A DNA stretch of 60,240 nucleotides from Fibrobacter sp. (GCA_024399065.1 JAKSIB010000020.1:1-60240); one strand, 5' to 3'; shown: positions 1 to 60,240, counted from the first letter of the stretch. Made by a program: numbers and translations. The notes: a model not told the origin generated them from the letters alone.

Positions 1-2
1 GA

Positions 3-2237
3 CTTTTCAACGCATTGGCCGCCGACATTTACGGCGAGCAGAAGCTTTGGAAAGAGGGCAAGTTGCCGGCGGCACTGCTTTTCGCAAACCCTGAATTTTT
101 GCAAGTGGCCTGGAAGGTAAAACCTGCAGGCAACATCTACGTACACCTTTCCGCTTCGGATATCGTGCGACTGGAAGATGGAACCTACCGCGTCATGGCG
201 GACCATCTGCAAGTTCCCGATGGTCTGGGCCGGGCGCTGGAAAACCGCATTGGCGTAAGCCGCGCCTTCCCGGAACTTTTCCGCAGCATGCGCACGGAAC
301 GCTTGGCCGGTTTCTTCAAGAAGTTGCTGGACTGCTTGGACGGATTGCAGGCTGAAATCGGAGCTGATGCCGCGCGGGGTTCGTCGCGGGCGGCAAGTGG
401 CGAAGGTCGCGTGGTGATGCTGGCCAGCGGTCCGGATAGTCCCCGCCGTGCTGAGGACGCCCTCCTCGCCCGCTACCTGGGGATTCCTCTGGTGGAAAAC
501 GATGACCTTGCGGTACGCAATTTGCAAGTGTACATGAAGACCCTCATGGGCCTCAAGAAAATCGGCACCATTTTCCGCCGCGTGGAAGACCGCATGTGCG
601 ACCCGCTGGAACTGCGCATCGACAGTGGCGAAGGTGCTGTGGGCCTTATCAGCACCGTACGTGCTGGCAATGTGGCCATTTCAAACTTTTTGGGTTCCGG
701 CGTTCTGGAAACTCCCATGTTCACGCCCTACCTGCCGGAAATTTGCCGCACCTTGCTTGGCGAAGAGCTGTTGATTCCCGATGTGGAAACGGTCTGGCTC
801 GGCGACGAATCCCGCCGCGACGAGGTGATGCGGGAACCGGAAAAATGGATTTTCAAGAAGGCCTTCCCGGAGAACGACAAACCCAAGACTTACGCCGCCA
901 TGACTTCTACGGCGCAGCTGGCCCTGTTGCAGACCTTGGAAGAAAATCCTGAAGCCTGGATCGCGGAGCGCTACGTGGAGGTTTCTACGGTGCCCGCCTA
1001 CAAGGACGGAAAGTTTGTCACCGCAAAGGCTTCCATGCGAATCTTTGCAGTGAATACCATGCAGGGAACATCGGTAATGCCGGGTGGCCTCGGCATGTTC
1101 CAGCTGGTAGACGGAAGCCTTGCAACTTCCGCCGCAGAACCTGCCGACAAGGAAGTCGGAGAAAAGGACATCTGGGTCCTTTCCGAAAGGCCTGTGGCAA
1201 ACTTCTCACTTTTAGCCCCTGCGGATCAGGTGGTCATGCCGTCGAGAGCTGGAGGCGATTTGCCTAGCCGCGCAGCAGAAAACCTGTTCCGCTTAGGGCG
1301 TGATCTTTCCGCATCCAACATGATGGCGCGAATCGCCCGCGGTATTGCCGTGCGCCTTTCCGACGAATCCTGGATGGAAATGCCGGAACTGCCCTGGATT
1401 TTGAAGGCGGGAATTTCCGACGGTTCGTTGTCCGGAATGGCACAGGACCCTGAAAACGCATTGCGCTACTTTATCCTGCGCAAGGACAACAAGTACGGCA
1501 TGCAGTGTTCCCTCACGGAAATCCGCGACTTGGCAGTACAGCTCCGCGATAGAATTTCCGAAGACCTGTGGCTTGCCTTGAACGGGTTCGGCGTGGCGGA
1601 AATGCCTGCTGGAAACGGCGCCGCAGCCTTGTTGCCTTACCTGAAGTCCGTACTTTCCGACAGTACGGCTGTGGCAGGCCTTGCGGCAGACTCCATGACC
1701 CGCGGCCACGAATGGCGATTCCTTGAAATGGGACGCCAAATCGAAAGCGCCATCCGCACGTTGCAATTGATCAAGAGTCTTTTGAGCCGCGCCCCTGCAG
1801 ACGAAATTACGAACCTGCGTTTGCTGCAGGCGGTACTTGAAATCGGTGACGGCCTCATGACATACCATCGTCGCTATGGCGGACGCCTGCAAGTCACTCC
1901 GGTTCTGGACTTGCTCCTTTCTGACGAATCCAACCCGCGAAGCGTTGCTTACCAGGTTGCACGTCTCCGCGAAGAGACGGAACATCTGCCGGGAAACAAC
2001 CAGGGCGAAGCCGCCTTCTCCCCGCTGGATCTGGAATTGATGAGATTGCAGGCAGACCTGCGTCTTGCAAATATCGAAAGTCTTGTACAAGCAAACGGAA
2101 GTGAACGCGAAACATTGACCAAACTGGTAGACGAAAAGATCGCATCCATTGAACATGTGGCTGAGTTGATCAGTAGGCTCTACTTAAACCATGCACCAAG
2201 AACTGGCGTTGTTCACGCCATGGCAACAGAAGTGTAA
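3..2237 (+). CDS. Circularly permuted ATP-grasp / alpha-E fusion protein (5' partial)
   Basis: The frame is open to the window edge, with Leu-Phe-Asn-Ala before a TTG at 15, so the true start lies upstream. The N-terminal part (about residues 1-400 of what is visible) is a circularly permuted ATP-grasp domain of the DUF404/DUF407 type. From about residue 415 (ENLFRLGRDLSASNMMARIARG) it continues as an alpha-helical alpha-E (DUF403) domain. Family knowledge links these to predicted peptide amidoligases that work with transglutaminase-like partners, and such a partner starts 11 bases downstream. Compared with the standalone paralogue at 3219-4718, several ATP-grasp motifs are altered: EDN becomes ADH, the Gly-Gly-Tyr-Gly loop is absent, and the Ser-Gln-Gly-Gly-Gly segment is absent. 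This copy may therefore be catalytically weak or a scaffold. Family call firm; activity uncertain. Confidence 0.88.
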   Translation, partial: LFNALAADIYGEQKLWKEGKLPAALLFANPEFLQVAWKVKPAGNIYVHLSASDIVRLEDGTYRVMADHLQVPDGLGRALENRIGVSRAFPELFRSMRTERLAGFFKKLLDCLDGLQAEIGADAARGSSRAASGEGRVVMLASGPDSPRRAEDALLARYLGIPLVENDDLAVRNLQVYMKTLMGLKKIGTIFRRVEDRMCDPLELRIDSGEGAVGLISTVRAGNVAISNFLGSGVLETPMFTPYLPEICRTLLGEELLIPDVETVWLGDESRRDEVMREPEKWIFKKAFPENDKPKTYAAMTSTAQLALLQTLEENPEAWIAERYVEVSTVPAYKDGKFVTAKASMRIFAVNTMQGTSVMPGGLGMFQLVDGSLATSAAEPADKEVGEKDIWVLSERPVANFSLLAPADQVVMPSRAGGDLPSRAAENLFRLGRDLSASNMMARIARGIAVRLSDESWMEMPELPWILKAGISDGSLSGMAQDPENALRYFILRKDNKYGMQCSLTEIRDLAVQLRDRISEDLWLALNGFGVAEMPAGNGAAALLPYLKSVLSDSTAVAGLAADSMTRGHEWRFLEMGRQIESAIRTLQLIKSLLSRAPADEITNLRLLQAVLEIGDGLMTYHRRYGGRLQVTPVLDLLLSDESNPRSVAYQVARLREETEHLPGNNQGEAAFSPLDLELMRLQADLRLANIESLVQANGSERETLTKLVDEKIASIEHVAELISRLYLNHAPRTGVVHAMATEV

Positions 2238-2247
2238 GGAGTTTAAG

Positions 2248-3117
2248 ATGCCTATTTATCAGATCGATCACGAAACCGTCTACGACTATACACTGCCCGT
2301 ATTGTATAGTAACCATTTGGCCTATATGCTGCCCCGCGCGGTACCTCGCCAGAACTGGATTTCCCACCGCATCGAGGTGGACCCCAATCCCACCGCAAGG
2401 CAGGAACGCCTGGATATTTACGGGAACAGGGCTTTGGCCTTCAGCATTGAACAGGAACACGAACATTTCAGATTCAAGACAACTGGTGTCGTGGAAGTCA
2501 AGGCCGAGGAACCGCCCGCCCAAAGCCCCGCCTGGGAAGACGTGGCAAAGCTTTTGAAGTGCCCCTCCGACAGCGACACTCTGGAAGCTTCCATGTATGC
2601 CTACTCTTCTCCCTTTGCAAATACCGACGACTCTGTTCGGAATTATGCATTGGGAAGTTTTCAGCCCGGCCGCCCGATCTTCGATAGCGCCAAGGAGCTG
2701 ATGACAAGAATTTTTACGGACTGCGCTTACACACCGGGCGCAACCCGTATCGGAGCCCAGCCCCGGGAAATCTTGCGTGGACGTAAAGGCGTCTGCCAGG
2801 ATTTCGCACACCTGATGATCGGATGTTTACGTTCGCTGCACCTGCCCTGCCGCTACATCAGCGGCTACCTGCGAACCCATCCGCCTAAAGGCCAGCCGAA
2901 GCTGATTGGCGCTGACGCCACTCACGCTTGGGTCGCCACCTTTATACCGGGCCATGGCTGGGTTGAGTTTGACCCTACCAACAATGTTCTCGGAGGTGAC
3001 GAGCACATTATTCTAGCGTGGGGCCGCGACTTCGGCGATGTAAGCCCGTTGAAGGGAGTCATTACCGGAGGCGGAAACCCGATCCTAAAGGTCGGTGTTA
3101 ACGTAGACGAAAAATGA
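2248..3117 (+). CDS. Transglutaminase-like cysteine peptidase-fold protein
   Basis: A 289-residue protein with an N-terminal bacterial transglutaminase-associated beta domain (about 1-150) and a C-terminal transglutaminase core. The catalytic triad is visible: Cys in RKGVCQDFAHL, His in ADATHAWV and Asp in WVEFDPTNN. I chose the ATG at 2248 because it follows a GGAG ribosome site and gives the family's usual MPIYQIDHETVYDY opening; an in-frame ATG at 2191 would overlap the previous gene. There is no signal peptide, so it is probably cytoplasmic. With ATP-grasp and alpha-E neighbours on both sides, it likely acts on peptides or amide bonds made by them. The TGA stop merges directly into a heptamer repeat array. 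Confidence 0.92.
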   Translation: MPIYQIDHETVYDYTLPVLYSNHLAYMLPRAVPRQNWISHRIEVDPNPTARQERLDIYGNRALAFSIEQEHEHFRFKTTGVVEVKAEEPPAQSPAWEDVAKLLKCPSDSDTLEASMYAYSSPFANTDDSVRNYALGSFQPGRPIFDSAKELMTRIFTDCAYTPGATRIGAQPREILRGRKGVCQDFAHLMIGCLRSLHLPCRYISGYLRTHPPKGQPKLIGADATHAWVATFIPGHGWVEFDPTNNVLGGDEHIILAWGRDFGDVSPLKGVITGGGNPILKVGVNVDEK

Positions 3118-3198
3118 GGTACGAGGTATGAGGCACGAGGTCGCCAGCCACGGCTAGCTTTGAGATTCCTGGAGCCTCGAACCTGGAACCTCGAACCT
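3117..3198. repeat. Inverted pair of heptanucleotide arrays
   Basis: From 3117 there are four consecutive 7-base units of the form AGGNNNN (for example AGGTACG, AGGCACG). After a 19-base gap, five units of the reverse-complement type follow at 3164-3198 (for example CGAACCT, GGAACCT). The first array begins on the last base of the preceding stop codon. The two arms could pair as an imperfect hairpin. The period is exactly 7 throughout each arm. Confidence 0.8.
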
Positions 3199-3218
3199 AT
3201 AAATCACAAGGAAACAAT

Positions 3219-4718
3219 ATGAAGTTCGGTAACTATAACACAGAAGGATTCTACGATGAATTGTGTCTGCCTGACGGAACACCCCGTCCGTCGGCAGAAC
3301 CGCTCATTACCCGCATTAACGAACTGCCGGAAGGTGAGCTGCAGCGTCGTCAGAAAGTTGCAGAGTCGGCTTTCTTCGACAACGGCATCACCTTCGCAGT
3401 CTATGGCAACAAGGATGGAAAGGACAAGATCATTCCTTTCGATGTCATTCCCCGTATTGTCAGCGCCGAAGACTGGAAGCACCTGGATGCAGGCCTTCGC
3501 CAGCGTACCGAAGCTTTGAACTGCTTCCTTACGGACATCTATAACGACCGCAAGATTCTCCGCGACAAGGTAGTTCCCGAAAGCCTCATCAACACCTGTA
3601 CCGCATACCGCCCGCAGATGGAAGGCTTCGTACCGCCCAAGGGAATCTGGGCACACATTACCGGTACCGACCTGGTTCGCGATACCGACGGTACCTTCTA
3701 CGTGCTGGAAGACAATATGCGTTGCCCCAGCGGCGTTTCCTATGTGCTGCAGAACCGTCAGATTCTCAAGCGTACTTTCCCCCAGGTGTTCACCCATTGC
3801 AGCATCCGCCCTGTGGATGAATACTGCACCCGCCTCCGCAAGGCCCTGGAATACCTGGCCGATGGCGTTGCAGAACCGAAGGTTGTTGTGCTCACACCGG
3901 GCGTGTACAACTCCGCCTACTACGAACATTCCTATCTGGCACAGCAGATGGGCGTGGACCTTGTGACCGGAAACGACTTGATTGTTCAGGACAAGAAAGT
4001 CTACGCCCGCACCACCCGCGGTCTCAAGCAGGTTCACGTGATCTACCGTCGTGTGGATGACGAGTTCCTGGATCCGCAGGTTTTCCGCCCCGACTCCTGC
4101 CTGGGTGTGCCGGGACTGATCGACGCCTACAAGGCTGGAAACGTGGCACTCGCCAACGCCCCTGGCTGCGGTGTTGCCGACGACAAGGCCATCTACACTT
4201 ATGTTCCGCAGATCATCAAGTACTACCTTGGTGAAGAAGCCATTATTCCCAACGTTCCCACTTTCGTCTGCGAAAACCCGAAGCACATGCAGCATGTGAT
4301 CGACCATATCGAGAACATGGTGGTGAAGGCTGCCAGCGAATCCGGTGGCTACGGCATGCTTGTTGGCCCCAAGTCCACCAAGGCAGAATGCGAAGCCTTC
4401 AAGGAAAAGATCAAGGCCAACCCGCGTAACTACATCGCACAGCCCATGATTTCCCTCAGCCGCGTGCCCTGTATTGTGGATGGCAACTTCGAAGGCCGTC
4501 ATGTGGACCTTCGCCCCTACATTGTACAGGGCAAGGAAACCTACATCCTGCCGGGTGGCCTCACTCGCGTGGCCCTGAAGAAGGGATCCATCGTGGTGAA
4601 CAGTTCCCAGGGCGGTGGCTGTAAGGATACCTGGGTCATTGCCGAAAACGAGAAGGCTCCTGAACTTGGCCAAGCCAAGCAATGGATGGAACAACAACAG
4701 CAACAACAACAACAATAG
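3219..4718 (+). CDS. Circularly permuted ATP-grasp amidoligase-type protein with poly-Gln tail
   Basis: A 499-residue standalone DUF404/DUF407 circularly permuted ATP-grasp protein. Conserved family features are all present: YVLEDNMRCPSGVSYVLQNR, VIYRRVDDEFLDP, AYKAGNVALANAPGCGV, the Gly-Gly-Tyr-Gly loop after VVKAASES, and ILPGGLTRVAL followed by NSSQGGGCKDTWV. It should be a competent ligase forming an amide bond using ATP; the substrate is unknown. It ends in eight consecutive glutamines coded by a CAA/CAG run (about 4690-4715), which is not part of the family core. Start ATG is at 3219 after AAGGAAAC. It lies in a same-strand cluster with the transglutaminase-like gene upstream and the alpha-E gene downstream. 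The long frame on the opposite strand (about 500 codons) is a compositional shadow. Confidence 0.93.
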   Translation: MKFGNYNTEGFYDELCLPDGTPRPSAEPLITRINELPEGELQRRQKVAESAFFDNGITFAVYGNKDGKDKIIPFDVIPRIVSAEDWKHLDAGLRQRTEALNCFLTDIYNDRKILRDKVVPESLINTCTAYRPQMEGFVPPKGIWAHITGTDLVRDTDGTFYVLEDNMRCPSGVSYVLQNRQILKRTFPQVFTHCSIRPVDEYCTRLRKALEYLADGVAEPKVVVLTPGVYNSAYYEHSYLAQQMGVDLVTGNDLIVQDKKVYARTTRGLKQVHVIYRRVDDEFLDPQVFRPDSCLGVPGLIDAYKAGNVALANAPGCGVADDKAIYTYVPQIIKYYLGEEAIIPNVPTFVCENPKHMQHVIDHIENMVVKAASESGGYGMLVGPKSTKAECEAFKEKIKANPRNYIAQPMISLSRVPCIVDGNFEGRHVDLRPYIVQGKETYILPGGLTRVALKKGSIVVNSSQGGGCKDTWVIAENEKAPELGQAKQWMEQQQQQQQQ

Positions 4719-4821
4719 ACGAAAGAACGGCGCTTCGCGCCTACAGACGAAAGACGAGAGATAAAAAATCGCGGCTACGCCGCCAAATTAAATAATCATC
4801 AATCGTCAATCATCAATTAAT
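4717..4821. repeat. Heptanucleotide arrays downstream of the ATP-grasp gene
   Basis: Two runs of period-7 sequence occur here. Seven in-phase units lie at 4717-4765 (AGACGAA-like, including GGCGCTTCGCGCC which can fold), and four units at 4794-4821 (AATCATC, AATCGTC). The first run starts inside the TAG stop codon of the gene upstream. Confidence 0.65.
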
Positions 4822-4905
4822 GTCTAAGCCGAGAGTCGCGGCAAAAACGAAGTTTTTGACATGACCGAGGCGCAACATTAACGATAACTTTAGTTATCAA
4901 TTAAA
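4822..4905 (-). repeat. Variable-hairpin element, copy near alpha-E gene
   Basis: Read on the minus strand, this contains GCGCCTCGGTCAT, then a hairpin (CAAAAAC/GTTTTTG), then GCGACTCTCGGCTTAGA. The same skeleton with a completely different hairpin lies at 15798-15850. A second hairpin, GATAACT/AGTTATC, sits beside it at about 4881-4896, matching the two-hairpin layout of the other copies. Confidence 0.65.
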
Positions 4906-4924
4906 AAACGGAGTTTTTATCATG
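4906..4924 (+). promoter_or_regulatory. Ribosome site in a hairpin loop before the alpha-E gene
   Basis: The GGAG Shine-Dalgarno of the alpha-E gene sits in the loop of AAAAAC-GGA-GTTTTT, six or seven bases before the ATG. About 65 bases upstream, at about 4844-4862, a near copy AAAAAC-GAA-GTTTTT is also followed by ATG within a few bases. This could moderate translation or simply be a decayed duplicate. Confidence 0.4.
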
Positions 4925-5851
4925 TTAAGCAGAGTTGCAGATTCCATTTACTGGTTGGGCCGTTACATTGAACGTGCCGAAAACGTGGCCCGCGCCATCG
5001 ATGTCAATCTTCAGTTGCAGCTGGACTTGCCCGGCGAAGAACGCCCCTGGGAACCGGTGATCCAGACCGCCGGTAACGCCGATGCCTTCTTCAAAAGCTA
5101 CGCCCACGTCTCTACCGAAAACGCCCTCACCTTCCTTACCTTCGATAAGGATAATCCCAGCAGCATTATTTCCTGCGTGGCCGCCGCCCGCGAAAACGCC
5201 CGCTGTGTCCGTGAGAGAATTTCCTCTGAATTGTGGATTGCCATCAACCAGTTCTATCTTAAGTTGAACGATCCCGAAATGCCCAAGCAGGCTTTAGCCG
5301 CACCCCACGCCTTCTACAACAGCGTGAAGGAATTCAGCCAGCTGACCGTAGGTATCATTCAGGGCACCATGACTCATGACGTAGCCTGGAACTTCGCACG
5401 CCTGGGCACCATGATCGAACGCGCCGACCAGACCTCCCGAATTCTGGATGTGAAGTACTACATCCTCCTTCCGGATGTAAGCATGGTAGGCATGGCCCTG
5501 GATACAGTCCAGTGGAATGCGGTTCTCAAGAGCGTGGGCGCCTACGAAATGTTCCACCGCAAGAATTCCAATGTGACGCCCCAGAACGTTGCCGAATTCC
5601 TGCTATTGAGCGAAGACTTCCCCAGGTCCCTCCGCTACTGCCTGGAACAGGCCGAAATCAGTCTCAAGAATATTGCCTTCCCCGTAAAGAGCAACGCGGA
5701 CTCTCTCCGTCTTCTCGGGAAGATGCGTTCCGATATGGCTTTCTCCACCATCGAGGAAATCATCAAGAGCGGTCTTCACGAGAAGATTGAAGAAATGCAG
5801 GTGAACCTTTGCGATCTCGGTACACAGATCTGGAAGGACTTCTTCTGTTAA
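4922..5851 (+). CDS. Alpha-E domain protein (DUF403)
   Basis: A 309-residue, wholly alpha-helical protein of the alpha-E family, opening with the characteristic MLSRVADSIYWLGRYIERAE. Other conserved stretches are RENARCVRERISSELW and ARLGTMIERADQTSRILDVKY. In known genomes alpha-E proteins accompany circularly permuted ATP-grasp enzymes and transglutaminase-like proteins in predicted peptide-ligation or modification systems; the biochemical role is not established. Here it is the last gene of that cluster and a paralogue of the alpha-E half of the fusion at 3-2237. The ATG at 4922 is preceded by GGAG. A strong terminator follows at 5910-5950. Confidence 0.93.
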   Translation: MLSRVADSIYWLGRYIERAENVARAIDVNLQLQLDLPGEERPWEPVIQTAGNADAFFKSYAHVSTENALTFLTFDKDNPSSIISCVAAARENARCVRERISSELWIAINQFYLKLNDPEMPKQALAAPHAFYNSVKEFSQLTVGIIQGTMTHDVAWNFARLGTMIERADQTSRILDVKYYILLPDVSMVGMALDTVQWNAVLKSVGAYEMFHRKNSNVTPQNVAEFLLLSEDFPRSLRYCLEQAEISLKNIAFPVKSNADSLRLLGKMRSDMAFSTIEEIIKSGLHEKIEEMQVNLCDLGTQIWKDFFC

Positions 5852-5909
5852 AAATTTGCTGATCCACACAGCAAGATAGGCGCGCTCCATTCCAAAGACA
5901 ATCGCGCCG

Positions 5910-5950
5910 CGGCAGGGATTTGGTAATGCACTTCCCTGCCGTTTTTGTTT
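5910..5950 (+). terminator. Rho-independent terminator after alpha-E gene
   Basis: A nine-pair stem CGGCAGGGA (5910-5918) and TCCCTGCCG (5933-5941) is followed by TTTTTGTTT. It closes the amidoligase-type cluster. Confidence 0.88.
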
Positions 5951-6081
5951 ATAATACGGCCTGTATAATAAACAAAAATATTTTCATAATTTTATCATCA
6001 AAATCTTTGTTTTTAATATTTTTTAGAACTTTTGTATAACAATTCAACCGATTTCATGTTTCAAAGCCTATATTTGATAAC

Positions 6082-6897
6082 ATGAAGAACATCACTTGTT
6101 ACACTGATTTTCGCCAATATATGCGGGACTTCTACGAAGAACGCAAAAGAGTTTCCGCATTCTCCTGGCGTGAGTTCAATAAGCTGGCCGGATTCACCTC
6201 CCCCAATTTTTTGAAATTGGTTTGCGATGGAAAAAGCAAACTGAGCAAGATAAAGATTGAGCCCGTGGCCCGGGCGATGAACCTTGTGGATTACGAAGCA
6301 AATTACTTCGCTCTTATGGTTTCCCTGGACAATGCAAGAACCGACGAAGCCCAAAAATCCATCCTCATGGAAATGGACGCCATCGCCAAGGAACATAAGG
6401 CCCGAGTTATCGACGGCGACACCTTTGAATTCTACCAGTCCTGGGAATACCCGGTTCTTCGAGAACTTGCTCCCATGATGCCTGGCGCAAAGCCCAAGGA
6501 AATGGCAACGGTCTGCAATGAAGAAATTTCCGCAGAAGACGTAAGCCGAATTTTGAAATTCTTGGTTAAGCGCGGTCTTTTGAAAACCGACGGCAACGGA
6601 TCCTTTTCCCAAACCGAAAAAACACTCATCGGTTCCAAGGAAGCCCTTCCTCTGGCAATCAGATCCATGCACAAAACTATGGCAAACTTTGCAGAAAAGG
6701 CAGTGGACAAGTACCCAGCAGGAGAACGCCACTTCATGGGTATCACCATGGGCGTGAACGAAGAACTTTATGGTAAGGTGGTTGAAGAAATCGAACACTG
6801 CTGCAAGCGAATCAACGCAATCACCGCCAACAGCGAGAACCTGAATCAGGTGTACCGCATGAACATCCAATTTTTCCCGTTTACAAAAAAAGTTTAG
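6082..6897 (+). CDS. TIGR02147 family protein
   Basis: A 271-residue member of the family first defined on Fibrobacter succinogenes paralogues (TIGR02147). The N-terminal third, with FSWREFNKLAGFTSPNFLKLVCDGKSKLS (about residues 26-54), is conserved and looks like a helix-turn-helix DNA-binding region. The C-terminal half carries RHFMGITMGV and ends in QVYRMNIQFFPFTKKV. Such genes are often paired with a downstream secreted or lipoprotein gene, as here (10-base gap and a strong AGGAGG), so a regulator-of-neighbour role is plausible but unproven. The upstream 130 bases are very AT-rich and probably hold the promoter. A decayed relative lies at about 40822-41256. Confidence 0.88.
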   Translation: MKNITCYTDFRQYMRDFYEERKRVSAFSWREFNKLAGFTSPNFLKLVCDGKSKLSKIKIEPVARAMNLVDYEANYFALMVSLDNARTDEAQKSILMEMDAIAKEHKARVIDGDTFEFYQSWEYPVLRELAPMMPGAKPKEMATVCNEEISAEDVSRILKFLVKRGLLKTDGNGSFSQTEKTLIGSKEALPLAIRSMHKTMANFAEKAVDKYPAGERHFMGITMGVNEELYGKVVEEIEHCCKRINAITANSENLNQVYRMNIQFFPFTKKV

Positions 6898-6907
6898 GAG
6901 GCCCATC

Positions 6908-8116
6908 ATGAAAAAACTATTTATCCCGGCTGTCGCCTTGAGCCTACTCATTCTCTCCGCCTGTTCAGAAGATCAAAGCGCAGGCAATGTTATCGATCCC
7001 AACGCTATTGCAAACAACAGCTCTTCCAGCACAGAAAATCCCGTCGTAAGTTCAACCAGCACATTGGACGGCTTCGTTGTGAATTTCGACGAAATCTACA
7101 AGTTCACAACAGAACCCACTGCCAGAAAGCAATACGAAACATACACCGTCGATACCTATGGTGCAGAAAACGCTGCCTCCGCAAGTTGTGCAACAAAAAG
7201 CGGGCAAGAATTGACCGGCGTTATCAAGATTAAAGACAACTTTATTATCAGAGCCTACTCCGGCAGAAACTTGAAGGCCGGCATTGACCCTCTTGTCTAT
7301 ATGTTCCAAAAGACCTGCGTGCATTTCTACAACGATCTAGATTTCACGATTGACACCTTACGAGTCAACGGAAATAATTTCGACTATGTCTGCATTACGG
7401 AATCAGAATACATGGATATTGATGAAACCATTTTCATGTTCGATGCAATAATGCCCTCAAACTGCAAAGAATTGGAAATTCAAGATATTTATGATTCTCT
7501 GGACGCACTCAAGCCGACCATCATCACATTCCCTGAAGAAGACATCGACACCATCACCATCGATACAACATCTAGAACCTTGGAAAACTACGCTTTCCAA
7601 TATGCAAGACCCGAAGACTTATCCTTCGACAGCCACGTAGTCGCCTACAATGGTTCCATTCCTCTTTTAGAAGAGTCCACGGAGCAGGAAACAATCTCTT
7701 ACGCTAACGGACAAATCCGCCTCATCAGCAGAGACAATATCGCCAAGTTCTACCCATTAACAGATTCTATTATAGACTTTTCCAAGAGAAACATCAGCTG
7801 CAAGTACTACGAAGTAGGAGCTTCCGATTACACCCAGCCTACAGCCCACATTCTAACCAAAGTGACGAGAGATACCATAGAGACCATCAGCATATATCGC
7901 GGTTACAACAATGACAAAACTTTACATCCATGCGCGGTCACCAACAGCATATCCTTCGTGACATTCCTTATTGAAGACTGCGAAGGGATCATTAATGAAA
8001 ATACGGTGGTAAGCCGTCGCTACGCAGAAAGTAGCCGTTGGATTTGCGGAACCAGCAACGAATACAAAGTTCGAGCCTACGGAGAATGGTACAACGACAG
8101 CTTGCTAGAAAATTAA
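6908..8116 (+). CDS. Putative lipoprotein paired with TIGR02147 gene
   Basis: A 402-residue protein with a lipoprotein signal: MKK, hydrophobic stretch, then LILSAC with the lipidated cysteine at residue 19. A Ser/Asn-rich linker (about residues 36-55) precedes the mature part. I do not recognise a catalytic domain; it is rich in Asp, Thr and Tyr and contains about ten cysteines after residue 60, suggesting a disulfide-stabilised envelope protein. An excellent AGGAGG site lies just before the ATG, and the gene is separated from the TIGR02147 gene by only 10 bases, so they are co-transcribed. A terminator follows at 8143. Confidence 0.85.
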   Translation: MKKLFIPAVALSLLILSACSEDQSAGNVIDPNAIANNSSSSTENPVVSSTSTLDGFVVNFDEIYKFTTEPTARKQYETYTVDTYGAENAASASCATKSGQELTGVIKIKDNFIIRAYSGRNLKAGIDPLVYMFQKTCVHFYNDLDFTIDTLRVNGNNFDYVCITESEYMDIDETIFMFDAIMPSNCKELEIQDIYDSLDALKPTIITFPEEDIDTITIDTTSRTLENYAFQYARPEDLSFDSHVVAYNGSIPLLEESTEQETISYANGQIRLISRDNIAKFYPLTDSIIDFSKRNISCKYYEVGASDYTQPTAHILTKVTRDTIETISIYRGYNNDKTLHPCAVTNSISFVTFLIEDCEGIINENTVVSRRYAESSRWICGTSNEYKVRAYGEWYNDSLLEN

Positions 8117-8142
8117 TTACTCAATCCACAAACCATCTACGT

Positions 8143-8175
8143 AACACCTCGTGATTAAAGCGAGGTGTTTTTTTA
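8143..8175 (+). terminator. Rho-independent terminator
   Basis: The stem AACACCTCG (8143-8151) / CGAGGTGTT (8161-8169) is followed by a T run. It ends the TIGR02147-lipoprotein unit between convergent genes. Confidence 0.9.
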
Positions 8176-8439
8176 TAGAACGTACAGACCCAGCACCGCA
8201 ATCAAGGCCGCAAATACAGCAAAGACGGGTAACAGTAGCAAGGCACAGCACAGCGCCACGCGGAAGTTCCACCAGGCAAGTTTACGACGACCCCTCTTTG
8301 TTTCTGCCAAGGCGTTCTGGCATTCGGGGCAAATGTGGCCCAGTTTGTTGCGAACACGCATGGCCATGTTACTTTCCATAGGAGACATGCCCACACGTTC
8401 CTTAAATTCCTTACCGCATTCCTTGCAATTACATTTCAT
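8173..8439 (-). CDS. Small zinc-ribbon membrane protein
   Basis: An 88-residue protein. The N-terminal half has paired cysteines (CNCKECGKEF and later CPECQ) typical of a zinc ribbon. The C-terminal third (about residues 63-88) is one strongly hydrophobic membrane segment. It lies 2 bases downstream of the EamA gene on the same strand and is probably co-transcribed with it. The function is not known; the length and composition look like a real gene rather than a chance frame. Confidence 0.7.
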   Translation of the reverse strand: MKCNCKECGKEFKERVGMSPMESNMAMRVRNKLGHICPECQNALAETKRGRRKLAWWNFRVALCCALLLLPVFAVFAALIAVLGLYVL

Positions 8440-8441
8440 AA

Positions 8442-9254
8442 TCAGCCCTTTTTCTTGACCGTCAAAACAATGACTGACGCAAGCACAAGAATAATACCAA
8501 AGAAAAGTCGAGTGGTCAATGTTTCACCAAAGACACAAACACCGATCATCACAGCAGTCAAAGGCTCCAACCCACCCATAATTGCCGTAGGCGTAGAGCC
8601 TACAATCTTCACGGCCTTGGCCATAAACACCAAGGAAAGAACCGTAGGAACAAAGCCAAGCATCAGCGCCCAACCATAAGAAGACGGGTTATGCAATACC
8701 GGTGGCAAGCCAGAGCCAAATGTCACGGAATAAAGAACCAGGAACAAAAGGCAGAACATCATTACATACAGGGTAAGTTTTGCAGAACCCATTTTCAGGT
8801 CCGCCTTGTTCACTACCACAATGTAGATTGCATAAGCTAACGAGGATACAAAGACCAGCAGCAGCCCAATAAGGCTTAAGGTTGTGCCACCTTCCCCGCC
8901 ACGGTACAAAAGGCCGATGCCCGCCAAAGACAAGGCGATGGCTGCAACCACCGAGGCAGTGAGTTTTTCTTTATAGAACGCAGCCATGATCAAAGCCACT
9001 TCCAGAGGGTACAAGAAGAGCAAGGTGCAGGCAAGACCTGCATCCATATAATTGAAGGATGCATAAAGTCCCAAGGCGCTAACAGCAAATAGAAAACCGA
9101 GAAAAGCCAAAGGAATTAATTCCCGTTTTTTCACGGCGAAGTTGGAGCGATTAAAGCACATCAACAAGGCCAGCAAAACAATGGCTATGGAGAATCTGTA
9201 GCAAAGTACTGATTCCGGAGAAAGACCTTCGCGGTACAGGAACAGCGCACCCAA
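8442..9254 (-). CDS. EamA/DMT-family transporter, start unclear
   Basis: A drug/metabolite-transporter superfamily permease with two EamA repeats and about nine hydrophobic segments (for example GLACTLLFLYPLEVALIMAAFY, and the C-terminal PTAIMGGLEPLTAVMIGVCVFGE). The substrate is unknown. The first possible conventional start is the TTG at 9254. The same frame remains open upstream to about 9350 and codes LKGIFYGCGAAICYGTNP, which looks like the missing first helix. No ATG, GTG or TTG starts that extension. Either a rare start codon is used or the gene has lost its start and is decaying. It follows smc on the same strand. Confidence 0.75.
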   Translation of the reverse strand: MGALFLYREGLSPESVLCYRFSIAIVLLALLMCFNRSNFAVKKRELIPLAFLGFLFAVSALGLYASFNYMDAGLACTLLFLYPLEVALIMAAFYKEKLTASVVAAIALSLAGIGLLYRGGEGGTTLSLIGLLLVFVSSLAYAIYIVVVNKADLKMGSAKLTLYVMMFCLLFLVLYSVTFGSGLPPVLHNPSSYGWALMLGFVPTVLSLVFMAKAVKIVGSTPTAIMGGLEPLTAVMIGVCVFGETLTTRLFFGIILVLASVIVLTVKKKG

Positions 9255-9391
9255 CGGATTTGTTCCGTAGCAGATGGCTGCACCACAACCGTAGAAAATT
9301 CCCTTGAGGGATTTAAGCTGCGTTTTGAACGACGTAAAAACGACCTTCTTTTAGTGAGTCCCGAGCGGTATTACGTGATCTACGACCGGTC

Positions 9392-12300
9392 TTAGATCGC
9401 GAATTTGGTAGCGTCGGCCAACTGCACAGAAGCAATACGGGAGATACCCTTGATTTCCTGGGTAACACCGTAGAGCATGTCTGCTTCGGCCATGGTACGC
9501 TTGTTATGGGTAACCACGATGAACAAGGTCTGCTTACTGAATTCACGGAGGAGGGCCATGAAGCGACCCACGTTTGCGTCATCAAGCGGGCCATCCACTT
9601 CGTCCAGCACGCAGTAGGGCGACGGTTTTTCCATGTAAATAGCAAAGAGAAGTGCCGTTGCGGTAAGAGCATGTTCACCACCGGAAAGAGCCTTGATGCC
9701 GCGCATCTTCTTACCGGTAGGACGAACGTTGATTTCAATATCCGCATCCAGAATGTCCATGGGCTTGCCCATGTCATCCACTTTTTCCACAAGGCTCATC
9801 TTGGTTTCGCCATTGAGGAACAGCTTACTGAACACAAACTGGAAGTTCTTCTGGATTCTGTTAAAGGTTTCCAAGTAGCGGGTACGGGCAATATCATCAA
9901 GCTTAGTGATGGTACGGTCGAGCGAAGCACGGGCACGGTCCAAATCGTCGAACTGCTTTTCCACTTCTTCCATGCGCTTCTTTTCGTCTTCGTAATCTTC
10001 CATCACGTTGACGTTGACAGGGCCAAGGTCCTTGATCTTGCCGCGGAGTTCACGAATTTCACGATCAGCTTCGGGCTGGCTATATTCAACGCGTTCAACA
10101 TCTTCGGGATTTGCGAGATCCACGGAGTATTCGTTGGTAACGCGTTCTACGAGGCGGTCCAAGTTAGCCTGCAAGGCTTCCTGACGGCGGCCCACTTCGT
10201 TCAAGTCCTTCATCTTTTCGATCATTTCGTCGCGGAGATGATTGACTTCGCTACGCCAATCTTCCAAGTCGCCAGAAACAAGTTCATACTTTTCGCGGGC
10301 AAGGTCACGCTGTTCTTCAACTTCGCGAAGTTGGGAGTCCTTTGCCTGGACTTGATCTGCAACAGAATTGCTTTCGCCTTCGTTCTTTTCGATGGCGGCC
10401 GCATTTTGAACAAGTTCATCGTTACGGCTGCGAATAGAATTCTCGTGGAATTCAATCTGGTCGGCGATGCTACGCAGGCGGCTGGTGTTCTGGGCAAGCT
10501 TTGCATTCTTGTCCTGGGCGGCACGTTCCAAGTCGCGGACTTCTTCTTCCTTTTCGCGGAACAAGGAATCCTTTTCACTCAGTTCGTCATTAACGCGAGC
10601 ATACTCGTTTTCTGCGCGTTCCACAGCAGCCTGGGCTTCTGCCAATTCAGCATCGCTGTTCTTGGTTTCTTCTGCAGCCTGGATCTTGGCCTGAGCATTG
10701 CGGACTTCGTTTTCAAGCTGAGCAAGACGACGGTCGCAACCGGAAATCACATTGTTCTGGATGGAGATGCTAGCGTTTCCACCGCGGAGGGAATCCTGCT
10801 TTTCGCGAAGGTCATCCACCAAGGATTCCAACATGCTGGTATCTTCATCAACGAGATCCTGCAAGCGGGAAATTTCTTCTTCGGCAGCAACCACTTCAGA
10901 CTGAACATCTTCCAAAAGTTTGGTGGCTTCTGCAATTTCATTCTTTCGGGAAAGTGCGCCAGAAGTTGCGGCACCGCTGCTGACCAAGCCGCTGGTACGG
11001 ACAATGGCATCGGGAGCCACAAAGCACAAATCCTGTTCGCGCATGTTCTTTGCAAAGGCAATCGCCGTCTGCAAGGAATCCACCACAAAGTAGCGGGAAA
11101 GAATGCCGGTGAGCCACGGCTTGATTTCGTCATCAGCCTTCACAAACTGATTCAGGCAGCCCACAACGCCGGCTCCATCCACAACGCCCTGGTAAGCAGG
11201 AGCAGCCTCGCCCACCAAGGCGAGCAAAGCCTTGCCCACATTGTAGTCCTTCATGGAATACACAATGTTAACGGCATTGGAATCGCTAGAAACTATCACG
11301 GCATCCATCAAGTCGCCAAGAGCGGCTTCCACATAGGATGCGTATTCAGGAGAAGCTTCGATGCGTTCAGAAAGCAGGCCTCCAATCAGATCAGCCTTGT
11401 TCTCCTTAAGCCAGCGGCTGGCATCGGTACCTTCGTTGGCAACGCTCTGCAGCACATCGATACGGGACTGCAAACGAGCTTCTTCATTCTTAAGATCCTG
11501 AAGTTTTTTCTGCTGTTCCTGAAGGTCAGAGCGGTCGCCTTCCAAACGTTCTTCGCGAGTGGTCTTCTGTTCTGTCAGGCGTTCAATTTCAGCATTGGCT
11601 TCATCCATTCCAGTCTGAATATCGCGGAGAGCATCTTCTGCTTCGGACTTCTGCTTCTGAATGGTTTCAATTTCAACATTCCACTTTTCCAAGTTGCCCT
11701 GGAGCAAAGCGGATTCGGCGTCCATACGTTCGAAACGGCCACGCAAAGCATTGGCACGGTTCGTTGCCTGAAGACGTTCGTTAGCCAAGTCTCTAGATTG
11801 GCTGCGAAGATCATCCACTTTATCGCGCATCACCTGCAGAATTTCGCGTTCACGTTCAAGCAATGCGTTCATTTCTTCCACATCACTATCGGAACCCAGC
11901 ACGCGGTTTTCTTCTTCAAGGCGAGCCTGTTCTTCGGTAAGTTCGCGAACCTTGTCCTGGCTGCGGTTGATTTCTTCCTGAGCCTTTTCGTTGGCGGCTT
12001 CCAAGGCAGAAATCGTATCGCGGATACGGCCAAGGGAATTGTTCAAGTCGTTCAACTCAATGGTGATGGACTGAACCTGACGTTCCAAATCGCGGTAGGC
12101 GTTTTCGTCTTCGCTGATCAAGAGTTTCTTTTCGTCAATCCTGGTCTGAAGTTCCGTTGCCTTGGTCTTTGCAGATTCCACTTCGTGGTTCATGCGTCTG
12201 GTCGTGGTTTCCAGGGTGCTTACACCTTCACGCATGTCTTCAAACTTGTCAATACTTACGGAAAGGTCCAGTTCACGAAGGCGCTTGCTCAAGCGTTTGT

Positions 12301-12946
12301 ATTCGTTGACCTTTTCCGCCTGGGTTTCATACATACGCACAGAACGGCGAACGGCACGGAGATTGTCTTCCACGCGTTCCATGTCCATCTGCACACGTTC
12401 CAACTGGCGGCGGGTTTCCTTACGCTGCTGCTTGTACTTGCTAACGCCAGCAGCTTCTTCAAAAAGAATTCGACGATCATCGGCCTTGTCAGAAAGAACA
12501 GCCTTGATCATGTCGGCGTTCATCTGGGAATAGGTACTGGAACCGAGGCCGGAGTCAAAAAGCAATGCATGAACATCACGAAGGCGGCATTCCTGATTGT
12601 TGATCAGGTATTCACCGGAACCATCACGATGAACACGACGGGTCACGATCACTTCGGAATATTCAGAATTCAAAGTTCCATCGCTGTTGTCAATCACAAT
12701 GGAAACTTCGGCAAGGCTCATGGCGGCACGTTCTTCGGTACCGCTAAAGATCACGTCCTGCATCTTGCCCATACGAAGTGCGGCGGCTTTCTGTTCGCCG
12801 AGCACCCAACGGATTGCGTCCGTAATATTGGATTTACCACAACCGTTAGGACCCACCACAGCGGTAAGACCCTTAGTGGGGAAATTCACTTCGGTTCTTT
12901 GAGCAAAGGACTTGAATCCAAAAATCTTTAACTTAGTTATCTGCAC
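9392..12946 (-). CDS. smc: Chromosome segregation ATPase SMC
   Basis: A 1184-residue SMC protein. The N-terminal ATPase half has Walker A GPNGCGKSN at residues 32-40. Two long coiled-coil arms flank a hinge (about residues 510-670, around DLIGGLLSERI and CFVAPDAI). The C-terminal half has the signature ALSGGEHALTATALLF and Walker B CVLDEVDGPLDDANV. It acts as a dimer in condensing and segregating the chromosome, normally with ScpA and ScpB, which are not in this window. The GTG at 12946 is the start that gives the canonical MQITKLKIFGFKSF. The very long open frame on the opposite strand is a codon-bias artefact. Confidence 0.97.
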   Translation of the reverse strand: MQITKLKIFGFKSFAQRTEVNFPTKGLTAVVGPNGCGKSNITDAIRWVLGEQKAAALRMGKMQDVIFSGTEERAAMSLAEVSIVIDNSDGTLNSEYSEVIVTRRVHRDGSGEYLINNQECRLRDVHALLFDSGLGSSTYSQMNADMIKAVLSDKADDRRILFEEAAGVSKYKQQRKETRRQLERVQMDMERVEDNLRAVRRSVRMYETQAEKVNEYKRLSKRLRELDLSVSIDKFEDMREGVSTLETTTRRMNHEVESAKTKATELQTRIDEKKLLISEDENAYRDLERQVQSITIELNDLNNSLGRIRDTISALEAANEKAQEEINRSQDKVRELTEEQARLEEENRVLGSDSDVEEMNALLEREREILQVMRDKVDDLRSQSRDLANERLQATNRANALRGRFERMDAESALLQGNLEKWNVEIETIQKQKSEAEDALRDIQTGMDEANAEIERLTEQKTTREERLEGDRSDLQEQQKKLQDLKNEEARLQSRIDVLQSVANEGTDASRWLKENKADLIGGLLSERIEASPEYASYVEAALGDLMDAVIVSSDSNAVNIVYSMKDYNVGKALLALVGEAAPAYQGVVDGAGVVGCLNQFVKADDEIKPWLTGILSRYFVVDSLQTAIAFAKNMREQDLCFVAPDAIVRTSGLVSSGAATSGALSRKNEIAEATKLLEDVQSEVVAAEEEISRLQDLVDEDTSMLESLVDDLREKQDSLRGGNASISIQNNVISGCDRRLAQLENEVRNAQAKIQAAEETKNSDAELAEAQAAVERAENEYARVNDELSEKDSLFREKEEEVRDLERAAQDKNAKLAQNTSRLRSIADQIEFHENSIRSRNDELVQNAAAIEKNEGESNSVADQVQAKDSQLREVEEQRDLAREKYELVSGDLEDWRSEVNHLRDEMIEKMKDLNEVGRRQEALQANLDRLVERVTNEYSVDLANPEDVERVEYSQPEADREIRELRGKIKDLGPVNVNVMEDYEDEKKRMEEVEKQFDDLDRARASLDRTITKLDDIARTRYLETFNRIQKNFQFVFSKLFLNGETKMSLVEKVDDMGKPMDILDADIEINVRPTGKKMRGIKALSGGEHALTATALLFAIYMEKPSPYCVLDEVDGPLDDANVGRFMALLREFSKQTLFIVVTHNKRTMAEADMLYGVTQEIKGISRIASVQLADATKFAI

Positions 12947-12975
12947 TGTTCAAACAAGATAGTTTTTCCGACAAG

Positions 12976-13362
12976 TTATCGGAACTTTAAAGCCAAGGAA
13001 TCCCCTTCGGATTCCACCTTCAGGTAGAGGCTTCCGCCCTCCACTTCCATTTTCTTGATGAAATGCAATGTTTCACCAGAGCCATCAGTTGATTTGGTGT
13101 AGTTTACACGAAGATTAAACTTACCCACCCAGTCGTTTTGCACAACGTGGCTGCGTTCACCGGGCAACAGCATTTCAGAAATCCATTTCTGGTAAGTATC
13201 GTTTTCCATGGAGTACACATCCACAGAAAGCAAGGTGCAATCTTCCGTTGCATTCTCAACCTGGAGTCTAGAATCGGTTTCGATGAACCAATGACTAAGA
13301 CACCCAGTCAAGCCCACGCAACAAAGAAGCGCCAAGGCAAGATGAGTGAAAGATTTTTTCAT
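12976..13362 (-). CDS. Small lipoprotein
   Basis: A 128-residue protein with a clear lipoprotein signal: MKKSFTHLALALLCCVGLTGC, with a lipobox Leu-Thr-Gly-Cys and the cysteine at residue 21. The mature part is about 107 residues of predicted beta-strand with no recognised domain. It starts 2 bases after the stop of the outer-membrane protein upstream (13365-14591), so the two are co-transcribed and may be assembled together in the outer membrane. Confidence 0.82.
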   Translation of the reverse strand: MKKSFTHLALALLCCVGLTGCLSHWFIETDSRLQVENATEDCTLLSVDVYSMENDTYQKWISEMLLPGERSHVVQNDWVGKFNLRVNYTKSTDGSGETLHFIKKMEVEGGSLYLKVESEGDSLALKFR

Positions 13363-13364
13363 TC

Positions 13365-14591
13365 TTACCTACCGCCTCTAGCAGAAGTATTGCCACCTCT
13401 GGCCGGTGTTCCGTTTTCGTAGCGGACACCCTTAGCTTCAATTACACGAGGTTCCTTGGACGGCACAGGAATCGGAGCGCTTTGCTGAGGAGCCTGGTCC
13501 TTGTTCTTGATTGTCTTTGTGTTCTTTTCCATGGGAGCAGCCTTTGCGCCACCACGACCAAAGAGAAGACCATCAAGAGTTTCCAGATTGAACTTGAGTT
13601 CAGCAAGGACTGTACCCTTTGCACCAAAGAAATGTTTGTAGTCGTAAGCAGCATTGTAAGCAAAGCGGATGAACATCAAGTCCACAGCACCACCCCAAAG
13701 GAGGTCGTCTGAACCCTCAAGTTTGCGACGACGGGTGCAAGTTGCTTCAAAGCCAAGCATTCTGGACGGATCCGGATAGTACTTCAAGGCTGCATAGTTC
13801 AAGCCTGCTTCACGCAAATCCAAGGACACTTCACCATACAGGCGCTGTTCATAAAGGTTCTGTTCCCAGGTAAGGGTCAAGGAGTCCTTGTCGCCCTTCG
13901 TGTTGTACATGGCAAAAGCGACATTGGGCAAATAGGTCTGCCAGCCACTGGACTTGCCTCCATAGATGGAGCGGCTTTCAAGTTCCAAGGCAAAGCGCAA
14001 GCTACGCCAACGGTCTTCATACAAGCTAGCCTGGGCACTGGCAACGCCCCAACGAACGTGGGTCCAGAGATAAGTCAGAGAATCCTGTTCGCTAGAGTAA
14101 ACCTTACCCACATGTTCGACGTTCTGCTGTTGCATACCCAAGGCCAAGGAAATGTCGGCATCGGAATTGGAGAAAACACCACCCCAGGTAAACACGGAAC
14201 GCAAAAGGGAGAAACTATTGTACTTCGGATAGAACAGGAAGTCTTCGCCATCCCAGCCTGCACGATCGACCCAAGCCAGGACACCCAGGTGAAGATGCTT
14301 AGCCACATTACCCGTAATGAAGGCAGCGGCATGCTGTCTAAAGGCAAAACCTTCGTGGTCACCGTATTCACTACGCAACGGCAACTGGTCCGGAGCAGGA
14401 ATGTAATACATTCCCAGGTCGAAATAACCGCCACGACCGGCGCGCATAACCTCGCCAATTTCTTTAAGATGACGATCTCGAGTTACCGCACCACCGGCAG
14501 AAACATCTTCCGTGGTGATATAGTCAGCAAAGGAGACCGTGGCCAAGGCCATGGACATTATCAAAACTCTAATACATTTCCTGAAAATCAT
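13365..14591 (-). CDS. Putative outer-membrane protein
   Basis: A 408-residue protein with an N-terminal signal peptide (about residues 1-22, ending in VSFA) and alternating aromatic/polar beta-strand segments such as RWRSLRFALELES and RLYGEVSLDLRE, as expected of an outer-membrane barrel. About 60 C-terminal residues are Pro/Lys/Gly-rich with Arg-Gly-Gly repeats, unusual for a barrel end. No named family was recognised. It is divergent from the radical SAM gene at 14638 across only 46 bases, which must hold both promoters, and is followed by a lipoprotein gene. Confidence 0.75.
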   Translation of the reverse strand: MIFRKCIRVLIMSMALATVSFADYITTEDVSAGGAVTRDRHLKEIGEVMRAGRGGYFDLGMYYIPAPDQLPLRSEYGDHEGFAFRQHAAAFITGNVAKHLHLGVLAWVDRAGWDGEDFLFYPKYNSFSLLRSVFTWGGVFSNSDADISLALGMQQQNVEHVGKVYSSEQDSLTYLWTHVRWGVASAQASLYEDRWRSLRFALELESRSIYGGKSSGWQTYLPNVAFAMYNTKGDKDSLTLTWEQNLYEQRLYGEVSLDLREAGLNYAALKYYPDPSRMLGFEATCTRRRKLEGSDDLLWGGAVDLMFIRFAYNAAYDYKHFFGAKGTVLAELKFNLETLDGLLFGRGGAKAAPMEKNTKTIKNKDQAPQQSAPIPVPSKEPRVIEAKGVRYENGTPARGGNTSARGGR

Positions 14592-14637
14592 ACCCGAAAT
14601 TTAACAAAAAATATAGAGGGTTGCTATATTTAAGTCT

Positions 14638-15537
14638 ATGACAGACCAAGATTTAGCGTTAATTGCAGCATGGAGTGATCACTCCCGACTTTGGAAGGAT
14701 AATACCTGGGTTTACCCCGTCATCAGCCGCCGCGCCGGGGGCCTTTCCGTGGGTATAAATTTGAACCCGGACCACAAATGTTCCTTCTCCTGCGCCTACT
14801 GCCAAAGTGGTCCCCAGGACGGCCATCCTTCCGTCGCCATCGACGTGGACGGTGTAGAAAGAGAACTCCGTCAGTTCCTGGCCTTCTATGAATGCGGCGA
14901 ATTCGCTAAATGCGACTTTTTCGGCAACGTTCCCGCCGACAGGAAGATTATCAAGGACATCTGCCTTTCTGGCGATGGCGAATCCACCATCGTCAAGGAA
15001 TTCCCCGAAGTTTGCAAGCGCATGCGCAAAATCCAGCAGGAATTTCAGACAAAGTATTCTGCAGACGACGCAAGTGGCTTGGGCAGTTTCAAGCTCCGTC
15101 TGATTACCAACGCCAGCCGCCTCGGTAACGACACCGTTGAATTGGCCCTGGATTCCCTGCTGGAAAGCAATGGCGAAATCTGGGCAAAGCTGGACGCAGG
15201 CACCGAGGAATGGTACAAGAAGGTAAACCGCTCCGCAGTAAAGTTCGACACCATCCTCGCCAACCTGGAAAAGGTCATCAAGCGCAGCCCCATCTGCATT
15301 CAGACCATGCAGTGCAGCATTCAGGGCGAACAGCCTAGCGAAGCGGAAATTAGCCGTTACATCGAAAATCTGACACGAGTCTACAACGCCAATCCCAAGA
15401 ACTTTGTGGAAGTCCAGCTTTACACCGTGATCCGTCAGACCATGATTCCCGATGTGCTGCCGCTGCCCAAGGAATTCCTGGAAGAAACCGCCAAGAAGAT
15501 TACAGAAGTTCTCCCTGTTCAGGTTCGAACCTTCTAA
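14638..15537 (+). CDS. Radical SAM protein
   Basis: A 299-residue radical SAM enzyme. The 4Fe-4S cluster motif CSFSCAYC gives cysteines at residues 48, 52 and 55, preceded by GINLNPDHK. ICLSGDGESTIVKEF corresponds to the SAM-binding GGE region, and LITNAS follows. The family is unassigned; it resembles the group of stand-alone bacterial radical SAM proteins of about 300 residues that lack an extra cluster domain. The gene is monocistronic and has a good terminator at 15561. Confidence 0.88.
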   Translation: MTDQDLALIAAWSDHSRLWKDNTWVYPVISRRAGGLSVGINLNPDHKCSFSCAYCQSGPQDGHPSVAIDVDGVERELRQFLAFYECGEFAKCDFFGNVPADRKIIKDICLSGDGESTIVKEFPEVCKRMRKIQQEFQTKYSADDASGLGSFKLRLITNASRLGNDTVELALDSLLESNGEIWAKLDAGTEEWYKKVNRSAVKFDTILANLEKVIKRSPICIQTMQCSIQGEQPSEAEISRYIENLTRVYNANPKNFVEVQLYTVIRQTMIPDVLPLPKEFLEETAKKITEVLPVQVRTF

Positions 15538-15560
15538 GACCCTTGATTCTACACAAAAAA

Positions 15561-15588
15561 AGACCTGCTTGAAAGCAGGCCTTTTTTA
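15561..15588 (+). terminator. Rho-independent terminator
   Basis: The stem GACCTGCTT / AGCAGGCC with a short GAA-type loop is followed by TTTTTT, immediately after the radical SAM gene. Confidence 0.9.
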
Positions 15589-15599
15589 ATTTAAGTTTT

Positions 15600-15850
15600 G
15601 CGATGCGTCGCGACACCCACCTAAAGGTGGCCATGGATTACATAGGTGCTAAAGCACCAAGTGACCAAAGGTCGCCTCTAGATCAATTGCTCGCTTCGCT
15701 CGCGCTGATACCGCGGCTCAGCAATGTCGAAACACAAGTGTTTCGCCGCAGCATTCGCCTTAGATCAGTGGCAGCCTTCGGCTGCGTTTCTCTGCGGCTC
15801 GGTCATAGGAACAAGCATGCTTGTTCCTGCGACTCTCGCCTTAGATCAGC
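15600..15850. repeat. Tandem variable-hairpin element beside ppa
   Basis: This 250-base gene-free stretch is almost entirely short hairpins: CCACC-TAAA-GGTGG, GGTGC-TAAA-GCACC, GACC-AAA-GGTC, GCAGCC-TTC-GGCTGC, CGAAACAC-AA-GTGTTTCG, and a 22-base perfect palindrome at about 15807-15828. Two units of about 82 bases (starting at 15673 and 15756) have the same skeleton: CGCCTTAGATCA, first hairpin, GCGGCTC, second hairpin. The hairpins differ between units. A third CGCCTTAGATCAG coincides with the 3' end of ppa. Confidence 0.8.
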
Positions 15851-16431
15851 TCTTCCGGCGGGAGATGGTCATTGCCTTCCGGTTCCTGGTAGCAGGTTTC
15901 CGGAATCTGCACCTGGTTCTGGAAGTAGGCGCGATGAGCCACAATCACCTTTTCACGGGCGAACTCAGCATTCATCCAATCACCGATCTGAACGTCCTTG
16001 CCTTCCAATTCCTTGTAGTTCTGGAAGAAGTTCTTGGTAATGCGGAGGAACATCTGGTCCACGTCGGTAATGTCCTTGATGGGGCGCGGATTGAACACGG
16101 GCACGCCAAGGACTTTGTAGTCCTTCTTGCCACCGTCGGTCATGTCCAGGGCTCCAATCACGCGGCAAGTGCAAACGGTACCGGTCATCATAGAAGCCGG
16201 GCTGTAAATCAGCATATCCAAAGCATCGCCGTCGTCAGCCTTGGTGCTGGGAATGAAACCATAAGTACAGGGATAGCTCATGGAGCTAAGCAAGCAACGG
16301 TCAAGACGGAACACGTGAAGGCGTTCGTCGTATTCATACTTCAGGTTGGTGTCCTTACCGATTTCTACGACGCAGTCCACTTCGTAGGGGTACTTCTTAC
16401 CAATCGGCAAATCAAGATAGTTAATAGCCAT
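15841..16431 (-). CDS. ppa: Inorganic pyrophosphatase (soluble, family I)
   Basis: A 196-residue family I pyrophosphatase. Metal-binding and catalytic features include EYDERLHVFRLDRCLLSSMSYPCTYGFIPST and DGDALDMLI (the conserved DxDxxD-like acidic motif). It cleaves pyrophosphate released by biosynthesis and acts in the cytoplasm. The stop codon lies inside the terminal copy of the hairpin-element motif, so the last codons (EELI, stop) may be affected by insertion of that element. The family usually has 165-220 residues. Confidence 0.95.
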   Translation of the reverse strand: MAINYLDLPIGKKYPYEVDCVVEIGKDTNLKYEYDERLHVFRLDRCLLSSMSYPCTYGFIPSTKADDGDALDMLIYSPASMMTGTVCTCRVIGALDMTDGGKKDYKVLGVPVFNPRPIKDITDVDQMFLRITKNFFQNYKELEGKDVQIGDWMNAEFAREKVIVAHRAYFQNQVQIPETCYQEPEGNDHLPPEELI

Positions 16432-16537
16432 TTATACTCCAAGGAGCCCACCTTGAGCTCACACATATTTATACAAATTTGTAATAAAAATTTAGCTTTT
16501 TGATATAAAAAGTCAAGGGGCGAAGACAAATCCCACT

Positions 16538-16572
16538 ATTCGTCATTCGTAATTCATACTTTGTAATTAATC
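16538..16572. repeat. Heptanucleotide array
   Basis: Five 7-base units (ATTCGTC, ATTCGTA, ATTCATA and two degenerate ones) end exactly at the base before the stop codon of the Omp85 gene (minus strand). Confidence 0.6.
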
Positions 16573-17871
16573 TTAGCGGCTGCGCCAGCGGGCAGGAATG
16601 GTCCTGTCAAAGAGACCAAAGCTGAACTTTGGTTCACCCACATCGGGGCTGTAACCTATTTCAAAACGAATTCGATCCAAGGCGGGAACAATTAGGTGAA
16701 TACCGCCATAGACAGCTCCTTCGTAGTCGTCCCAACTGGGCATTCCCTTGTCCCAAAGCAGCCTTCCATCAAAGCCGGCCACCAACTGAATTCCATAGAA
16801 GAAATTAATTCCCAGTACGCTTGCGGAACGACGTTCCATCAGGACAAAACGCTCTTCCAAGTTCAGCAAGGTTTCATGAACACCGAGATAGGTGGAGTCG
16901 GGATCATGGCCACGGAAAGTATTTGTACCGCCCTGGTAATACAAATCGTAATGGCCCACAGTTCCCGGACGATAACGGAACAAGGCCGTCGCACCTGTGA
17001 TGAACTTTCCGATGGTATGGTAACCACGACCATCAAAAAGAACTTCCCAATAATTTTCGCCCTTATGGTTTTCACCCACACCCGCACCCACATGGGTCAG
17101 CATGTATTCCAGATAAACTCCGTTACGGGTATCAATACCTGCATCACGGCGATCAATTTTAAAACCCAGACCGACTTCGGGCAAGTGGCCAACCCCACCT
17201 TCCAAATAACGGTAGGCTCCGGTAAACAGCAAGGAGAATTGAGAAGTCAAGTCCCAGTTCAAATCAAGATCCGCAAGCCAGCTGGCGTCCTGGAATTTAC
17301 GGAGGTTATCCCAGCTGTCAGTGCGCAGGAATTCAAAGTTCCAACCAACGGGCAAGCCCAGCAAATAAGGGGAACTGGCGTACAAGGCGTATTCGTTATT
17401 CTTGAGGAATGGATCCACCGTAGTTCGGTACTGGACTTCCACACGAACGTCTTCGCCAGCCACATTCAAGTTGGCAAGAGCGACGCCAATCATCAAGCCG
17501 TCACGATCTGTGGTCTTACCAGCAGGCGACGGGATCCAGCGGAAAATTTCCTGGAAATGGTAAGTCAGTGCTACGGCGCCATCGGCAGCCGGTTCGCAGG
17601 TTGCAGAAATTTCCGTGAACAAGTCCAAGTCCTGAAGTTTCAGCTTTTCAGACTCAAACTTCTTGGAGTCAAAAACCTCACCCACCTTGTTCTGCAGTTC
17701 ACGTTCCACAACGCGGTTCTTCGTATGAACCAGACCGTCAAACTTCATGGAGGAAATTACAGAGCCATCGGAACATTCGGCTGCATAGACCGGAGAGGCC
17801 ACCCCAAGGGCGGCAATACCCCAAAGGGATACTCCCATCGCCAAGCCTAAGATGCCAGATGATTTTTTCAT
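16573..17871 (-). CDS. Omp85-superfamily outer-membrane protein with a single POTRA
   Basis: A 432-residue protein with a signal peptide (about 1-30, ending VYAA), one POTRA-like domain (about 34-110, KFDGLVHTKNRVVERELQNKVGE) and a C-terminal Omp85-type barrel. The lid-loop motif appears as GGTNTFRGHDPD (about residue 310). BamA has five POTRA domains; one POTRA suggests a TamA- or FhaC-like or patatin-associated role. The last residues (PARWRSR) do not end in the usual aromatic residue. It is divergent from the small membrane protein at 18022 across a 150-base AT-rich gap. Confidence 0.85.
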   Translation of the reverse strand: MKKSSGILGLAMGVSLWGIAALGVASPVYAAECSDGSVISSMKFDGLVHTKNRVVERELQNKVGEVFDSKKFESEKLKLQDLDLFTEISATCEPAADGAVALTYHFQEIFRWIPSPAGKTTDRDGLMIGVALANLNVAGEDVRVEVQYRTTVDPFLKNNEYALYASSPYLLGLPVGWNFEFLRTDSWDNLRKFQDASWLADLDLNWDLTSQFSLLFTGAYRYLEGGVGHLPEVGLGFKIDRRDAGIDTRNGVYLEYMLTHVGAGVGENHKGENYWEVLFDGRGYHTIGKFITGATALFRYRPGTVGHYDLYYQGGTNTFRGHDPDSTYLGVHETLLNLEERFVLMERRSASVLGINFFYGIQLVAGFDGRLLWDKGMPSWDDYEGAVYGGIHLIVPALDRIRFEIGYSPDVGEPKFSFGLFDRTIPARWRSR

Positions 17872-18021
17872 GTTCTGTAACGTCCTGTCTTTTCTTCTGT
17901 TAAAATTTAAAAATAATCCCTATTTATCCCAACAAACTTTGACTTTTTAAAGACCTTATTCTCCCGACTCTTTTGGATTTTTTTATTTTTGGCTCGTTAC
18001 TAGAAATCTAGAGGTGTTTTT

Positions 18022-18486
18022 ATGTTAGATTTTCTCGCCAACAACTGGCCCTATCTCGTTGCAATCGTTTTGATTGTCATTGTCATTTTTGCCATACGTG
18101 GTGTCCGCAAGGCCCTCAAGGAAGGCGGTGGCGCATTCAGTCTTGAAACCATCAAGAAGACCACCGAGCCCAACTTCGCAGCCCTCAAGCAGAAGTCCCA
18201 GGCTCTCTTGGCCGACGCAGATATGATTTGCGAAGTCAAGGAAGGCAGCAACTACGTTATTCCCAGCAAGGAAGACCTGAAGCTCTTCCGCACCGCCATC
18301 AAGCAGAAGTACAAGCTGGCCATGTTCCTGGTTCCGGGTACAAACAAGGTTGTGTACTTCTTCTGCAAGACCGACGCAGGTGTCAAGCGCCGTATCGAAA
18401 ACCTGGTGATCAACCAGAAGTTCCGTGACGGCAAGAAGCCCTACGTTGATGTTGCTACCGGCGAAAAGCTGAAGTTCCCGCGTTAA
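18022..18486 (+). CDS. Small membrane-anchored protein of unknown function
   Basis: A 154-residue protein with an N-terminal membrane segment (about residues 9-26, WPYLVAIVLIVIVIFAIRG) and a soluble basic domain (about 45-154) that begins TTEPNFAALKQKSQALLADADMI and ends in DVATGEKLKFPR. No family was recognised. A CTAGA/TCTAG inverted repeat overlaps the region just upstream of the ATG. A terminator follows at 18536, so the gene is probably transcribed alone. Confidence 0.75.
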   Translation: MLDFLANNWPYLVAIVLIVIVIFAIRGVRKALKEGGGAFSLETIKKTTEPNFAALKQKSQALLADADMICEVKEGSNYVIPSKEDLKLFRTAIKQKYKLAMFLVPGTNKVVYFFCKTDAGVKRRIENLVINQKFRDGKKPYVDVATGEKLKFPR

Positions 18487-18535
18487 TAGGTCAAGCGGAA
18501 TATTGAAAGTTTAAAAGACTTTCGCAAAAAAAATT

Positions 18536-18560
18536 GCGCGATGAAAGTCGCGCTTTTTTT
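18536..18560 (+). terminator. Rho-independent terminator
   Basis: GCGCGA / TCGCGC stem with a TGAAAG loop, followed by seven T's. Confidence 0.88.
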
Positions 18561-18589
18561 ATGAGTCACAAACAAAAGAATTGGTGTAA

Positions 18590-21262
18590 ATGTCCAGAAC
18601 CTACAAAGACCTTGCCATAGCCGAAGAAGAGAGCAAGCTCGAAGCAGCCCTCCAGGAATCCAGGAACTTGCTGGTGGAAGCCCCCACAGGCTCCGGTAAG
18701 TCCTTGTTCATTCCCTGGTTCTTGAGCAAGCATTGTGAAGGTCGCGTTGTTGTTTTGCAGCCTAGACGCATTGCCGCCTTGGCACTGGCACAGTACTCTG
18801 CAAAGTTGCATAACGAGCCCTGCGGCAAGACTATCGGCTACCAGTTCAGGCAGGACACTTGCAAAAGTGCATCTACCAAAATTTTGTTTCAGACTTACGG
18901 CAACTTTTTGCAGGAACTGCTCCACGGAAAAATGGATGCGGACTGGGTAGTGTTCGACGAATACCACGAACGCAAGGCCGACATGGACTTGCTGTTCAGC
19001 TACTTATTGAGGCTCCAGGCTACAGGTTCCAGGGATCAGGTATCAAGCGACAGGACCGAAGGCAAATCCAAAAATACTCCGCAGGCAAAGAATGCGCCGC
19101 GTGTGGCGGTGATGTCCGCAAAGCTGAATCGAGAAGAAATGGAATCCGCTCTTGGTGTAAAGTGCCTGGAGCTAGGCCATCCCCTTTATCCGGTTCAAAT
19201 TATCAACCAGAATCCCATGGCAGGAAACACACAGGAAGCGGAAGTCATTCGCGCCTTGCGTACGCTGTACATGAACGGAATTTGGAAGACCACCTTGGTG
19301 TTCCTTCCGGGCAAGGGCGAAATCGCCAAGTGCCACAGTGCCGCAGAAGAAGCCTTGGGAAAAGTTGCGGAATACCTGGATTTGTTTGGCGGACAAGACC
19401 GCGAAACCCAAGACAGAATTTTCGAAGAAACTGATTCTCCGCGAGTCATCTTCACCACAAATATCGCAGAAACTTCCATCACCGTTCCTAACGTCAGCGG
19501 CGTGGTGGATAGCGGCGTGGAACGCGTCAGTGAATACGACGACAGCGAAAAGGTAAACGTTCTTAGAACAGCGGCGATTTCTATGCAAAACGCCATCCAG
19601 CGCTCCGGACGTTCAGGCCGCACGCAGAATGGTTGCGCCATTCGCCTGTGGAGCGAAGACGCAGAAAAGCGCATGCCCAAGGGAATCGTTCCCGAGATCA
19701 CACAAATCGAGCCCTCGGAATTTCTGTTACAGAAGGCCGCTCTGGAAAAGAGGCTGCAGGCACCAGGGGCCAGGTCCGAGGCCGCAGAAAGCAACGTCGA
19801 CAATAGCAAATTAGTTTTGCCCACACCGCTGCCCGCCAACCGCGAGCAGACAGCAACAAAGTTGTTGCAAGATTTCGGCATGATTGTGGACGGCAAAATT
19901 ACAGAACTGGGCCTCAAGGCAATCCAGTCTCCCATCGGCGATGTTTCCCTTGCTTTGATTCTCGCTTCCGCAAAACGCGCCGAGGACTTGTCTGACTTGA
20001 TGCTCGCCGCCATGGCATGGATTCACTCCGGAACAGAAACGGTGCAGAAGTCCAAGGTTCCTTTGAACCTTTTGACTTTGGCCCACGATACTCTTTCTAA
20101 GAACATGAACGTACCACGAGAAGTTTCCTTGACGCTCCGTCAGCTGATGGAATACAGAAAGGAAATTTTTGGAAACGCCGGTGCCGCAAGTTCCACCACA
20201 AGCGCCGTGCAGGTTTCATCAGCAAGTTCCGCACAGGACCTAAGCATCGTAAAGACTTTGCTTAAGGCCTTCCCCGACCGTTTGGCTACGCCCACTGGGG
20301 ACGTATACAAATTGCCGAACCAGAACATCATTCGCTTGCAGGTTGCCGAGGCTCCTCACGCACTTCTAGCCATGTCTATGCTGCGCACCGGAGGCGGGAG
20401 CAAGTCTGAACTCCGCGTGAACCTTTATGTTCCCGTGGCCAAGGAACTTCTCGTTACCGCAGAAGCGAAAATCAGTTATGAACTGCTGTGGCGCAGCGGC
20501 CAGGAGCGTTTCATCGGAGTGGAAATTCAGAACGACGCAGATGGCCGCGAGCTGAGTCGCAAGGAAATCCTCCCTCAGGAAGCCTCCCCCAAGGTTCTCG
20601 CTTCCCTCAAGGAACTTACCGTAGACGCCTGGCGCGAAAAGCTGGAAAAAGAAAACTGGACCGGGCGCTACCTGACGGAAACTCTGCAGACGCTTCTCGT
20701 CAAGATGCGCCTCGCCGCACAGTTCTATCCGGAATACGGCCTGCCGGAATTCAACGAAGAAGACATGGAACTGATTTTCGACGAATTCGCAAGCGGAATC
20801 TTTTTGCTTCGCGACTTGAACGAAGACCGCTACCGCGCCATCATCGAAGACTACTTCGGCAAGGGAATGTTGCAATGGCTGAACAAGACCTTCCCCGACC
20901 ACTTTGTATTGCCCAACGGCAAGCGTGCAAAATACAGCTACCAGCAAGTTGAAGCCTCCGAGCCCACCACAAACAGCAATCTCATCACCCAAAGCGCAGA
21001 CGGCATACTCATTGAAATTTCCGCCCGCATCGAAGACTTTATGCAGGTGGATCGCGCCTCCGGAAAAGCATCGCCAATTACAGGCGAGCATTGGATTGCT
21101 GATAAAAAACTGCGAGTCCGTTACGACGTTCTGGCGCCCAATTTCCGCAGTATGCAAAAGACTTGGGACCTCACAGGATTCTGGAAGAACACCTATCCTG
21201 AATTACGTAAGGAACTGAGAGGAAGATACCCCAAGCACCCATGGCCCGAGGCTGTTATCTAG
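18590..21262 (+). CDS. hrpB: HrpB-type DEAH-box ATP-dependent helicase
   Basis: An 890-residue helicase. Walker A is APTGSGKS (residues 31-38), motif II is DEYH (123-126) in VFDEYHERKADMDLL, motif III is modified to SAKLN, and TNIAETSITVPNVSGVVDSG and QRSGRSGR give motifs V and VI. The C-terminal part has the HrpB-specific region ending in YPKHPWPEAVI. It probably unwinds RNA or DNA in the cytoplasm; the bacterial role is poorly defined. At about 890 residues it is somewhat long for the family. Two inserts at residues 141-157 and 388-399 are encoded by AGGNNNN heptamer arrays (19010-19058 and 19751-19785). Confidence 0.95.
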   Translation: MSRTYKDLAIAEEESKLEAALQESRNLLVEAPTGSGKSLFIPWFLSKHCEGRVVVLQPRRIAALALAQYSAKLHNEPCGKTIGYQFRQDTCKSASTKILFQTYGNFLQELLHGKMDADWVVFDEYHERKADMDLLFSYLLRLQATGSRDQVSSDRTEGKSKNTPQAKNAPRVAVMSAKLNREEMESALGVKCLELGHPLYPVQIINQNPMAGNTQEAEVIRALRTLYMNGIWKTTLVFLPGKGEIAKCHSAAEEALGKVAEYLDLFGGQDRETQDRIFEETDSPRVIFTTNIAETSITVPNVSGVVDSGVERVSEYDDSEKVNVLRTAAISMQNAIQRSGRSGRTQNGCAIRLWSEDAEKRMPKGIVPEITQIEPSEFLLQKAALEKRLQAPGARSEAAESNVDNSKLVLPTPLPANREQTATKLLQDFGMIVDGKITELGLKAIQSPIGDVSLALILASAKRAEDLSDLMLAAMAWIHSGTETVQKSKVPLNLLTLAHDTLSKNMNVPREVSLTLRQLMEYRKEIFGNAGAASSTTSAVQVSSASSAQDLSIVKTLLKAFPDRLATPTGDVYKLPNQNIIRLQVAEAPHALLAMSMLRTGGGSKSELRVNLYVPVAKELLVTAEAKISYELLWRSGQERFIGVEIQNDADGRELSRKEILPQEASPKVLASLKELTVDAWREKLEKENWTGRYLTETLQTLLVKMRLAAQFYPEYGLPEFNEEDMELIFDEFASGIFLLRDLNEDRYRAIIEDYFGKGMLQWLNKTFPDHFVLPNGKRAKYSYQQVEASEPTTNSNLITQSADGILIEISARIEDFMQVDRASGKASPITGEHWIADKKLRVRYDVLAPNFRSMQKTWDLTGFWKNTYPELRKELRGRYPKHPWPEAVI
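19010..19058 (+). repeat. Heptanucleotide array inside hrpB (first)
   Basis: Seven consecutive 7-base units (AGGCTCC, then AGGCTAC, AGGTTCC and relatives) lie within the reading frame, between helicase motifs II and III. The total insert keeps the frame open and codes a non-conserved polar loop (RLQATGSRDQVSSDR). Confidence 0.82.
19751..19785 (+). repeat. Heptanucleotide array inside hrpB (second)
   Basis: Five 7-base units (AGGCTGC, AGGCACC, AGGGGCC, AGGTCCG, AGGCCGC) lie in frame in the linker before the winged-helix-like region, coding RLQAPGARSEAA. Confidence 0.78.
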
Positions 21263-21270
21263 CGGGACAT

Positions 21271-22671
21271 TTACGGATTAACTTTGTACACGACCAAAGT
21301 CTTGCTGTATTCGAATCCTACAACCAGCAGCGCAGAGTGCTTCACCGGGCTTTTTTCAGAAGGAATAAACAGGATTCCCTCGGGGCCACGGTGGTTAGAA
21401 TCCATAATATACTGTATCAACTTCGGCGACTTAAATTTCGTCGCATCGAAAACAGCAATGGCGCCAGCACGTTCCAAGCCGACAAAAACAAGGCGTTTGC
21501 CATTGACCATACCGTAGGTTACATTTTCCGGCTCACAGCCCTTATCGTCACTACGTGTATCAATTTTCTTTTTGCCCTTCTTGGAATTCCAGTTAAAATA
21601 TTCCGGAGTAAACTTCGCAGCGGCCTGTTCCAAGGCGTCCCCCGAGTCCCAAATCAGTTCACCAGACATTCCGTCAAAAATACTTATGGAACGAGATCCA
21701 TATGAAACCTTGCAACCCTTGACTCCTTCGCAAGGATTTTTTCTGGCATAAGATTTCCATGCCGCAGGATTTTCCAGGCTTTCGCCTTCGTTGGCAGTAA
21801 TCACAAAATTATCCTGTCCAACAGAGAAAACCTTGATGCCATCAGGTTGACGCAAGCCTCGCATGTTCTCGCTCTTGATATTGATGCGACCATCCTTCAC
21901 AGCATCTAGGCCAAACCCAGGCTTAGAATGATCCACATATCCCAAATCAAAAATGGTGTCAATTCTTGCGGCTTCAATATCTACGCGGGCCAGGGCATTA
22001 TTTTCTTGCAGGCTTACCCAGGCGTACTTGGAATCTTCGGAAACGGAAATATATTCAGGTTCCACCGAAGCATCGTCAAATTCAAGAACTGAAATTTTCG
22101 GGGCGAAGTTAGTCCCAGACTTTGCAAAATCAGAGCCTAGCTCCAAAATTGCCACACTGCCCTTGGGATCGACTTTACCATCTTCGCTAGGTTCGCCTTC
22201 ACAGGCAACCAGCAAGCGTTTTCCATCGGGAGTGAAGGTGATCATGTCGGGATGATGCCCAATCTTGTATGTGGCGACCTTGCTCAATGCAGAACCTTCG
22301 AACTTCAAAATTTCAACAAAACCTTCTGCGTGGGCGGGTTTTGACAAAAGGCTCACAGCCACAAAGTTATCAAAAACAGTTACGCTGGTGGCTTCACCTT
22401 CCAAGTTAAACTCGGATTCCTTTTCAAGTTTACCCTGGTCATCAATTTTGACAATTTCAAGAACATCACCTTCGCCCACCACAAACAAGCGCTGGGCTTC
22501 GGGCATGTAAGCCGCAATTTCTGCAGTCTTCAAATTTACAGAAGACACCGGAACAAAAAATGGATCAACATGCACATTCTGAGACTTCGCCACACCTTGT
22601 GCAAAGGCGCCAGCAGACATTAGAACGGCAAAAGTCACCGCAAAAACAACACGCACGTTCCACCCCTTCAT
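21271..22671 (-). CDS. Secreted beta-propeller protein (choice-of-anchor I type)
   Basis: A 466-residue protein with a signal peptide (about 1-25, ending GAFA). The rest is a repeated beta-propeller fold resembling the 'choice-of-anchor I' family: SVTVFDNFVAVSLL, MITFTPDGKRLLVACEGEPSED, DNFVITANEGE and EGILFIPSEKSP. That family is found as extracellular or periplasmic proteins next to phosphatase-like enzymes, with no proven role. It is the last gene of the minus-strand series beginning with gatC; 8 bases separate it from the gene before. Confidence 0.82.
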   Translation of the reverse strand: MKGWNVRVVFAVTFAVLMSAGAFAQGVAKSQNVHVDPFFVPVSSVNLKTAEIAAYMPEAQRLFVVGEGDVLEIVKIDDQGKLEKESEFNLEGEATSVTVFDNFVAVSLLSKPAHAEGFVEILKFEGSALSKVATYKIGHHPDMITFTPDGKRLLVACEGEPSEDGKVDPKGSVAILELGSDFAKSGTNFAPKISVLEFDDASVEPEYISVSEDSKYAWVSLQENNALARVDIEAARIDTIFDLGYVDHSKPGFGLDAVKDGRINIKSENMRGLRQPDGIKVFSVGQDNFVITANEGESLENPAAWKSYARKNPCEGVKGCKVSYGSRSISIFDGMSGELIWDSGDALEQAAAKFTPEYFNWNSKKGKKKIDTRSDDKGCEPENVTYGMVNGKRLVFVGLERAGAIAVFDATKFKSPKLIQYIMDSNHRGPEGILFIPSEKSPVKHSALLVVGFEYSKTLVVYKVNP

Positions 22672-22679
22672 AGCAAAAA

Positions 22680-23168
22680 TTACTTTCCACCAGTGCCGAA
22701 AATAAGCCAGAAAATCAGCATACCGATGCCGACGCCACCAATGAAGGATGTGGTCACCAAGGAAGAACCCGCCTTCTTGGCTTCATCCACTTCTTCCTTC
22801 TTCTTTTCGTTAACACCAATAGAAACACCCAAGGCCTGAGCACAAAGGGCATTATCCTTCTTGATGGTTTCGTAGCTCTGTTCCCAGTTGGCGGACTTTG
22901 CCTGTTCCACTTCCAGAGCCTTGCGGAGGGAATCCTTATCGGCAGAGCAACTTTCAGACTGGGCGGCCATGACGCTATCGCGAACGGCAATTTCTTCCTT
23001 CAGTTCATTTTCCACAGACGGAGCGGCAGTTTCGGCGGAAGAAACCTCTACGCCGGTTTCAGCAGCACCTTCAGCGGGTGCGGCAACTACAGCGGTTGCG
23101 GAGGCCGCTTCCTGAGCAGAAGAAAAAGTTGCAGCCAATACGCAAGTCAAAAGAATCTTCTTCAGCAT
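22680..23168 (-). CDS. Envelope protein with signal peptide and C-terminal membrane helix
   Basis: A 162-residue protein. The N-terminal signal peptide (about 1-18) is followed by an Ala/Glu-rich low-complexity stretch (20-60), a helical coiled-coil-like part with two cysteines (about 70-115), and a C-terminal membrane helix (about 140-158, FIGGVGIGMLIFWLIF). No family was recognised. It lies 9 bases downstream of the PfkB kinase gene and is probably translated from the same message. Confidence 0.75.
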   Translation of the reverse strand: MLKKILLTCVLAATFSSAQEAASATAVVAAPAEGAAETGVEVSSAETAAPSVENELKEEIAVRDSVMAAQSESCSADKDSLRKALEVEQAKSANWEQSYETIKKDNALCAQALGVSIGVNEKKKEEVDEAKKAGSSLVTTSFIGGVGIGMLIFWLIFGTGGK

Positions 23169-23177
23169 TTTTACTCC

Positions 23178-24137
23178 TTACATCTGAGCCTTGATGCGAG
23201 CCCAGCCTTCCTCCGGAATCTGGGCACCCATCACCTGCACCACTTCGTTGGAAACAACGCTACCTAAGTTGCCGGCACGTTCCATGTCCCAACCGTTCAT
23301 ATAACCGTAAATGAATCCCGATGCCCAAAGGTCGCCGGCGCCAGTGGTGTCGATTGCCTTGGCAGGGCCAGCCTGCACGCGGGTCACCTTGCCATCCTTA
23401 GCGATCAAGGCGCCACGCTTACCAATCTTCACCACAGCCACCTTGGCCTTCTTGGCGAGAACATCCAGCGCAGCTTCTTCCTTAACGCCTGCGTAGGCGA
23501 AAGCTTCGTCTTCATTTGCAATGATGATATCGATCATCTTGTTTTCAAACAATTCATCAAAAGTCTTGCGGCAAGCGTCCACCACACCGAAGGAGCTGAA
23601 GTCCAAAGCGGTTTCTACGCCCAAAGAGCGAGCCAAGGTAAAGGATTTCTTGAAGCAATCAGCGTTGAATGCGCGGTAGCCTTCTGCATAAAGCAGGGAA
23701 ACGTCGTCAAACAAAGCCGGAACAAAGTCTTCGGAAACCAGGAAATCGGAAGCACCAAGGAAAGTCCACATGGAACGCTGAGCATCCGGGGTAACGGCGC
23801 TAAAGACGCAACCGGTAGCCACGTCGGAAATACCCATCTTGGATTCCACACCGGAGTTCTTCAGATGATTCTGGAACAGGTCGCCCAACTCGTCCTTGGC
23901 CACCTTGCTGATGAAAGCGGCACGGCCACCCAGCTTTGCAACGCCCACCATGGTATTGCAGGTAGAGCCACCCGGCACGCGGATCGGCTTTTCAAGACTG
24001 CCCAGAAACTTTTCCATCTGGGGCCAATCCACCATGTTCATGCCGCCCTTCTGAACGCCCTGTGCTGCGATCCATTCATCGCTCACGTTTGCCAAAACAT
24101 CGACCAGGGCAGCGCCCATACCGAGAACTTTCTTCAT
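23178..24137 (-). CDS. PfkB-family carbohydrate/nucleoside kinase
   Basis: A 319-residue ribokinase-fold sugar or nucleoside kinase. The N-terminal signature is PGGSTCNTMVGVAKLGG (about residue 55), the C-terminal catalytic motif DTTGAGDLWASGFIYG (about 263-278, catalytic Asp in GAGD). The layout is closest to adenosine-kinase-like PfkB proteins, which also have the N-terminal VDVLANV and SLLYAEGYRAF elements, but the substrate cannot be decided by eye. Its ATG overlaps the rhomboid stop (TAATG), so translation is coupled; GGAGG sits in the rhomboid's last codons. Confidence 0.9.
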   Translation of the reverse strand: MKKVLGMGAALVDVLANVSDEWIAAQGVQKGGMNMVDWPQMEKFLGSLEKPIRVPGGSTCNTMVGVAKLGGRAAFISKVAKDELGDLFQNHLKNSGVESKMGISDVATGCVFSAVTPDAQRSMWTFLGASDFLVSEDFVPALFDDVSLLYAEGYRAFNADCFKKSFTLARSLGVETALDFSSFGVVDACRKTFDELFENKMIDIIIANEDEAFAYAGVKEEAALDVLAKKAKVAVVKIGKRGALIAKDGKVTRVQAGPAKAIDTTGAGDLWASGFIYGYMNGWDMERAGNLGSVVSNEVVQVMGAQIPEEGWARIKAQM

Positions 24138-25051
24138 TACATTCCTCCGCGACGGCGACGAATTCTATCGCCCGCTTTCAACAAGAATTGACGTTCAGAA
24201 TCAGACAAGGACTGGATACCGTCCCTGTTGACTTTCTTTAAAATTTCATCCATACGTTTTTCTTCATCAACGTAGAATACCTCGCCTTCGAGAACTTCAG
24301 GTTCCTTGGCATCGCCGGCATCACTAGAATCCTGAGACTTTTCGCTAGAACGGCCACCATCGTTCATCTTGAACTTAGGACCGCGAGCACGGTCAACGCC
24401 TTCACGGGCCTTGCTCAAGAAGCCATCCAGGCCGCCATTGAAGAAGTACATATAAAGGAATCCGCCCACAACGCCGCCCAAGTGAGCGAGATGAGCAATG
24501 CCATCGCCGGAAGGAGCCATAAACACGTCAATGGCAACCATGACCCACATGGCGTACTTAATTCTCATGGGGAAAAACATGAACATCAAGATCACGCGAT
24601 TCGGGAAGAACTTGTAGTAGGCAACGAAGACACCCATCAAGGCACCGGAAGCACCGATAATCGGATTGTTGCTCAAGCCGAGAATGCACATGACCAAGCT
24701 GAACACCGCAGCGAAAACACCGCAGAATAAGTACATGGCGGTAAAGTGCTTTGTACCCATCCAGTCAGCCACTTCGCTACCGAACATCCAAAGCATCATC
24801 ATGTTAAACAAGAAATGCCAGAAATCCACATGAACGAACATGTAGGTTCCGTAACGCCAAATCTGCAGAGGATCCGTCGGGAAGAAAGCACCAAAGAAAG
24901 TGATATATTCACGAAGGTTGGCGTAACCGTAACCAGGCAAATTCAAGTGGAAGCCAAGGATTCCACCCACAAAAAAAGCAAGGCCAAAAACCACGGCGTT
25001 GATAATCAGCAACACACGGAGGGGCTTCGGCAAAAATCTAAAAGGTCTCAT
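24137..25051 (-). CDS. Rhomboid-family intramembrane serine protease
   Basis: A 304-residue protein with six predicted membrane helices. The catalytic serine lies in GASGALMGV (GxSG, about residue 130) and the histidine in HLAHLGGVVGG (about 180); the family's HVDFWHFLFNMMMLWMFG loop/helix is also clear. It cleaves membrane-protein substrates within the bilayer. The C-terminal 90 residues are a charged cytoplasmic tail containing a repeated DRAR/Ser-Glu-Lys pattern. The gene overlaps coaD by one base and pfkB by one base, so it is tightly coupled. Substrates are unknown. Confidence 0.92.
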   Translation of the reverse strand: MRPFRFLPKPLRVLLIINAVVFGLAFFVGGILGFHLNLPGYGYANLREYITFFGAFFPTDPLQIWRYGTYMFVHVDFWHFLFNMMMLWMFGSEVADWMGTKHFTAMYLFCGVFAAVFSLVMCILGLSNNPIIGASGALMGVFVAYYKFFPNRVILMFMFFPMRIKYAMWVMVAIDVFMAPSGDGIAHLAHLGGVVGGFLYMYFFNGGLDGFLSKAREGVDRARGPKFKMNDGGRSSEKSQDSSDAGDAKEPEVLEGEVFYVDEEKRMDEILKKVNRDGIQSLSDSERQFLLKAGDRIRRRRGGM

Positions 25052-25584
25052 TACTTGGGGCCTCCAAATTCAACAACCATCGGCAAAATTTCTGCAGGGA
25101 CATACTTGGCAAGTTTCTTGCGACCTGCCGCAGTCTTTGCAATGCCGCACTTCAACAACTCGCGAACCACAGTGCTGCTCACTGCCAGATGTTCAGGGGC
25201 AGAAGCCAGGTACACCGATTCGCATTCAGGATACAAAGTCTTGTTATTCCAACCTACAGAAAGTTCGTAGTCCATGTCAGAACCGTTGCGAACGCCGCGT
25301 ACCAAATAGCGGGCGCCAACCTTCTGCATAAATTCAACCGTCAAACCGGAAAATTCAGCAACCTTAACGTTACGAAGATTCTTGCAAGACTTGCGGATAA
25401 AATCAATACGGTTTTTCAAAGAGAACAGACAACTCTTGGAAGCGTTCACCGCCACCAAGATCCAAAGTTCATCAAACATGGCTGCGGCGCGTTTTGCAAT
25501 ATCCAGGTGACCCTCAGTAAAGGGATCGAAAGAGCCCGCAAACACAGCAATCTTGGAAGCGTTGATTTTCTTCTTAGAATTCAT
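25051..25584 (-). CDS. coaD: Phosphopantetheine adenylyltransferase
   Basis: A 177-residue nucleotidyltransferase. The motif FAGSFDPFTEGHLDIAKRA contains the T/HxGH-type site. VRGVRNGSDMDYELSV is the CoaD signature, and SSTVVRELL supplies the ISSTxVR element. It transfers AMP from ATP to 4'-phosphopantetheine in coenzyme A synthesis. About 10 N-terminal residues (MNSKKKINAS) precede the usual start. It lies between rsmD and the rhomboid gene; the rsmD-coaD pairing is common in bacteria. Confidence 0.96.
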   Translation of the reverse strand: MNSKKKINASKIAVFAGSFDPFTEGHLDIAKRAAAMFDELWILVAVNASKSCLFSLKNRIDFIRKSCKNLRNVKVAEFSGLTVEFMQKVGARYLVRGVRNGSDMDYELSVGWNNKTLYPECESVYLASAPEHLAVSSTVVRELLKCGIAKTAAGRKKLAKYVPAEILPMVVEFGGPK

Positions 25585-25593
25585 ATCTGTAAA

Positions 25594-26148
25594 CTACAAA
25601 ACCTTACGATAGATAAGCAAGGAGGATTCGCCGTACTTCCTGATTTTCAACAGGTCCTCAGCTTCGGCTTCCTTGGCCCATGCCGGCAGATTCTTGGTAG
25701 GAGCCTCAAATACGGCAACACCACCAGGGTTCAGCCAATCCCAAAAATTACGCAAGTCCGGGTAAGCCATATCCTTGAAAGGAGGATCTGCATAAATCAG
25801 GTCGAAGCCTTCATCCTTGCAAAGAGCATCCTTGGACAAAGTCAAGACGCTGGTTTCTAACAAATTAAGTTTTGATTCCAGGGACAACGCCTTGTAGGCC
25901 TGCAGCACAAGCTTTGCCTGAACCTTGGCCATTTCAACAGCGGTAACAGAAGCGGCACCGCGGCTCAAAGCCTCGATGCCCATGATTCCCGTGCCGGCAA
26001 AAAGATCCAGCACACGGAAATTTTCCACACCCTGAAGAATATTGAATAGAGCTTCCCTGGTACGAGACGCAGTGGGCCTCGTCTTCGAAGTATCAGGAGA
26101 AGGTACGTTCCTCCCCCTCATGCTGCCGCCGGTAATACGAATGGACAT
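25594..26148 (-). CDS. rsmD: 16S rRNA (guanine-966-N2)-methyltransferase
   Basis: A 184-residue SAM-dependent methyltransferase. It opens MSIRITGGSMRGRNVPSP, has the SAM site VLDLFAGTGIMGIEALSRGA, and the catalytic motif ADPPFKD (N/DPPY/F type). It methylates G966 in 16S rRNA. I chose the ATG at 26148, not the TTG three codons earlier, because it gives the standard RITGG opening and leaves a 12-base gap after the pilN/O-like gene. It is followed by coaD. Confidence 0.95.
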   Translation of the reverse strand: MSIRITGGSMRGRNVPSPDTSKTRPTASRTREALFNILQGVENFRVLDLFAGTGIMGIEALSRGAASVTAVEMAKVQAKLVLQAYKALSLESKLNLLETSVLTLSKDALCKDEGFDLIYADPPFKDMAYPDLRNFWDWLNPGGVAVFEAPTKNLPAWAKEAEAEDLLKIRKYGESSLLIYRKVL

Positions 26149-26160
26149 GGAGCCCAACGA

Positions 26161-27174
26161 TTACGGAACGACGTACATTTCGAAACGGATGGTAGAAACC
26201 AAGTCTCTCTTGGCCTGCTTCATTTCAATGCTAGACACACCTACGCGGAGCGGAGAAGCTGCGTAAGCTGCAATGAAGTTCTGCAAATCGCTGAAGTCTG
26301 CCGGAGAAGTAGAATTGAAGGCATAGCGCTTGTAAACGCCGAAGTCTTCAATCTGCGGCTTATCCAAGCCACCCAGTTGAACCTTGTTTGCACCAGCCAA
26401 AGTCTTCAAAGCCTTGATTTCTGCAGACACGTCAGCAGAGGTAACAAAGCTTGCCACAGACTTCAAGTTCACGTTGTTCACGTTGTACTGGCCGAATGCG
26501 GTAATATCTGTTGCAGGAGCGTTTTCCGGCAGAGGCGGAGTCTGGAAGTTGGTACTTACAGACTTAATGCGTTCCAGGAAGCTACGCTGGGAATTCGGAT
26601 TCAAGGACACGCCACGAACGTAGAAGTAGTTGGGAGCCTGGTAGATACAGTCAGAGAAGCCAACGTCGTCCGGAGTAGCAGTGTTCATGAATGCAATGAA
26701 CTGACCCAAGGATGCCTTCTGGTAAGACATTTTTTCCAGCGGCAGGTAGGAGTTGTAGTCCAAGCGCTTGTTGTTGAACAGAGCCTGCGGGTTGATTTCA
26801 CCAACGACCTGCTTGATGGTCATGGTTTCACGCTGACGCTGAATAACAGCTGCGTTATTTGCTTCAGCTTCCAAAGCACCACCAGCGGAGGTCTTCTGGC
26901 TTGCGCTCATGGCCAAGGCGGTACGGCTAGGATCTTCCGCACCAATCAAGGACAGGTACGGAGCGGGCAGCACACCTTGCAGTGCAGTCGGAACACCGAA
27001 TACACTAAGGAAGCAGCTAAAGCCAACAACAACGAAGAGAGCGGCCACAGCAATAGTGATAGCCTTCTTCTTGTTCTTCTTGTTCAAGTCGTCAAGACTG
27101 GTAACGTTAACCGGGGAAACGGTTTCAACAACGGTCAGTCGTTCGGCGGCTTCCATCAAATTCAAATGAATCAT
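26161..27174 (-). CDS. PilN/PilO-like type IV pilus assembly protein
   Basis: A 337-residue protein. It starts MIHLNLMEAAERL, resembling the PilN cytoplasmic tail that binds PilM. A single membrane helix (about residues 38-60, AITIAVAALFVVVGFSCFLSVFG) is followed by a periplasmic part of about 270 residues with PilO/GspM-like alpha/beta segments. Length suggests a PilN-PilO fusion or an enlarged PilN. Its ATG overlaps the pilM stop by four bases (ATGA), the usual arrangement of pilMN. No pilP or pilQ follows; rsmD does instead. Confidence in the pilus role is moderate and rests on pilM next door and pilB at 32364. Confidence 0.68.
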   Translation of the reverse strand: MIHLNLMEAAERLTVVETVSPVNVTSLDDLNKKNKKKAITIAVAALFVVVGFSCFLSVFGVPTALQGVLPAPYLSLIGAEDPSRTALAMSASQKTSAGGALEAEANNAAVIQRQRETMTIKQVVGEINPQALFNNKRLDYNSYLPLEKMSYQKASLGQFIAFMNTATPDDVGFSDCIYQAPNYFYVRGVSLNPNSQRSFLERIKSVSTNFQTPPLPENAPATDITAFGQYNVNNVNLKSVASFVTSADVSAEIKALKTLAGANKVQLGGLDKPQIEDFGVYKRYAFNSTSPADFSDLQNFIAAYAASPLRVGVSSIEMKQAKRDLVSTIRFEMYVVP

Positions 27175-28085
27175 ACACCCTCCATCACGTTAAGGGCTGC
27201 GCCGATAGCTGCAGTGCAGTTCAATACGGCGACAGAATCTTCGGCTTCCACCGGCAGACGCAGGTTGGAGAAAGAGTCCATCAAGGCAAGCTGGCAATCC
27301 GGCAGCTTGTTGCGGAGCGTTTCGACGAACATCAGGTCGGAGGCCATTTCACCGCAAAGGTGAATGTGGTTTGTAACAATGGCAGCGTTTTCGGAATGTG
27401 CAGTGGCAATCTGTTCAGCAACACCGTCTGCCAAAATCTGGTAAGCTTCTTCTCGAGTCTTGTTCACCAAGGAGAGAGTAGATACGCAACGCAAAGCCTG
27501 CAGGTTATCCTTGGTCAGCCAAATCATGGTCACGCCGGCGTAGTCAGCCTTGACGACGCATTCCAGTTCGTCCATCTTTTCGGCAAAGTCCATCAAGTTC
27601 ATGATGGAGAGGACGTCAACATCCATAGCCTTCGGAGCGAGGGACTTGTTACGGAAGCCCTTACGGAGGTTGTCGATCCATTCCTGACGAACAGCGATCA
27701 ACATCACGGTGTAACCGAGAGAATCGTTACCACCCATAATCTGGTAGTCCACCACGTAGGCGCCGACGTCGGCGTTGGTGATCAGGGAGACGTACCACTG
27801 CAGGTAGTCATCCAAGGTCTTGGCAGCTTCGGGAGGTACAAAAACCTGGCGAATGATGGAACGGAAAGCCGGAATACAGACGGAAACGGCTTCGACCTTT
27901 TCGATCTGGCTGTATTCCATCCAGCCCTGAAGCACTGTTTCGAACGCATAGACGTCTGCCAGGGGGCTTGTTTCGGTTTCGAGAACGGCGGTCTTGAGAA
28001 CGCGACGTTCAACGGAATCCACAAGAGCCACCTTCAGGGAGGCGTCTCCGACTTCAATACCTAGGTATAACTTCGTATCACTCAT
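27171..28085 (-). CDS. pilM: PilM-like actin-fold type IV pilus protein
   Basis: A 304-residue actin-like ATPase-fold protein: LYLGIEVGDASLKVALVD gives the phosphate-1 loop, PAFRSIIRQVFVPPEA is a PilM-like interior, and CTAAIGAALNVMEGV the C-terminal helix region. PilM sits on the cytoplasmic side of the inner membrane and links PilN to the pilus motor. It is preceded by a comEA-like gene (38-base gap) and followed, overlapping, by the pilN/O-like gene. Similarity is at the level of fold and context, so a GspL-like role in secretion is an alternative. Confidence 0.72.
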   Translation of the reverse strand: MSDTKLYLGIEVGDASLKVALVDSVERRVLKTAVLETETSPLADVYAFETVLQGWMEYSQIEKVEAVSVCIPAFRSIIRQVFVPPEAAKTLDDYLQWYVSLITNADVGAYVVDYQIMGGNDSLGYTVMLIAVRQEWIDNLRKGFRNKSLAPKAMDVDVLSIMNLMDFAEKMDELECVVKADYAGVTMIWLTKDNLQALRCVSTLSLVNKTREEAYQILADGVAEQIATAHSENAAIVTNHIHLCGEMASDLMFVETLRNKLPDCQLALMDSFSNLRLPVEAEDSVAVLNCTAAIGAALNVMEGV

Positions 28086-28123
28086 AATATCAACGACTTA
28101 GAAGAATTTTTATCATCAAAAAT

Positions 28124-28606
28124 TTAATCAAAAATCACCCCAGGAAGGATACTTTCCAACTTTTTCTTGCCAATTCCGGGCACTTTTTCAAGGTCTTTTG
28201 ACGTTTTAAAGGGGCCAAAAGCCTCCCGACGGGCAATAATCTTCTCCGCAAGCTTGGGCCCCACCCCATTCAAGGCACAAAGATCCTCTGCGGAAGCATC
28301 GTTTATACGCAATGGCAGCACCACTTTTTTCTTCTTTTTTGACCGTTTTGAGGGATGTTTTTCACTTTTTGAAAGGGACGAGTCAGAGATCAGCTCCACA
28401 ACGGACACTGAATCTTTTATGTCCGTCGGGCTTTTCGCTACTTTATCTGTAACAAATTTTCCGGTGGACGCCACCTGAGGCTGCACCGCATCTTCAATTT
28501 GGATACTTTCAATGGAAGGGAGCCCCCAGGGCAGAATCCGGACTACGACCCCAACAACAAAAAGGCAAAAGGCCAAGTAAAGGACCTTTCGTTCAGGTGC
28601 GTTCAT
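28124..28606 (-). CDS. ComEA-like helix-hairpin-helix DNA-binding protein
   Basis: About 160 residues. An N-terminal membrane anchor (KVLYLAFCLFVVGVVVRILPW) is followed by a variable, Lys/Ser-rich linker ending in SKRSKKKKKVV, and a C-terminal double helix-hairpin-helix: INDASAEDLCALNGVGPKLAEKIIARRE and DLEKVPGIGKKKLESI. This matches ComEA, the DNA receptor of natural transformation. I prefer the ATG at 28606 over the upstream GTG at 28639. Lying next to pilM and the pilN/O-like gene, it supports a DNA-uptake role for the pilus genes. Confidence 0.85.
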   Translation of the reverse strand: MNAPERKVLYLAFCLFVVGVVVRILPWGLPSIESIQIEDAVQPQVASTGKFVTDKVAKSPTDIKDSVSVVELISDSSLSKSEKHPSKRSKKKKKVVLPLRINDASAEDLCALNGVGPKLAEKIIARREAFGPFKTSKDLEKVPGIGKKKLESILPGVIFD

Positions 28607-28650
28607 AAGCGCCTCGACCTTTAGAAAAGAAGGCGCCACAGACTTTTGGA

Positions 28651-29352
28651 CTATCGAAGATTTCTCAGGGCCCGTTCCACCGATTCTACATCGGAGGGGA
28701 CGTCCACAGAAATGGAGGCAAAGGGACTTTGCACAATGCGGATGGGGCGACGGCCCATGATGCGCATCTGTTCCAAGGAACGTTCCAGTTCCACAGGACT
28801 CTGGGGAAGCGACGCGAATTCATCGCGGGCCGCTCTGGAGTAGGCATAAATGCCTTGGTGCTGGAACCAACGAGGAGCCTCTTCTTCGGGCACAGTCCTA
28901 GTAAAGTCTACGGCATAACCATCTTTCACTAAAACTTTAACAACCGTCTTGAGCTGAGCCTCTGCAGGATTCAGGGGGCAGGCCACCGTCACCCAGCAGT
29001 CGGGATGTTCTTCAAGATCCCTGGCAACATTGATCAAGACGTCCGGTTCAACCAAGGGTTCATCGCCCTGAAGGTTTACAACCAGGTCCAAATCTAAGGC
29101 TCTAGCCGCATCGGCAACGCGGTCGGAACCAGTAAAAGCAGGGCCGGTCAAGATAAACTCGAAACCAGCCCTAGAAACTATTTCAGCAATTTGTTCGGAA
29201 TCTGTAGCGCAGACAATGCGGTCAAAGCACTCTGCCAACAGAGCCCTTTCCATGGTGCGTACGATCATTTCCTTGCCTGCGATTTTTACAAGAGGCTTTC
29301 CAGGATACCTGGAGGAACCCATGCGGGCAGGAATGATGCAGTGAACAGCCAT
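28651..29352 (-). CDS. kdsB: 3-deoxy-manno-octulosonate cytidylyltransferase
   Basis: A 233-residue nucleotidyltransferase. It opens IIPARMGSSRYPGKPLVKIAGKEMI (the CMP-Kdo synthase/CTP-binding signature), with NLQGDEPLVEP as the metal-binding stretch and GIYAYSRAARDEF downstream. It activates Kdo as CMP-Kdo for lipopolysaccharide core synthesis in the cytoplasm, so the cell is Gram-negative with Kdo-containing LPS. It lies between gatC and the comEA-like gene. The family usually has 240-260 residues, so it is near normal. Confidence 0.94.
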   Translation of the reverse strand: MAVHCIIPARMGSSRYPGKPLVKIAGKEMIVRTMERALLAECFDRIVCATDSEQIAEIVSRAGFEFILTGPAFTGSDRVADAARALDLDLVVNLQGDEPLVEPDVLINVARDLEEHPDCWVTVACPLNPAEAQLKTVVKVLVKDGYAVDFTRTVPEEEAPRWFQHQGIYAYSRAARDEFASLPQSPVELERSLEQMRIMGRRPIRIVQSPFASISVDVPSDVESVERALRNLR

Positions 29353-29375
29353 GGATATAAGCTAACGCTTGGCGA

Positions 29376-29663
29376 TTAGCCGCCAATAACCTTAGGAATA
29401 GCGAAGTGATCGTTTTCCACAGCAGGAGCGTTTGCGAAAGCCTGATCCAGGGAGAAACCCTGAACAGGAACGTCTTCACGGAGAATGGTAGCACCATTTT
29501 CCACGGCAGTCATGGGTTCGACGTTGGAGAGGTCCAAAGCCTTAAGAGCTTCGAGATGGTTCAACATCTTGTCCAAGTGGCCCTTCAAAGCCGGGATTTC
29601 TTCTTCAGAAACGCTCAGGCGGGAGAGCTTAGCCAATTTCAAAACTTCTTCACGTTCAAGCAT
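29376..29663 (-). CDS. gatC: Glutamyl-tRNA(Gln) amidotransferase subunit C
   Basis: A 95-residue GatC. It opens with the standard LEREEVLKLAKLSRLSVSEEE helix and has LSNVEPMTAVENGATILREDV, followed by the conserved C-terminal segment. It stabilises GatA in the GatCAB complex that converts Glu-tRNA(Gln) to Gln-tRNA(Gln). gatA and gatB are not adjacent. A GAGG site precedes the ATG, and it starts the compact minus-strand series. Confidence 0.94.
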   Translation of the reverse strand: MLEREEVLKLAKLSRLSVSEEEIPALKGHLDKMLNHLEALKALDLSNVEPMTAVENGATILREDVPVQGFSLDQAFANAPAVENDHFAIPKVIGG

Positions 29664-29704
29664 AATGCCTCACAATTATTACGTAGGACAATGTAGCAAA
29701 AATT

Positions 29705-29739
29705 AGGTTCCAGGTTCCAGGTTCCAGGTCCCAGGCAGC
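29705..29739. repeat. Heptanucleotide array
   Basis: Five exact 7-base units (AGGTTCC three times, then AGGTCCC and AGGCAGC) lie in the gap between gatC and pcrA, six bases from the pcrA stop codon. Confidence 0.85.
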
Positions 29740-29745
29740 TGTTTT

Positions 29746-32271
29746 TTAGCCGAGGATTTGCAGGGCGGCGTACTTCAGCACGATGGTTCTTGTAGTTCCG
29801 TCACCGAAGCGCACATCCACGCGGGCGTTTTCACCAGTGCCGGAGCAGCCGGTAATGGTCCCTACCCCATACTTGATGTGGCGGACCTTTACGCCCGGAC
29901 GGTACGGATTCTCGCTGTACTCGTCGTACACCACACGGGGACCGCTGGGAGCCGCAGGCGTAGGTGCTGCCACCTTGATGGGGTTGCGGTAAACAATATG
30001 CTTATCGTTCTTTCTGATGGAAGCAGGCACTGCACCAGGGCGATTATAGGACGAGGTGCGGCCAGAGCCTCCAAATCCACTGGATCCGCCAAATCCACTG
30101 GATCCGCCGGAGGAATAGCTGGAACCCGTAGAGGAACGACGTGCAAACGCAGGAGGCAAGTTGGGACGACTGGGGCGGGAATATCCACCGCGGTCCTGAT
30201 TGAAGTCGTCGCTTCCAAAGCCGCCACCGAAACCGAAATCCGTACACGGGGTAAAGTCTACAACAGAGGGATCCAGTTCCTTCAAGAATCGGGACGGTGC
30301 GAAGGGGCGGATGTTTCCCTGGAAGAATCTGCGTTCCGCATGGTACAGGTAAAGTTTCTTCTCGGCGCGGGTGCAGCCCACGTAGAACAGGCGGCGTTCT
30401 TCTTCCATCTGTTCGTTCATCTGCTGGCTTGACATGGTCATGGAGCCACGGACCAGCGGGAAGATTTCTTCATCGCAACCTGCGATGTGGACGGTATTGA
30501 ATTCCAGACCCTTGGCCATGTGGATGGTCATGAGGGTAACCATTCCCTTGGAAGTGTCCACCTTCTTGTCGCCATCGGTAAGGAGGGAAATATCCTGGAG
30601 GAAGGCGTCCAAAGTTGCACCCGGATGTTCTTCGTCGAATTCACGGATGGCGTTCACCATTTCGTCCAAGTTACCAATGCGTTCGTCGGCAGTAATTTCA
30701 TCTTCCTTGCGGAGGAATTCCTTGTAGCCCACGTCGTTGATAATCTTTTCTGCAAGAATGGGCAGCGGTGTTTCGCCAGCGGCAATCAAAGATTTCCAGC
30801 CTTGCACCAAGTTCGTAAAACCCTTCAACTTGGGAGCGGCACGGCCAACAGAATTAGCCTCGGCCAGAAGAATCTGCCAGAAGGTTCCTTCCCCATTGCG
30901 TTCCTTTTCAAGAATGCCTTCCACCGTAGTCTTGCCGATGGCGCGGGGCGGAGTATTGATAACACGGAGGTGAGCAGCATCGTCGCGTTCATTTGCAAGA
31001 ACGCGGAGGTAAGCCAACACATCCTTGATTTCCTTACGGTCCCAGAATCTTGTGCCGCCAAAAATCACCGACGGAATGCGGCGATCGTTCAAAGCCTTTT
31101 CCAAGGCTCGGGACTGGGCATTGGTTCTGTAGAACACCGCAGTCTTGGAGAAATATTCCGGACCAGCCTTGGCAATGTTGTCTGCAATGGTGCTTGCCTC
31201 GGAACGGTCATCCATGAAGTGACGCACGTGAATCAGTTCACCAGCCTCTTCCTTGGAGAACACCACCTTCTGCATTTCTTCAGGGCGGATATTATGTGCA
31301 ATCACGGAACCTGCGCCCTTCACGATGTTTGCTGTAGAACGGTAGTTGCGTTCCAACTTCACAATGGTCACCGGAGCAAAGTCTCGATGGAAGTTGCGGA
31401 TGATCTTGATGTTTGCACCGCGCCAGCCATAAATACTCTGGTCGTCGTCACCCACCACCGTCACGTTCTTCTGTTCGTTGATGAGCAACTTCAAAAGTTC
31501 GTACTGGACATCGTTGGTATCCTGGTATTCGTCCACCACCACATACTTGAAGCGGGTCGCCAGCTGGTTGGCCAGTTCGGGAACCTTCTGCAACAAGGCT
31601 ACCGTGTTAAACAGCAAGTCATCGAAGTCCATGGCGTTGGATTCCAGCAACTTCTTCTGGTACTGGCCGTAAAGATGGGCGTAACGTTCCTGGTCGCCGT
31701 ATTCAGCCAGCTGCGCCGCCACTTCGGGAGTCTGCAACTGGGCGATTCCACCCTTGTACAAAATAGAGTTCTTGTAGCGGGAAATGGCGGCGTGAAGTTT
31801 CTTTACTTCGGACACGTCAAAGTCATCACCCAGTTCGTTCTTCAGGATTTCCTTGAGAATACGCTTCTGGTCGTCGTCATCGTAAATGGAGAAGTTACCG
31901 TCGTACCAGCGGCCATTCGGGCCCGCCATTTTCTGGACAACCTTTTCCATAGAAAGGCAACGTTTCAACAAACGGAGACAGATGGAGTGGAAGGTTCCCA
32001 TCCAGGAGAAATTTTCGCGACTATCCAGCAGCTTCTGGATACGGTCCTTCATTTCACGGGCGGCCTTGTTGGTAAAGGTCACCGCAAGGATTCGTTCCGG
32101 ATCCACACCGTGGAAGGAAACAAGGTGGGCAATCTTGTAAGTGATGCAACGGGTCTTTCCCGAACCTGCACCAGCAAGGATCAGCATCGGGCCATCAATC
32201 TTTTTTGCAGCAGCGGACTGCTCTGCATTCAGCTCTCGATCAAGTACACCAGCATCAACAATATTCGCCAT
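29746..32271 (-). CDS. pcrA: PcrA/UvrD-type superfamily I DNA helicase
   Basis: An 841-residue 3'-5' helicase. Walker A is AGAGSGKT (residues 33-40), motif II lies in VVDEYQDTNDVQYELL, and motif III is VGDDDQSIYGWRGA; VTLMTIHMAKGLEF and CTRAEKKLYL follow. The C-terminal RYGVGTITGCSGTGENARV-like segment is the PcrA Tudor-like tail (here beginning KYGVGT). Unusual is a Ser/Gly-rich insert of about 90 residues (about 680-770) with two copies of SSGFGG. It works in repair and in displacing proteins from DNA. The start ATG at 32271 is clear. Confidence 0.94.
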   Translation of the reverse strand: MANIVDAGVLDRELNAEQSAAAKKIDGPMLILAGAGSGKTRCITYKIAHLVSFHGVDPERILAVTFTNKAAREMKDRIQKLLDSRENFSWMGTFHSICLRLLKRCLSMEKVVQKMAGPNGRWYDGNFSIYDDDDQKRILKEILKNELGDDFDVSEVKKLHAAISRYKNSILYKGGIAQLQTPEVAAQLAEYGDQERYAHLYGQYQKKLLESNAMDFDDLLFNTVALLQKVPELANQLATRFKYVVVDEYQDTNDVQYELLKLLINEQKNVTVVGDDDQSIYGWRGANIKIIRNFHRDFAPVTIVKLERNYRSTANIVKGAGSVIAHNIRPEEMQKVVFSKEEAGELIHVRHFMDDRSEASTIADNIAKAGPEYFSKTAVFYRTNAQSRALEKALNDRRIPSVIFGGTRFWDRKEIKDVLAYLRVLANERDDAAHLRVINTPPRAIGKTTVEGILEKERNGEGTFWQILLAEANSVGRAAPKLKGFTNLVQGWKSLIAAGETPLPILAEKIINDVGYKEFLRKEDEITADERIGNLDEMVNAIREFDEEHPGATLDAFLQDISLLTDGDKKVDTSKGMVTLMTIHMAKGLEFNTVHIAGCDEEIFPLVRGSMTMSSQQMNEQMEEERRLFYVGCTRAEKKLYLYHAERRFFQGNIRPFAPSRFLKELDPSVVDFTPCTDFGFGGGFGSDDFNQDRGGYSRPSRPNLPPAFARRSSTGSSYSSGGSSGFGGSSGFGGSGRTSSYNRPGAVPASIRKNDKHIVYRNPIKVAAPTPAAPSGPRVVYDEYSENPYRPGVKVRHIKYGVGTITGCSGTGENARVDVRFGDGTTRTIVLKYAALQILG

Positions 32272-32304
32272 AAGACTCCAAAACTTCTATACAAATGTGC
32301 AATA

Positions 32305-32340
32305 TAACAAAAACTCCCAACCTTGTGGTCGGGAGTTTAA
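32305..32340 (-). terminator. Rho-independent terminator of pilB
   Basis: The stem AAACTCCC (32311-32318) / GGGAGTTT (32331-32338) with an inner ACC/GGT extension is followed on the minus strand by TTTTTG. It separates pilB from pcrA. Confidence 0.82.
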
Positions 32341-32363
32341 ATTTTATGGAACCTTAGATGGAT

Positions 32364-34298
32364 TTACACATCATCGGCGGCAGAAGCACCTACAGCCTGT
32401 TCGAGAGTGGTAATGCCCTGCAGAGCCTTGGAAATACCGTCCATACGCAGAGTGATCATATCGCATTCCTGCATAGCGGCACGCTTGATCACGTCACCGG
32501 AAGAACGCTTGATAATCAGGTTACGTACGGTTTCGTTAGGCACCAGGAATTCGTAAATACCGGCACGGCCCTTGTAACCAGAACCATCGCATTTGTCACA
32601 GCCCTTGCCGTGATAGAACTGCATGTCCGGAGTGAGGTGGAGTTCGTCGCGCATTTCCTGGGAAATTTCGCAAGGTTCCTTACAGTACTTACAAATGCGG
32701 CGCACAAGTCGCTGAGCCAGCACGCCCTTAATTGCAGTAGACACAAGGAAGGGTTCCAGGCCCATTTCCAAAAGACGAGGGAATGCACCTGCGGCATCGT
32801 TGGTATGGAGCGTACTAAAGACCAAGTGACCCGTCAATGCAGCTTCGATAGCCATTGAAGAAGTTTCCTGGTCACGCATTTCACCGATCATGATCACGTC
32901 AGGGTCCTGACGGAGCAAGGCACGAATGCCCGCGGCAAACGTAAACCCGGCCGCATTGTTGATCTGTCCCTGGTTGACGCCGTCGATATTCAATTCCACA
33001 GGGTCTTCCATGGTAGAAATGTTAATAGTACTATCAAGAATTTCACCAATAGATGCGTAAAGCGTAGTAGACTTACCGGAACCCGTAGGACCGGTAACCA
33101 GCACAATGCCGTTAGGAGCGTTAATGGCGTCGATGAACTGCTTGAGAACGCGGGGGTCGAAGCCCATGTCCTTCAAGGGGAACTGGCCAGAGTTCGGGTT
33201 CAAGATACGCATAACGATCTTTTCGCAAACACCGCGCTTACGAAGAGAAATGGGGAAAGAAGACACACGAAGGTCAACTTCGGAGCCTTTGTATCGCACC
33301 GTAAAACGACCATCCAGGGGCTTACGTTTTTCAGCAATGTCCATCTTGGAAAGAAGTTTAATACGGGACAAGATCTGCGGCATCAAGCGAGCCGGAATGG
33401 GAGCCATGACCTGAAGGTCACCATCGATACGGTAGCGGAGCTTCAGGAAGGTTTCCTGAGGTTCCAAGTGAATATCGGAAGCCTTACGGGCAATAGCTTC
33501 GTGGATCAAGGTAGTCACGATCTTAACAACTTGGCGACCTTCTTCGTCAGAAAGTTCTTCTTCCTGGTTGCCCTGACCGCGTTCCACGGTTTCAAGTTCT
33601 TCATCCTTGGAATCAGCAATAAGGTCGGCCAAGGTTTCTTCGGAACCGCCACCATGGCCGGCAAACACGCGTTCAATAGCCTTCTGGACATCGGCTTCGG
33701 AAGCCATGACAATGTCCACTTCCATCTTCACCTTGAACTTGATGATGCTGATGGTACGCATGTTGGTGGGGTCGGTCATTGCAATGGTCAAGGTGGGGCG
33801 AGCGGCGGATCGTTCGTCTTCCGGCTTCTGCATAAACAGAGGCACAACCTTGTACTGCTTACAAAGGTCTTCCGGCAAATAGGTGTAGGCATCGCCGTCG
33901 ATGGCGAAAGTTTCCAGCTTAACGTACGGAACTTCGAACTGCCTAGAAAGAATTTCAATAAGACGTTCTTCCGGCATGTAGCCCAAGTCCACCAAGGTAC
34001 GTCCAAGACGCTTACCCGTAGTCTTCTGGGTTTCCAAAGCCTTGTTCAACTGTTCTTCATTGATGTAACCTTGAGCCAAGAGCATTTCACCGATACGCAT
34101 CTTGGTTGCGGACTGCATCTGGACACCCAGAATGCTAGTCAAGGTATCTTCGCTTACCATGCCCAAGCGAACAAGGATCTTACTCAACATAAGCCCGGTA
34201 CGCTTATGTTCCGCCATGGCGTGTTCCAACTGGTCTTCATCCAAGACACCTTGGCGAAGGAGCAGCTGGCCCAAATTCATCTTCGTACTGTTAATCAT
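32364..34298 (-). CDS. pilB: Type IV pilus / type II secretion assembly ATPase
   Basis: A 644-residue GspE/PilB ATPase. Two tandem MshEN-type N-terminal domains (each about 60 residues, with MNLGQLLLRQGVLDEDQL and MRIGEMLLAQGYINEEQL) precede the motor. Walker A is GPTGSGKST (about 403-411), the Asp box includes EDPVEL, and the tetracysteine zinc motif is CKYCKEPCE with CDKCDGSGYKGR. The ATG at 34298 overlaps the thiL stop as ATGA; ATGs at 34310 and 34280 are alternatives. It is the extension motor of a type IV pilus or related secretion system and likely works with the PilM and PilN-like proteins at 26-28 kb. Confidence 0.92.
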   Translation of the reverse strand: MINSTKMNLGQLLLRQGVLDEDQLEHAMAEHKRTGLMLSKILVRLGMVSEDTLTSILGVQMQSATKMRIGEMLLAQGYINEEQLNKALETQKTTGKRLGRTLVDLGYMPEERLIEILSRQFEVPYVKLETFAIDGDAYTYLPEDLCKQYKVVPLFMQKPEDERSAARPTLTIAMTDPTNMRTISIIKFKVKMEVDIVMASEADVQKAIERVFAGHGGGSEETLADLIADSKDEELETVERGQGNQEEELSDEEGRQVVKIVTTLIHEAIARKASDIHLEPQETFLKLRYRIDGDLQVMAPIPARLMPQILSRIKLLSKMDIAEKRKPLDGRFTVRYKGSEVDLRVSSFPISLRKRGVCEKIVMRILNPNSGQFPLKDMGFDPRVLKQFIDAINAPNGIVLVTGPTGSGKSTTLYASIGEILDSTINISTMEDPVELNIDGVNQGQINNAAGFTFAAGIRALLRQDPDVIMIGEMRDQETSSMAIEAALTGHLVFSTLHTNDAAGAFPRLLEMGLEPFLVSTAIKGVLAQRLVRRICKYCKEPCEISQEMRDELHLTPDMQFYHGKGCDKCDGSGYKGRAGIYEFLVPNETVRNLIIKRSSGDVIKRAAMQECDMITLRMDGISKALQGITTLEQAVGASAADDV

Positions 34299-35284
34299 AA
34301 ATGCGACCATGCTCGCGGTTCAACGAGCTTCTTTTCTCCATCTTGGCAAAGCATATAGACTTGAGAGCCATTGGAAGAACCAACTGCACGCCCAATCCTA
34401 CAAACCTTGCCCAAACATTTATTTTCACCGTTAAATATAATTTCTGGTACAGAATTGGCAAACAGCAGTTGATATTCCTCACCCCCATTCATTGCAAATT
34501 TCAAGGGGTCAATTCCGTAATATTCGCTCATTCGCACCACTTCGGGATCGATGGGCAATAATTTTTCGTCAATTTCGATGGAAACGTTTGATGCCAAAGC
34601 CAAATGGTTCAACTCCGAGGACAATCCGTCGCTCAGGTCCATGCAGGCGCCATAGGCTCCTAGACGAACCAGTTCCGCGCCGGCGCACTCCGCAATTCTC
34701 GGGTTCAGGTGGTACTCCACCAAGGAAGGAAACTTGTCCGCATCCTCGGGATGGTTCATCAAGATCCAAAGCCCCGCATCCGACTTGCCCAGAGTCCCGT
34801 TTACATACAAATTATCATCAAGCTGTACTGCAGAACGGACCAGGGGTTTCTCCCCCGCCAATGTTCCCAAAAGGGTCGTTGAAAAAACGCCTTCCTCGCC
34901 GGAAACCGTATCACCGCCGATTAAGGCAATGCCTCGTTTTGCAAAGCCCTGGGAAAGTGCAGCGCGAACCCTGTCGCAGGTTTCCGCGGACCAGTTCTTG
35001 TTTAAGCAAAGTCCTAAAAAGGCAATCTTGGGAACGGCACCCATGGAGGAAATATCGGACACGTTGGAGACGATATGTTTCTCCACCGCCTGTTCCGGAG
35101 TGGACCAGTCCAAACGGAAATGAGTGTTCTCCACGGAAAGATCCTTGGTTGCCACCCAGCCATCGAAAATGGCGGCGTCATCCCCCACCCCGAGCCAGCA
35201 GCGCTTTGCGGGAGCATCCTCCTTCAGAGGAGCTGCATTTTTGAGCAACTTATCGATAAACTGAAATTCGCCAAGATTAATCAT
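34295..35284 (-). CDS. thiL: Thiamine-monophosphate kinase
   Basis: A 329-residue ThiL. The motifs GVGDDAAIF (metal/ATP), NVSDISSMGA, GGDTVSGEEG and DLSDGLSSELN are all present. It phosphorylates thiamine monophosphate to thiamine pyrophosphate. I chose the ATG at 35284 because it gives the usual INLGEFQFI opening; the upstream extension in frame is coded by a heptamer array. Its stop overlaps the pilB start (ATGA). The heptamer array ends 2 bases before the start codon and may supply the ribosome site (GGAG within it). Confidence 0.94.
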   Translation of the reverse strand: MINLGEFQFIDKLLKNAAPLKEDAPAKRCWLGVGDDAAIFDGWVATKDLSVENTHFRLDWSTPEQAVEKHIVSNVSDISSMGAVPKIAFLGLCLNKNWSAETCDRVRAALSQGFAKRGIALIGGDTVSGEEGVFSTTLLGTLAGEKPLVRSAVQLDDNLYVNGTLGKSDAGLWILMNHPEDADKFPSLVEYHLNPRIAECAGAELVRLGAYGACMDLSDGLSSELNHLALASNVSIEIDEKLLPIDPEVVRMSEYYGIDPLKFAMNGGEEYQLLFANSVPEIIFNGENKCLGKVCRIGRAVGSSNGSQVYMLCQDGEKKLVEPRAWSHL

Positions 35285-35285
35285 C

Positions 35286-35441
35286 AGGCACGAGGCTCCA
35301 GGCATGAGGTTCGAGACAAAATATAATTACGAATTACGAGGTATAAGGTACGAGGTTCGAGGCTCGAGGCTCGAGACTTATAATCGCGCCGTAGGCGACT
35401 GGTTTGCTCTCATAATTCGTAAATAGTACCTCGTAATTGCG
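35286..35441. repeat. Heptanucleotide arrays upstream of thiL
   Basis: Period-7 units occur at 35286-35313 (AGGCACG, AGGCTCC and so on), at 35325-35380 (two AATTACG, then AGGTATA, AGGTACG, AGGTTCG, two AGGCTCG), and in opposite orientation at 35414-35441 (AATTCGT, ACCTCGT). This is the longest run of the family in the window. Confidence 0.85.
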
Positions 35442-35517
35442 CCACACAGCCACAATAGGGTCGAAAAACCTCGCAAACTTTTTTTCACATAAGGATAAAA
35501 AATCTAAATTAAAGCGC

Positions 35518-35949
35518 ATGGGACACATTTTCTTCATAGCGCCGTCTTCTCCAGGTAGCCTGGACAAGCTTAGCCAATGGACCTTCCGTTGGCTTTTGGA
35601 GCATGGAGATCTGGCAGAAGACGCCACCATGTACACCTGCAATTCCATCGAAGACGCAACAAGCCTTCTGGATTCTGCACTGATCATTGGACAGTCCCCG
35701 GCACTGATCATCCTTGACCACGCCGACCGCCCCACTGACCAAAACCTGAAGTTCAGCAAGATGCTCCACGACAGCATCCCTGAATCCTGGCTTGTGGAAA
35801 TCGTTCCCGACTCCATGCCGGTTCCCCCCAACGACGAAGAGAACCTGTACTGGGTCCGCCGCCCCGTAAGCGAAGAGGAATGGTTCAACACTTTGGAAAT
35901 GGTGCTTTTGAAGAATGGTTCTCCCCAATGGGCACAGAACGATTTCTAG
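35518..35949 (+). CDS. Receiver-like protein of unknown function
   Basis: A 143-residue cytoplasmic protein. The pattern of HIFFIAPSSPGS, ALIIGQSPALIILDHADRP and LYWVRRPVSEEEWFNTLEMVLL resembles a response-regulator receiver fold, with the phosphorylated Asp region as LIILDHADRP and an Arg-Pro in place of the usual Lys-Pro. I cannot confirm that it is phosphorylated. The ATG at 35518 is chosen over an upstream in-frame ATG that would run through intergenic repeat DNA. It precedes the TIM-barrel gene by 32 bases. Confidence 0.65.
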   Translation: MGHIFFIAPSSPGSLDKLSQWTFRWLLEHGDLAEDATMYTCNSIEDATSLLDSALIIGQSPALIILDHADRPTDQNLKFSKMLHDSIPESWLVEIVPDSMPVPPNDEENLYWVRRPVSEEEWFNTLEMVLLKNGSPQWAQNDF

Positions 35950-35981
35950 TAAACGATTTTTAGTCCACCCGCGGATTTATC

Positions 35982-36992
35982 ATGGAAGTTGTAAAGATTA
36001 AAGGCGTAAGCTACTTTGGCGTACGTTCCCCCAAGCACGTTCTTGCAGACATGAAGGACATCAAGGCAGCAGGTTTCAACGCCGTGCTCCACACCTGGAG
36101 CGAGGAAGACCAGCAGTACTACTTCGGCACCATGAAGGAAATCGTGGACGCTTCCGCCGACCTGGGTCTGAACGTGTACGTAAACCCCTGGGGCGTAGGC
36201 CGCGTGTTCGGTGGCGAAGCCTATTCAGAACTCACCGCCCGGGACCACGACATGTGCCAGGTGGCTCTGGACGGCAAGCCCAAGGTTGCAGCCTGCCCCA
36301 ACCACCCCAAGTTCCGCGAATACATGCACAAGTGGATTGAGTCCGTGTGCAATACCAAGGTAAACACCATCTTCTGGGACGAGCCCCACTTCTATTTCGA
36401 GAAGGGCGGTCTCAGCAACTGGAGTTGCCTCTGCCCCGTCTGCTGCGACAAGTTCAAGGACCGTTTCGGCTATGACATGCCGGCGGCCACCTTTGACCAA
36501 ATGCAGTCGGAGCAGGCTCGCGACGTTCTACGGTTCCGCGAAGACAGCCTCATCGACTTCTTGAAGGAAATGACGGAAGATGTTCACGCCCACGGCAAGC
36601 GCAACTGCGTGTGCATGCTGCCGCCCTGGTTCCCCGCAGGCCTGGACGACTGGAGCAAGGTGGCCCGCTTGGAATCCGTAGACGAAGTAGCCAGCGATCC
36701 CTACTGGGAAAAAGGCGCCACCGAAGAATGGGTCCGCGAGAAGTATGCGGAAACCGCCAAGAAGCTGACCGATGTGGCCAAGCAGTACGGCAAGGCTGTG
36801 CAGATGTGGATCAAGGCTTACCAGATTGAGGCTGGCCGCGAAAAGGATCTGGCAATTGCAGTGGAAGAAAGTCGTGCCGCAGGTATAGACAACATTTTCG
36901 CCTGGAGCTACCGCGGTACCGAAACCTTGAGCTGGATCAAGTCCGACGATCCCGACGCCGTGGCCAAGGCCTTCCGCGACGCATTGAAGTAG
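35982..36992 (+). CDS. TIM-barrel glycoside-hydrolase-like protein
   Basis: A 336-residue cytoplasmic (no signal peptide) protein resembling hypothetical glycoside hydrolases. Indicators are DIKAAGFNAVLHTWSEED, LNVYVNPWGVGRVFGGEA, and NTIFWDEPHFYFEKGG (acid/base candidate). After it comes a cysteine-rich loop, WSCLCPVCCDKF, that could bind metal. No exact family can be named. It is next to, and on the same strand as, the receiver-like gene, and converges with the radical SAM gene at 37025. Confidence 0.75.
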   Translation: MEVVKIKGVSYFGVRSPKHVLADMKDIKAAGFNAVLHTWSEEDQQYYFGTMKEIVDASADLGLNVYVNPWGVGRVFGGEAYSELTARDHDMCQVALDGKPKVAACPNHPKFREYMHKWIESVCNTKVNTIFWDEPHFYFEKGGLSNWSCLCPVCCDKFKDRFGYDMPAATFDQMQSEQARDVLRFREDSLIDFLKEMTEDVHAHGKRNCVCMLPPWFPAGLDDWSKVARLESVDEVASDPYWEKGATEEWVREKYAETAKKLTDVAKQYGKAVQMWIKAYQIEAGREKDLAIAVEESRAAGIDNIFAWSYRGTETLSWIKSDDPDAVAKAFRDALK

Positions 36993-36997
36993 CCACA

Positions 36998-37020
36998 AAA
37001 AAGAGCCGCATTCGCGGCCC
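36998..37020 (-). terminator. Rho-independent terminator of radical SAM gene
   Basis: On the minus strand, GGCCGC-GAAT-GCGGC(TC) is followed by TTTTTTG. It sits directly downstream of the 37025 stop codon. Confidence 0.8.
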
Positions 37021-37024
37021 TGAT

Positions 37025-38041
37025 TTACTCTACCTTAAATCGGCAAGATTCGCATTTAGCAGTCTTGCCGTTTTTGATGTCCTGGCAGACTCTTGCGGTT
37101 TCCGTCTCCATGGAATGGACTCCGTCAAAAATATTCAGAGTCTCGAAACCATCGGCAGGGCAACCCTTCAGATGACCATCGGGCCACAAGTAGTAAGTGT
37201 TGGTCGCAAAGCGGCAGGGCAAGCCGCGGCGGTTTGCAACAAGTTTCAGGAACACATCCTTGAAATAGCAGAACTTGTTTCGCCAAAGCTTGCGGTTACG
37301 CCAGACGGATTTCAGCTTTTCCTTGCTGACCGTGTGGGGGTAGTCCAGCAGAACGCCACTACCCTTCAAAATTTCCTGGACCTCGTTCAGAACGCTATGG
37401 ACCTTGGCGGCAACCGCCGGGTCGTTCATATCCAGCTGTTCCTTGTGAAGGTAGTCGTGGTCCATGGAGTTCAGCCACTGGATGTTGAAAGCAGAAACCT
37501 GCAGGCGCTTGAGCCAGCGGGCAATATCCGGAAGGCCGTCCAAGGTATCCTTCATGGCAATGGCGGTCACGATCAGATGGGGGCGCTTCTTCTGCTTCAG
37601 GCGGGCTTCGGCAAAAGCCTCAATATTTCCTACCACCTTCTGAAACTGTTCCGTAGAAACGCCGCACCATTTCGTATAAATTTCCGGATCCAGGGAATCC
37701 ATGGAAATGAACAGGCGGTCGATGGGAGAATTCAAAATCTGGTTGCGGTGAGCCTCGTTCAGGGCCAGGGCGTTGGTCACCATGGACACGTCGGGAGTCT
37801 TCACCGTGCGGCGGAGGATTTCCATGACCTCGACGAACTTGGCGTTCATCAAAGGTTCGCCGGCGCAGCTCAAGAACATGGACCAGCAGTTCTTTTCGGC
37901 ATACTGGAACACAGGTTCAAACTGTTCCAGAGGGAAAGAAACCTTGGTCTTGGGATCCAGGCTGGCATTGTCGCAGTAATGGCAACGGAAATTGCAGCGG
38001 GTATCCAAATCCAAACGCAAGTCGATCTTTTTCTTAAGCAT
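37025..38041 (-). CDS. Radical SAM/SPASM-type protein
   Basis: A 338-residue radical SAM protein. Cluster cysteines lie in CNFRCHYC (16, 20, 23), the SAM-binding region in FLSCAGEPLMN, and STDxL-like MVTNALALNE. Extra cysteines near the C-terminus (LPCRFA, GCPADG, CESC) suggest a SPASM/twitch auxiliary cluster, as found in peptide- or carbohydrate-modifying enzymes. No precursor peptide gene is evident nearby. It ends at a terminator and is upstream-flanked by the efp terminator. Confidence 0.85.
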   Translation of the reverse strand: MLKKKIDLRLDLDTRCNFRCHYCDNASLDPKTKVSFPLEQFEPVFQYAEKNCWSMFLSCAGEPLMNAKFVEVMEILRRTVKTPDVSMVTNALALNEAHRNQILNSPIDRLFISMDSLDPEIYTKWCGVSTEQFQKVVGNIEAFAEARLKQKKRPHLIVTAIAMKDTLDGLPDIARWLKRLQVSAFNIQWLNSMDHDYLHKEQLDMNDPAVAAKVHSVLNEVQEILKGSGVLLDYPHTVSKEKLKSVWRNRKLWRNKFCYFKDVFLKLVANRRGLPCRFATNTYYLWPDGHLKGCPADGFETLNIFDGVHSMETETARVCQDIKNGKTAKCESCRFKVE

Positions 38042-38056
38042 GAACTGAAAATAGAA

Positions 38057-38088
38057 AAAAGCCCCAGCTTTGAGCTGAGGCTTTTTCT
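38057..38088 (-). terminator. Rho-independent terminator of efp
   Basis: AGCCCCAGCT-TTG-AGCTGAGGCT stem; on the minus strand the T run is TTTTTTCTAT. It lies downstream of efp, before the radical SAM gene. Confidence 0.85.
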
Positions 38089-38110
38089 TAATTCTCTTTC
38101 GAGGAGCTAA

Positions 38111-38677
38111 TTACTTAGCGCGTTCCAAGTAAGAACCGTCGCGGGTATCCACGCGGATCTTGGTGTTGTTTTCGATGAACAACGGAATCATAACCTTAGC
38201 GCCAGTTTCAACGGTGCATTCACGGAGAACGTTACCGCTGGTGTTGCCCTGGACTGCCGGAGGAGCGTCGATGATCATGAGGTCAACGAAGGTCGGCGGA
38301 ATGACTTCGATAGCCTTTCCATCCCACCAGGTCACTTCAACGGTAGCACCGTCGAGGAGCCACATTTCTGCGCCATTGAGAGCTTCCTTAGGAATTTCAA
38401 CCATTTCCATGGTTTCAGCGTCCATGAAGTACCAGTTGGAACCGTCATTGTAGCTGTAGGTCATTTCGCCATAAGTAACGTCTGCTTCTTCAACAGTGTC
38501 ACCGCTCTTCCAGGTGCGTTCGAGAGTACGGCCGGTAACCAGGTTCTTGATACGAACGCGGTTGAAAGCCTGGCCCTTACCCGGCTTCACAAACTGGTTT
38601 TCAATGATTTCATACGGCTGACCATCAACCATGATCTTGAGCTTCTTACGGAATTCGTTGGTGCTTACAGTACCCAT
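38111..38677 (-). CDS. efp: Elongation factor P
   Basis: A 188-residue EF-P with the three beta domains. The modification loop is VKPGKGQAF, with Lys34 at the position beta-lysylated in Escherichia coli. The C-terminal TRDGSYLERAK end is typical. EF-P relieves ribosome stalling at polyproline stretches. It is divergent from epmB (44-base gap), which makes the lysine modification likely; epmA and epmC are not in this window. Confidence 0.97.
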   Translation of the reverse strand: MGTVSTNEFRKKLKIMVDGQPYEIIENQFVKPGKGQAFNRVRIKNLVTGRTLERTWKSGDTVEEADVTYGEMTYSYNDGSNWYFMDAETMEMVEIPKEALNGAEMWLLDGATVEVTWWDGKAIEVIPPTFVDLMIIDAPPAVQGNTSGNVLRECTVETGAKVMIPLFIENNTKIRVDTRDGSYLERAK

Positions 38678-38721
38678 ATTATCCTCTTTTTGATATTTAT
38701 GTTGCTAAATTTAGTAATATA

Positions 38722-39696
38722 ATGGAACAAACATCCCTCGTATTCACGCAAATTTCCGACTTTTTAGAGTATTTGGGCCCCGATTTTGCAACCTTGATTG
38801 CAAATACACCCCAATTGTCCAACACGGACCTGGCCCCCACGTTCCCCTTCTGCTGCTCTAGGCACTATGCCGACCTGATCAAGCAGGCAAAGAACCCGGC
38901 GGCCCTCTTGCGTGAAGTTCTCCCCACAAAGGAAGAATACCTGGACGTTCCCGGTTTTACCGACGATCCGGTAGGCGACCTTCCGGCGGGCAAGAACGAA
39001 TGCGTCATCCAGAAATACGAGAAGCGCGCCCTCATCATGACAACCGCCACCTGCGGTGTGCGCTGCAGGTTCTGCTTCCGCAGGAACTACCCCTTCCAGA
39101 ATACGCCCGGCATCGACGTCATGGTGGGCAGCTGGCTGGACACCCATTCCGACGTGTGGGAAGTGATCTTGTCCGGCGGCGACCCGCTGACCCTTTCGCC
39201 TACAGCATTCCAGAACCTGATCGAAACCATCAGTGACCATTCCTCGGTGACGACCTTGCGCATTCACAGCCGCTTGCCGGTGATGCGCCCCGACCTGGTG
39301 GAAAAGCATTTTGAATTCCTCAGGGACATGCCCGCCCGCTTCGACTGCGTGCTGGTAAGCCACGTAGACCATCCCGACGAACTGGACGAAGAAAGCATGA
39401 ACATTTTCGGCCAGCTGAAATACAGTGGCTGGACTCTGCTGAACCAGAGCGTTCTATTGAAAGACGTGAATGACGACGCAGGCACCATGGTCCAGTTATG
39501 TAGAAAACTGTTCGAACAAGGCGTCCTACCCTACTACCTGCACCAGCTGGACCACGCCAAGGGTGTAGCCCACTACGAAGTCAGCGACGAAAAAGCAAAG
39601 TCCCTTATCGAAGAAATCCGCACCAAGCTTCCCGGCTATCAAGTGCCCAAACTGGTTCGCGAAATCGCTGGCGAAAAAAGCAAGACGCCGGTGTAA
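38722..39696 (+). CDS. epmB: EF-P beta-lysylation protein EpmB (lysine 2,3-aminomutase-like)
   Basis: A 324-residue KamA-like radical SAM enzyme. The cluster motif is CGVRCRFC (111, 115, 118) and the Gly-Gly-Asp-Pro-Leu SAM/PLP stretch is VILSGGDPLTLS. YYLHQLDHAKGVAHYEV is the PLP-lysine-binding region. At about 320 residues and lacking the long N- and C-terminal arms of true lysine 2,3-aminomutase, it matches EpmB, which isomerises (S)-alpha-lysine to (R)-beta-lysine for EF-P. It lies head-to-head with efp. Confidence 0.93.
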   Translation: MEQTSLVFTQISDFLEYLGPDFATLIANTPQLSNTDLAPTFPFCCSRHYADLIKQAKNPAALLREVLPTKEEYLDVPGFTDDPVGDLPAGKNECVIQKYEKRALIMTTATCGVRCRFCFRRNYPFQNTPGIDVMVGSWLDTHSDVWEVILSGGDPLTLSPTAFQNLIETISDHSSVTTLRIHSRLPVMRPDLVEKHFEFLRDMPARFDCVLVSHVDHPDELDEESMNIFGQLKYSGWTLLNQSVLLKDVNDDAGTMVQLCRKLFEQGVLPYYLHQLDHAKGVAHYEVSDEKAKSLIEEIRTKLPGYQVPKLVREIAGEKSKTPV

Positions 39697-39716
39697 AACC
39701 GACGTCTGATTTTCTA
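39683..39716 (+). terminator. Terminator overlapping epmB 3' end
   Basis: AGACG-CCGGT / ACCG-ACGTCT is a near-perfect stem spanning the stop codon, followed by TGATTTTCT. Confidence 0.65.
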
Positions 39717-39778
39717 ACTCGAACTAAAAAATCATTAGTTTATCTATTATTGTTTCAAAAATTCAAAATCCAAAAAAT

Positions 39779-40366
39779 CTAGAATCTAAAGCTCACGCCG
39801 CCCGAATAAAGACCTCGGTAACCAACACCCGCTTCTACGTAAAAACCCACCGTGCCTACATATTCAATGCCAATGGGACTGAACTGGAAATTCGGCAGTC
39901 CAAAGCCAACCTCATAATCGTCCACCTTTGAAATTTCCAGGACTCCGCCTAAACCTAGACGAGAGTATATCTGCACATGGTCAAGAAAACTAACCCAGTC
40001 CACCTTCGATTCCACAGCCAGGTGAACAATATGGTTATCCTTGATGTCGGCGTATTTCAAATAGCCTTTCTCGTTATGGTAAGGGTGCACCTTGGAGGCG
40101 TAATATTCGTAGCCGGTGGCAAAGCCAAGTTCCAACATTTTTGCGAGCTGGTAACGGGCGCCGAGGTTCACCACAATGCAATTGGTGCCACCATCAATTT
40201 CATCCTCCACTCCTTCGCTGTCGAAGTCTCTCATTACCAGACCAAAGTCCGCAAGCGTGGACCAAAAGGCAAAACCACCACCCACATCCACAATCCACTT
40301 ATGTTTATTTTCTTCTGCAGCGGCAAGTGTGCAGCAAAGGCAAATTAAGAGAATAATCTTTTTCAT
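39779..40366 (-). CDS. Small outer-membrane beta-barrel protein
   Basis: A 195-residue protein. The signal peptide (about 1-17, ending AAA, MKKIILLICLCCTLAAAEE) is followed by eight or so amphipathic beta-strands (GARYQLAKMLELGFATGYEYY, GFYVEAGVGYRG) and a terminal Phe (VSFRF), typical of an outer-membrane barrel. I chose the ATG at 40366 because upstream codons in the same frame lie in non-coding DNA. No specific family was recognised. Confidence 0.78.
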   Translation of the reverse strand: MKKIILLICLCCTLAAAEENKHKWIVDVGGGFAFWSTLADFGLVMRDFDSEGVEDEIDGGTNCIVVNLGARYQLAKMLELGFATGYEYYASKVHPYHNEKGYLKYADIKDNHIVHLAVESKVDWVSFLDHVQIYSRLGLGGVLEISKVDDYEVGFGLPNFQFSPIGIEYVGTVGFYVEAGVGYRGLYSGGVSFRF

Positions 40367-40530
40367 ACTAAGAATATACAAAAACATTTTCCACGAGAAG
40401 GAACTTTTTTGCGTTTTTTTTTGAACTATTCCTTGATAAAACGGGAAAAAAATTCTTTCTATATGATTCATAGCGTATTATATGGATTTTACGCGTCAAA
40501 CCAGTTTTCAATTTTCAAAGGAAAACCTTC

Positions 40531-40821
40531 CTATTCCACACAATAGTTTTTCAGTTCCAGCGCGCGTTCATACAGGTAATGCTTTGCAGAAACAGAAGGC
40601 ACAAAGTTTTTATCGCAGGTCCAATATCTGATTTCATCACTCTGCAGATGTTCCGTCAATACGCCCTCATTTTCTGCACATTGACTACTAAATTTCGGGA
40701 CATATTCTTCATCAATTGATTCGTGGTGATGGGAGAAAATTACAAGGCGTTCCACAGAATTTACGGACAGTCCTTTCATGAACAAATATTGTTGGAAAGT
40801 AACTATATCAAAACCATCCAT
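40531..40821 (-). pseudogene. Orphan fragment of unknown protein
   Basis: A 96-codon frame beginning MDGFDIVTFQQYLFMKGLSV and ending in ALELKNYCVE. In-frame coding-like codons continue upstream of the ATG (KPQIGLVYDV) into DNA that also carries the 5' end of the decayed TIGR02147 gene on the other strand. It may be a truncated remnant joined at a deletion or insertion point, or a short real gene. No domain was recognised. Confidence 0.35.
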
Positions 40822-41256
40822 AACATCATAAACAAGACCTATTTGTGGTTTTTGAGGAACGCAAGAAACATTCCACTTTCTCCTGGCGTGAATTCAACAG
40901 ATTAGCAGGATTTTCATCGCCAAACTACTTGAAACTTGTTTGCGACGGGAAAAGCAAACTGAGCAAGAAAAGGTCCAGTGCGGTAGCGGCCGCAATGAAT
41001 TTGTCCGCCAGCGAACAGGAATTCTTTGAGATGATGGTCGCCATCGACAACACCACTAATGAAGCTTATCGGTTCAAAGGACGAACGCCACTTTCTAGGA
41101 ATCACCTGCGGCTGCGACGAGGAAACCTACAAGAAAGTAACCGCCGAACTAGAGGATTGCCGCGACCGAATCACAGCCATCACTTCCGCCGCCAAGAACA
41201 TCAATCAAGTGTTTCGAATCAACCTGCAAATGTTTCCCCTAACAAAGAAAGTGTAA
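40822..41256 (+). pseudogene. Decayed TIGR02147-family gene
   Basis: From about 40848 the frame codes EERKKHSTFSWREFNRLAGF then SPNYLKLVCDGKSKLSK, nearly identical to residues 20-56 of the intact protein at 6082. The N-terminus lacks a good start and has a frameshift. After about residue 75 (VAIDNTTNEA) some 120 residues are missing, and the C-terminus resumes in another frame at about 41060 as LIGSKDERHFLGITCGCDEE and ends in FPLTKKV. At least one frame change and one or two deletions make it non-functional. Confidence 0.85.
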
Positions 41257-41279
41257 AAATTATACGCAAGGAAAACCTT

Positions 41280-41494
41280 ATGAAAAAATTCCTATTGCCA
41301 AGGATGAACCCGAAAAAGGAAAACTGGTGACAGAGAAATTCTAGGCCATGTCGGTTGTAACGGGCAACATCCAAACATACAATGGGCATGGCACAGTCTC
41401 TGCTCAGAAATTAAACCTCAGTTTTAAATATTGGATCCACGTTACCGGTGACGAAACCTCTTGTACTGTTAAAATGACTAAGCTTAGAGAATAA
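41280..41494 (+). pseudogene. Remnant of the lipoprotein gene paired with decayed TIGR02147
   Basis: Twenty-some bases after the decayed gene, MKKFLLP reads like the start of a lipoprotein signal (compare MKKLFIP at 6908), but the frame closes after 16 codons. Further downstream a 48-codon piece (41348-41494) may be the former 3' end. The spacing and order match the intact pair at 6082-8116. Confidence 0.55.
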
Positions 41495-41529
41495 AGTCTG
41501 TAAAGAGAGAGATTTTTAAAATTCGTGAA

Positions 41530-41557
41530 GAAACATACAAAAAGATTTGTATGTTTC
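41530..41557. terminator. Perfect 12-bp hairpin downstream of the Omp85 gene
   Basis: GAAACATACAAA (41530-41541) and TTTGTATGTTTC (41546-41557) flank an AAGA loop. It lies 13 bases past the 41571 stop codon; there is no clean T run, so terminator activity is uncertain. Confidence 0.5.
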
Positions 41558-41570
41558 GTGAATTTGTTCA

Positions 41571-42995
41571 CTAGAACAACGTCTTCACGCCAAACCCGAT
41601 AACGCCATCTAGGAAGTTGCAACCGTTCCGCATGGCATAATAGAGGTTGATGCTCCAGTTCTTGCGGTACTGGGTAAAGGCTATGCCATAGTCCTGTTCA
41701 CGGGCCCAGCCATGTTCTGCTCCGGAACGGCGATATAAGCCAGGCTGGTAGAAAAGTTCTATGCTCAGGTCGTAACTGTCCTGCCACAGCAAGGCCAGTT
41801 CCCCAAAGCCAAAGGCGCGGGTACGTACCGCTTGGTAACCCATTCCCTTGAAACTATCCATTCCGCCCAAGGCAAACAAATCGGTGCGTTTCAGGTTTCC
41901 GTCGGAGGGGAAAATTCCGCCCGCCACACCGGAAATGCGGCCGATGAAATTTTTATAGATGGGTTGGTAGCGCATAACGCTGGCGTTGGCCAAAAGGAAA
42001 TTATCCAAGGAATCGGGGCGATCCATTTTATAAGACAATTTACCGTCTATCCGCCAGCCATCGCGAGGCAAAGCGAAACGATCCAGGGAAACGTAAGACA
42101 CTTCAAGAGAGGAATACTTATTGTCTTCGCTGACGCCGACAAAAACGCCGATGTTAAAATCAAAACCTATATCACGGGTAACACCGATTTCACCGTACAA
42201 AGTACGTTCTATGGATTCAGCGGAAGTAGAATCCTCGTTGGAATTTTCGGAATCCGCGTCAGACGCCGTAACCGTTTCTTCGTTGAACATGCCGCGGGCT
42301 ACCACGTTCCAGGAGGTTCCAAAAATCCAGGGTTCCTTGTAGGAGCCTTCCAAATGGCGGGAATCGTCTCCGATAAATCCTTCCAACTGCAGGTCACGAG
42401 CCGTCCCAAGGATGTTATAGAGGTTCACGTTGATTTGGCCTTCCCAAGCGTTTCCTTCGCTGGAGTAGGTCAGCAAAGCTTCCGCTTCGGAAACGGCGGC
42501 CGCCCTCATGTGGAATACAGGCACAATACGATTTCGCGTCGGGTCACGGAACATCTGGGCGGGCGCGGTTCTCTCATAATATCCTAAGCGAGAAAGCTTG
42601 CGGTCCGCACGTTCCAAATCCGTCGGGGAAACATAGGCGCCCGCTTCCAAGCCCGCCAGCTTTGCAAACGCCTCGGGCTTTGTCTTCCCCGCTTCCAGAT
42701 TCTCGGCAGGCGCCCAAACCCAAGCGGCCCCGCGGTTCAATTGAACAGTCAACTCGCCAGCAGAATCTACAGAGCCTTCCACCACAGCACCAAGGAAACC
42801 GCGGTTTTCGTAATAACGTTCCAGCTTCTGGGCTGCACTGCGCCAGCCATCGCAGGGCGCACCTACCGCAGACTGCATTTCCGTTTCGTCAAAGTCAGAA
42901 TGTTCCCCAGACCAGACAATCTTCTGGATACGGCACTGACCGCCAAAAGCCAGTACGCTAGACATCAAGAAAATTGCAAGACTCAAGAACTTCAT
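41571..42995 (-). CDS. Omp85-superfamily outer-membrane protein
   Basis: A 474-residue protein with a signal peptide (about 1-17, ending LAFG), a POTRA-like N-terminal region (about 20-170; QKLERYYENRGFLGAVVEG and ADRKLSRLGYYER are typical POTRA helices) and a C-terminal 16-strand-type barrel with the loop motif GGMDSFKGMGYQAVR (about 375-390) and terminal Phe. It likely assembles or exports an outer-membrane partner. An acidic/Ser-rich insert (about 245-265) is unusual. It is downstream of the 936-residue surface protein gene (about 110-base gap with two repeats). Confidence 0.87.
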   Translation of the reverse strand: MKFLSLAIFLMSSVLAFGGQCRIQKIVWSGEHSDFDETEMQSAVGAPCDGWRSAAQKLERYYENRGFLGAVVEGSVDSAGELTVQLNRGAAWVWAPAENLEAGKTKPEAFAKLAGLEAGAYVSPTDLERADRKLSRLGYYERTAPAQMFRDPTRNRIVPVFHMRAAAVSEAEALLTYSSEGNAWEGQINVNLYNILGTARDLQLEGFIGDDSRHLEGSYKEPWIFGTSWNVVARGMFNEETVTASDADSENSNEDSTSAESIERTLYGEIGVTRDIGFDFNIGVFVGVSEDNKYSSLEVSYVSLDRFALPRDGWRIDGKLSYKMDRPDSLDNFLLANASVMRYQPIYKNFIGRISGVAGGIFPSDGNLKRTDLFALGGMDSFKGMGYQAVRTRAFGFGELALLWQDSYDLSIELFYQPGLYRRSGAEHGWAREQDYGIAFTQYRKNWSINLYYAMRNGCNFLDGVIGFGVKTLF

Positions 42996-43009
42996 TTTAA
43001 TACCACTTC

Positions 43010-43097
43010 GATTGCCACGCCCTTACGGGCTCGCAATGACACTCCTTGTTTTCAATTCTGCTTTGATTGCCACGTCGCTACGCTCCTCGCAATGACA
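43010..43097 (-). repeat. Two tandem 'TGTCATTGCGAG...GTGGCAATC' repeats
   Basis: Two copies of an element with ends TGTCATTGCGAG and GTGGCAATC (minus strand) lie at about 43013-43043 and 43063-43094. The centres differ: CCCGTAAGGG in one, GAGCGTAGCGAC in the other. This is a known type of widespread bacterial intergenic palindrome; the conserved ends with changing centre resemble the hairpin elements elsewhere in the window. Confidence 0.75.
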
Positions 43098-43104
43098 TCC
43101 TTCA

Positions 43105-45915
43105 CTAAAAGTATGCCTTCGCTTCTGTGCTCAGCTTCTGGAAAGCATTTTCTTCTGCATCGCCGAATCGCAGCACATAGTTGCAACCTAAAGAAATAAA
43201 GTTATTCAAATCCAAAGACACCGAAAGTTCCAAACGATAGGTCGTTCCGTCATTGTAGCCCGACATCACCTGGTAAGGTGTGGTGGAGCCGCCCTTATCC
43301 ACATTGATCACGGAGAAGTTGGCAAAGGCGTTCACCTTCTTCTGTCGGTTATAGCCCACGCGTAAAGCGCCTTCCCACAAGTCCGCCTCAAAGTCAAGAT
43401 TCACCCCATCGTCGCCAACACCCTTGCGGTAACGGCCCAAAGGCTGCACAAAGAAACCGTTCATAAAATCAAGGCGGTACTTCAAAGTTCCATCATAAAT
43501 ATTCCAGTTCCACTTTTGCAACGCCGACAATTCCTCGTCCTGCAACAAAAGTTCCGCACCCACGAAATGATCAGGATTTATCTGGTAGCCGCCTTCAACA
43601 TTGTGGGACAAAATCTTTTCGTAATAGGAAATGGAAGACAACTTTTTATCGTAATCAAGGCCCGGCTTATACGCCACATTGATTCCCGCAGGGTGTGTCC
43701 AATCCAGCAAACCTTCAAAGGAAATTCTGCCCGACGTGGTGCGCATCAACTGGCTTTTGGTCATAGGCGGGAAATAGATGGTTCGGCCCGTGGTATCATT
43801 GCCCTCGCTGGAAACAGAACCGCCGATAGTCACATCACGCAAAAAGCCGTTCTTGATTCCAAACATGGCACCAGGATTCCAGCGGATGTCCAAGTTGAAG
43901 GACGCATCAGAAGCGCGCACCGCCCCCACGGAATCGTTTCGTCCCTGGCCCTCATAAACAAAGTCGCCATTGTCCACGCCTTCGATATACGTTCCCGTAA
44001 GGCTGTCATAGCGAACGTCGCCGGTACCAGGCGCCACCGCCTTATAAACCGCCGTATAAATCTGTTCTTCCGTCAAGCCCAACTTGTAATTGACAGTTCC
44101 ATGCAAGCCAATATTTTCGTGACCGAATTTTCCATTCAGGTCGCCCACCCAGGAATTATCCGCGCCGGTAGAATCCGTCACGATTCGTTCGTACTGAAGC
44201 AAATGGGAAACAGAAAAATAGCGGCTATTGTAATTGGCTTCCTGGAGCCATGTGGCGGCCTTCAGGGAATCCAGCCAATCTGCGCCAAAGCTATCGCCGC
44301 GGCGTTTCGCAATCTTTCCGCCAACAGTTTCCTTCACCTCGCCCTTATCAAGGTAAATACCGAAACCGCCATTTGTTTTACCGTAAAGCACCTCGTCGGA
44401 CAATGCTCCATAGTTAATTTCCGTATAGCGGAAATCCATGGTGCCAAAGGGCCGCACCACTCCCTTGTCAAACACAGATTTCAGCGTTGCTTGATAGCGT
44501 TCCTTTTCCTGATTCTGGAAACTTGCCACATGGGTAAAGGCCAAGTCGCTATGGGCGCTGCGACCCTTATGGGAAAGAGTCAAATTCACTCTGGAGGAAT
44601 TCCAACTTTCGTCACCGTTACGACGGTATCCCCAGGAAGCGTTACCGAACCAGCCGCCACCCAGGCGCATTCTCAAAGCAAACTCGTCATGAATTAAATC
44701 ATCATCCAACAAAGCGCCATCAGCATCCGTCAAGTCCCAATCATCCAAAAGTCGGTAAGCGTTCCAATCCAAGTCGGAGCCTTGATTTTCTAGGATGTCG
44801 AAGCCTTGCTGCACGCGGTTTCCGTAAACAGAAAGCGCCACCGGCAAATGGGAAAGGTTCTGTGTAGAATCCGAAGTAATATACCAGCGGACCGCCTTTC
44901 CTTCGGGGCCGCCAACATCATGAGATGCCGTATTGGAATCAGCACGATTCATGGCCACTTCCACATCGGCGTAGAATTGCTTATTCCATTGGGTTCGCAA
45001 GCGTGCGCCAAAGCGATCATTTTGCATGGGGTGAGTCAGGGAGTCTCGAGCCTCCCCCGTCAAGCGGAATCCAGAAACGTCCAAGTACAAGTTGGGGTGT
45101 CTGTATTTTGCCGCTGCTCCGTACAAAGTAAAAGTCTGGTCTTCCTCGTAGGCATCGTATTCCACGCGGATTTCATCATCAAAGGTTGTCACCAAGGAGC
45201 CCTTGAAATCCAGCATGCCACCCGCATAATTCACCACGTAGTCTACGCCACGTTTCAGCTTTCGACCGTTGAGCCAAACCGTTTCCGATTGGGGAACCAC
45301 AGAAATAAAACTTCCCGAGGCGTCCAGAGAGTAACCTTCTCGCTGGCCGCTGACACCATTGATGACGCGGCTAAAGTGCTGAACTTCGTCAGAGCCGTAA
45401 ACGCCCTTGACCTCGGCCTGGCCTCCGCCAAACCCGCCATGCACTCCCGCCATGACGCCCAAGGAACTTCTATCCAGGGAATACAAACCCATGGATTCGT
45501 CGGACCAAGTAAGGTCACCTAAATGCAAAAAAGTATGAGGAGTCTGGACCCTGAAATAAATCTGGTCCACTTCACGCAACGTAGACGTGGTCTGGTCCCC
45601 CGCCTTGCGGCCCACATCAGACAAAAGAGCGTCAATGACAACATCATCGGTCAAGCGGCCTTGAATGGACAGGCGCAATTCCTGGTCCACCTGGGTTCCA
45701 CCGTCGCCCACCGTAATCTGCATGGTCTTGTAACCGTGGGTTTCCAGGGAGTCCTTACGTTGTACAGAATCTGCCGTTGCAGCATTAGGAACAACATAAT
45801 CCACGTCCCGAACCAGCACCGACGGATCCCAAACTGGCAAGGAATTCACATCCATGCCAAACGCAAAAGTCGTCAAAAGAAAAAGTCCCAAGCCTGTGCG
45901 TCGGGACATCGCCAT
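43105..45915 (-). CDS. Large outer-membrane/surface protein
   Basis: A 936-residue protein. The N-terminus has a signal peptide (about 1-19). The body is a long series of amphipathic beta-strands ending in Phe (TEAKAYF), as in very large outer-membrane barrels. The stretch ETVWLNGRKLKRGVDYVVNY followed by GGMLDFKG resembles domains in SprA-like translocons or other giant surface proteins, but I cannot confirm a family. Its start ATG overlaps the DUF2914 gene stop (TAATG), so it is translated with the mglA-roadblock-DUF2914 genes. An Omp85 gene follows. Confidence 0.72.
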   Translation of the reverse strand: MAMSRRTGLGLFLLTTFAFGMDVNSLPVWDPSVLVRDVDYVVPNAATADSVQRKDSLETHGYKTMQITVGDGGTQVDQELRLSIQGRLTDDVVIDALLSDVGRKAGDQTTSTLREVDQIYFRVQTPHTFLHLGDLTWSDESMGLYSLDRSSLGVMAGVHGGFGGGQAEVKGVYGSDEVQHFSRVINGVSGQREGYSLDASGSFISVVPQSETVWLNGRKLKRGVDYVVNYAGGMLDFKGSLVTTFDDEIRVEYDAYEEDQTFTLYGAAAKYRHPNLYLDVSGFRLTGEARDSLTHPMQNDRFGARLRTQWNKQFYADVEVAMNRADSNTASHDVGGPEGKAVRWYITSDSTQNLSHLPVALSVYGNRVQQGFDILENQGSDLDWNAYRLLDDWDLTDADGALLDDDLIHDEFALRMRLGGGWFGNASWGYRRNGDESWNSSRVNLTLSHKGRSAHSDLAFTHVASFQNQEKERYQATLKSVFDKGVVRPFGTMDFRYTEINYGALSDEVLYGKTNGGFGIYLDKGEVKETVGGKIAKRRGDSFGADWLDSLKAATWLQEANYNSRYFSVSHLLQYERIVTDSTGADNSWVGDLNGKFGHENIGLHGTVNYKLGLTEEQIYTAVYKAVAPGTGDVRYDSLTGTYIEGVDNGDFVYEGQGRNDSVGAVRASDASFNLDIRWNPGAMFGIKNGFLRDVTIGGSVSSEGNDTTGRTIYFPPMTKSQLMRTTSGRISFEGLLDWTHPAGINVAYKPGLDYDKKLSSISYYEKILSHNVEGGYQINPDHFVGAELLLQDEELSALQKWNWNIYDGTLKYRLDFMNGFFVQPLGRYRKGVGDDGVNLDFEADLWEGALRVGYNRQKKVNAFANFSVINVDKGGSTTPYQVMSGYNDGTTYRLELSVSLDLNNFISLGCNYVLRFGDAEENAFQKLSTEAKAYF

Positions 45916-46376
45916 TACCTATGAATGGGTTCTACGACAAACTGTCTTGTGGAAAGCAACTTGTGGCCCACCACCAGGTCCACGCTCCATTCGCCAGGTT
46001 TCAGCAAGTTGGGAACGATGGTCGTAAGGCACACGTCCTGGGACATGTTGCAGGCAGATTTCTGAATGGTGTCGGCACCGTTGAACCAGATATGCATCAA
46101 GGTATCGGCACCAAGCTGTGCTGCAGAAGAAACCGTGGAGTAGTAATAGAGGCGTGTTCCTTCTTCGAACACGCTATCTACACCGAAAGGAGTTCCGTTC
46201 ACAATATGGCTACACACCACGCTTTGAGCGAGAGTCAATTCGGTTTCTACAGTTTCTTGAACGGTGGTATTGCCCAGGGCAATAATGATAAGGCGATGGA
46301 TAAGGAATCCCAAAAAGACAGCAATCACAATGATTGTCGTCTTCCGCAAATTACGTAGCGGCGGGAGCTTAGCCAC
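45915..46376 (-). CDS. DUF2914-domain membrane protein
   Basis: A 153-residue protein with one membrane helix (about 13-33, TTIIVIAVFLGFLIHRLIIIAL) and a periplasmic DUF2914-like domain (TLAQSVVCSHIVNGTPFGVDSVFEEGTRLYYYS, later GEWSVDLVVGHKLL). The function is unknown; related domains occur in envelope proteins. The GTG start has an AGGAGG site upstream. It lies between the roadblock and the surface-protein genes and overlaps the latter by one base. Confidence 0.72.
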   Translation of the reverse strand: MAKLPPLRNLRKTTIIVIAVFLGFLIHRLIIIALGNTTVQETVETELTLAQSVVCSHIVNGTPFGVDSVFEEGTRLYYYSTVSSAAQLGADTLMHIWFNGADTIQKSACNMSQDVCLTTIVPNLLKPGEWSVDLVVGHKLLSTRQFVVEPIHR

Positions 46377-46384
46377 AGAGCCTC

Positions 46385-46804
46385 CTAGCGAACCAGGCGG
46401 CTAGTATTCTGGGTAAAGGCAGGAACAGCGTCTACAAGCTTTTCAACGAGCAGGCGGTTGAAGTCCTCGATGCGGTTCGGAAGCTTGGAGCCCGGGAAGA
46501 TCTGGACCAACAGGAGGGCCTGGTCTACCGGAGCGATGTAGATGGAACGATTTTCGCCGGAATAAGAAACGGCGTTGAAGTTTTCACCACCAAGCATCAT
46601 ACCGACCTGGCTTGCAGAGTCGAAGGAAGCGGTGCTCAAGACAGCAAGCGGAGTAGCGTCGACACCAAGAGAACCCACTTCGGCAATAATGGAACCATCG
46701 CGATGGCAAAGCACGATATATTCGGCCTTGACACTAGCCTGGTAGGCAGACATCAAGCGACGGACCTTGTCAGCGTCATCAGAATAAATGGTAAAATCAC
46801 TCAT
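46385..46804 (-). CDS. Roadblock/LC7 protein (MglB-like)
   Basis: A 139-residue roadblock/LC7-fold protein: VKAEYIVLCHRDGSIIAEVGS, then LAVLSTASFDSASQVGMML and IYIAPVDQALLLVQIFPG. Such proteins are GTPase-activating partners of MglA-type GTPases, and the mglA gene lies 22 bases upstream, so MglB is the natural reading. MglB-MglA pairs set the polarity of pili or motility in other bacteria. Confidence 0.85.
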   Translation of the reverse strand: MSDFTIYSDDADKVRRLMSAYQASVKAEYIVLCHRDGSIIAEVGSLGVDATPLAVLSTASFDSASQVGMMLGGENFNAVSYSGENRSIYIAPVDQALLLVQIFPGSKLPNRIEDFNRLLVEKLVDAVPAFTQNTSRLVR

Positions 46805-46826
46805 ATCTTAGCCTCTTTAAAATGGG

Positions 46827-47771
46827 TTACTTCTTCTTGGGAACGTACGGACGCAATTCGATTTCGTCATCGCCTTCGTTATTGGGCTTGGCAACGTCGC
46901 GGCCAAAGGTAGGCATACGCGGAACAGGAGCGGCGGCGCGAGGACGACCGAAGGGAGAGGATGTAGCTCCCTTCTGGAACAGACCTGCCCCGGCAGTTGC
47001 CGGCTGTGCGGGAGCTGCGCTAGGCGGCTTCGCTGCGAAAGAAGGCATACGGAAGGGAGATGCACCAGGTGCGGGCTGCTGCGGCTGAGCAGGAGCGGCG
47101 GCCTTGACGGAAACACCTTCCTTGGTGAGGGACACATCGTGAACGCCAGTGTTGTTGGCGGTGGCTGCAGCCTGATGCAAGAAACCCTGCTTGACGTTAA
47201 ACTTTTCAATGACCAGCATAGCGATGGTCTTAAGAGTGGTCACAACACCCTTACCGTTATGGGCGGTGGCCGGGAAGAACGGCACGCTACGGGGATTCAG
47301 TTCGGCGTTCAATTCGTCGAGGGTAAACACGTTATCCATATCGCGCTTGTTGTACTGGAGCACGAAGGGCATATCGTCAAGATCCATGCCGTAGTCCTGA
47401 AGGTTCTGGCGAAGGTTCTGCAAGCTTTCCAAGTTTTCAGCCTGACGAGAACGCTGGGAGTCGGCAACGAACACGATACCGTCTACACCGCGAAGCACCA
47501 GCTTACGGGTACTGTTATAATAGACCTGACCAGGAACAGTATAGAGCTGGAAACGAGTCTTGAAGCCCTTAATATCACCGAGGTTCAACGGCAAAAAGTC
47601 GAAGAACAAGGTACGGTCACCTTCGGTAGCGAGGGACACCATGTCGGTACGCTTGTCCTGAGGCATCTTCTGGTGGATCACCTGCAAATTGGTGGTCTTA
47701 CCACTAAGACCCGGGCCATAATAAACAACTTTACAACTAATTTCTCTTGTAGCAAAATTAATCGAAGACAT
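46827..47771 (-). CDS. mglA: MglA-type small GTPase with C-terminal extension
   Basis: A 314-residue protein. Residues 1-195 are an MglA GTPase: ISCKVVYYGPGLSGKTTNLQ has the P-loop (Gly19-Thr26), and YNKRDMD gives the guanine-specific NKxD. MglA is normally about 195 residues; here about 120 residues of Pro/Ala/Gln/Phe-rich tail follow and end in a cluster of lysines (RPYVPKKK), perhaps a membrane or partner tether. I chose the ATG at 47771 because it gives the family's SSINFATREISCK opening. Together with the roadblock protein and the envelope genes downstream it suggests a polarity or surface-motility unit. Confidence 0.9.
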   Translation of the reverse strand: MSSINFATREISCKVVYYGPGLSGKTTNLQVIHQKMPQDKRTDMVSLATEGDRTLFFDFLPLNLGDIKGFKTRFQLYTVPGQVYYNSTRKLVLRGVDGIVFVADSQRSRQAENLESLQNLRQNLQDYGMDLDDMPFVLQYNKRDMDNVFTLDELNAELNPRSVPFFPATAHNGKGVVTTLKTIAMLVIEKFNVKQGFLHQAAATANNTGVHDVSLTKEGVSVKAAAPAQPQQPAPGASPFRMPSFAAKPPSAAPAQPATAGAGLFQKGATSSPFGRPRAAAPVPRMPTFGRDVAKPNNEGDDEIELRPYVPKKK

Positions 47772-48043
47772 TATACATCCTTGATATTTTCTGAAGGACA
47801 ATCTAATAAAAGAATAAGCAATTTTTTGCGGGCCATTGCAAAAAAAGCCCTTTATTCGGCCAAAATTCGCACTTTTTATATTCCAAACAAAAAGATTCCC
47901 TCCGCGAAAACGGAAGGAACCTTCAATTTTCAAATGCAGTACAGTCTATCTTCGTGCAGAAAGGCAAAAATTTTCACCACAAGAATCGCAAGATGACACT
48001 ACTTGGTCGGAATGAAAACCGAAAATAGGAGAAATTCTAAATA
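47772..48043. other. Gene-free stretch between mglA and rpsT
   Basis: About 270 bases with no convincing gene. It should hold the mglA promoter. A short inverted repeat (TTCC-TCCG / CGGAAGGAA type, about 47896-47922) lies within it. Confidence 0.5.
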
Positions 48044-48076
48044 CACAAAAGACCAGAGTATAAAGACATACTCCGG
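48044..48076 (-). terminator. Rho-independent terminator of rpsT
   Basis: On the minus strand CCGGAGTAT (48076-48068) pairs with ATACTCTGG (48061-48053), followed by TCTTTTG. Confidence 0.78.
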
Positions 48077-48110
48077 CACTTTTGTAAAATCAATCGATTT
48101 GCTTCGCTAA

Positions 48111-48371
48111 TTAAGCGAGAGCGTTAACGATCTTAGCAGCCTTAGCCTTGTAGTTGGCAGCGCGGTTTGCGCAGAAACCGGCACGATGCTTGGCAGCAGC
48201 CTTATCGAGCTGGCTGAACAAGTTCGGCAATTCCTTCAGAGCTTCTTCCTTAGTAGCAGCAGAACGGATAACCTTCAGGCTAGTACGGATAGCAGAACGG
48301 CAGGAACGGTTCATGGCATTGGCCTTTTCGGCCTGGATCAAACGCTTTTTGCAAGATTTGTGTTGAGGCAC
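48111..48371 (-). CDS. rpsT: 30S ribosomal protein S20
   Basis: An 86-residue, Lys/Arg/Ala-rich helical protein with the S20 pattern: MPQHKSCKKRLIQAEKANAM NRSCRSAIRTSLK and HRAGFCANRAANYKAKAAKIV at the C-terminal end. It binds 16S rRNA in the small subunit. The start is GTG, with GGAG about 10 bases upstream. It is probably monocistronic, with a terminator at 48044. Confidence 0.94.
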   Translation of the reverse strand: MPQHKSCKKRLIQAEKANAMNRSCRSAIRTSLKVIRSAATKEEALKELPNLFSQLDKAAAKHRAGFCANRAANYKAKAAKIVNALA

Positions 48372-48473
48372 CTTATTATCTCCGGGTGAAAACCTACTTA
48401 AAAATGTTGGCTCAAAGTTAGTAAATGTTTGAGATTTTTCAAGGGGTCACAAAAATTTTCTATTTTTTAGACC

Positions 48474-49580
48474 ATGATTCCCTTTGTAAACCTTGTTGCT
48501 CAACGAAATACATACCGCAAAGAATTCGAGGAAATGGAGAAATCCGTTCTTGACAGCGGTTGTTTTATCGGTGGCGAACAGGTTGCAAATTTAGAAAAGG
48601 AACTTTCCCAGCATATCGAGAAATCCCTTGAAAACGGGCGAAAAATCCATACTATCGCCTGTGGAAGCGGAACGGACGCCCTGACCATCGCCCTGATGGC
48701 CCTCGGATTGAGCGTCGGAGACGAGGTTATTGTACCCGACTTCACCTTTATTGCCCCAGCGGAATGCGTGGCTTTTTTAGGTGGAACGCCCAGATTTGCC
48801 GACATCGACATCCAGACCCTGCAGATTTCGCCGGTCAGCGTAGAAAAACTGATTACCCCAAAGACCAAGGGTATTATCGCCGTAAACCTTTTCGGTCAGT
48901 GCGTCCCCTTTGCAGAACTGCGCAAAATCGCCGAAAAACATAATCTTTGGATTATCGAGGACTCCGCCCAGGCCTTCGGCGCCACCCAGAACGGCAGAGC
49001 AGCCTGCACTTTCGGCGACATCGCCATTACCAGTTTCTACCCCACCAAGCCCCTGGGTTGCTACGGCGACGGCGGCGCCTTGTTTACCTGCAGCGAAACT
49101 TTGGCAGAAAAAATTCGCATGATCGCAAACCACGGCAGCAAGGGACACTACAATCACGAGATTATCGGCATCAACAGCCGACTGGACGCTTTACAGGCAG
49201 CCATTTTGCGGGTAAAGCTTCGCCATTTAGATGAGGAATTGAAAGTACGCCAGCAAAATGCAGCCAAGTACGACGCATTTTTCAAAAATTGGGAGGGCGT
49301 TGTTCCCCAAAAGACAGCCGAAGGGAACACAAGCACTGTGGCCCAGTATACGCTTCTGGTTCAGGACCGCGAGGCATTTATTGCCAAGCTTAACGCCGCC
49401 CAGGTTCCGTTCTGCATCCACTACCCTGCCACCCTGCAAAGTCAGAAATGCTTTGCAGAGGAAGGCGTTGCGGCCCCAAACGCCACCTTGGCCTGCACCC
49501 AGGCCATCAGCCTTCCCGTATGCGCCTTCACCGACGTTGACGAAATAATTCGACGTATACAGACGCAAACAAAAGTCTAA
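48474..49580 (+). CDS. DegT/DnrJ/EryC1/StrS-family aminotransferase
   Basis: A 368-residue PLP-dependent sugar aminotransferase. It opens MIPFVNLVAQRNTYRKE and has CGSGTDALTIALMALGLSVGDEVI, PDFTFIAPAE, EDSAQAFGA and the PLP-lysine in SFYPTKPLGCYGDGG (Lys192). Such enzymes make amino sugars for polysaccharides, glycoproteins or LPS. No other sugar-nucleotide genes are nearby, so the product is unknown. It is divergent from rpsT and is followed by a MATE gene after 45 bases. Confidence 0.93.
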   Translation: MIPFVNLVAQRNTYRKEFEEMEKSVLDSGCFIGGEQVANLEKELSQHIEKSLENGRKIHTIACGSGTDALTIALMALGLSVGDEVIVPDFTFIAPAECVAFLGGTPRFADIDIQTLQISPVSVEKLITPKTKGIIAVNLFGQCVPFAELRKIAEKHNLWIIEDSAQAFGATQNGRAACTFGDIAITSFYPTKPLGCYGDGGALFTCSETLAEKIRMIANHGSKGHYNHEIIGINSRLDALQAAILRVKLRHLDEELKVRQQNAAKYDAFFKNWEGVVPQKTAEGNTSTVAQYTLLVQDREAFIAKLNAAQVPFCIHYPATLQSQKCFAEEGVAAPNATLACTQAISLPVCAFTDVDEIIRRIQTQTKV

Positions 49581-49625
49581 AAAACACCCTACAAAGCCCC
49601 TTCGCTAATTGCTAAAATTGGCGCC

Positions 49626-50960
49626 ATGAAAGGGACTCAAGTCAAAGACCGTTCTCTCCTCAGCCTCTCGTGGCCGCTGATATTCACCTTCGCCGTGAAT
49701 ATGATCCAGCCCATGATGGACAGCTGGTTCTTGTCACGAACTTCCGAAGAAGCTGCCGCAGGCGTCGGTGCATTGATGCCCGTTCTCGCAGCCTTGTTTA
49801 CCGCCATCAACGCATTCTCCCAGGCAGGAGCAAGCATCGCCTCCCAGTACATGGGCGCCGAGCAGAACAGTCACGCCCGCTCCACCAAGACCATGGTGCT
49901 TTGCGGAAGCTTGATGGTCGGCCTTCTGATGACTTTAGCCATCATTCCCTTGTCCGGGCGCATTCCCGTTTGGATGGGCCTGCAGGGCGCACCTGTTATT
50001 TATGCCCAGCAGTTCATGTCGGTGGTGGCATTCGGCTTTGCCTTCAGGGCGCTGCAGTCCTCCCTTACCGCCTTTGTGGCAACCCACGGCCTCACCGTAT
50101 GGAACCTGATAGGAAACATCATCACCATCGTCAGCAACGCCGCCATGAACTACGTGTTCCTGAATGGACTTTTCGGACTGCCCAAGATGGGAGCCCGAGG
50201 CGTGGGCTTGGCCACCGCACTTTCCTGGCTGATTTCTTCCGCAATCCTCTGGTGCGTTCTGCGTTACAAGATCCAGCACAAGACCCACCGCCGCGACCTG
50301 AAGCGTTCCCGCGCCATTTTGCCAGACTGGATCCGCATTGGCTTTCCTGCCGCCGCAGAGCCCATCAGTTTCCAGCTGTTCAACGTGTTCATCACTTCTA
50401 TGGTGGCGCACTTGGGAACCCTGGCCATGACCGCCCGCGTCTTTGCGGGAAACTTCGCCGCTTTGTCTGTAATTCTAGGCATCGGCCTCGGCAATGGAAA
50501 CCAGATTCTTGTGGCCCACTTGGTCGGCGCAAAGGAATTCAAGACTGCAAACCAGAGAGTTCATCAAACCATCTTAATCAGCTGCATCAGCGGTCTTATT
50601 TTGTCTGTAATCATGGCACTTTGCGGAACCCACCTGATTGGAATTTTTACAGATAATCCCGACGTGATTGCATTGGGCCAGATGTGCCTTTGGTGCGATG
50701 TGGCGGTGCAACCCTTCAAGGCAGTAAACTTTGTTCTAACCACATCCATGCGAGCCGCTGGCGATTCTAAGTTCCCAGCATTTGTCGGAAGCGGCATGAT
50801 GTGGACTTTGGGCGTAGGCACAGCACTGTTCCTGGCATTCGTTCTTGACCTTGGCCTTCCCGGTCTTTGGCTGGGCATGGCTGCCGACGAATTCTACAGA
50901 TCCATCGCAAACTACTACCGTTGGCGCAGCGGAAAGTGGCAGAGCAAGGCCGTGGTTTAA
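49626..50960 (+). CDS. MATE-family efflux transporter
   Basis: A 444-residue integral membrane protein with about twelve hydrophobic segments and the MATE pattern: SWPLIFTFAVNMIQPMMDSWFLSR, QAGASIASQYMGAEQ, and the second half starting around IRIGFPAAAEPISFQLFN. MATE proteins export drugs or metabolites using Na+ or H+ gradients; the substrate is unknown. It lies between the DegT aminotransferase gene and dnaG on the same strand. Confidence 0.92.
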   Translation: MKGTQVKDRSLLSLSWPLIFTFAVNMIQPMMDSWFLSRTSEEAAAGVGALMPVLAALFTAINAFSQAGASIASQYMGAEQNSHARSTKTMVLCGSLMVGLLMTLAIIPLSGRIPVWMGLQGAPVIYAQQFMSVVAFGFAFRALQSSLTAFVATHGLTVWNLIGNIITIVSNAAMNYVFLNGLFGLPKMGARGVGLATALSWLISSAILWCVLRYKIQHKTHRRDLKRSRAILPDWIRIGFPAAAEPISFQLFNVFITSMVAHLGTLAMTARVFAGNFAALSVILGIGLGNGNQILVAHLVGAKEFKTANQRVHQTILISCISGLILSVIMALCGTHLIGIFTDNPDVIALGQMCLWCDVAVQPFKAVNFVLTTSMRAAGDSKFPAFVGSGMMWTLGVGTALFLAFVLDLGLPGLWLGMAADEFYRSIANYYRWRSGKWQSKAVV

Positions 50961-51030
50961 GCCTCGCAAATGGTCTCTGAGAACGTCGCGGCAAAAAACG
51001 CGGACCTCGACTTTTTCTATCTTTGCCGCC

Positions 51031-53181
51031 GTGGCTTTTTACTCTAACGAAATCATCCAACAGCTGAAAACTCAGGCGGATATTGCAACCGTCATTGAGA
51101 ATTTTGTGCCGTTGAAGCGTTCCGGAAACGGGCGCTATCTTGGAGTATGCCCCTTCCACAACGACCGTTCCCCCTCCATGAATGTGAACCCCAGTTTGGG
51201 CATTTACAAATGCTTTGCCTGCGGTGCTGCCGGCGACGTTTTCAAGTTCGTCCAAGAGCACGAAAAACTGGATTTCAAGGGTGCAGTGGAATGGGTCGCC
51301 AACTTTACGGGTTTTGCCCTTCCCTCCTTGGGTGCTCCCGAAAATGCGGAAATCGTTGAGGAACGCGAACGGGTTCGCCGATTGAACGAACTGGCCTGCG
51401 AATGGTTCGAGCAGCAGCTCACCATGAGTCAAAAAGCACAGGCCTACTTGAACAGCCGCCACATTACCGAGGAAACCCGCAAGCGTTTCCATATCGGTTA
51501 CGCCCCCGATGGTCGCGAAGGTTTTATTAGTCACGCCGTCAAGAACGGATTTTCTCCCTTGGATTGCGTGAAGGCTGGTCTTGCCGTAGAAAAGGAACAC
51601 GGAGGTATTTCCGACAAGTTCCGCGATCGTCTGATGATCGCCATCCAAAACATTTCCGGCATGATCGTTGCCTTTGGTGGCCGTGACCTCAGCGAAAACA
51701 AGGACCCCAATTTTAAGCCGGCAAAGTACATGAACAGTCCGGAATCCGCCCTTTACCACAAGAGCGACATTCTATTCGGATTGAATCATGCCCGTCAAAG
51801 CATAGCCAAGGAGCAGGCCGTCATTATCGTAGAAGGCTACTTCGACATGATTAGCCTTTACCAAGGTGGCGTTACCAACGTGGTAGCCGCCTCCGGAACC
51901 GCCTTGACCGAAACCCACGCCAGCATTCTGGCACGTTACGCCAAAACAGCTTACTTGGTTTTTGACGGCGACGCTGCTGGTCAAAAGGCTACTTTGCGCA
52001 GTTTGGAAATCGTGCTTCCCAAGGGAATCGCCCCACGAGTGTTTGCATTGTCCCGTCCGGACGGCACCAAGATCGACCCTGACAACTTTGTAAACGAACA
52101 GGGTCCCGAAGCATTTAGAAACGCTTTGTCCACCGCAGACGACTGGCTGAACTATCTCGCCAGTCAAAAGGACTTGCGCCGCCCCGAAGAAAGGGCAAAC
52201 TTTGTAAGCTACGCCAAATCCCTGGTAAAGAGCATTGGCGATCGTGAACTTCAGAACCAATACCTGAAGCTTATTTCGGAACGATTCAACACAGACCGTT
52301 CACTGGCGCAGGTCCGCCCCATCAAGCAGGAAAAGCGACTGCCCCAGCAGAGCGCCGCGCCCCAGGTCCAGGAAATTTCCGTTCCCTGGCACGCCATTCC
52401 CCCTATCGAAATTCGCTTTGCCACTTTGCTGTTGCGCAACCCCACCTTGATGGACCGCGCACTGGAATACTTCGACATGGACTGGGCCACCAGCGGCATC
52501 CAGATGTTCGAATCCCCCATCGTGGAAGAATTCGTCAATACGGTGGTGGCTTTGTACGCAGAAACAGGCACCCATTCTCCCCAGCTTTTGTACGAGAATG
52601 TTTCTCCTGAAATGCAAGCATTCATTGAAGGCCTTTCCGAAGAACAGTGGAAGCCCCCTCAGGAAATTTACGAGTTCTACCAGACGCTGACGGTGCTTTC
52701 CACAAAGCTTTGCGACCGTCAGAAGAAGGCTTTGCCCTTGGATACTATGGAACGCGTCAACGCCCGCATGAAGATGACGAAGTTCACCCAAGGAATGCAG
52801 ACTTTGAACAACCTGCTGAACGCTGAAAAAATCCAGATTGATGCCTTTGCCGATCAAGTTGTCCGCAGCAAGTCACAGCTGATTATGTTCCAGGCAGCGC
52901 TTTCTGACGAGCAAGTTTTAGTTGCACAAGCAGCACCGAATCCCCAGCCGGCCATGAGCGCGCCAACCCCGGTTACACAGCAAACGGCACCCACCATGAG
53001 TGCGCCTGCTCCGCATCCGGGATCGGCTAATAGCGCGCCGGAGCCGCCTCCCGAAAGTTTCAATGAGGAGCCCCCTGAAGGATTCGGAGACGAACCGCCG
53101 CCAGGCTTTGACGAAGAACCGCCTGAAGAAGCCTATTCCTTTGACGATGGTGGTTTCGGCAACGACGATGAGGGCTTCTAG
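51031..53181 (+). CDS. dnaG: DNA primase
   Basis: A 716-residue primase. The CHC2 zinc motif has Cys40, His43, Cys61 and Cys64 (GVCPFH...CFACG). The Toprim core has VIIVEGYFDMISLYQGG and LVFDGDAAGQKAT. The C-terminal helical domain is followed by a Pro/Glu-rich disordered tail (about 640-716, with EPPPESFNEEPPEGF) that is unusual for primases. I chose the GTG at 51031 because it gives the normal QADIATVIENFVPLKRSG spacing; there is no clear ribosome site. It makes primers for lagging-strand synthesis. Confidence 0.95.
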   Translation: MAFYSNEIIQQLKTQADIATVIENFVPLKRSGNGRYLGVCPFHNDRSPSMNVNPSLGIYKCFACGAAGDVFKFVQEHEKLDFKGAVEWVANFTGFALPSLGAPENAEIVEERERVRRLNELACEWFEQQLTMSQKAQAYLNSRHITEETRKRFHIGYAPDGREGFISHAVKNGFSPLDCVKAGLAVEKEHGGISDKFRDRLMIAIQNISGMIVAFGGRDLSENKDPNFKPAKYMNSPESALYHKSDILFGLNHARQSIAKEQAVIIVEGYFDMISLYQGGVTNVVAASGTALTETHASILARYAKTAYLVFDGDAAGQKATLRSLEIVLPKGIAPRVFALSRPDGTKIDPDNFVNEQGPEAFRNALSTADDWLNYLASQKDLRRPEERANFVSYAKSLVKSIGDRELQNQYLKLISERFNTDRSLAQVRPIKQEKRLPQQSAAPQVQEISVPWHAIPPIEIRFATLLLRNPTLMDRALEYFDMDWATSGIQMFESPIVEEFVNTVVALYAETGTHSPQLLYENVSPEMQAFIEGLSEEQWKPPQEIYEFYQTLTVLSTKLCDRQKKALPLDTMERVNARMKMTKFTQGMQTLNNLLNAEKIQIDAFADQVVRSKSQLIMFQAALSDEQVLVAQAAPNPQPAMSAPTPVTQQTAPTMSAPAPHPGSANSAPEPPPESFNEEPPEGFGDEPPPGFDEEPPEEAYSFDDGGFGNDDEGF

Positions 53182-53244
53182 GCCACGCTGCAAATCACAA
53201 GGCCCGCGAACTGGACGCAAAAAGAGTTTTAAAACGAGGAAATC

Positions 53245-53991
53245 ATGTTAAGTATCAAGAATCTTAAGGCAAGTATTGAAGACGGCACCCAAATCCTTAA
53301 GGGTATCAACTTGGAAGTAAAGCCCGGCGAAGTCCACGCCATCATGGGCCCTAACGGAAGCGGCAAGAGCACCCTTTCCAAGGTCATTGCAGGCCACCCC
53401 GCCTACACCGTGAACGATGGTGTCGTTGAACTTGACGGCAAGAACCTCTTGGATATGGAAATCTGCGAACGCGCCAACTCCGGTCTGTTCATCAGCACCC
53501 AGTACCCCACCGAAATTCCCGGCGTAAACAACGTGGAATTTTTGAAGATGGCGCTGAACTCCAAGCGTAACTTCCTGGGACTGCCAGAAATGAGCGACGC
53601 CGACTTCAAGAACCTTTGCGAAGAAAAGATGCAGCTTTTGGAAATGGACGACCGTTACCGTGACCGTGGCGTCAACGAAGGATACTCCGGCGGCGAAAAG
53701 AAACGTAACGAAATCCTCCAGATGGCTATTCTCGACCCTAAGGTTTCCTTCTTGGACGAAACCGACTCCGGCCTGGACATTGATGCGCTCCGCATTGTGG
53801 CAAACGGCATCAACCATATCATGAGTCCCGAAAAGGCAGTGATTCTCGTGACCCATTACCAGCGCTTGCTGGACTACATCAAGCCCACCTACGTTCACGT
53901 GCTGCGCCACGGTAAGATTATTCTGAGCGGTGGTCCGGAACTGGCCTTGAAGCTTGAAGAACAGGGCTACGACTGGATCGAAGAAAAGTAA
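53245..53991 (+). CDS. sufC: Fe-S cluster assembly ATPase SufC
   Basis: A 248-residue ABC ATPase. Walker A is GPNGSGKST, the signature is SGGEKKRNEI (SufC-specific, replacing LSGGQ), and Walker B is KVSFLDETDSGLD. SufC energises the SufBCD scaffold for Fe-S cluster assembly in the cytoplasm. sufD follows after 11 bases, whereas sufB, sufS and sufU/sufE are not in this neighbourhood. dnaG lies 63 bases upstream. Confidence 0.96.
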   Translation: MLSIKNLKASIEDGTQILKGINLEVKPGEVHAIMGPNGSGKSTLSKVIAGHPAYTVNDGVVELDGKNLLDMEICERANSGLFISTQYPTEIPGVNNVEFLKMALNSKRNFLGLPEMSDADFKNLCEEKMQLLEMDDRYRDRGVNEGYSGGEKKRNEILQMAILDPKVSFLDETDSGLDIDALRIVANGINHIMSPEKAVILVTHYQRLLDYIKPTYVHVLRHGKIILSGGPELALKLEEQGYDWIEEK

Positions 53992-54002
53992 TTGAGGCAG
54001 TC

Positions 54003-55049
54003 ATGAGCTATATGAATTCTGAATTAGCACAGGCCGCCCAGGCACGCATCAATGCCCTTGGCATGCCCAAGCGCAACAACGAGCTGTGGAGTTTCTTCCC
54101 GGTCAACAAAATTCCATCTGTAGTGGATGCCGATAGCACCGCTGCTGGTGCCGCAGCCGATAGCGCCGCTGTGGAATGCGCCGACTTCGGCATTGCCGCC
54201 GAAACCGACATCGCAGCCCTTCTGCCCATCGCAAAGTCCGCTCCCGCCATGAAGAAAGATTTTGCCGCAGGCGAAACCGAAATGGGCCTCATCAAGAGCC
54301 GCGACGACTTCGGCCACAGCATTTTCAACATCGGGAAAAACGCCAAGGTTTCCCTGGAAATTCTAGACAACAAGGTGGAGCACGAAATTGCCGCCGAGCG
54401 CTTCGACATTAACGTAGAAGAAGGCGCCGAGCTGGAAATATTCTTTGCCAACCCCGCAAACGAATTGCCCCTGCAATTCCGCCATTTCGCGATTAAGCAG
54501 GCTGCCAATTCTACGGTTCACTTTTCCAACATCCTGCAGGACGCAGGCATCGGACGCATCAGCATCGACGTGGACCTGAACGGCGAAGGCGCCAACTTCG
54601 ATTACCGCTCCTTGTCTGTGCTAAAGGGAAACGCCAGCAAGCACCAGCGCCTGACCATCCGTCATAACGCACCCAACACCGTAAGCTCCCAGTTCGCCCG
54701 CAACCTGCTGGACGAAAAGTCCTACGTCAGCTACGACGGCAGCGTCATCGTGGGTAACGGATGCAGCCAGGTGAACTCCAGCCAGCTGGTGAATTCCATC
54801 CTCCTGGGTGACGAATCCAGCGTTTCCGTAAAGCCGGTGCTGAAGATTTACCACGACGACGTGGAATGTACCCACGGCAACACCTGCGGTGAACTTGACG
54901 CCGACCAGATGTTCTATCTGACCAGCCGAGGCATCCCCGCCGAAACCGCCAAGAAAATGCTCATGAAGTCCTTCGCCAAGGAGCTGTTCCTGCCCCTGAA
55001 CGATGGCCCCGCCAAGAAGCGTCTGCTGCAGGTTCTGGCAAGCTTGTAA
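54003..55049 (+). CDS. sufD: Fe-S cluster assembly protein SufD
   Basis: A 348-residue SufB/SufD-family protein. The C-terminal beta-helix signature KIYHDDVECTHGNTCGELD with DADQMFYLTSRGI is diagnostic. The N-terminal 70 residues hold an Ala-rich low-complexity stretch (ADSTAAGAAADSAAVECAD). It pairs with SufC (11-base gap). SufD is usually 350-450 residues; this one is on the short side. The Cys and His of CTHGNTC are present. It could instead be a SufB-like protein, but SufB has a longer N-terminal part. Confidence 0.9.
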   Translation: MSYMNSELAQAAQARINALGMPKRNNELWSFFPVNKIPSVVDADSTAAGAAADSAAVECADFGIAAETDIAALLPIAKSAPAMKKDFAAGETEMGLIKSRDDFGHSIFNIGKNAKVSLEILDNKVEHEIAAERFDINVEEGAELEIFFANPANELPLQFRHFAIKQAANSTVHFSNILQDAGIGRISIDVDLNGEGANFDYRSLSVLKGNASKHQRLTIRHNAPNTVSSQFARNLLDEKSYVSYDGSVIVGNGCSQVNSSQLVNSILLGDESSVSVKPVLKIYHDDVECTHGNTCGELDADQMFYLTSRGIPAETAKKMLMKSFAKELFLPLNDGPAKKRLLQVLASL

Positions 55050-55069
55050 GACATAAGCCTACAAAAACG

Positions 55070-55100
55070 CCCCAGGGAATTGTAAACCCTGGGGTATTTA
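55070..55100. terminator. Bidirectional rho-independent terminator
   Basis: CCCCAGGG (55070-55077) / CCCTGGGG (55087-55094), followed by TATTTAT on the plus strand and by CGTTTTTG on the minus strand. It lies between the converging sufD and Rpn-type nuclease genes. Confidence 0.85.
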
Positions 55101-55168
55101 TATAAAATCTCTGTGCTGGCAGGTGATTCAGCAGTTATGCGTTCTAAAGTTCCTGCTTGGTCTTTTGT

Positions 55169-56077
55169 TTATTTCTGCAGTGCAGCCAGCTGAGCCTTGA
55201 GGGCGGCATTTTCCGCCATAAGGCGTTGATTGTCAGCATCCTTTGCGACGAGGTCGGCATCCTTTCGTGCTAATCGCGCCTTGAGGTTGCGATTTTCACG
55301 TTCGCGGGCACGGCGTACGTCACCGGCGCTGACAAAGCCAAGCCTTTCTCCTAAACTCTTGAATGCCATGTTCAACCTCTCTAGTGCTTTTTCGGTGATG
55401 TACTCCCCCAAATATAACTTTATTTTTTTAACCAAGGTAGTCCCCTTCGTATTGTCCATTTTCTTGAACAGGGGCTCCATTGCAATCAACACTTTCGAAT
55501 AGGCCTTTGCATCGAAGGCATATTTCATGGTCATAAGTCCAATGGCCGCCTCGACTGATTCGCTCTGCCTTAAAAGATTATCGTTAAACTGTTTCAAATC
55601 CACGAAGGCGCATTCAAAAGGCAGTTCCCTCCCTTCAAAATCCCCATGAGGCTGTTTACGAAATTCTGCGAGAGGATCCCAGCTATCGGTGCCGTTATAA
55701 ATGATGATAGCCTTGGTTGGCAACCATTTGAACGTTGTGTTAGACTTGTCCACCATCACATTGAAAGCGTAACGGAAGGTTTGTTCCAGGACATTTACCT
55801 TGTGTTCTGATTTGTGTTCCAGCAGGATGCCAAAATAAAAAGGTTCACCGGTATTTGTTGTTGCCTTGAACGCAATGTCAGCTTCGCCACGTTCATCTAC
55901 ATTATCGTAGCGTTCAGAGATTTCCTCCAGTGTATCAAGGTTTACATTGTTCAAAATCCGCTTTACACTTCCGGAGCCTTTGGATAACGTGCGCAGCATG
56001 GCTCGTGCATTGGCGGGATCGCTATAGACGTACTTGAAGAATCCATCGTGATTACGCTTTGTTCTCTTTTTATTCAT
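55169..56077 (-). CDS. Rpn-type PD-(D/E)XK nuclease (transposase-like)
   Basis: A 302-residue protein of the Rpn/YhgA-like family (recombination-promoting nuclease, transposase_31). It opens NHDGFFKYVYSDPANARAMLR, has the catalytic pattern GEADIAFKA...FGILLEHKSEHK (Asp, then Glu-x-Lys), followed by YAFNVMVDKSN. The C-terminal 60 residues form a charged helix with repeats of KDADLVAKDADNQRL, likely a coiled coil. Rpn proteins are RecA-independent recombination nucleases often found in paralogous families. It neighbours the FISUMP locus. Confidence 0.88.
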   Translation of the reverse strand: MNKKRTKRNHDGFFKYVYSDPANARAMLRTLSKGSGSVKRILNNVNLDTLEEISERYDNVDERGEADIAFKATTNTGEPFYFGILLEHKSEHKVNVLEQTFRYAFNVMVDKSNTTFKWLPTKAIIIYNGTDSWDPLAEFRKQPHGDFEGRELPFECAFVDLKQFNDNLLRQSESVEAAIGLMTMKYAFDAKAYSKVLIAMEPLFKKMDNTKGTTLVKKIKLYLGEYITEKALERLNMAFKSLGERLGFVSAGDVRRARERENRNLKARLARKDADLVAKDADNQRLMAENAALKAQLAALQK

Positions 56078-56240
56078 TCATTTTCTTTGTTCTGTTCGTC
56101 GGGGCTAATTGCTCGGCGAAATGACGAGGACACGTCATTCACATATATACACGCTTTTTTCGCTTGGAATGCGCCCCTGAAAATGAAATTTTTTGAAATC
56201 CTGGCGCCTCCGGAGGATAATTTTCAAAAATAGGGCTGAT

Positions 56241-56281
56241 TTACGGGAAAAACTGCTTTTTTATAGACCAGTTTCCCGTAA
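56241..56281. repeat. Inverted repeat (first of pair)
   Basis: TTACGGGAAA arm at 56241-56250 and its complement TTTCCCGTAA at 56272-56281. Confidence 0.85.
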
Positions 56282-56440
56282 TTTATTAGGTTGTTTGTGA
56301 TATTTTTGTGGTTAGGGCTAATTTTTCCATGGCAACATGGCCAAAAGTGGAGCCAAAACAATGAAAATGCCGGCAAAAAGTGGCCGAATGGGGCTGTTTT
56401 TTTATTTCAGCCCGAATTTTGCAATAGTTTGTCTGTAAAA

Positions 56441-56481
56441 TTACGGGAAAAACTAATCAAAAAACATCACTTTTCCCGTAA
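56441..56481. repeat. Inverted repeat (second of pair)
   Basis: TTACGGGAAAA arm at 56441-56451 and TTTTCCCGTAA at 56471-56481, sharing arms with the first copy. Confidence 0.85.
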
Positions 56482-56559
56482 TTTGGACATTTTCAGGCCA
56501 AAGATCTCCTTTTGCGCCTCTCAAGCCCGGGATAACATGTGGGAGGAGGCTAGGATAAA

Positions 56560-56594
56560 AAAATGCCCCAGGAGTTGAAAATACCCTGGGGTTT
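56560..56594 (-). terminator. Terminator for the first FISUMP gene
   Basis: CCCCAGG / CCTGGGG stem (56566-56572 and 56585-56591); on the minus strand it is followed by CATTTTTTTAT. Transcripts from 56805 would run through the hairpin element before stopping here. Confidence 0.82.
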
Positions 56595-56595
56595 T

Positions 56596-56804
56596 GTTAC
56601 AAGGCCTTGCTTCGCTAGGCCATGGCTAAGATAGCGCAGTGCGCCTCCTTAGTTAGAGGGCGCAAGGCGCCTACGCTCATGCTCGGACGTATAGACAAAC
56701 AAGTTTGTCTATACGTCACTCGCTATCGCTTTAGTGGCACACAGTGCACAACAGTTCGGCTCACCTATACAGAAATGCAAGCATTTCTGTGCAGGATTCG
56801 CCTC
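56596..56804. repeat. Variable-hairpin element, copy 1 beside a FISUMP gene
   Basis: Contains GCGCA/TGCGC, GGCGC/GCGCC, a 15-bp stem with AA loop at about 56687-56718, CACAC/GTGCA and ACAGAAATGC/GCATTTCTGT. Skeleton motifs CGCCTCC(T)TAG, CGCTTTAG, GCTCGG and TCGGCTCAC recur as in the ppa-side element. The element ends at the FISUMP stop codon. Confidence 0.8.
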
Positions 56805-58526
56805 CTAGTTGTCCTGGAGACAACGCACCGAGCGTCCGCTGCCCTTGTCGTTGTAGTTGACGCTCGCGACGTAGTCGTTGATGTACAGGCTGTAGGCGCG
56901 GTTGCTATCGTACTCCGTAGAAGACCAAAAGCTGGTGTAGTCGTCCAAATCGTCGAACTTCTCGCTGCGGCTGTAGTAGTTGCCAGCAGGGAGAGCGGAA
57001 AAGCCGAACTTGTCCGACCCATTTTCCCAACTGCCCGCGCGCAGATTTTGGTATCTCTCATCTTGAGAGGAGCCCGCTGCAGCCAGGAGACTTTCAAGTT
57101 CCTCCTTACTGGGCAAGCGCCAGCCACTGGGACAAGCCATCTTTGCAGCCTCCCAGGTGTACAGGCGACCGTATTTTTTGCAGTTGGCAGGGTCATTGTC
57201 GTAGCACCAGCTATCTTTTGTTCCATAATTCAAGTTCTCAGCCATCCATGTCTTGCCATCGGGCATCTTCACTGTCTCGTAGGTCTTACCATCACGAGCA
57301 TCGGTTATTTTATCCCCGTTAGAGTCCCGGAAACAACGCACCGAGCCTCCGCCGTCCTTGACGTAGAAATTGACGTTCGCGCGGCTGTCGACGATGTCCA
57401 GGCTGTAGGCGTAGTAGTATCTATCGCGCTCCGTAGAAGCCCAAAAGCTGGTGACGTTGCCCAAATCGTGGAACTTCCTGTAGTCGCTGCGGTAGTCGCC
57501 AGCAGGGAGAGCGGAAAAGCCGAACTTGTCCGACCCATTTTCCCAACTGCGTGCGCGTAGATTTAGGGATCTTTCATCACCAGAGGTGCCCACTGCAGAC
57601 AGGAGACTTTCAAGATCTTCCTTACTGGGCAAGCGCCAGCCTGCAGGGCAAGCCTTTTTCGCTGCTCCCCAGGTGTACAGGCGACCGTATTTTTTGCAGT
57701 TGGCAGGGTCATTGTCGTAGCACCAGCTATCTTTTGTTCCATAATTCAAGTTCTCAGCCATCCATGTCTTGCCATCGGGCATCTTCACGGTCTTGTACGT
57801 TTTTCCATCGCGGGAATCTTTTAAAGTTCCGCTCGGTGGCTGCGCCTCCGAGCGCTGCGAGGACACTTCGTCCCCCTCGTTGGAGTCATTGGCTCTGTCA
57901 TCACGAATTTCTTCCTCAGTTTTCGAATTGCTTGCAGACTTCTTTATGCAACGGACCGAGAAGCCGTTTTTCTTTAAGGCGAACTTTATGTTTCCCTGAA
58001 AGAAATCGTCCGAATTCGAGCTTAGTACCCAATCGAAAGCACGAGAATCATCGCCTTCGGAGGAAGACCAAAGGTAGGCCGTTTCTCCCAGAAACTTGTA
58101 TGCATTCTTGATACGGTCGCCGGCGGCCTGGCCCGAAAAGCCAAAACGATCATCGTATTCAAGTGCGCCTTCAACGGACATATCAAAGGTTCGCCCCTTC
58201 AAAACGGAGCCGGCGTTCCCTTCCCCAACCTTGGACTCCACAAAGGATTTCAGTTCAGAAAAGTCTGAATTGTTGGGTAGCGACCAACCATCCGGGCAGG
58301 CATCCATTGCCGCATCCCAAGTGTACAGGCGGCCCATGCGTTTACAATTGCTTTCCTTGTTATCGTAGCACTTGCTCTCGCTGGTCTCATAATTCAAATT
58401 CTCGGCCATCCAAGTCTGATTACCGATTTCAACAGTCTTGTAGGTTTTACCGTCGCGGGAATCCTTAAGGGTTCCCGCCATGGTACATACGACTAGAGTG
58501 CATACAAGTATTAAGAATTTTCTCAT
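56805..58526 (-). CDS. Secreted protein with three FISUMP domains
   Basis: A 573-residue protein. Signal peptide about 1-18 (MRKFLILVCTLVVCTMAG), then three FISUMP (Fib_succ_major) domains at about 19-205, 233-400 and 405-573. Each domain has the pattern DGKTYKTV...TWMAENLNY, a Cys-Tyr-Asp-Asn...Cys pair, GRLYTW, GW-LP, FGFS-PAG, FWSSTE and SVRC. The fold is expected to be C-type-lectin-like and exposed at the cell surface. Domains 2 and 3 carry the NNC-codon hypervariable segment near their ends; domain 1 does not. Linkers are Ser/Glu-rich. The role is unknown; adhesion or ligand recognition is the likeliest. Confidence 0.88.
   Translation of the reverse strand: MRKFLILVCTLVVCTMAGTLKDSRDGKTYKTVEIGNQTWMAENLNYETSESKCYDNKESNCKRMGRLYTWDAAMDACPDGWSLPNNSDFSELKSFVESKVGEGNAGSVLKGRTFDMSVEGALEYDDRFGFSGQAAGDRIKNAYKFLGETAYLWSSSEGDDSRAFDWVLSSNSDDFFQGNIKFALKKNGFSVRCIKKSASNSKTEEEIRDDRANDSNEGDEVSSQRSEAQPPSGTLKDSRDGKTYKTVKMPDGKTWMAENLNYGTKDSWCYDNDPANCKKYGRLYTWGAAKKACPAGWRLPSKEDLESLLSAVGTSGDERSLNLRARSWENGSDKFGFSALPAGDYRSDYRKFHDLGNVTSFWASTERDRYYYAYSLDIVDSRANVNFYVKDGGGSVRCFRDSNGDKITDARDGKTYETVKMPDGKTWMAENLNYGTKDSWCYDNDPANCKKYGRLYTWEAAKMACPSGWRLPSKEELESLLAAAGSSQDERYQNLRAGSWENGSDKFGFSALPAGNYYSRSEKFDDLDDYTSFWSSTEYDSNRAYSLYINDYVASVNYNDKGSGRSVRCLQDN
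57152..57272 (-). repeat. 121-bp near-identical block (FISUMP domain 3)
   Basis: The block coding TVKMPDGKTWMAENLNYGT through GRLYTW is the same by eye at 57152-57272, 57668-57788 and 59103-59223, and is again entered at 60186 before the window ends. Neighbouring variable segments differ strongly. Confidence 0.85.
57668..57788 (-). repeat. 121-bp near-identical block (FISUMP domain 2)
   Basis: Second copy of the block at 57152-57272. Confidence 0.85.
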
Positions 58527-58555
58527 GTTCTAACCTTACGAGGAAATTTTCTCGG

Positions 58556-58770
58556 TAGTTACAAGGCTTTGCTTCGCTAAGCCTTGGCTAGGCTTTCCAC
58601 ATTCGGTGGATGCCTAGTTAGAGGGCGCCAAGGCGCCTACGCTCATGCTCGGACATATAGACAAACAAGTTTGTCTATGCGTCACTCGCTATCGCTTTAG
58701 TGGCACACAGTGCACAACAGTTCGGCTCACCTATACAGAAATGCAAGCATTTCTGTGCAGGATTCGCCTC
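58556..58770. repeat. Variable-hairpin element, copy 2 beside a FISUMP gene
   Basis: Nearly the same as 56596-56804, but the first hairpin is different: CCAC-ATTC-GGTGG replaces GCGCA-GTGCGC while the sequence on both sides (GGCTA.G, CTAGTTAGAGGGCGC) is kept. The rest (15-bp stem, CACACAGTGCAC, ACAGAAATGC/GCATTTCTGT) is shared. Confidence 0.82.
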
Positions 58771-60240
58771 CTAGTTGTCCTGGAGACAACGCACCGAGTA
58801 CTCGTCGCTCAGGTCGTAGGCGTAGTCGTCGACGTCCGCGCGGTATGCGGTGAGGTTCAGGCTGTAGGCGTGGTAGCTATCGTACTCCGTAGAAGTCCAA
58901 AAGCGGGTGCTGCCGCCCAAATCGTAGAACTTCTCGCTGTTGTGGCTGTAGCCAGCAGGGAGAGCGGAAAAGCCGAACATGTCCAACCCATCTTCCCAAC
59001 TGCGTGCACGTAGTCTTATTCCTTCCGCAATATCCAGGAGTCTTCCAAACTCATCCCTGCTAGGCAAGCGCCAGCCTGCAGGGCAAGCCTTTTTCGCTGC
59101 TTCCCAGGTGTACAGGCGACCGTATTTTTTGCAGTTGGCAGGGTCATTGTCGTAGCACCAGCTATCTTTTGTTCCATAATTCAAGTTCTCAGCCATCCAT
59201 GTCTTGCCATCGGGCATCTTCACGGTCTTGTACGTTTTTCCATCGCGGGAATCTTTTAAAGTTCCGCTCGGTGGCTGCGCCTTGGAGGAGTCCTGGAGAC
59301 AACGCACCGAGTAACCGTAGTACTTGGCGCGGTAGTTGACGCCCGCGCCGCCGTCGTAGATGCTCAGGCTGTAGGCGTCGAAGCTATTGCGCTCCGTAGA
59401 AGACCAAAAGTAGGTGTGGTCGCCCAAATCGCTGAACTCCTTGTGGATGCTGTAGTAGTTGCCAGCAGGGAGAGCGGAAAAGCCGAACTTGTCCAACCCA
59501 TTATCCCAACTGCGTGCACGTAGATTTGGAGAGCGTTCTGCCTCAGAGGTGTCCACGGCAAACTGGAGAATTTCAAGATCCTCCTCACTGGGCAAGCTCC
59601 AGCCAGCAGGGCATGCTTTTTTCGCATCATCCCAGGTGTACAAACGACCATATTTTTTGCAATTGCCTTCCTTGTTATCGTAGCAATAGCTCTCGCTGGT
59701 CTTGTAATTCAGGTTTTCAGCCATCCAGACTTGGTCGCCAATCTTCACGGTCTTGTACGTTTTTCCATCGCGGGAATCTTTTAAAGTTCCGCTCGATGGC
59801 TGCGCCTTGGAGCGCTGCGAGGACACTTCGTCCCCCTCGTTAGAGTCCTGGAGACAACGCACCGAGTAGCCGTAATTCTTAAAATTGTTGTCGACGCTCG
59901 CGTAGCCGTCGCTGATGTTCAGGTAGTAGGCAGCGGAGCTACCGCCCTTCGTAGAAGACCAAAAGTGGGTGTGGTAGCGCAAACTGCTGAACTCCTCGAT
60001 GTGGCTTTTGTATCTGCCAGCAGGGAGAGCGGAAAAGCCGAACTCGTCCGACCCATATTCCCAACTGCGTGCGCGTAGATTTAGAGAGCGTTCTGCCTTA
60101 GAGGTGCCCACGGTAGACTGGAGAATTTCAAGTTCCTTCTTACTGGGCAAGTGCCAGCCTGCAGGGCATGCATTCATTGCTGCCACCCAGGTGTACAGGC
60201 GACCGTATTTTTTGCAGTTGGCAGGGTCATTGTCGTAGCA
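58771..60240 (-). CDS. FISUMP protein with at least three complete domains (5' partial)
   Basis: The frame is open through the window end (CYDNDPANCKKYGRLYTW at the edge), so the N-terminus is missing. Three variable segments are visible (ending about 58798, 59310 and 59868), each preceded by the conserved FISUMP body; the domain nearest the window end lacks its beginning. Linkers contain SSQRSKAQPSSGTLKDSRDGKT. All three domains carry the NNC-codon hypervariable pattern. It ends with the same SVRCLQDN, stop and downstream hairpin element as the neighbouring gene, so the two genes arose by duplication. Confidence 0.87.
   Translation of the reverse strand, partial: CYDNDPANCKKYGRLYTWVAAMNACPAGWHLPSKKELEILQSTVGTSKAERSLNLRARSWEYGSDEFGFSALPAGRYKSHIEEFSSLRYHTHFWSSTKGGSSAAYYLNISDGYASVDNNFKNYGYSVRCLQDSNEGDEVSSQRSKAQPSSGTLKDSRDGKTYKTVKIGDQVWMAENLNYKTSESYCYDNKEGNCKKYGRLYTWDDAKKACPAGWSLPSEEDLEILQFAVDTSEAERSPNLRARSWDNGLDKFGFSALPAGNYYSIHKEFSDLGDHTYFWSSTERNSFDAYSLSIYDGGAGVNYRAKYYGYSVRCLQDSSKAQPPSGTLKDSRDGKTYKTVKMPDGKTWMAENLNYGTKDSWCYDNDPANCKKYGRLYTWEAAKKACPAGWRLPSRDEFGRLLDIAEGIRLRARSWEDGLDMFGFSALPAGYSHNSEKFYDLGGSTRFWTSTEYDSYHAYSLNLTAYRADVDDYAYDLSDEYSVRCLQDN
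59103..59223 (-). repeat. 121-bp near-identical block (second FISUMP gene)
   Basis: Third copy of the block at 57152-57272, in the neighbouring gene. Confidence 0.85.

Follow-up and report, generated by a model that had tools for sequence, protein, structure and literature searches.

Introduction

Fib_succ_major domains have been described as targets of diversity-generating retroelements (DGRs) in human microbiomes, where nine such proteins were reported (Ye 2014, PMC4159848, Table 2). Target genes with adenine-biased variable regions (VRs) but with neither reverse transcriptase (RT) nor template repeat (TR) have been found in Treponema denticola isolates and were read as leftovers of DGR loss (PMC4891356). 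Some of the DGR targets of Thiohalocapsa PB-PSB1 have multiple VRs, lying in tandem C-type-lectin domains, and trans diversification was proposed there (PMC10907252). DGRs of the Bordetella phage BPP-1 type require a hairpin located 4-34 bp after the VR (PMC3240598).

The FISUMP (Fib_succ_major) family is named after Fibrobacter succinogenes, and a proteomic study of the cell envelope of F. succinogenes S85 detected one FISUMP protein (PMC4619616). The literature searched contained no description of a DGR from Fibrobacter itself; global surveys may list some. Here we describe a 60,240-nucleotide stretch of DNA from Fibrobacter sp. (GCA_024399065.1, JAKSIB010000020.1:1-60240; hereafter the window), whose right end holds two FISUMP genes with hypervariable segments.

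Results

The window corresponds to contig C20 in an assembly (G000) of 3.82 Mb and 118 contigs, with an estimated completeness of 99.1%; the smallest contigs kept in it are 1,035 bp. Comparisons within the genus used 80 Fibrobacter genomes, one per species. Two minus-strand genes at the right end of the window encode secreted FISUMP proteins. Gene 1 (56805..58526, minus strand) encodes 573 amino acids in three FISUMP domains, the last two of which are variable (three TIGR02145 matches, E 1.4e-146; PF09603). Gene 2 (58771..60240, minus strand) is an open reading frame of 489 amino acids whose 5' end lies past the contig end; it contains at least three domains, all of them variable (three TIGR02145 matches, E 2e-132). 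The two proteins score 485 and 439 bits, where the model cut-off is 41.65, and so belong to the FISUMP/Fib_succ_major family (TIGR02145, PF09603), for which the genome has 74 domain matches. The structure of the variable domain was predicted with a pLDDT of 94.5. The top Foldseek match of the model was the Lcl CTD (probability 0.97), and VIA Z values were 8.2-9.6 with Lcl, Bd2740, and InvE, and 7.8 with FGE. The prediction places each VR at the C-terminal end of a FISUMP domain with a C-type-lectin fold.

The first-pass annotation had claimed five hypervariable segments running from the motif PAG to SVRC, two in gene 1 and three in gene 2, and all five were found where it had put them; the first domain of gene 1 has none. 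When one variable segment was used as a DNA query against the genome, it returned the other four, a further two where contig C42 begins, and weak partial matches, giving seven VRs in this genome. In five relatives (G034, G035, G033, G032, and G011) the far side of the window's locus shows synteny with C42, which places C42 and C20 on either side of an assembly gap within a single array.

Codons ending in C number 34/51 and 35/50 in the two segments of gene 1, exactly as had been counted by hand, and 30/50, 35/50, and 35/51 in those of gene 2. The first domain of gene 1 (57942..58433, minus strand), which is not a VR and served as an internal negative control, has 18 of 53. This non-variable domain recurs on C42, and the copy there shows no adenine bias against the TR of a sister genome, G030 (p = 0.17). 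Across 59 FISUMP segments of the genome the median C-ending fraction was 0.36; the seven VRs, at 0.60-0.70, occupied ranks 1-6 and 11. The C-ending codons that had been proposed as a footprint of diversification are thus indeed frequent in the VRs, but they are not diagnostic by themselves: a few other, non-VR FISUMP copies reach 0.62-0.66, and the C-ending share was rejected as a stand-alone test.

The sister genome G030 has a complete DGR, and its TR was the reference for comparison. A search for RTs across the genus had turned up RT genes that lie behind asparagine-rich open reading frames resembling FISUMP. On G030 contig C36 (L102) a FISUMP lipoprotein gene that has a single VR comes first, followed by a two-VR FISUMP gene, an Avd-like open reading frame, an AAC-rich TR, and the RT, with the template lying in frame with the RT reading frame. 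The sole NCBIfam match of the Avd-like frame was the DGR protein Avd (E 1.6e-4), a match too weak to reach the cut-off of that model. When the RT profile was searched against PDB sequences, the best match was 8ub7 (E 1.4e-42), which we take to be the RT of the Bordetella phage BPP-1 DGR; the next, a maturase, was at 1.3e-14, and group II intron RTs were far behind. Together with the motif GLPIGNLTSQ, which fits [IL]GxxxSQ, this best structure match would assign the G030 RT to the DGR clade on sequence grounds. Related RTs in genomes of Bacteroidales, Legionella, and Treponema mostly adjoin FISUMP-like C-terminal segments. The G030 DGR has the same FISUMP genes as the window (a lipoprotein gene and a tandem-domain gene), the same backbone, and the same domain edges. 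Unlike the window it is complete, with RT, avd, and TR, and at fixed positions its template does not agree with the backbone of the window VRs.

The G030 TR offers 70 adenine and 122 non-adenine sites. The annotation had predicted that, once aligned, substitutions would fall at template adenines, and among the seven VRs of this genome they are concentrated there: 59 of the 70 template-adenine columns are variable, versus 23 of the 122 non-adenine columns (p = 2.5e-19). Individually, each VR differs from the G030 TR at 29-42 of the 70 adenine sites and at 13-20 of the 122 others (p from 1.5e-5 to 6e-13). In the window, where all VRs lie on the minus strand, the terminal VR of gene 1, in its last domain (56811..57002), is 85% identical to the inferred template and has mismatches to the G030 TR at 29/70 adenine versus 16/122 non-adenine sites. 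The inner VR in the middle domain of the same gene (57324..57518; 37/70 versus 20/122) and the terminal VR in the last domain of gene 2 (58777..58971) also match the inferred template, the latter being identified by the G030 TR comparison as well. Mismatches number 35/70 versus 14/122 in the middle domain of gene 2 (59290..59481) and 32/70 versus 19/122 in the third domain from its 3' end (59845..60036). Across the VRs, codons that are AAC in the template have a nearly even first base (A in 43, C in 25, T in 36, and G in 35 cases), and their third base is C in 120 of 139. Variation in the VRs thus follows the adenines of a FISUMP-type template, and otherwise the VRs keep to a common backbone. 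For comparison, the three VRs of G030 differ from their own TR by 32 adenine and 2 non-adenine, 34 and 3, and 31 and 10 changes, a boundary codon accounting for one or two of the non-adenine changes in each.

Some features count against a DGR reading. With no TR or RT in this genome, the template had to come from another species, and it mismatches at 13-20 of 122 non-adenine sites, most of these differences being common to all seven VRs. In addition, private non-adenine changes occur at 0-7 of 117 sites per VR, and there are a few codon insertions or deletions among the VRs; plain DGR homing makes neither. The middle-domain VR of gene 2 is the cleanest copy, with 0 private changes, the terminal VR of gene 1 has 1, and the VR third from the 3' end of gene 2 is the most decayed, with 7. 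Judging from this range, some VRs have not been rewritten for a while.

Codon positions were compared between the VRs and a flank of 75 codons directly upstream of the VR in the seven domains. Pairwise difference rates at positions 1, 2, and 3 followed the usual order in the flank (0.130, 0.147, and 0.245), versus 0.437, 0.327, and 0.090 in the VR; overall, third-position divergence was 0.08-0.09 in VRs versus 0.25-0.26 in flanks. Variable third-position columns numbered 37/70 in the flank versus 12/50 in the VR in this genome (p = 0.002), and 44/70 versus 5/50 in G030 (p = 2e-9). The divergence pattern switches abruptly at FSALPAG, which is the 5' edge of the G030 template. In a recently duplicated pair, the middle domain of gene 2 and a C42 domain, whose flanks are the most similar, there were 19/225 differences in the flank versus 35/150 in the VR (p = 8e-5), and 30 of those 35 lay at template adenines. 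Silent sites of the VRs were thus homogenised after the domains had been duplicated, and high amino-acid divergence combined with low third-position divergence points to repeated copying of one template into all VRs. Ordinary selection or codon bias does not produce this contrast between VR and flank. At third positions, SufD of this genome differs from that of G035 at 45/348 (0.13), more than the VRs of this genome differ among themselves (0.08), so the last rewriting was not ancient. The adenine-directed variation proposed from the first look at the sequence is supported by these silent sites together with the independent G030 template.

About 20 nt 3' of the terminal VR of gene 1 lies an inverted repeat, ACAGAAATGC-TT-GCATTTCTGT (56769..56790, minus strand), a candidate target hairpin with a 9-bp stem and a 4-nt loop as folded (DNA fold z -3.3). 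The same inverted repeat follows the terminal VR of gene 2 (58735..58756, minus strand), where the downstream sequence is identical to that of gene 1. Terminal VRs across the genus usually have a hairpin 3' of them, with differing stem sequences. Hairpins also follow some ordinary, non-VR FISUMP genes, and a comparison of longest perfect stems with those at ordinary FISUMP gene ends was not discriminating. The hairpin was rejected as proof of a DGR target and stays a candidate feature. The inner VRs have no downstream hairpin, which also counts against the DGR reading.

The annotation had named the lack of a DGR RT and a matching template anywhere in the genome as contrary to its interpretation, and neither was found in this gapped assembly. 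No RT was recovered with RVT_1 (PF00078), with the G030 RT protein, or with a seven-member RT profile. An inferred 192-nt template retrieved the seven VRs and a weak partial match on C33, with no AAC-rich copy. The Avd protein of a relative found nothing in this genome at E values up to 10, and Avd is not present in every DGR. A second orphan was seen on contig C16 (6631-7212, L004), a FISUMP copy that matches the DGR template on contig C5 of G037 (37/69 adenine versus 8/108 non-adenine sites, p = 7e-12). Several other FISUMP copies of the genome show weaker, decayed versions of the template pattern. A phage-borne DGR was considered as direct source and rejected, the closest IMG/VR RTs having another template subtype (FPAG...SVRL); viral contigs yielded no exact match to the VR backbone motif.

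Among the eight closest relatives, as judged by SufD, four have a DGR RT (G037, G011, G040, and G030) and have no VRs at the window's locus. In the other four no RT was detected, and three of them (G035, G033, and G034) have VRs at that locus. Apart from this genome, four close relatives have VRs of this kind and no detected RT. At the position of the window itself none of the relatives has an RT, and for that reason a direct pattern of DGR loss there could not be shown. Relic cassettes were found elsewhere. On contig C1 of G037 a VR gene is accompanied by a 255-amino-acid Avd-like gene and no RT, and an unmutated first half of the template is fused to an ordinary FISUMP end; contig C26 of G032 has VRs and an Avd-like frame, again with no RT. 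Intact DGRs with FISUMP templates and RT-less relic cassettes thus both occur in sister species, and the RT-less cassettes fit real loss of the RT with its targets left behind.

Discussion

The five segments in the window are very probably VRs of a DGR target array whose DGR has most likely been lost from the strain. The best reading of the data is that the array has outlived its DGR, or is served by a DGR absent from this strain; it is genuine, was used recently, and is by now apparently orphaned. A DGR of the G030 type, with RT, Avd, and an AAC-rich template, would have copied its template with random bases placed at adenines, and the mutated copies would have homed into the VRs of genes 1 and 2. 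Such a DGR would have acted in trans, from elsewhere in the genome, since VRs with no RT are present at the locus in the sister genomes whose assemblies run through it unbroken. Subsequent loss of RT, TR, and Avd in this strain would have left a fixed set of variants slowly gathering ordinary mutations.

The first alternative is that a working DGR is still present, with RT, TR, and Avd in the gap between C42:1 and C20:60240 or in an unassembled piece, and that the array is being diversified today. The gap falls within the array, with near-identical FISUMP sequence on both sides, VR genes of the same kind directly adjoin avd, TR, and RT in G030, and one VR has no private non-adenine change. We nevertheless consider this unlikely. 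G035, G034, and G033 are contiguous at the locus and have no RT there; a unique 2-kb cassette is unlikely to drop out of an assembly in which contigs down to 1,035 bp were kept; and the assemblies of G032 and G034, each estimated as 99% complete, likewise have VRs with no detected RT. Real loss of the three components, as opposed to an assembly gap, is most likely.

Gene conversion among paralogous VRs might yield a uniform backbone with shuffled variants and no reverse transcription, and the repeats are indeed near-identical. Variable codons are, however, unlinked between VRs: save for one borderline pair, with a common run of four variable codons that is the longest (p = 0.05 within this genome), runs are no longer than chance (p = 0.5 across the clade). 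Conversion moves existing blocks and does not place all four bases at single sites with neighbouring C's spared, and we regard it as highly improbable. Duplication followed by strong diversifying selection on a binding surface, with C-endings from codon bias, could appeal to the size of this paralogous family and to the few other copies rich in C-ending codons, but it is strongly disfavoured, and hardly credible, since codon bias should affect both halves of the domain, differences track the adenines of an independent template, and the genus contains intact DGRs whose templates match.

The proteins of the array are probably surface-exposed binding proteins, and the envelope finding in S85 fits surface display. 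If part of FISUMP is or was diversified by DGRs, its domains most likely form variable binding or adhesion surfaces, which would bear on attachment in the rumen, whether the partner is plant fibre, another cell, or a phage. The clade also offers a natural series of DGR life histories, with an intact cassette, a cassette that has lost its RT, and bare orphan targets in close species. A tentative and rather doubtful extension is that the array has long served as a docking site: DGR cassettes would come and go in the Fibrobacter population, each rewriting several tandem VRs in trans, including the inner ones with no hairpin, and the array would store a fixed multi-specific repertoire once the enzyme is lost. 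Strain-variable cassettes of this kind would resemble those of T. denticola.

FISUMP targets, RT-less targets, and targets with multiple VRs have each been documented already, and what is new is their occurrence in this organism. The DGRs of Ye 2014 share with the window the PF09603/TIGR02145 target domain, adenine-specific variation, and lipoprotein or secreted targets; they have RT and TR, whereas the window, from Fibrobacter, has several VRs per target and neither RT nor TR. The T. denticola genes are alike in having adenine-biased VRs with no core DGR. In the window, unlike in T. denticola, the leftovers form a tandem array, and sister species contain relic cassettes with avd and half a TR from which the RT is gone. 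The multi-VR targets of Thiohalocapsa are proteins of conflict systems, and their own genome also encodes RTs, in contrast to the FISUMP surface proteins described here, for which no RT was found. The prototype DGR of Bordetella phage BPP-1 shows the same logic of RT, Avd, TR, and VR, a C-type-lectin fold, and a hairpin after the VR (PMC3240598); it is phage-borne, complete, and active, with one VR, whereas the window holds chromosomal targets only.

Variable regions and reverse transcriptases at the array locus

The locus from SufD to C42:2828, which runs from the window into a second contig (C42) facing it across an assembly gap, was compared among nine genomes. In this small sample, variable regions (VRs) were found there only in the window's genome (G000) and three other Fibrobacter genomes (G033, G034 and G035), all without a detected reverse transcriptase (RT); four close relatives carrying an RT had no VRs at this locus. 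A Transposase_31/Rpn-family (PD-(D/E)XK-like) gene (55169-56077) lies between the VR array and SufD, and the diversity-generating retroelement (DGR) of G030 is also flanked by a gene resembling it in kind and length.

Long similar sequences follow gene 1 (56580-56815) and gene 2 (58560-58770), and contain several perfect inverted repeats, for example TAGACAAACTTGTTTGTCTA. Immediately 3' of the C42 VRs is a CCACC-GAA-GGTGG-like hairpin; in the window the two downstream sequences stand between the VR and such a hairpin. They look like inserted repeat elements.

A further orphan VR and a relic cassette

A FISUMP copy on another G000 contig (L004, C16:6631-7212) matches the DGR template of G037:C5, with mismatches at 37 of 69 A sites and 8 of 108 non-A sites. 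By this pattern it is an additional orphan VR of G000, fitting a different template from the window VRs. The cassette at L346:3673-5479 (G037:C1) is a relic DGR: a VR gene is followed by an Avd-like gene, and after these comes a template's 5' half, free of mutations and joined to the 3' half of an ordinary FISUMP. The cassette lacks an RT.

Comparison with other DGRs

In several Fibrobacter DGRs (L102:15102-16478 and L110-L112) the template and RT ORF share one open frame, so that the RT reading frame extends back through the template. One Fibrobacter genome, G011, holds four DGR-type RTs with differing templates (L103-L106). DGRs are also present on putative phage contigs from IMG/VR (L225-L236; RT identity 53-64%), where the templates are mostly of a second FISUMP-like subtype, FPAG...SVRL.
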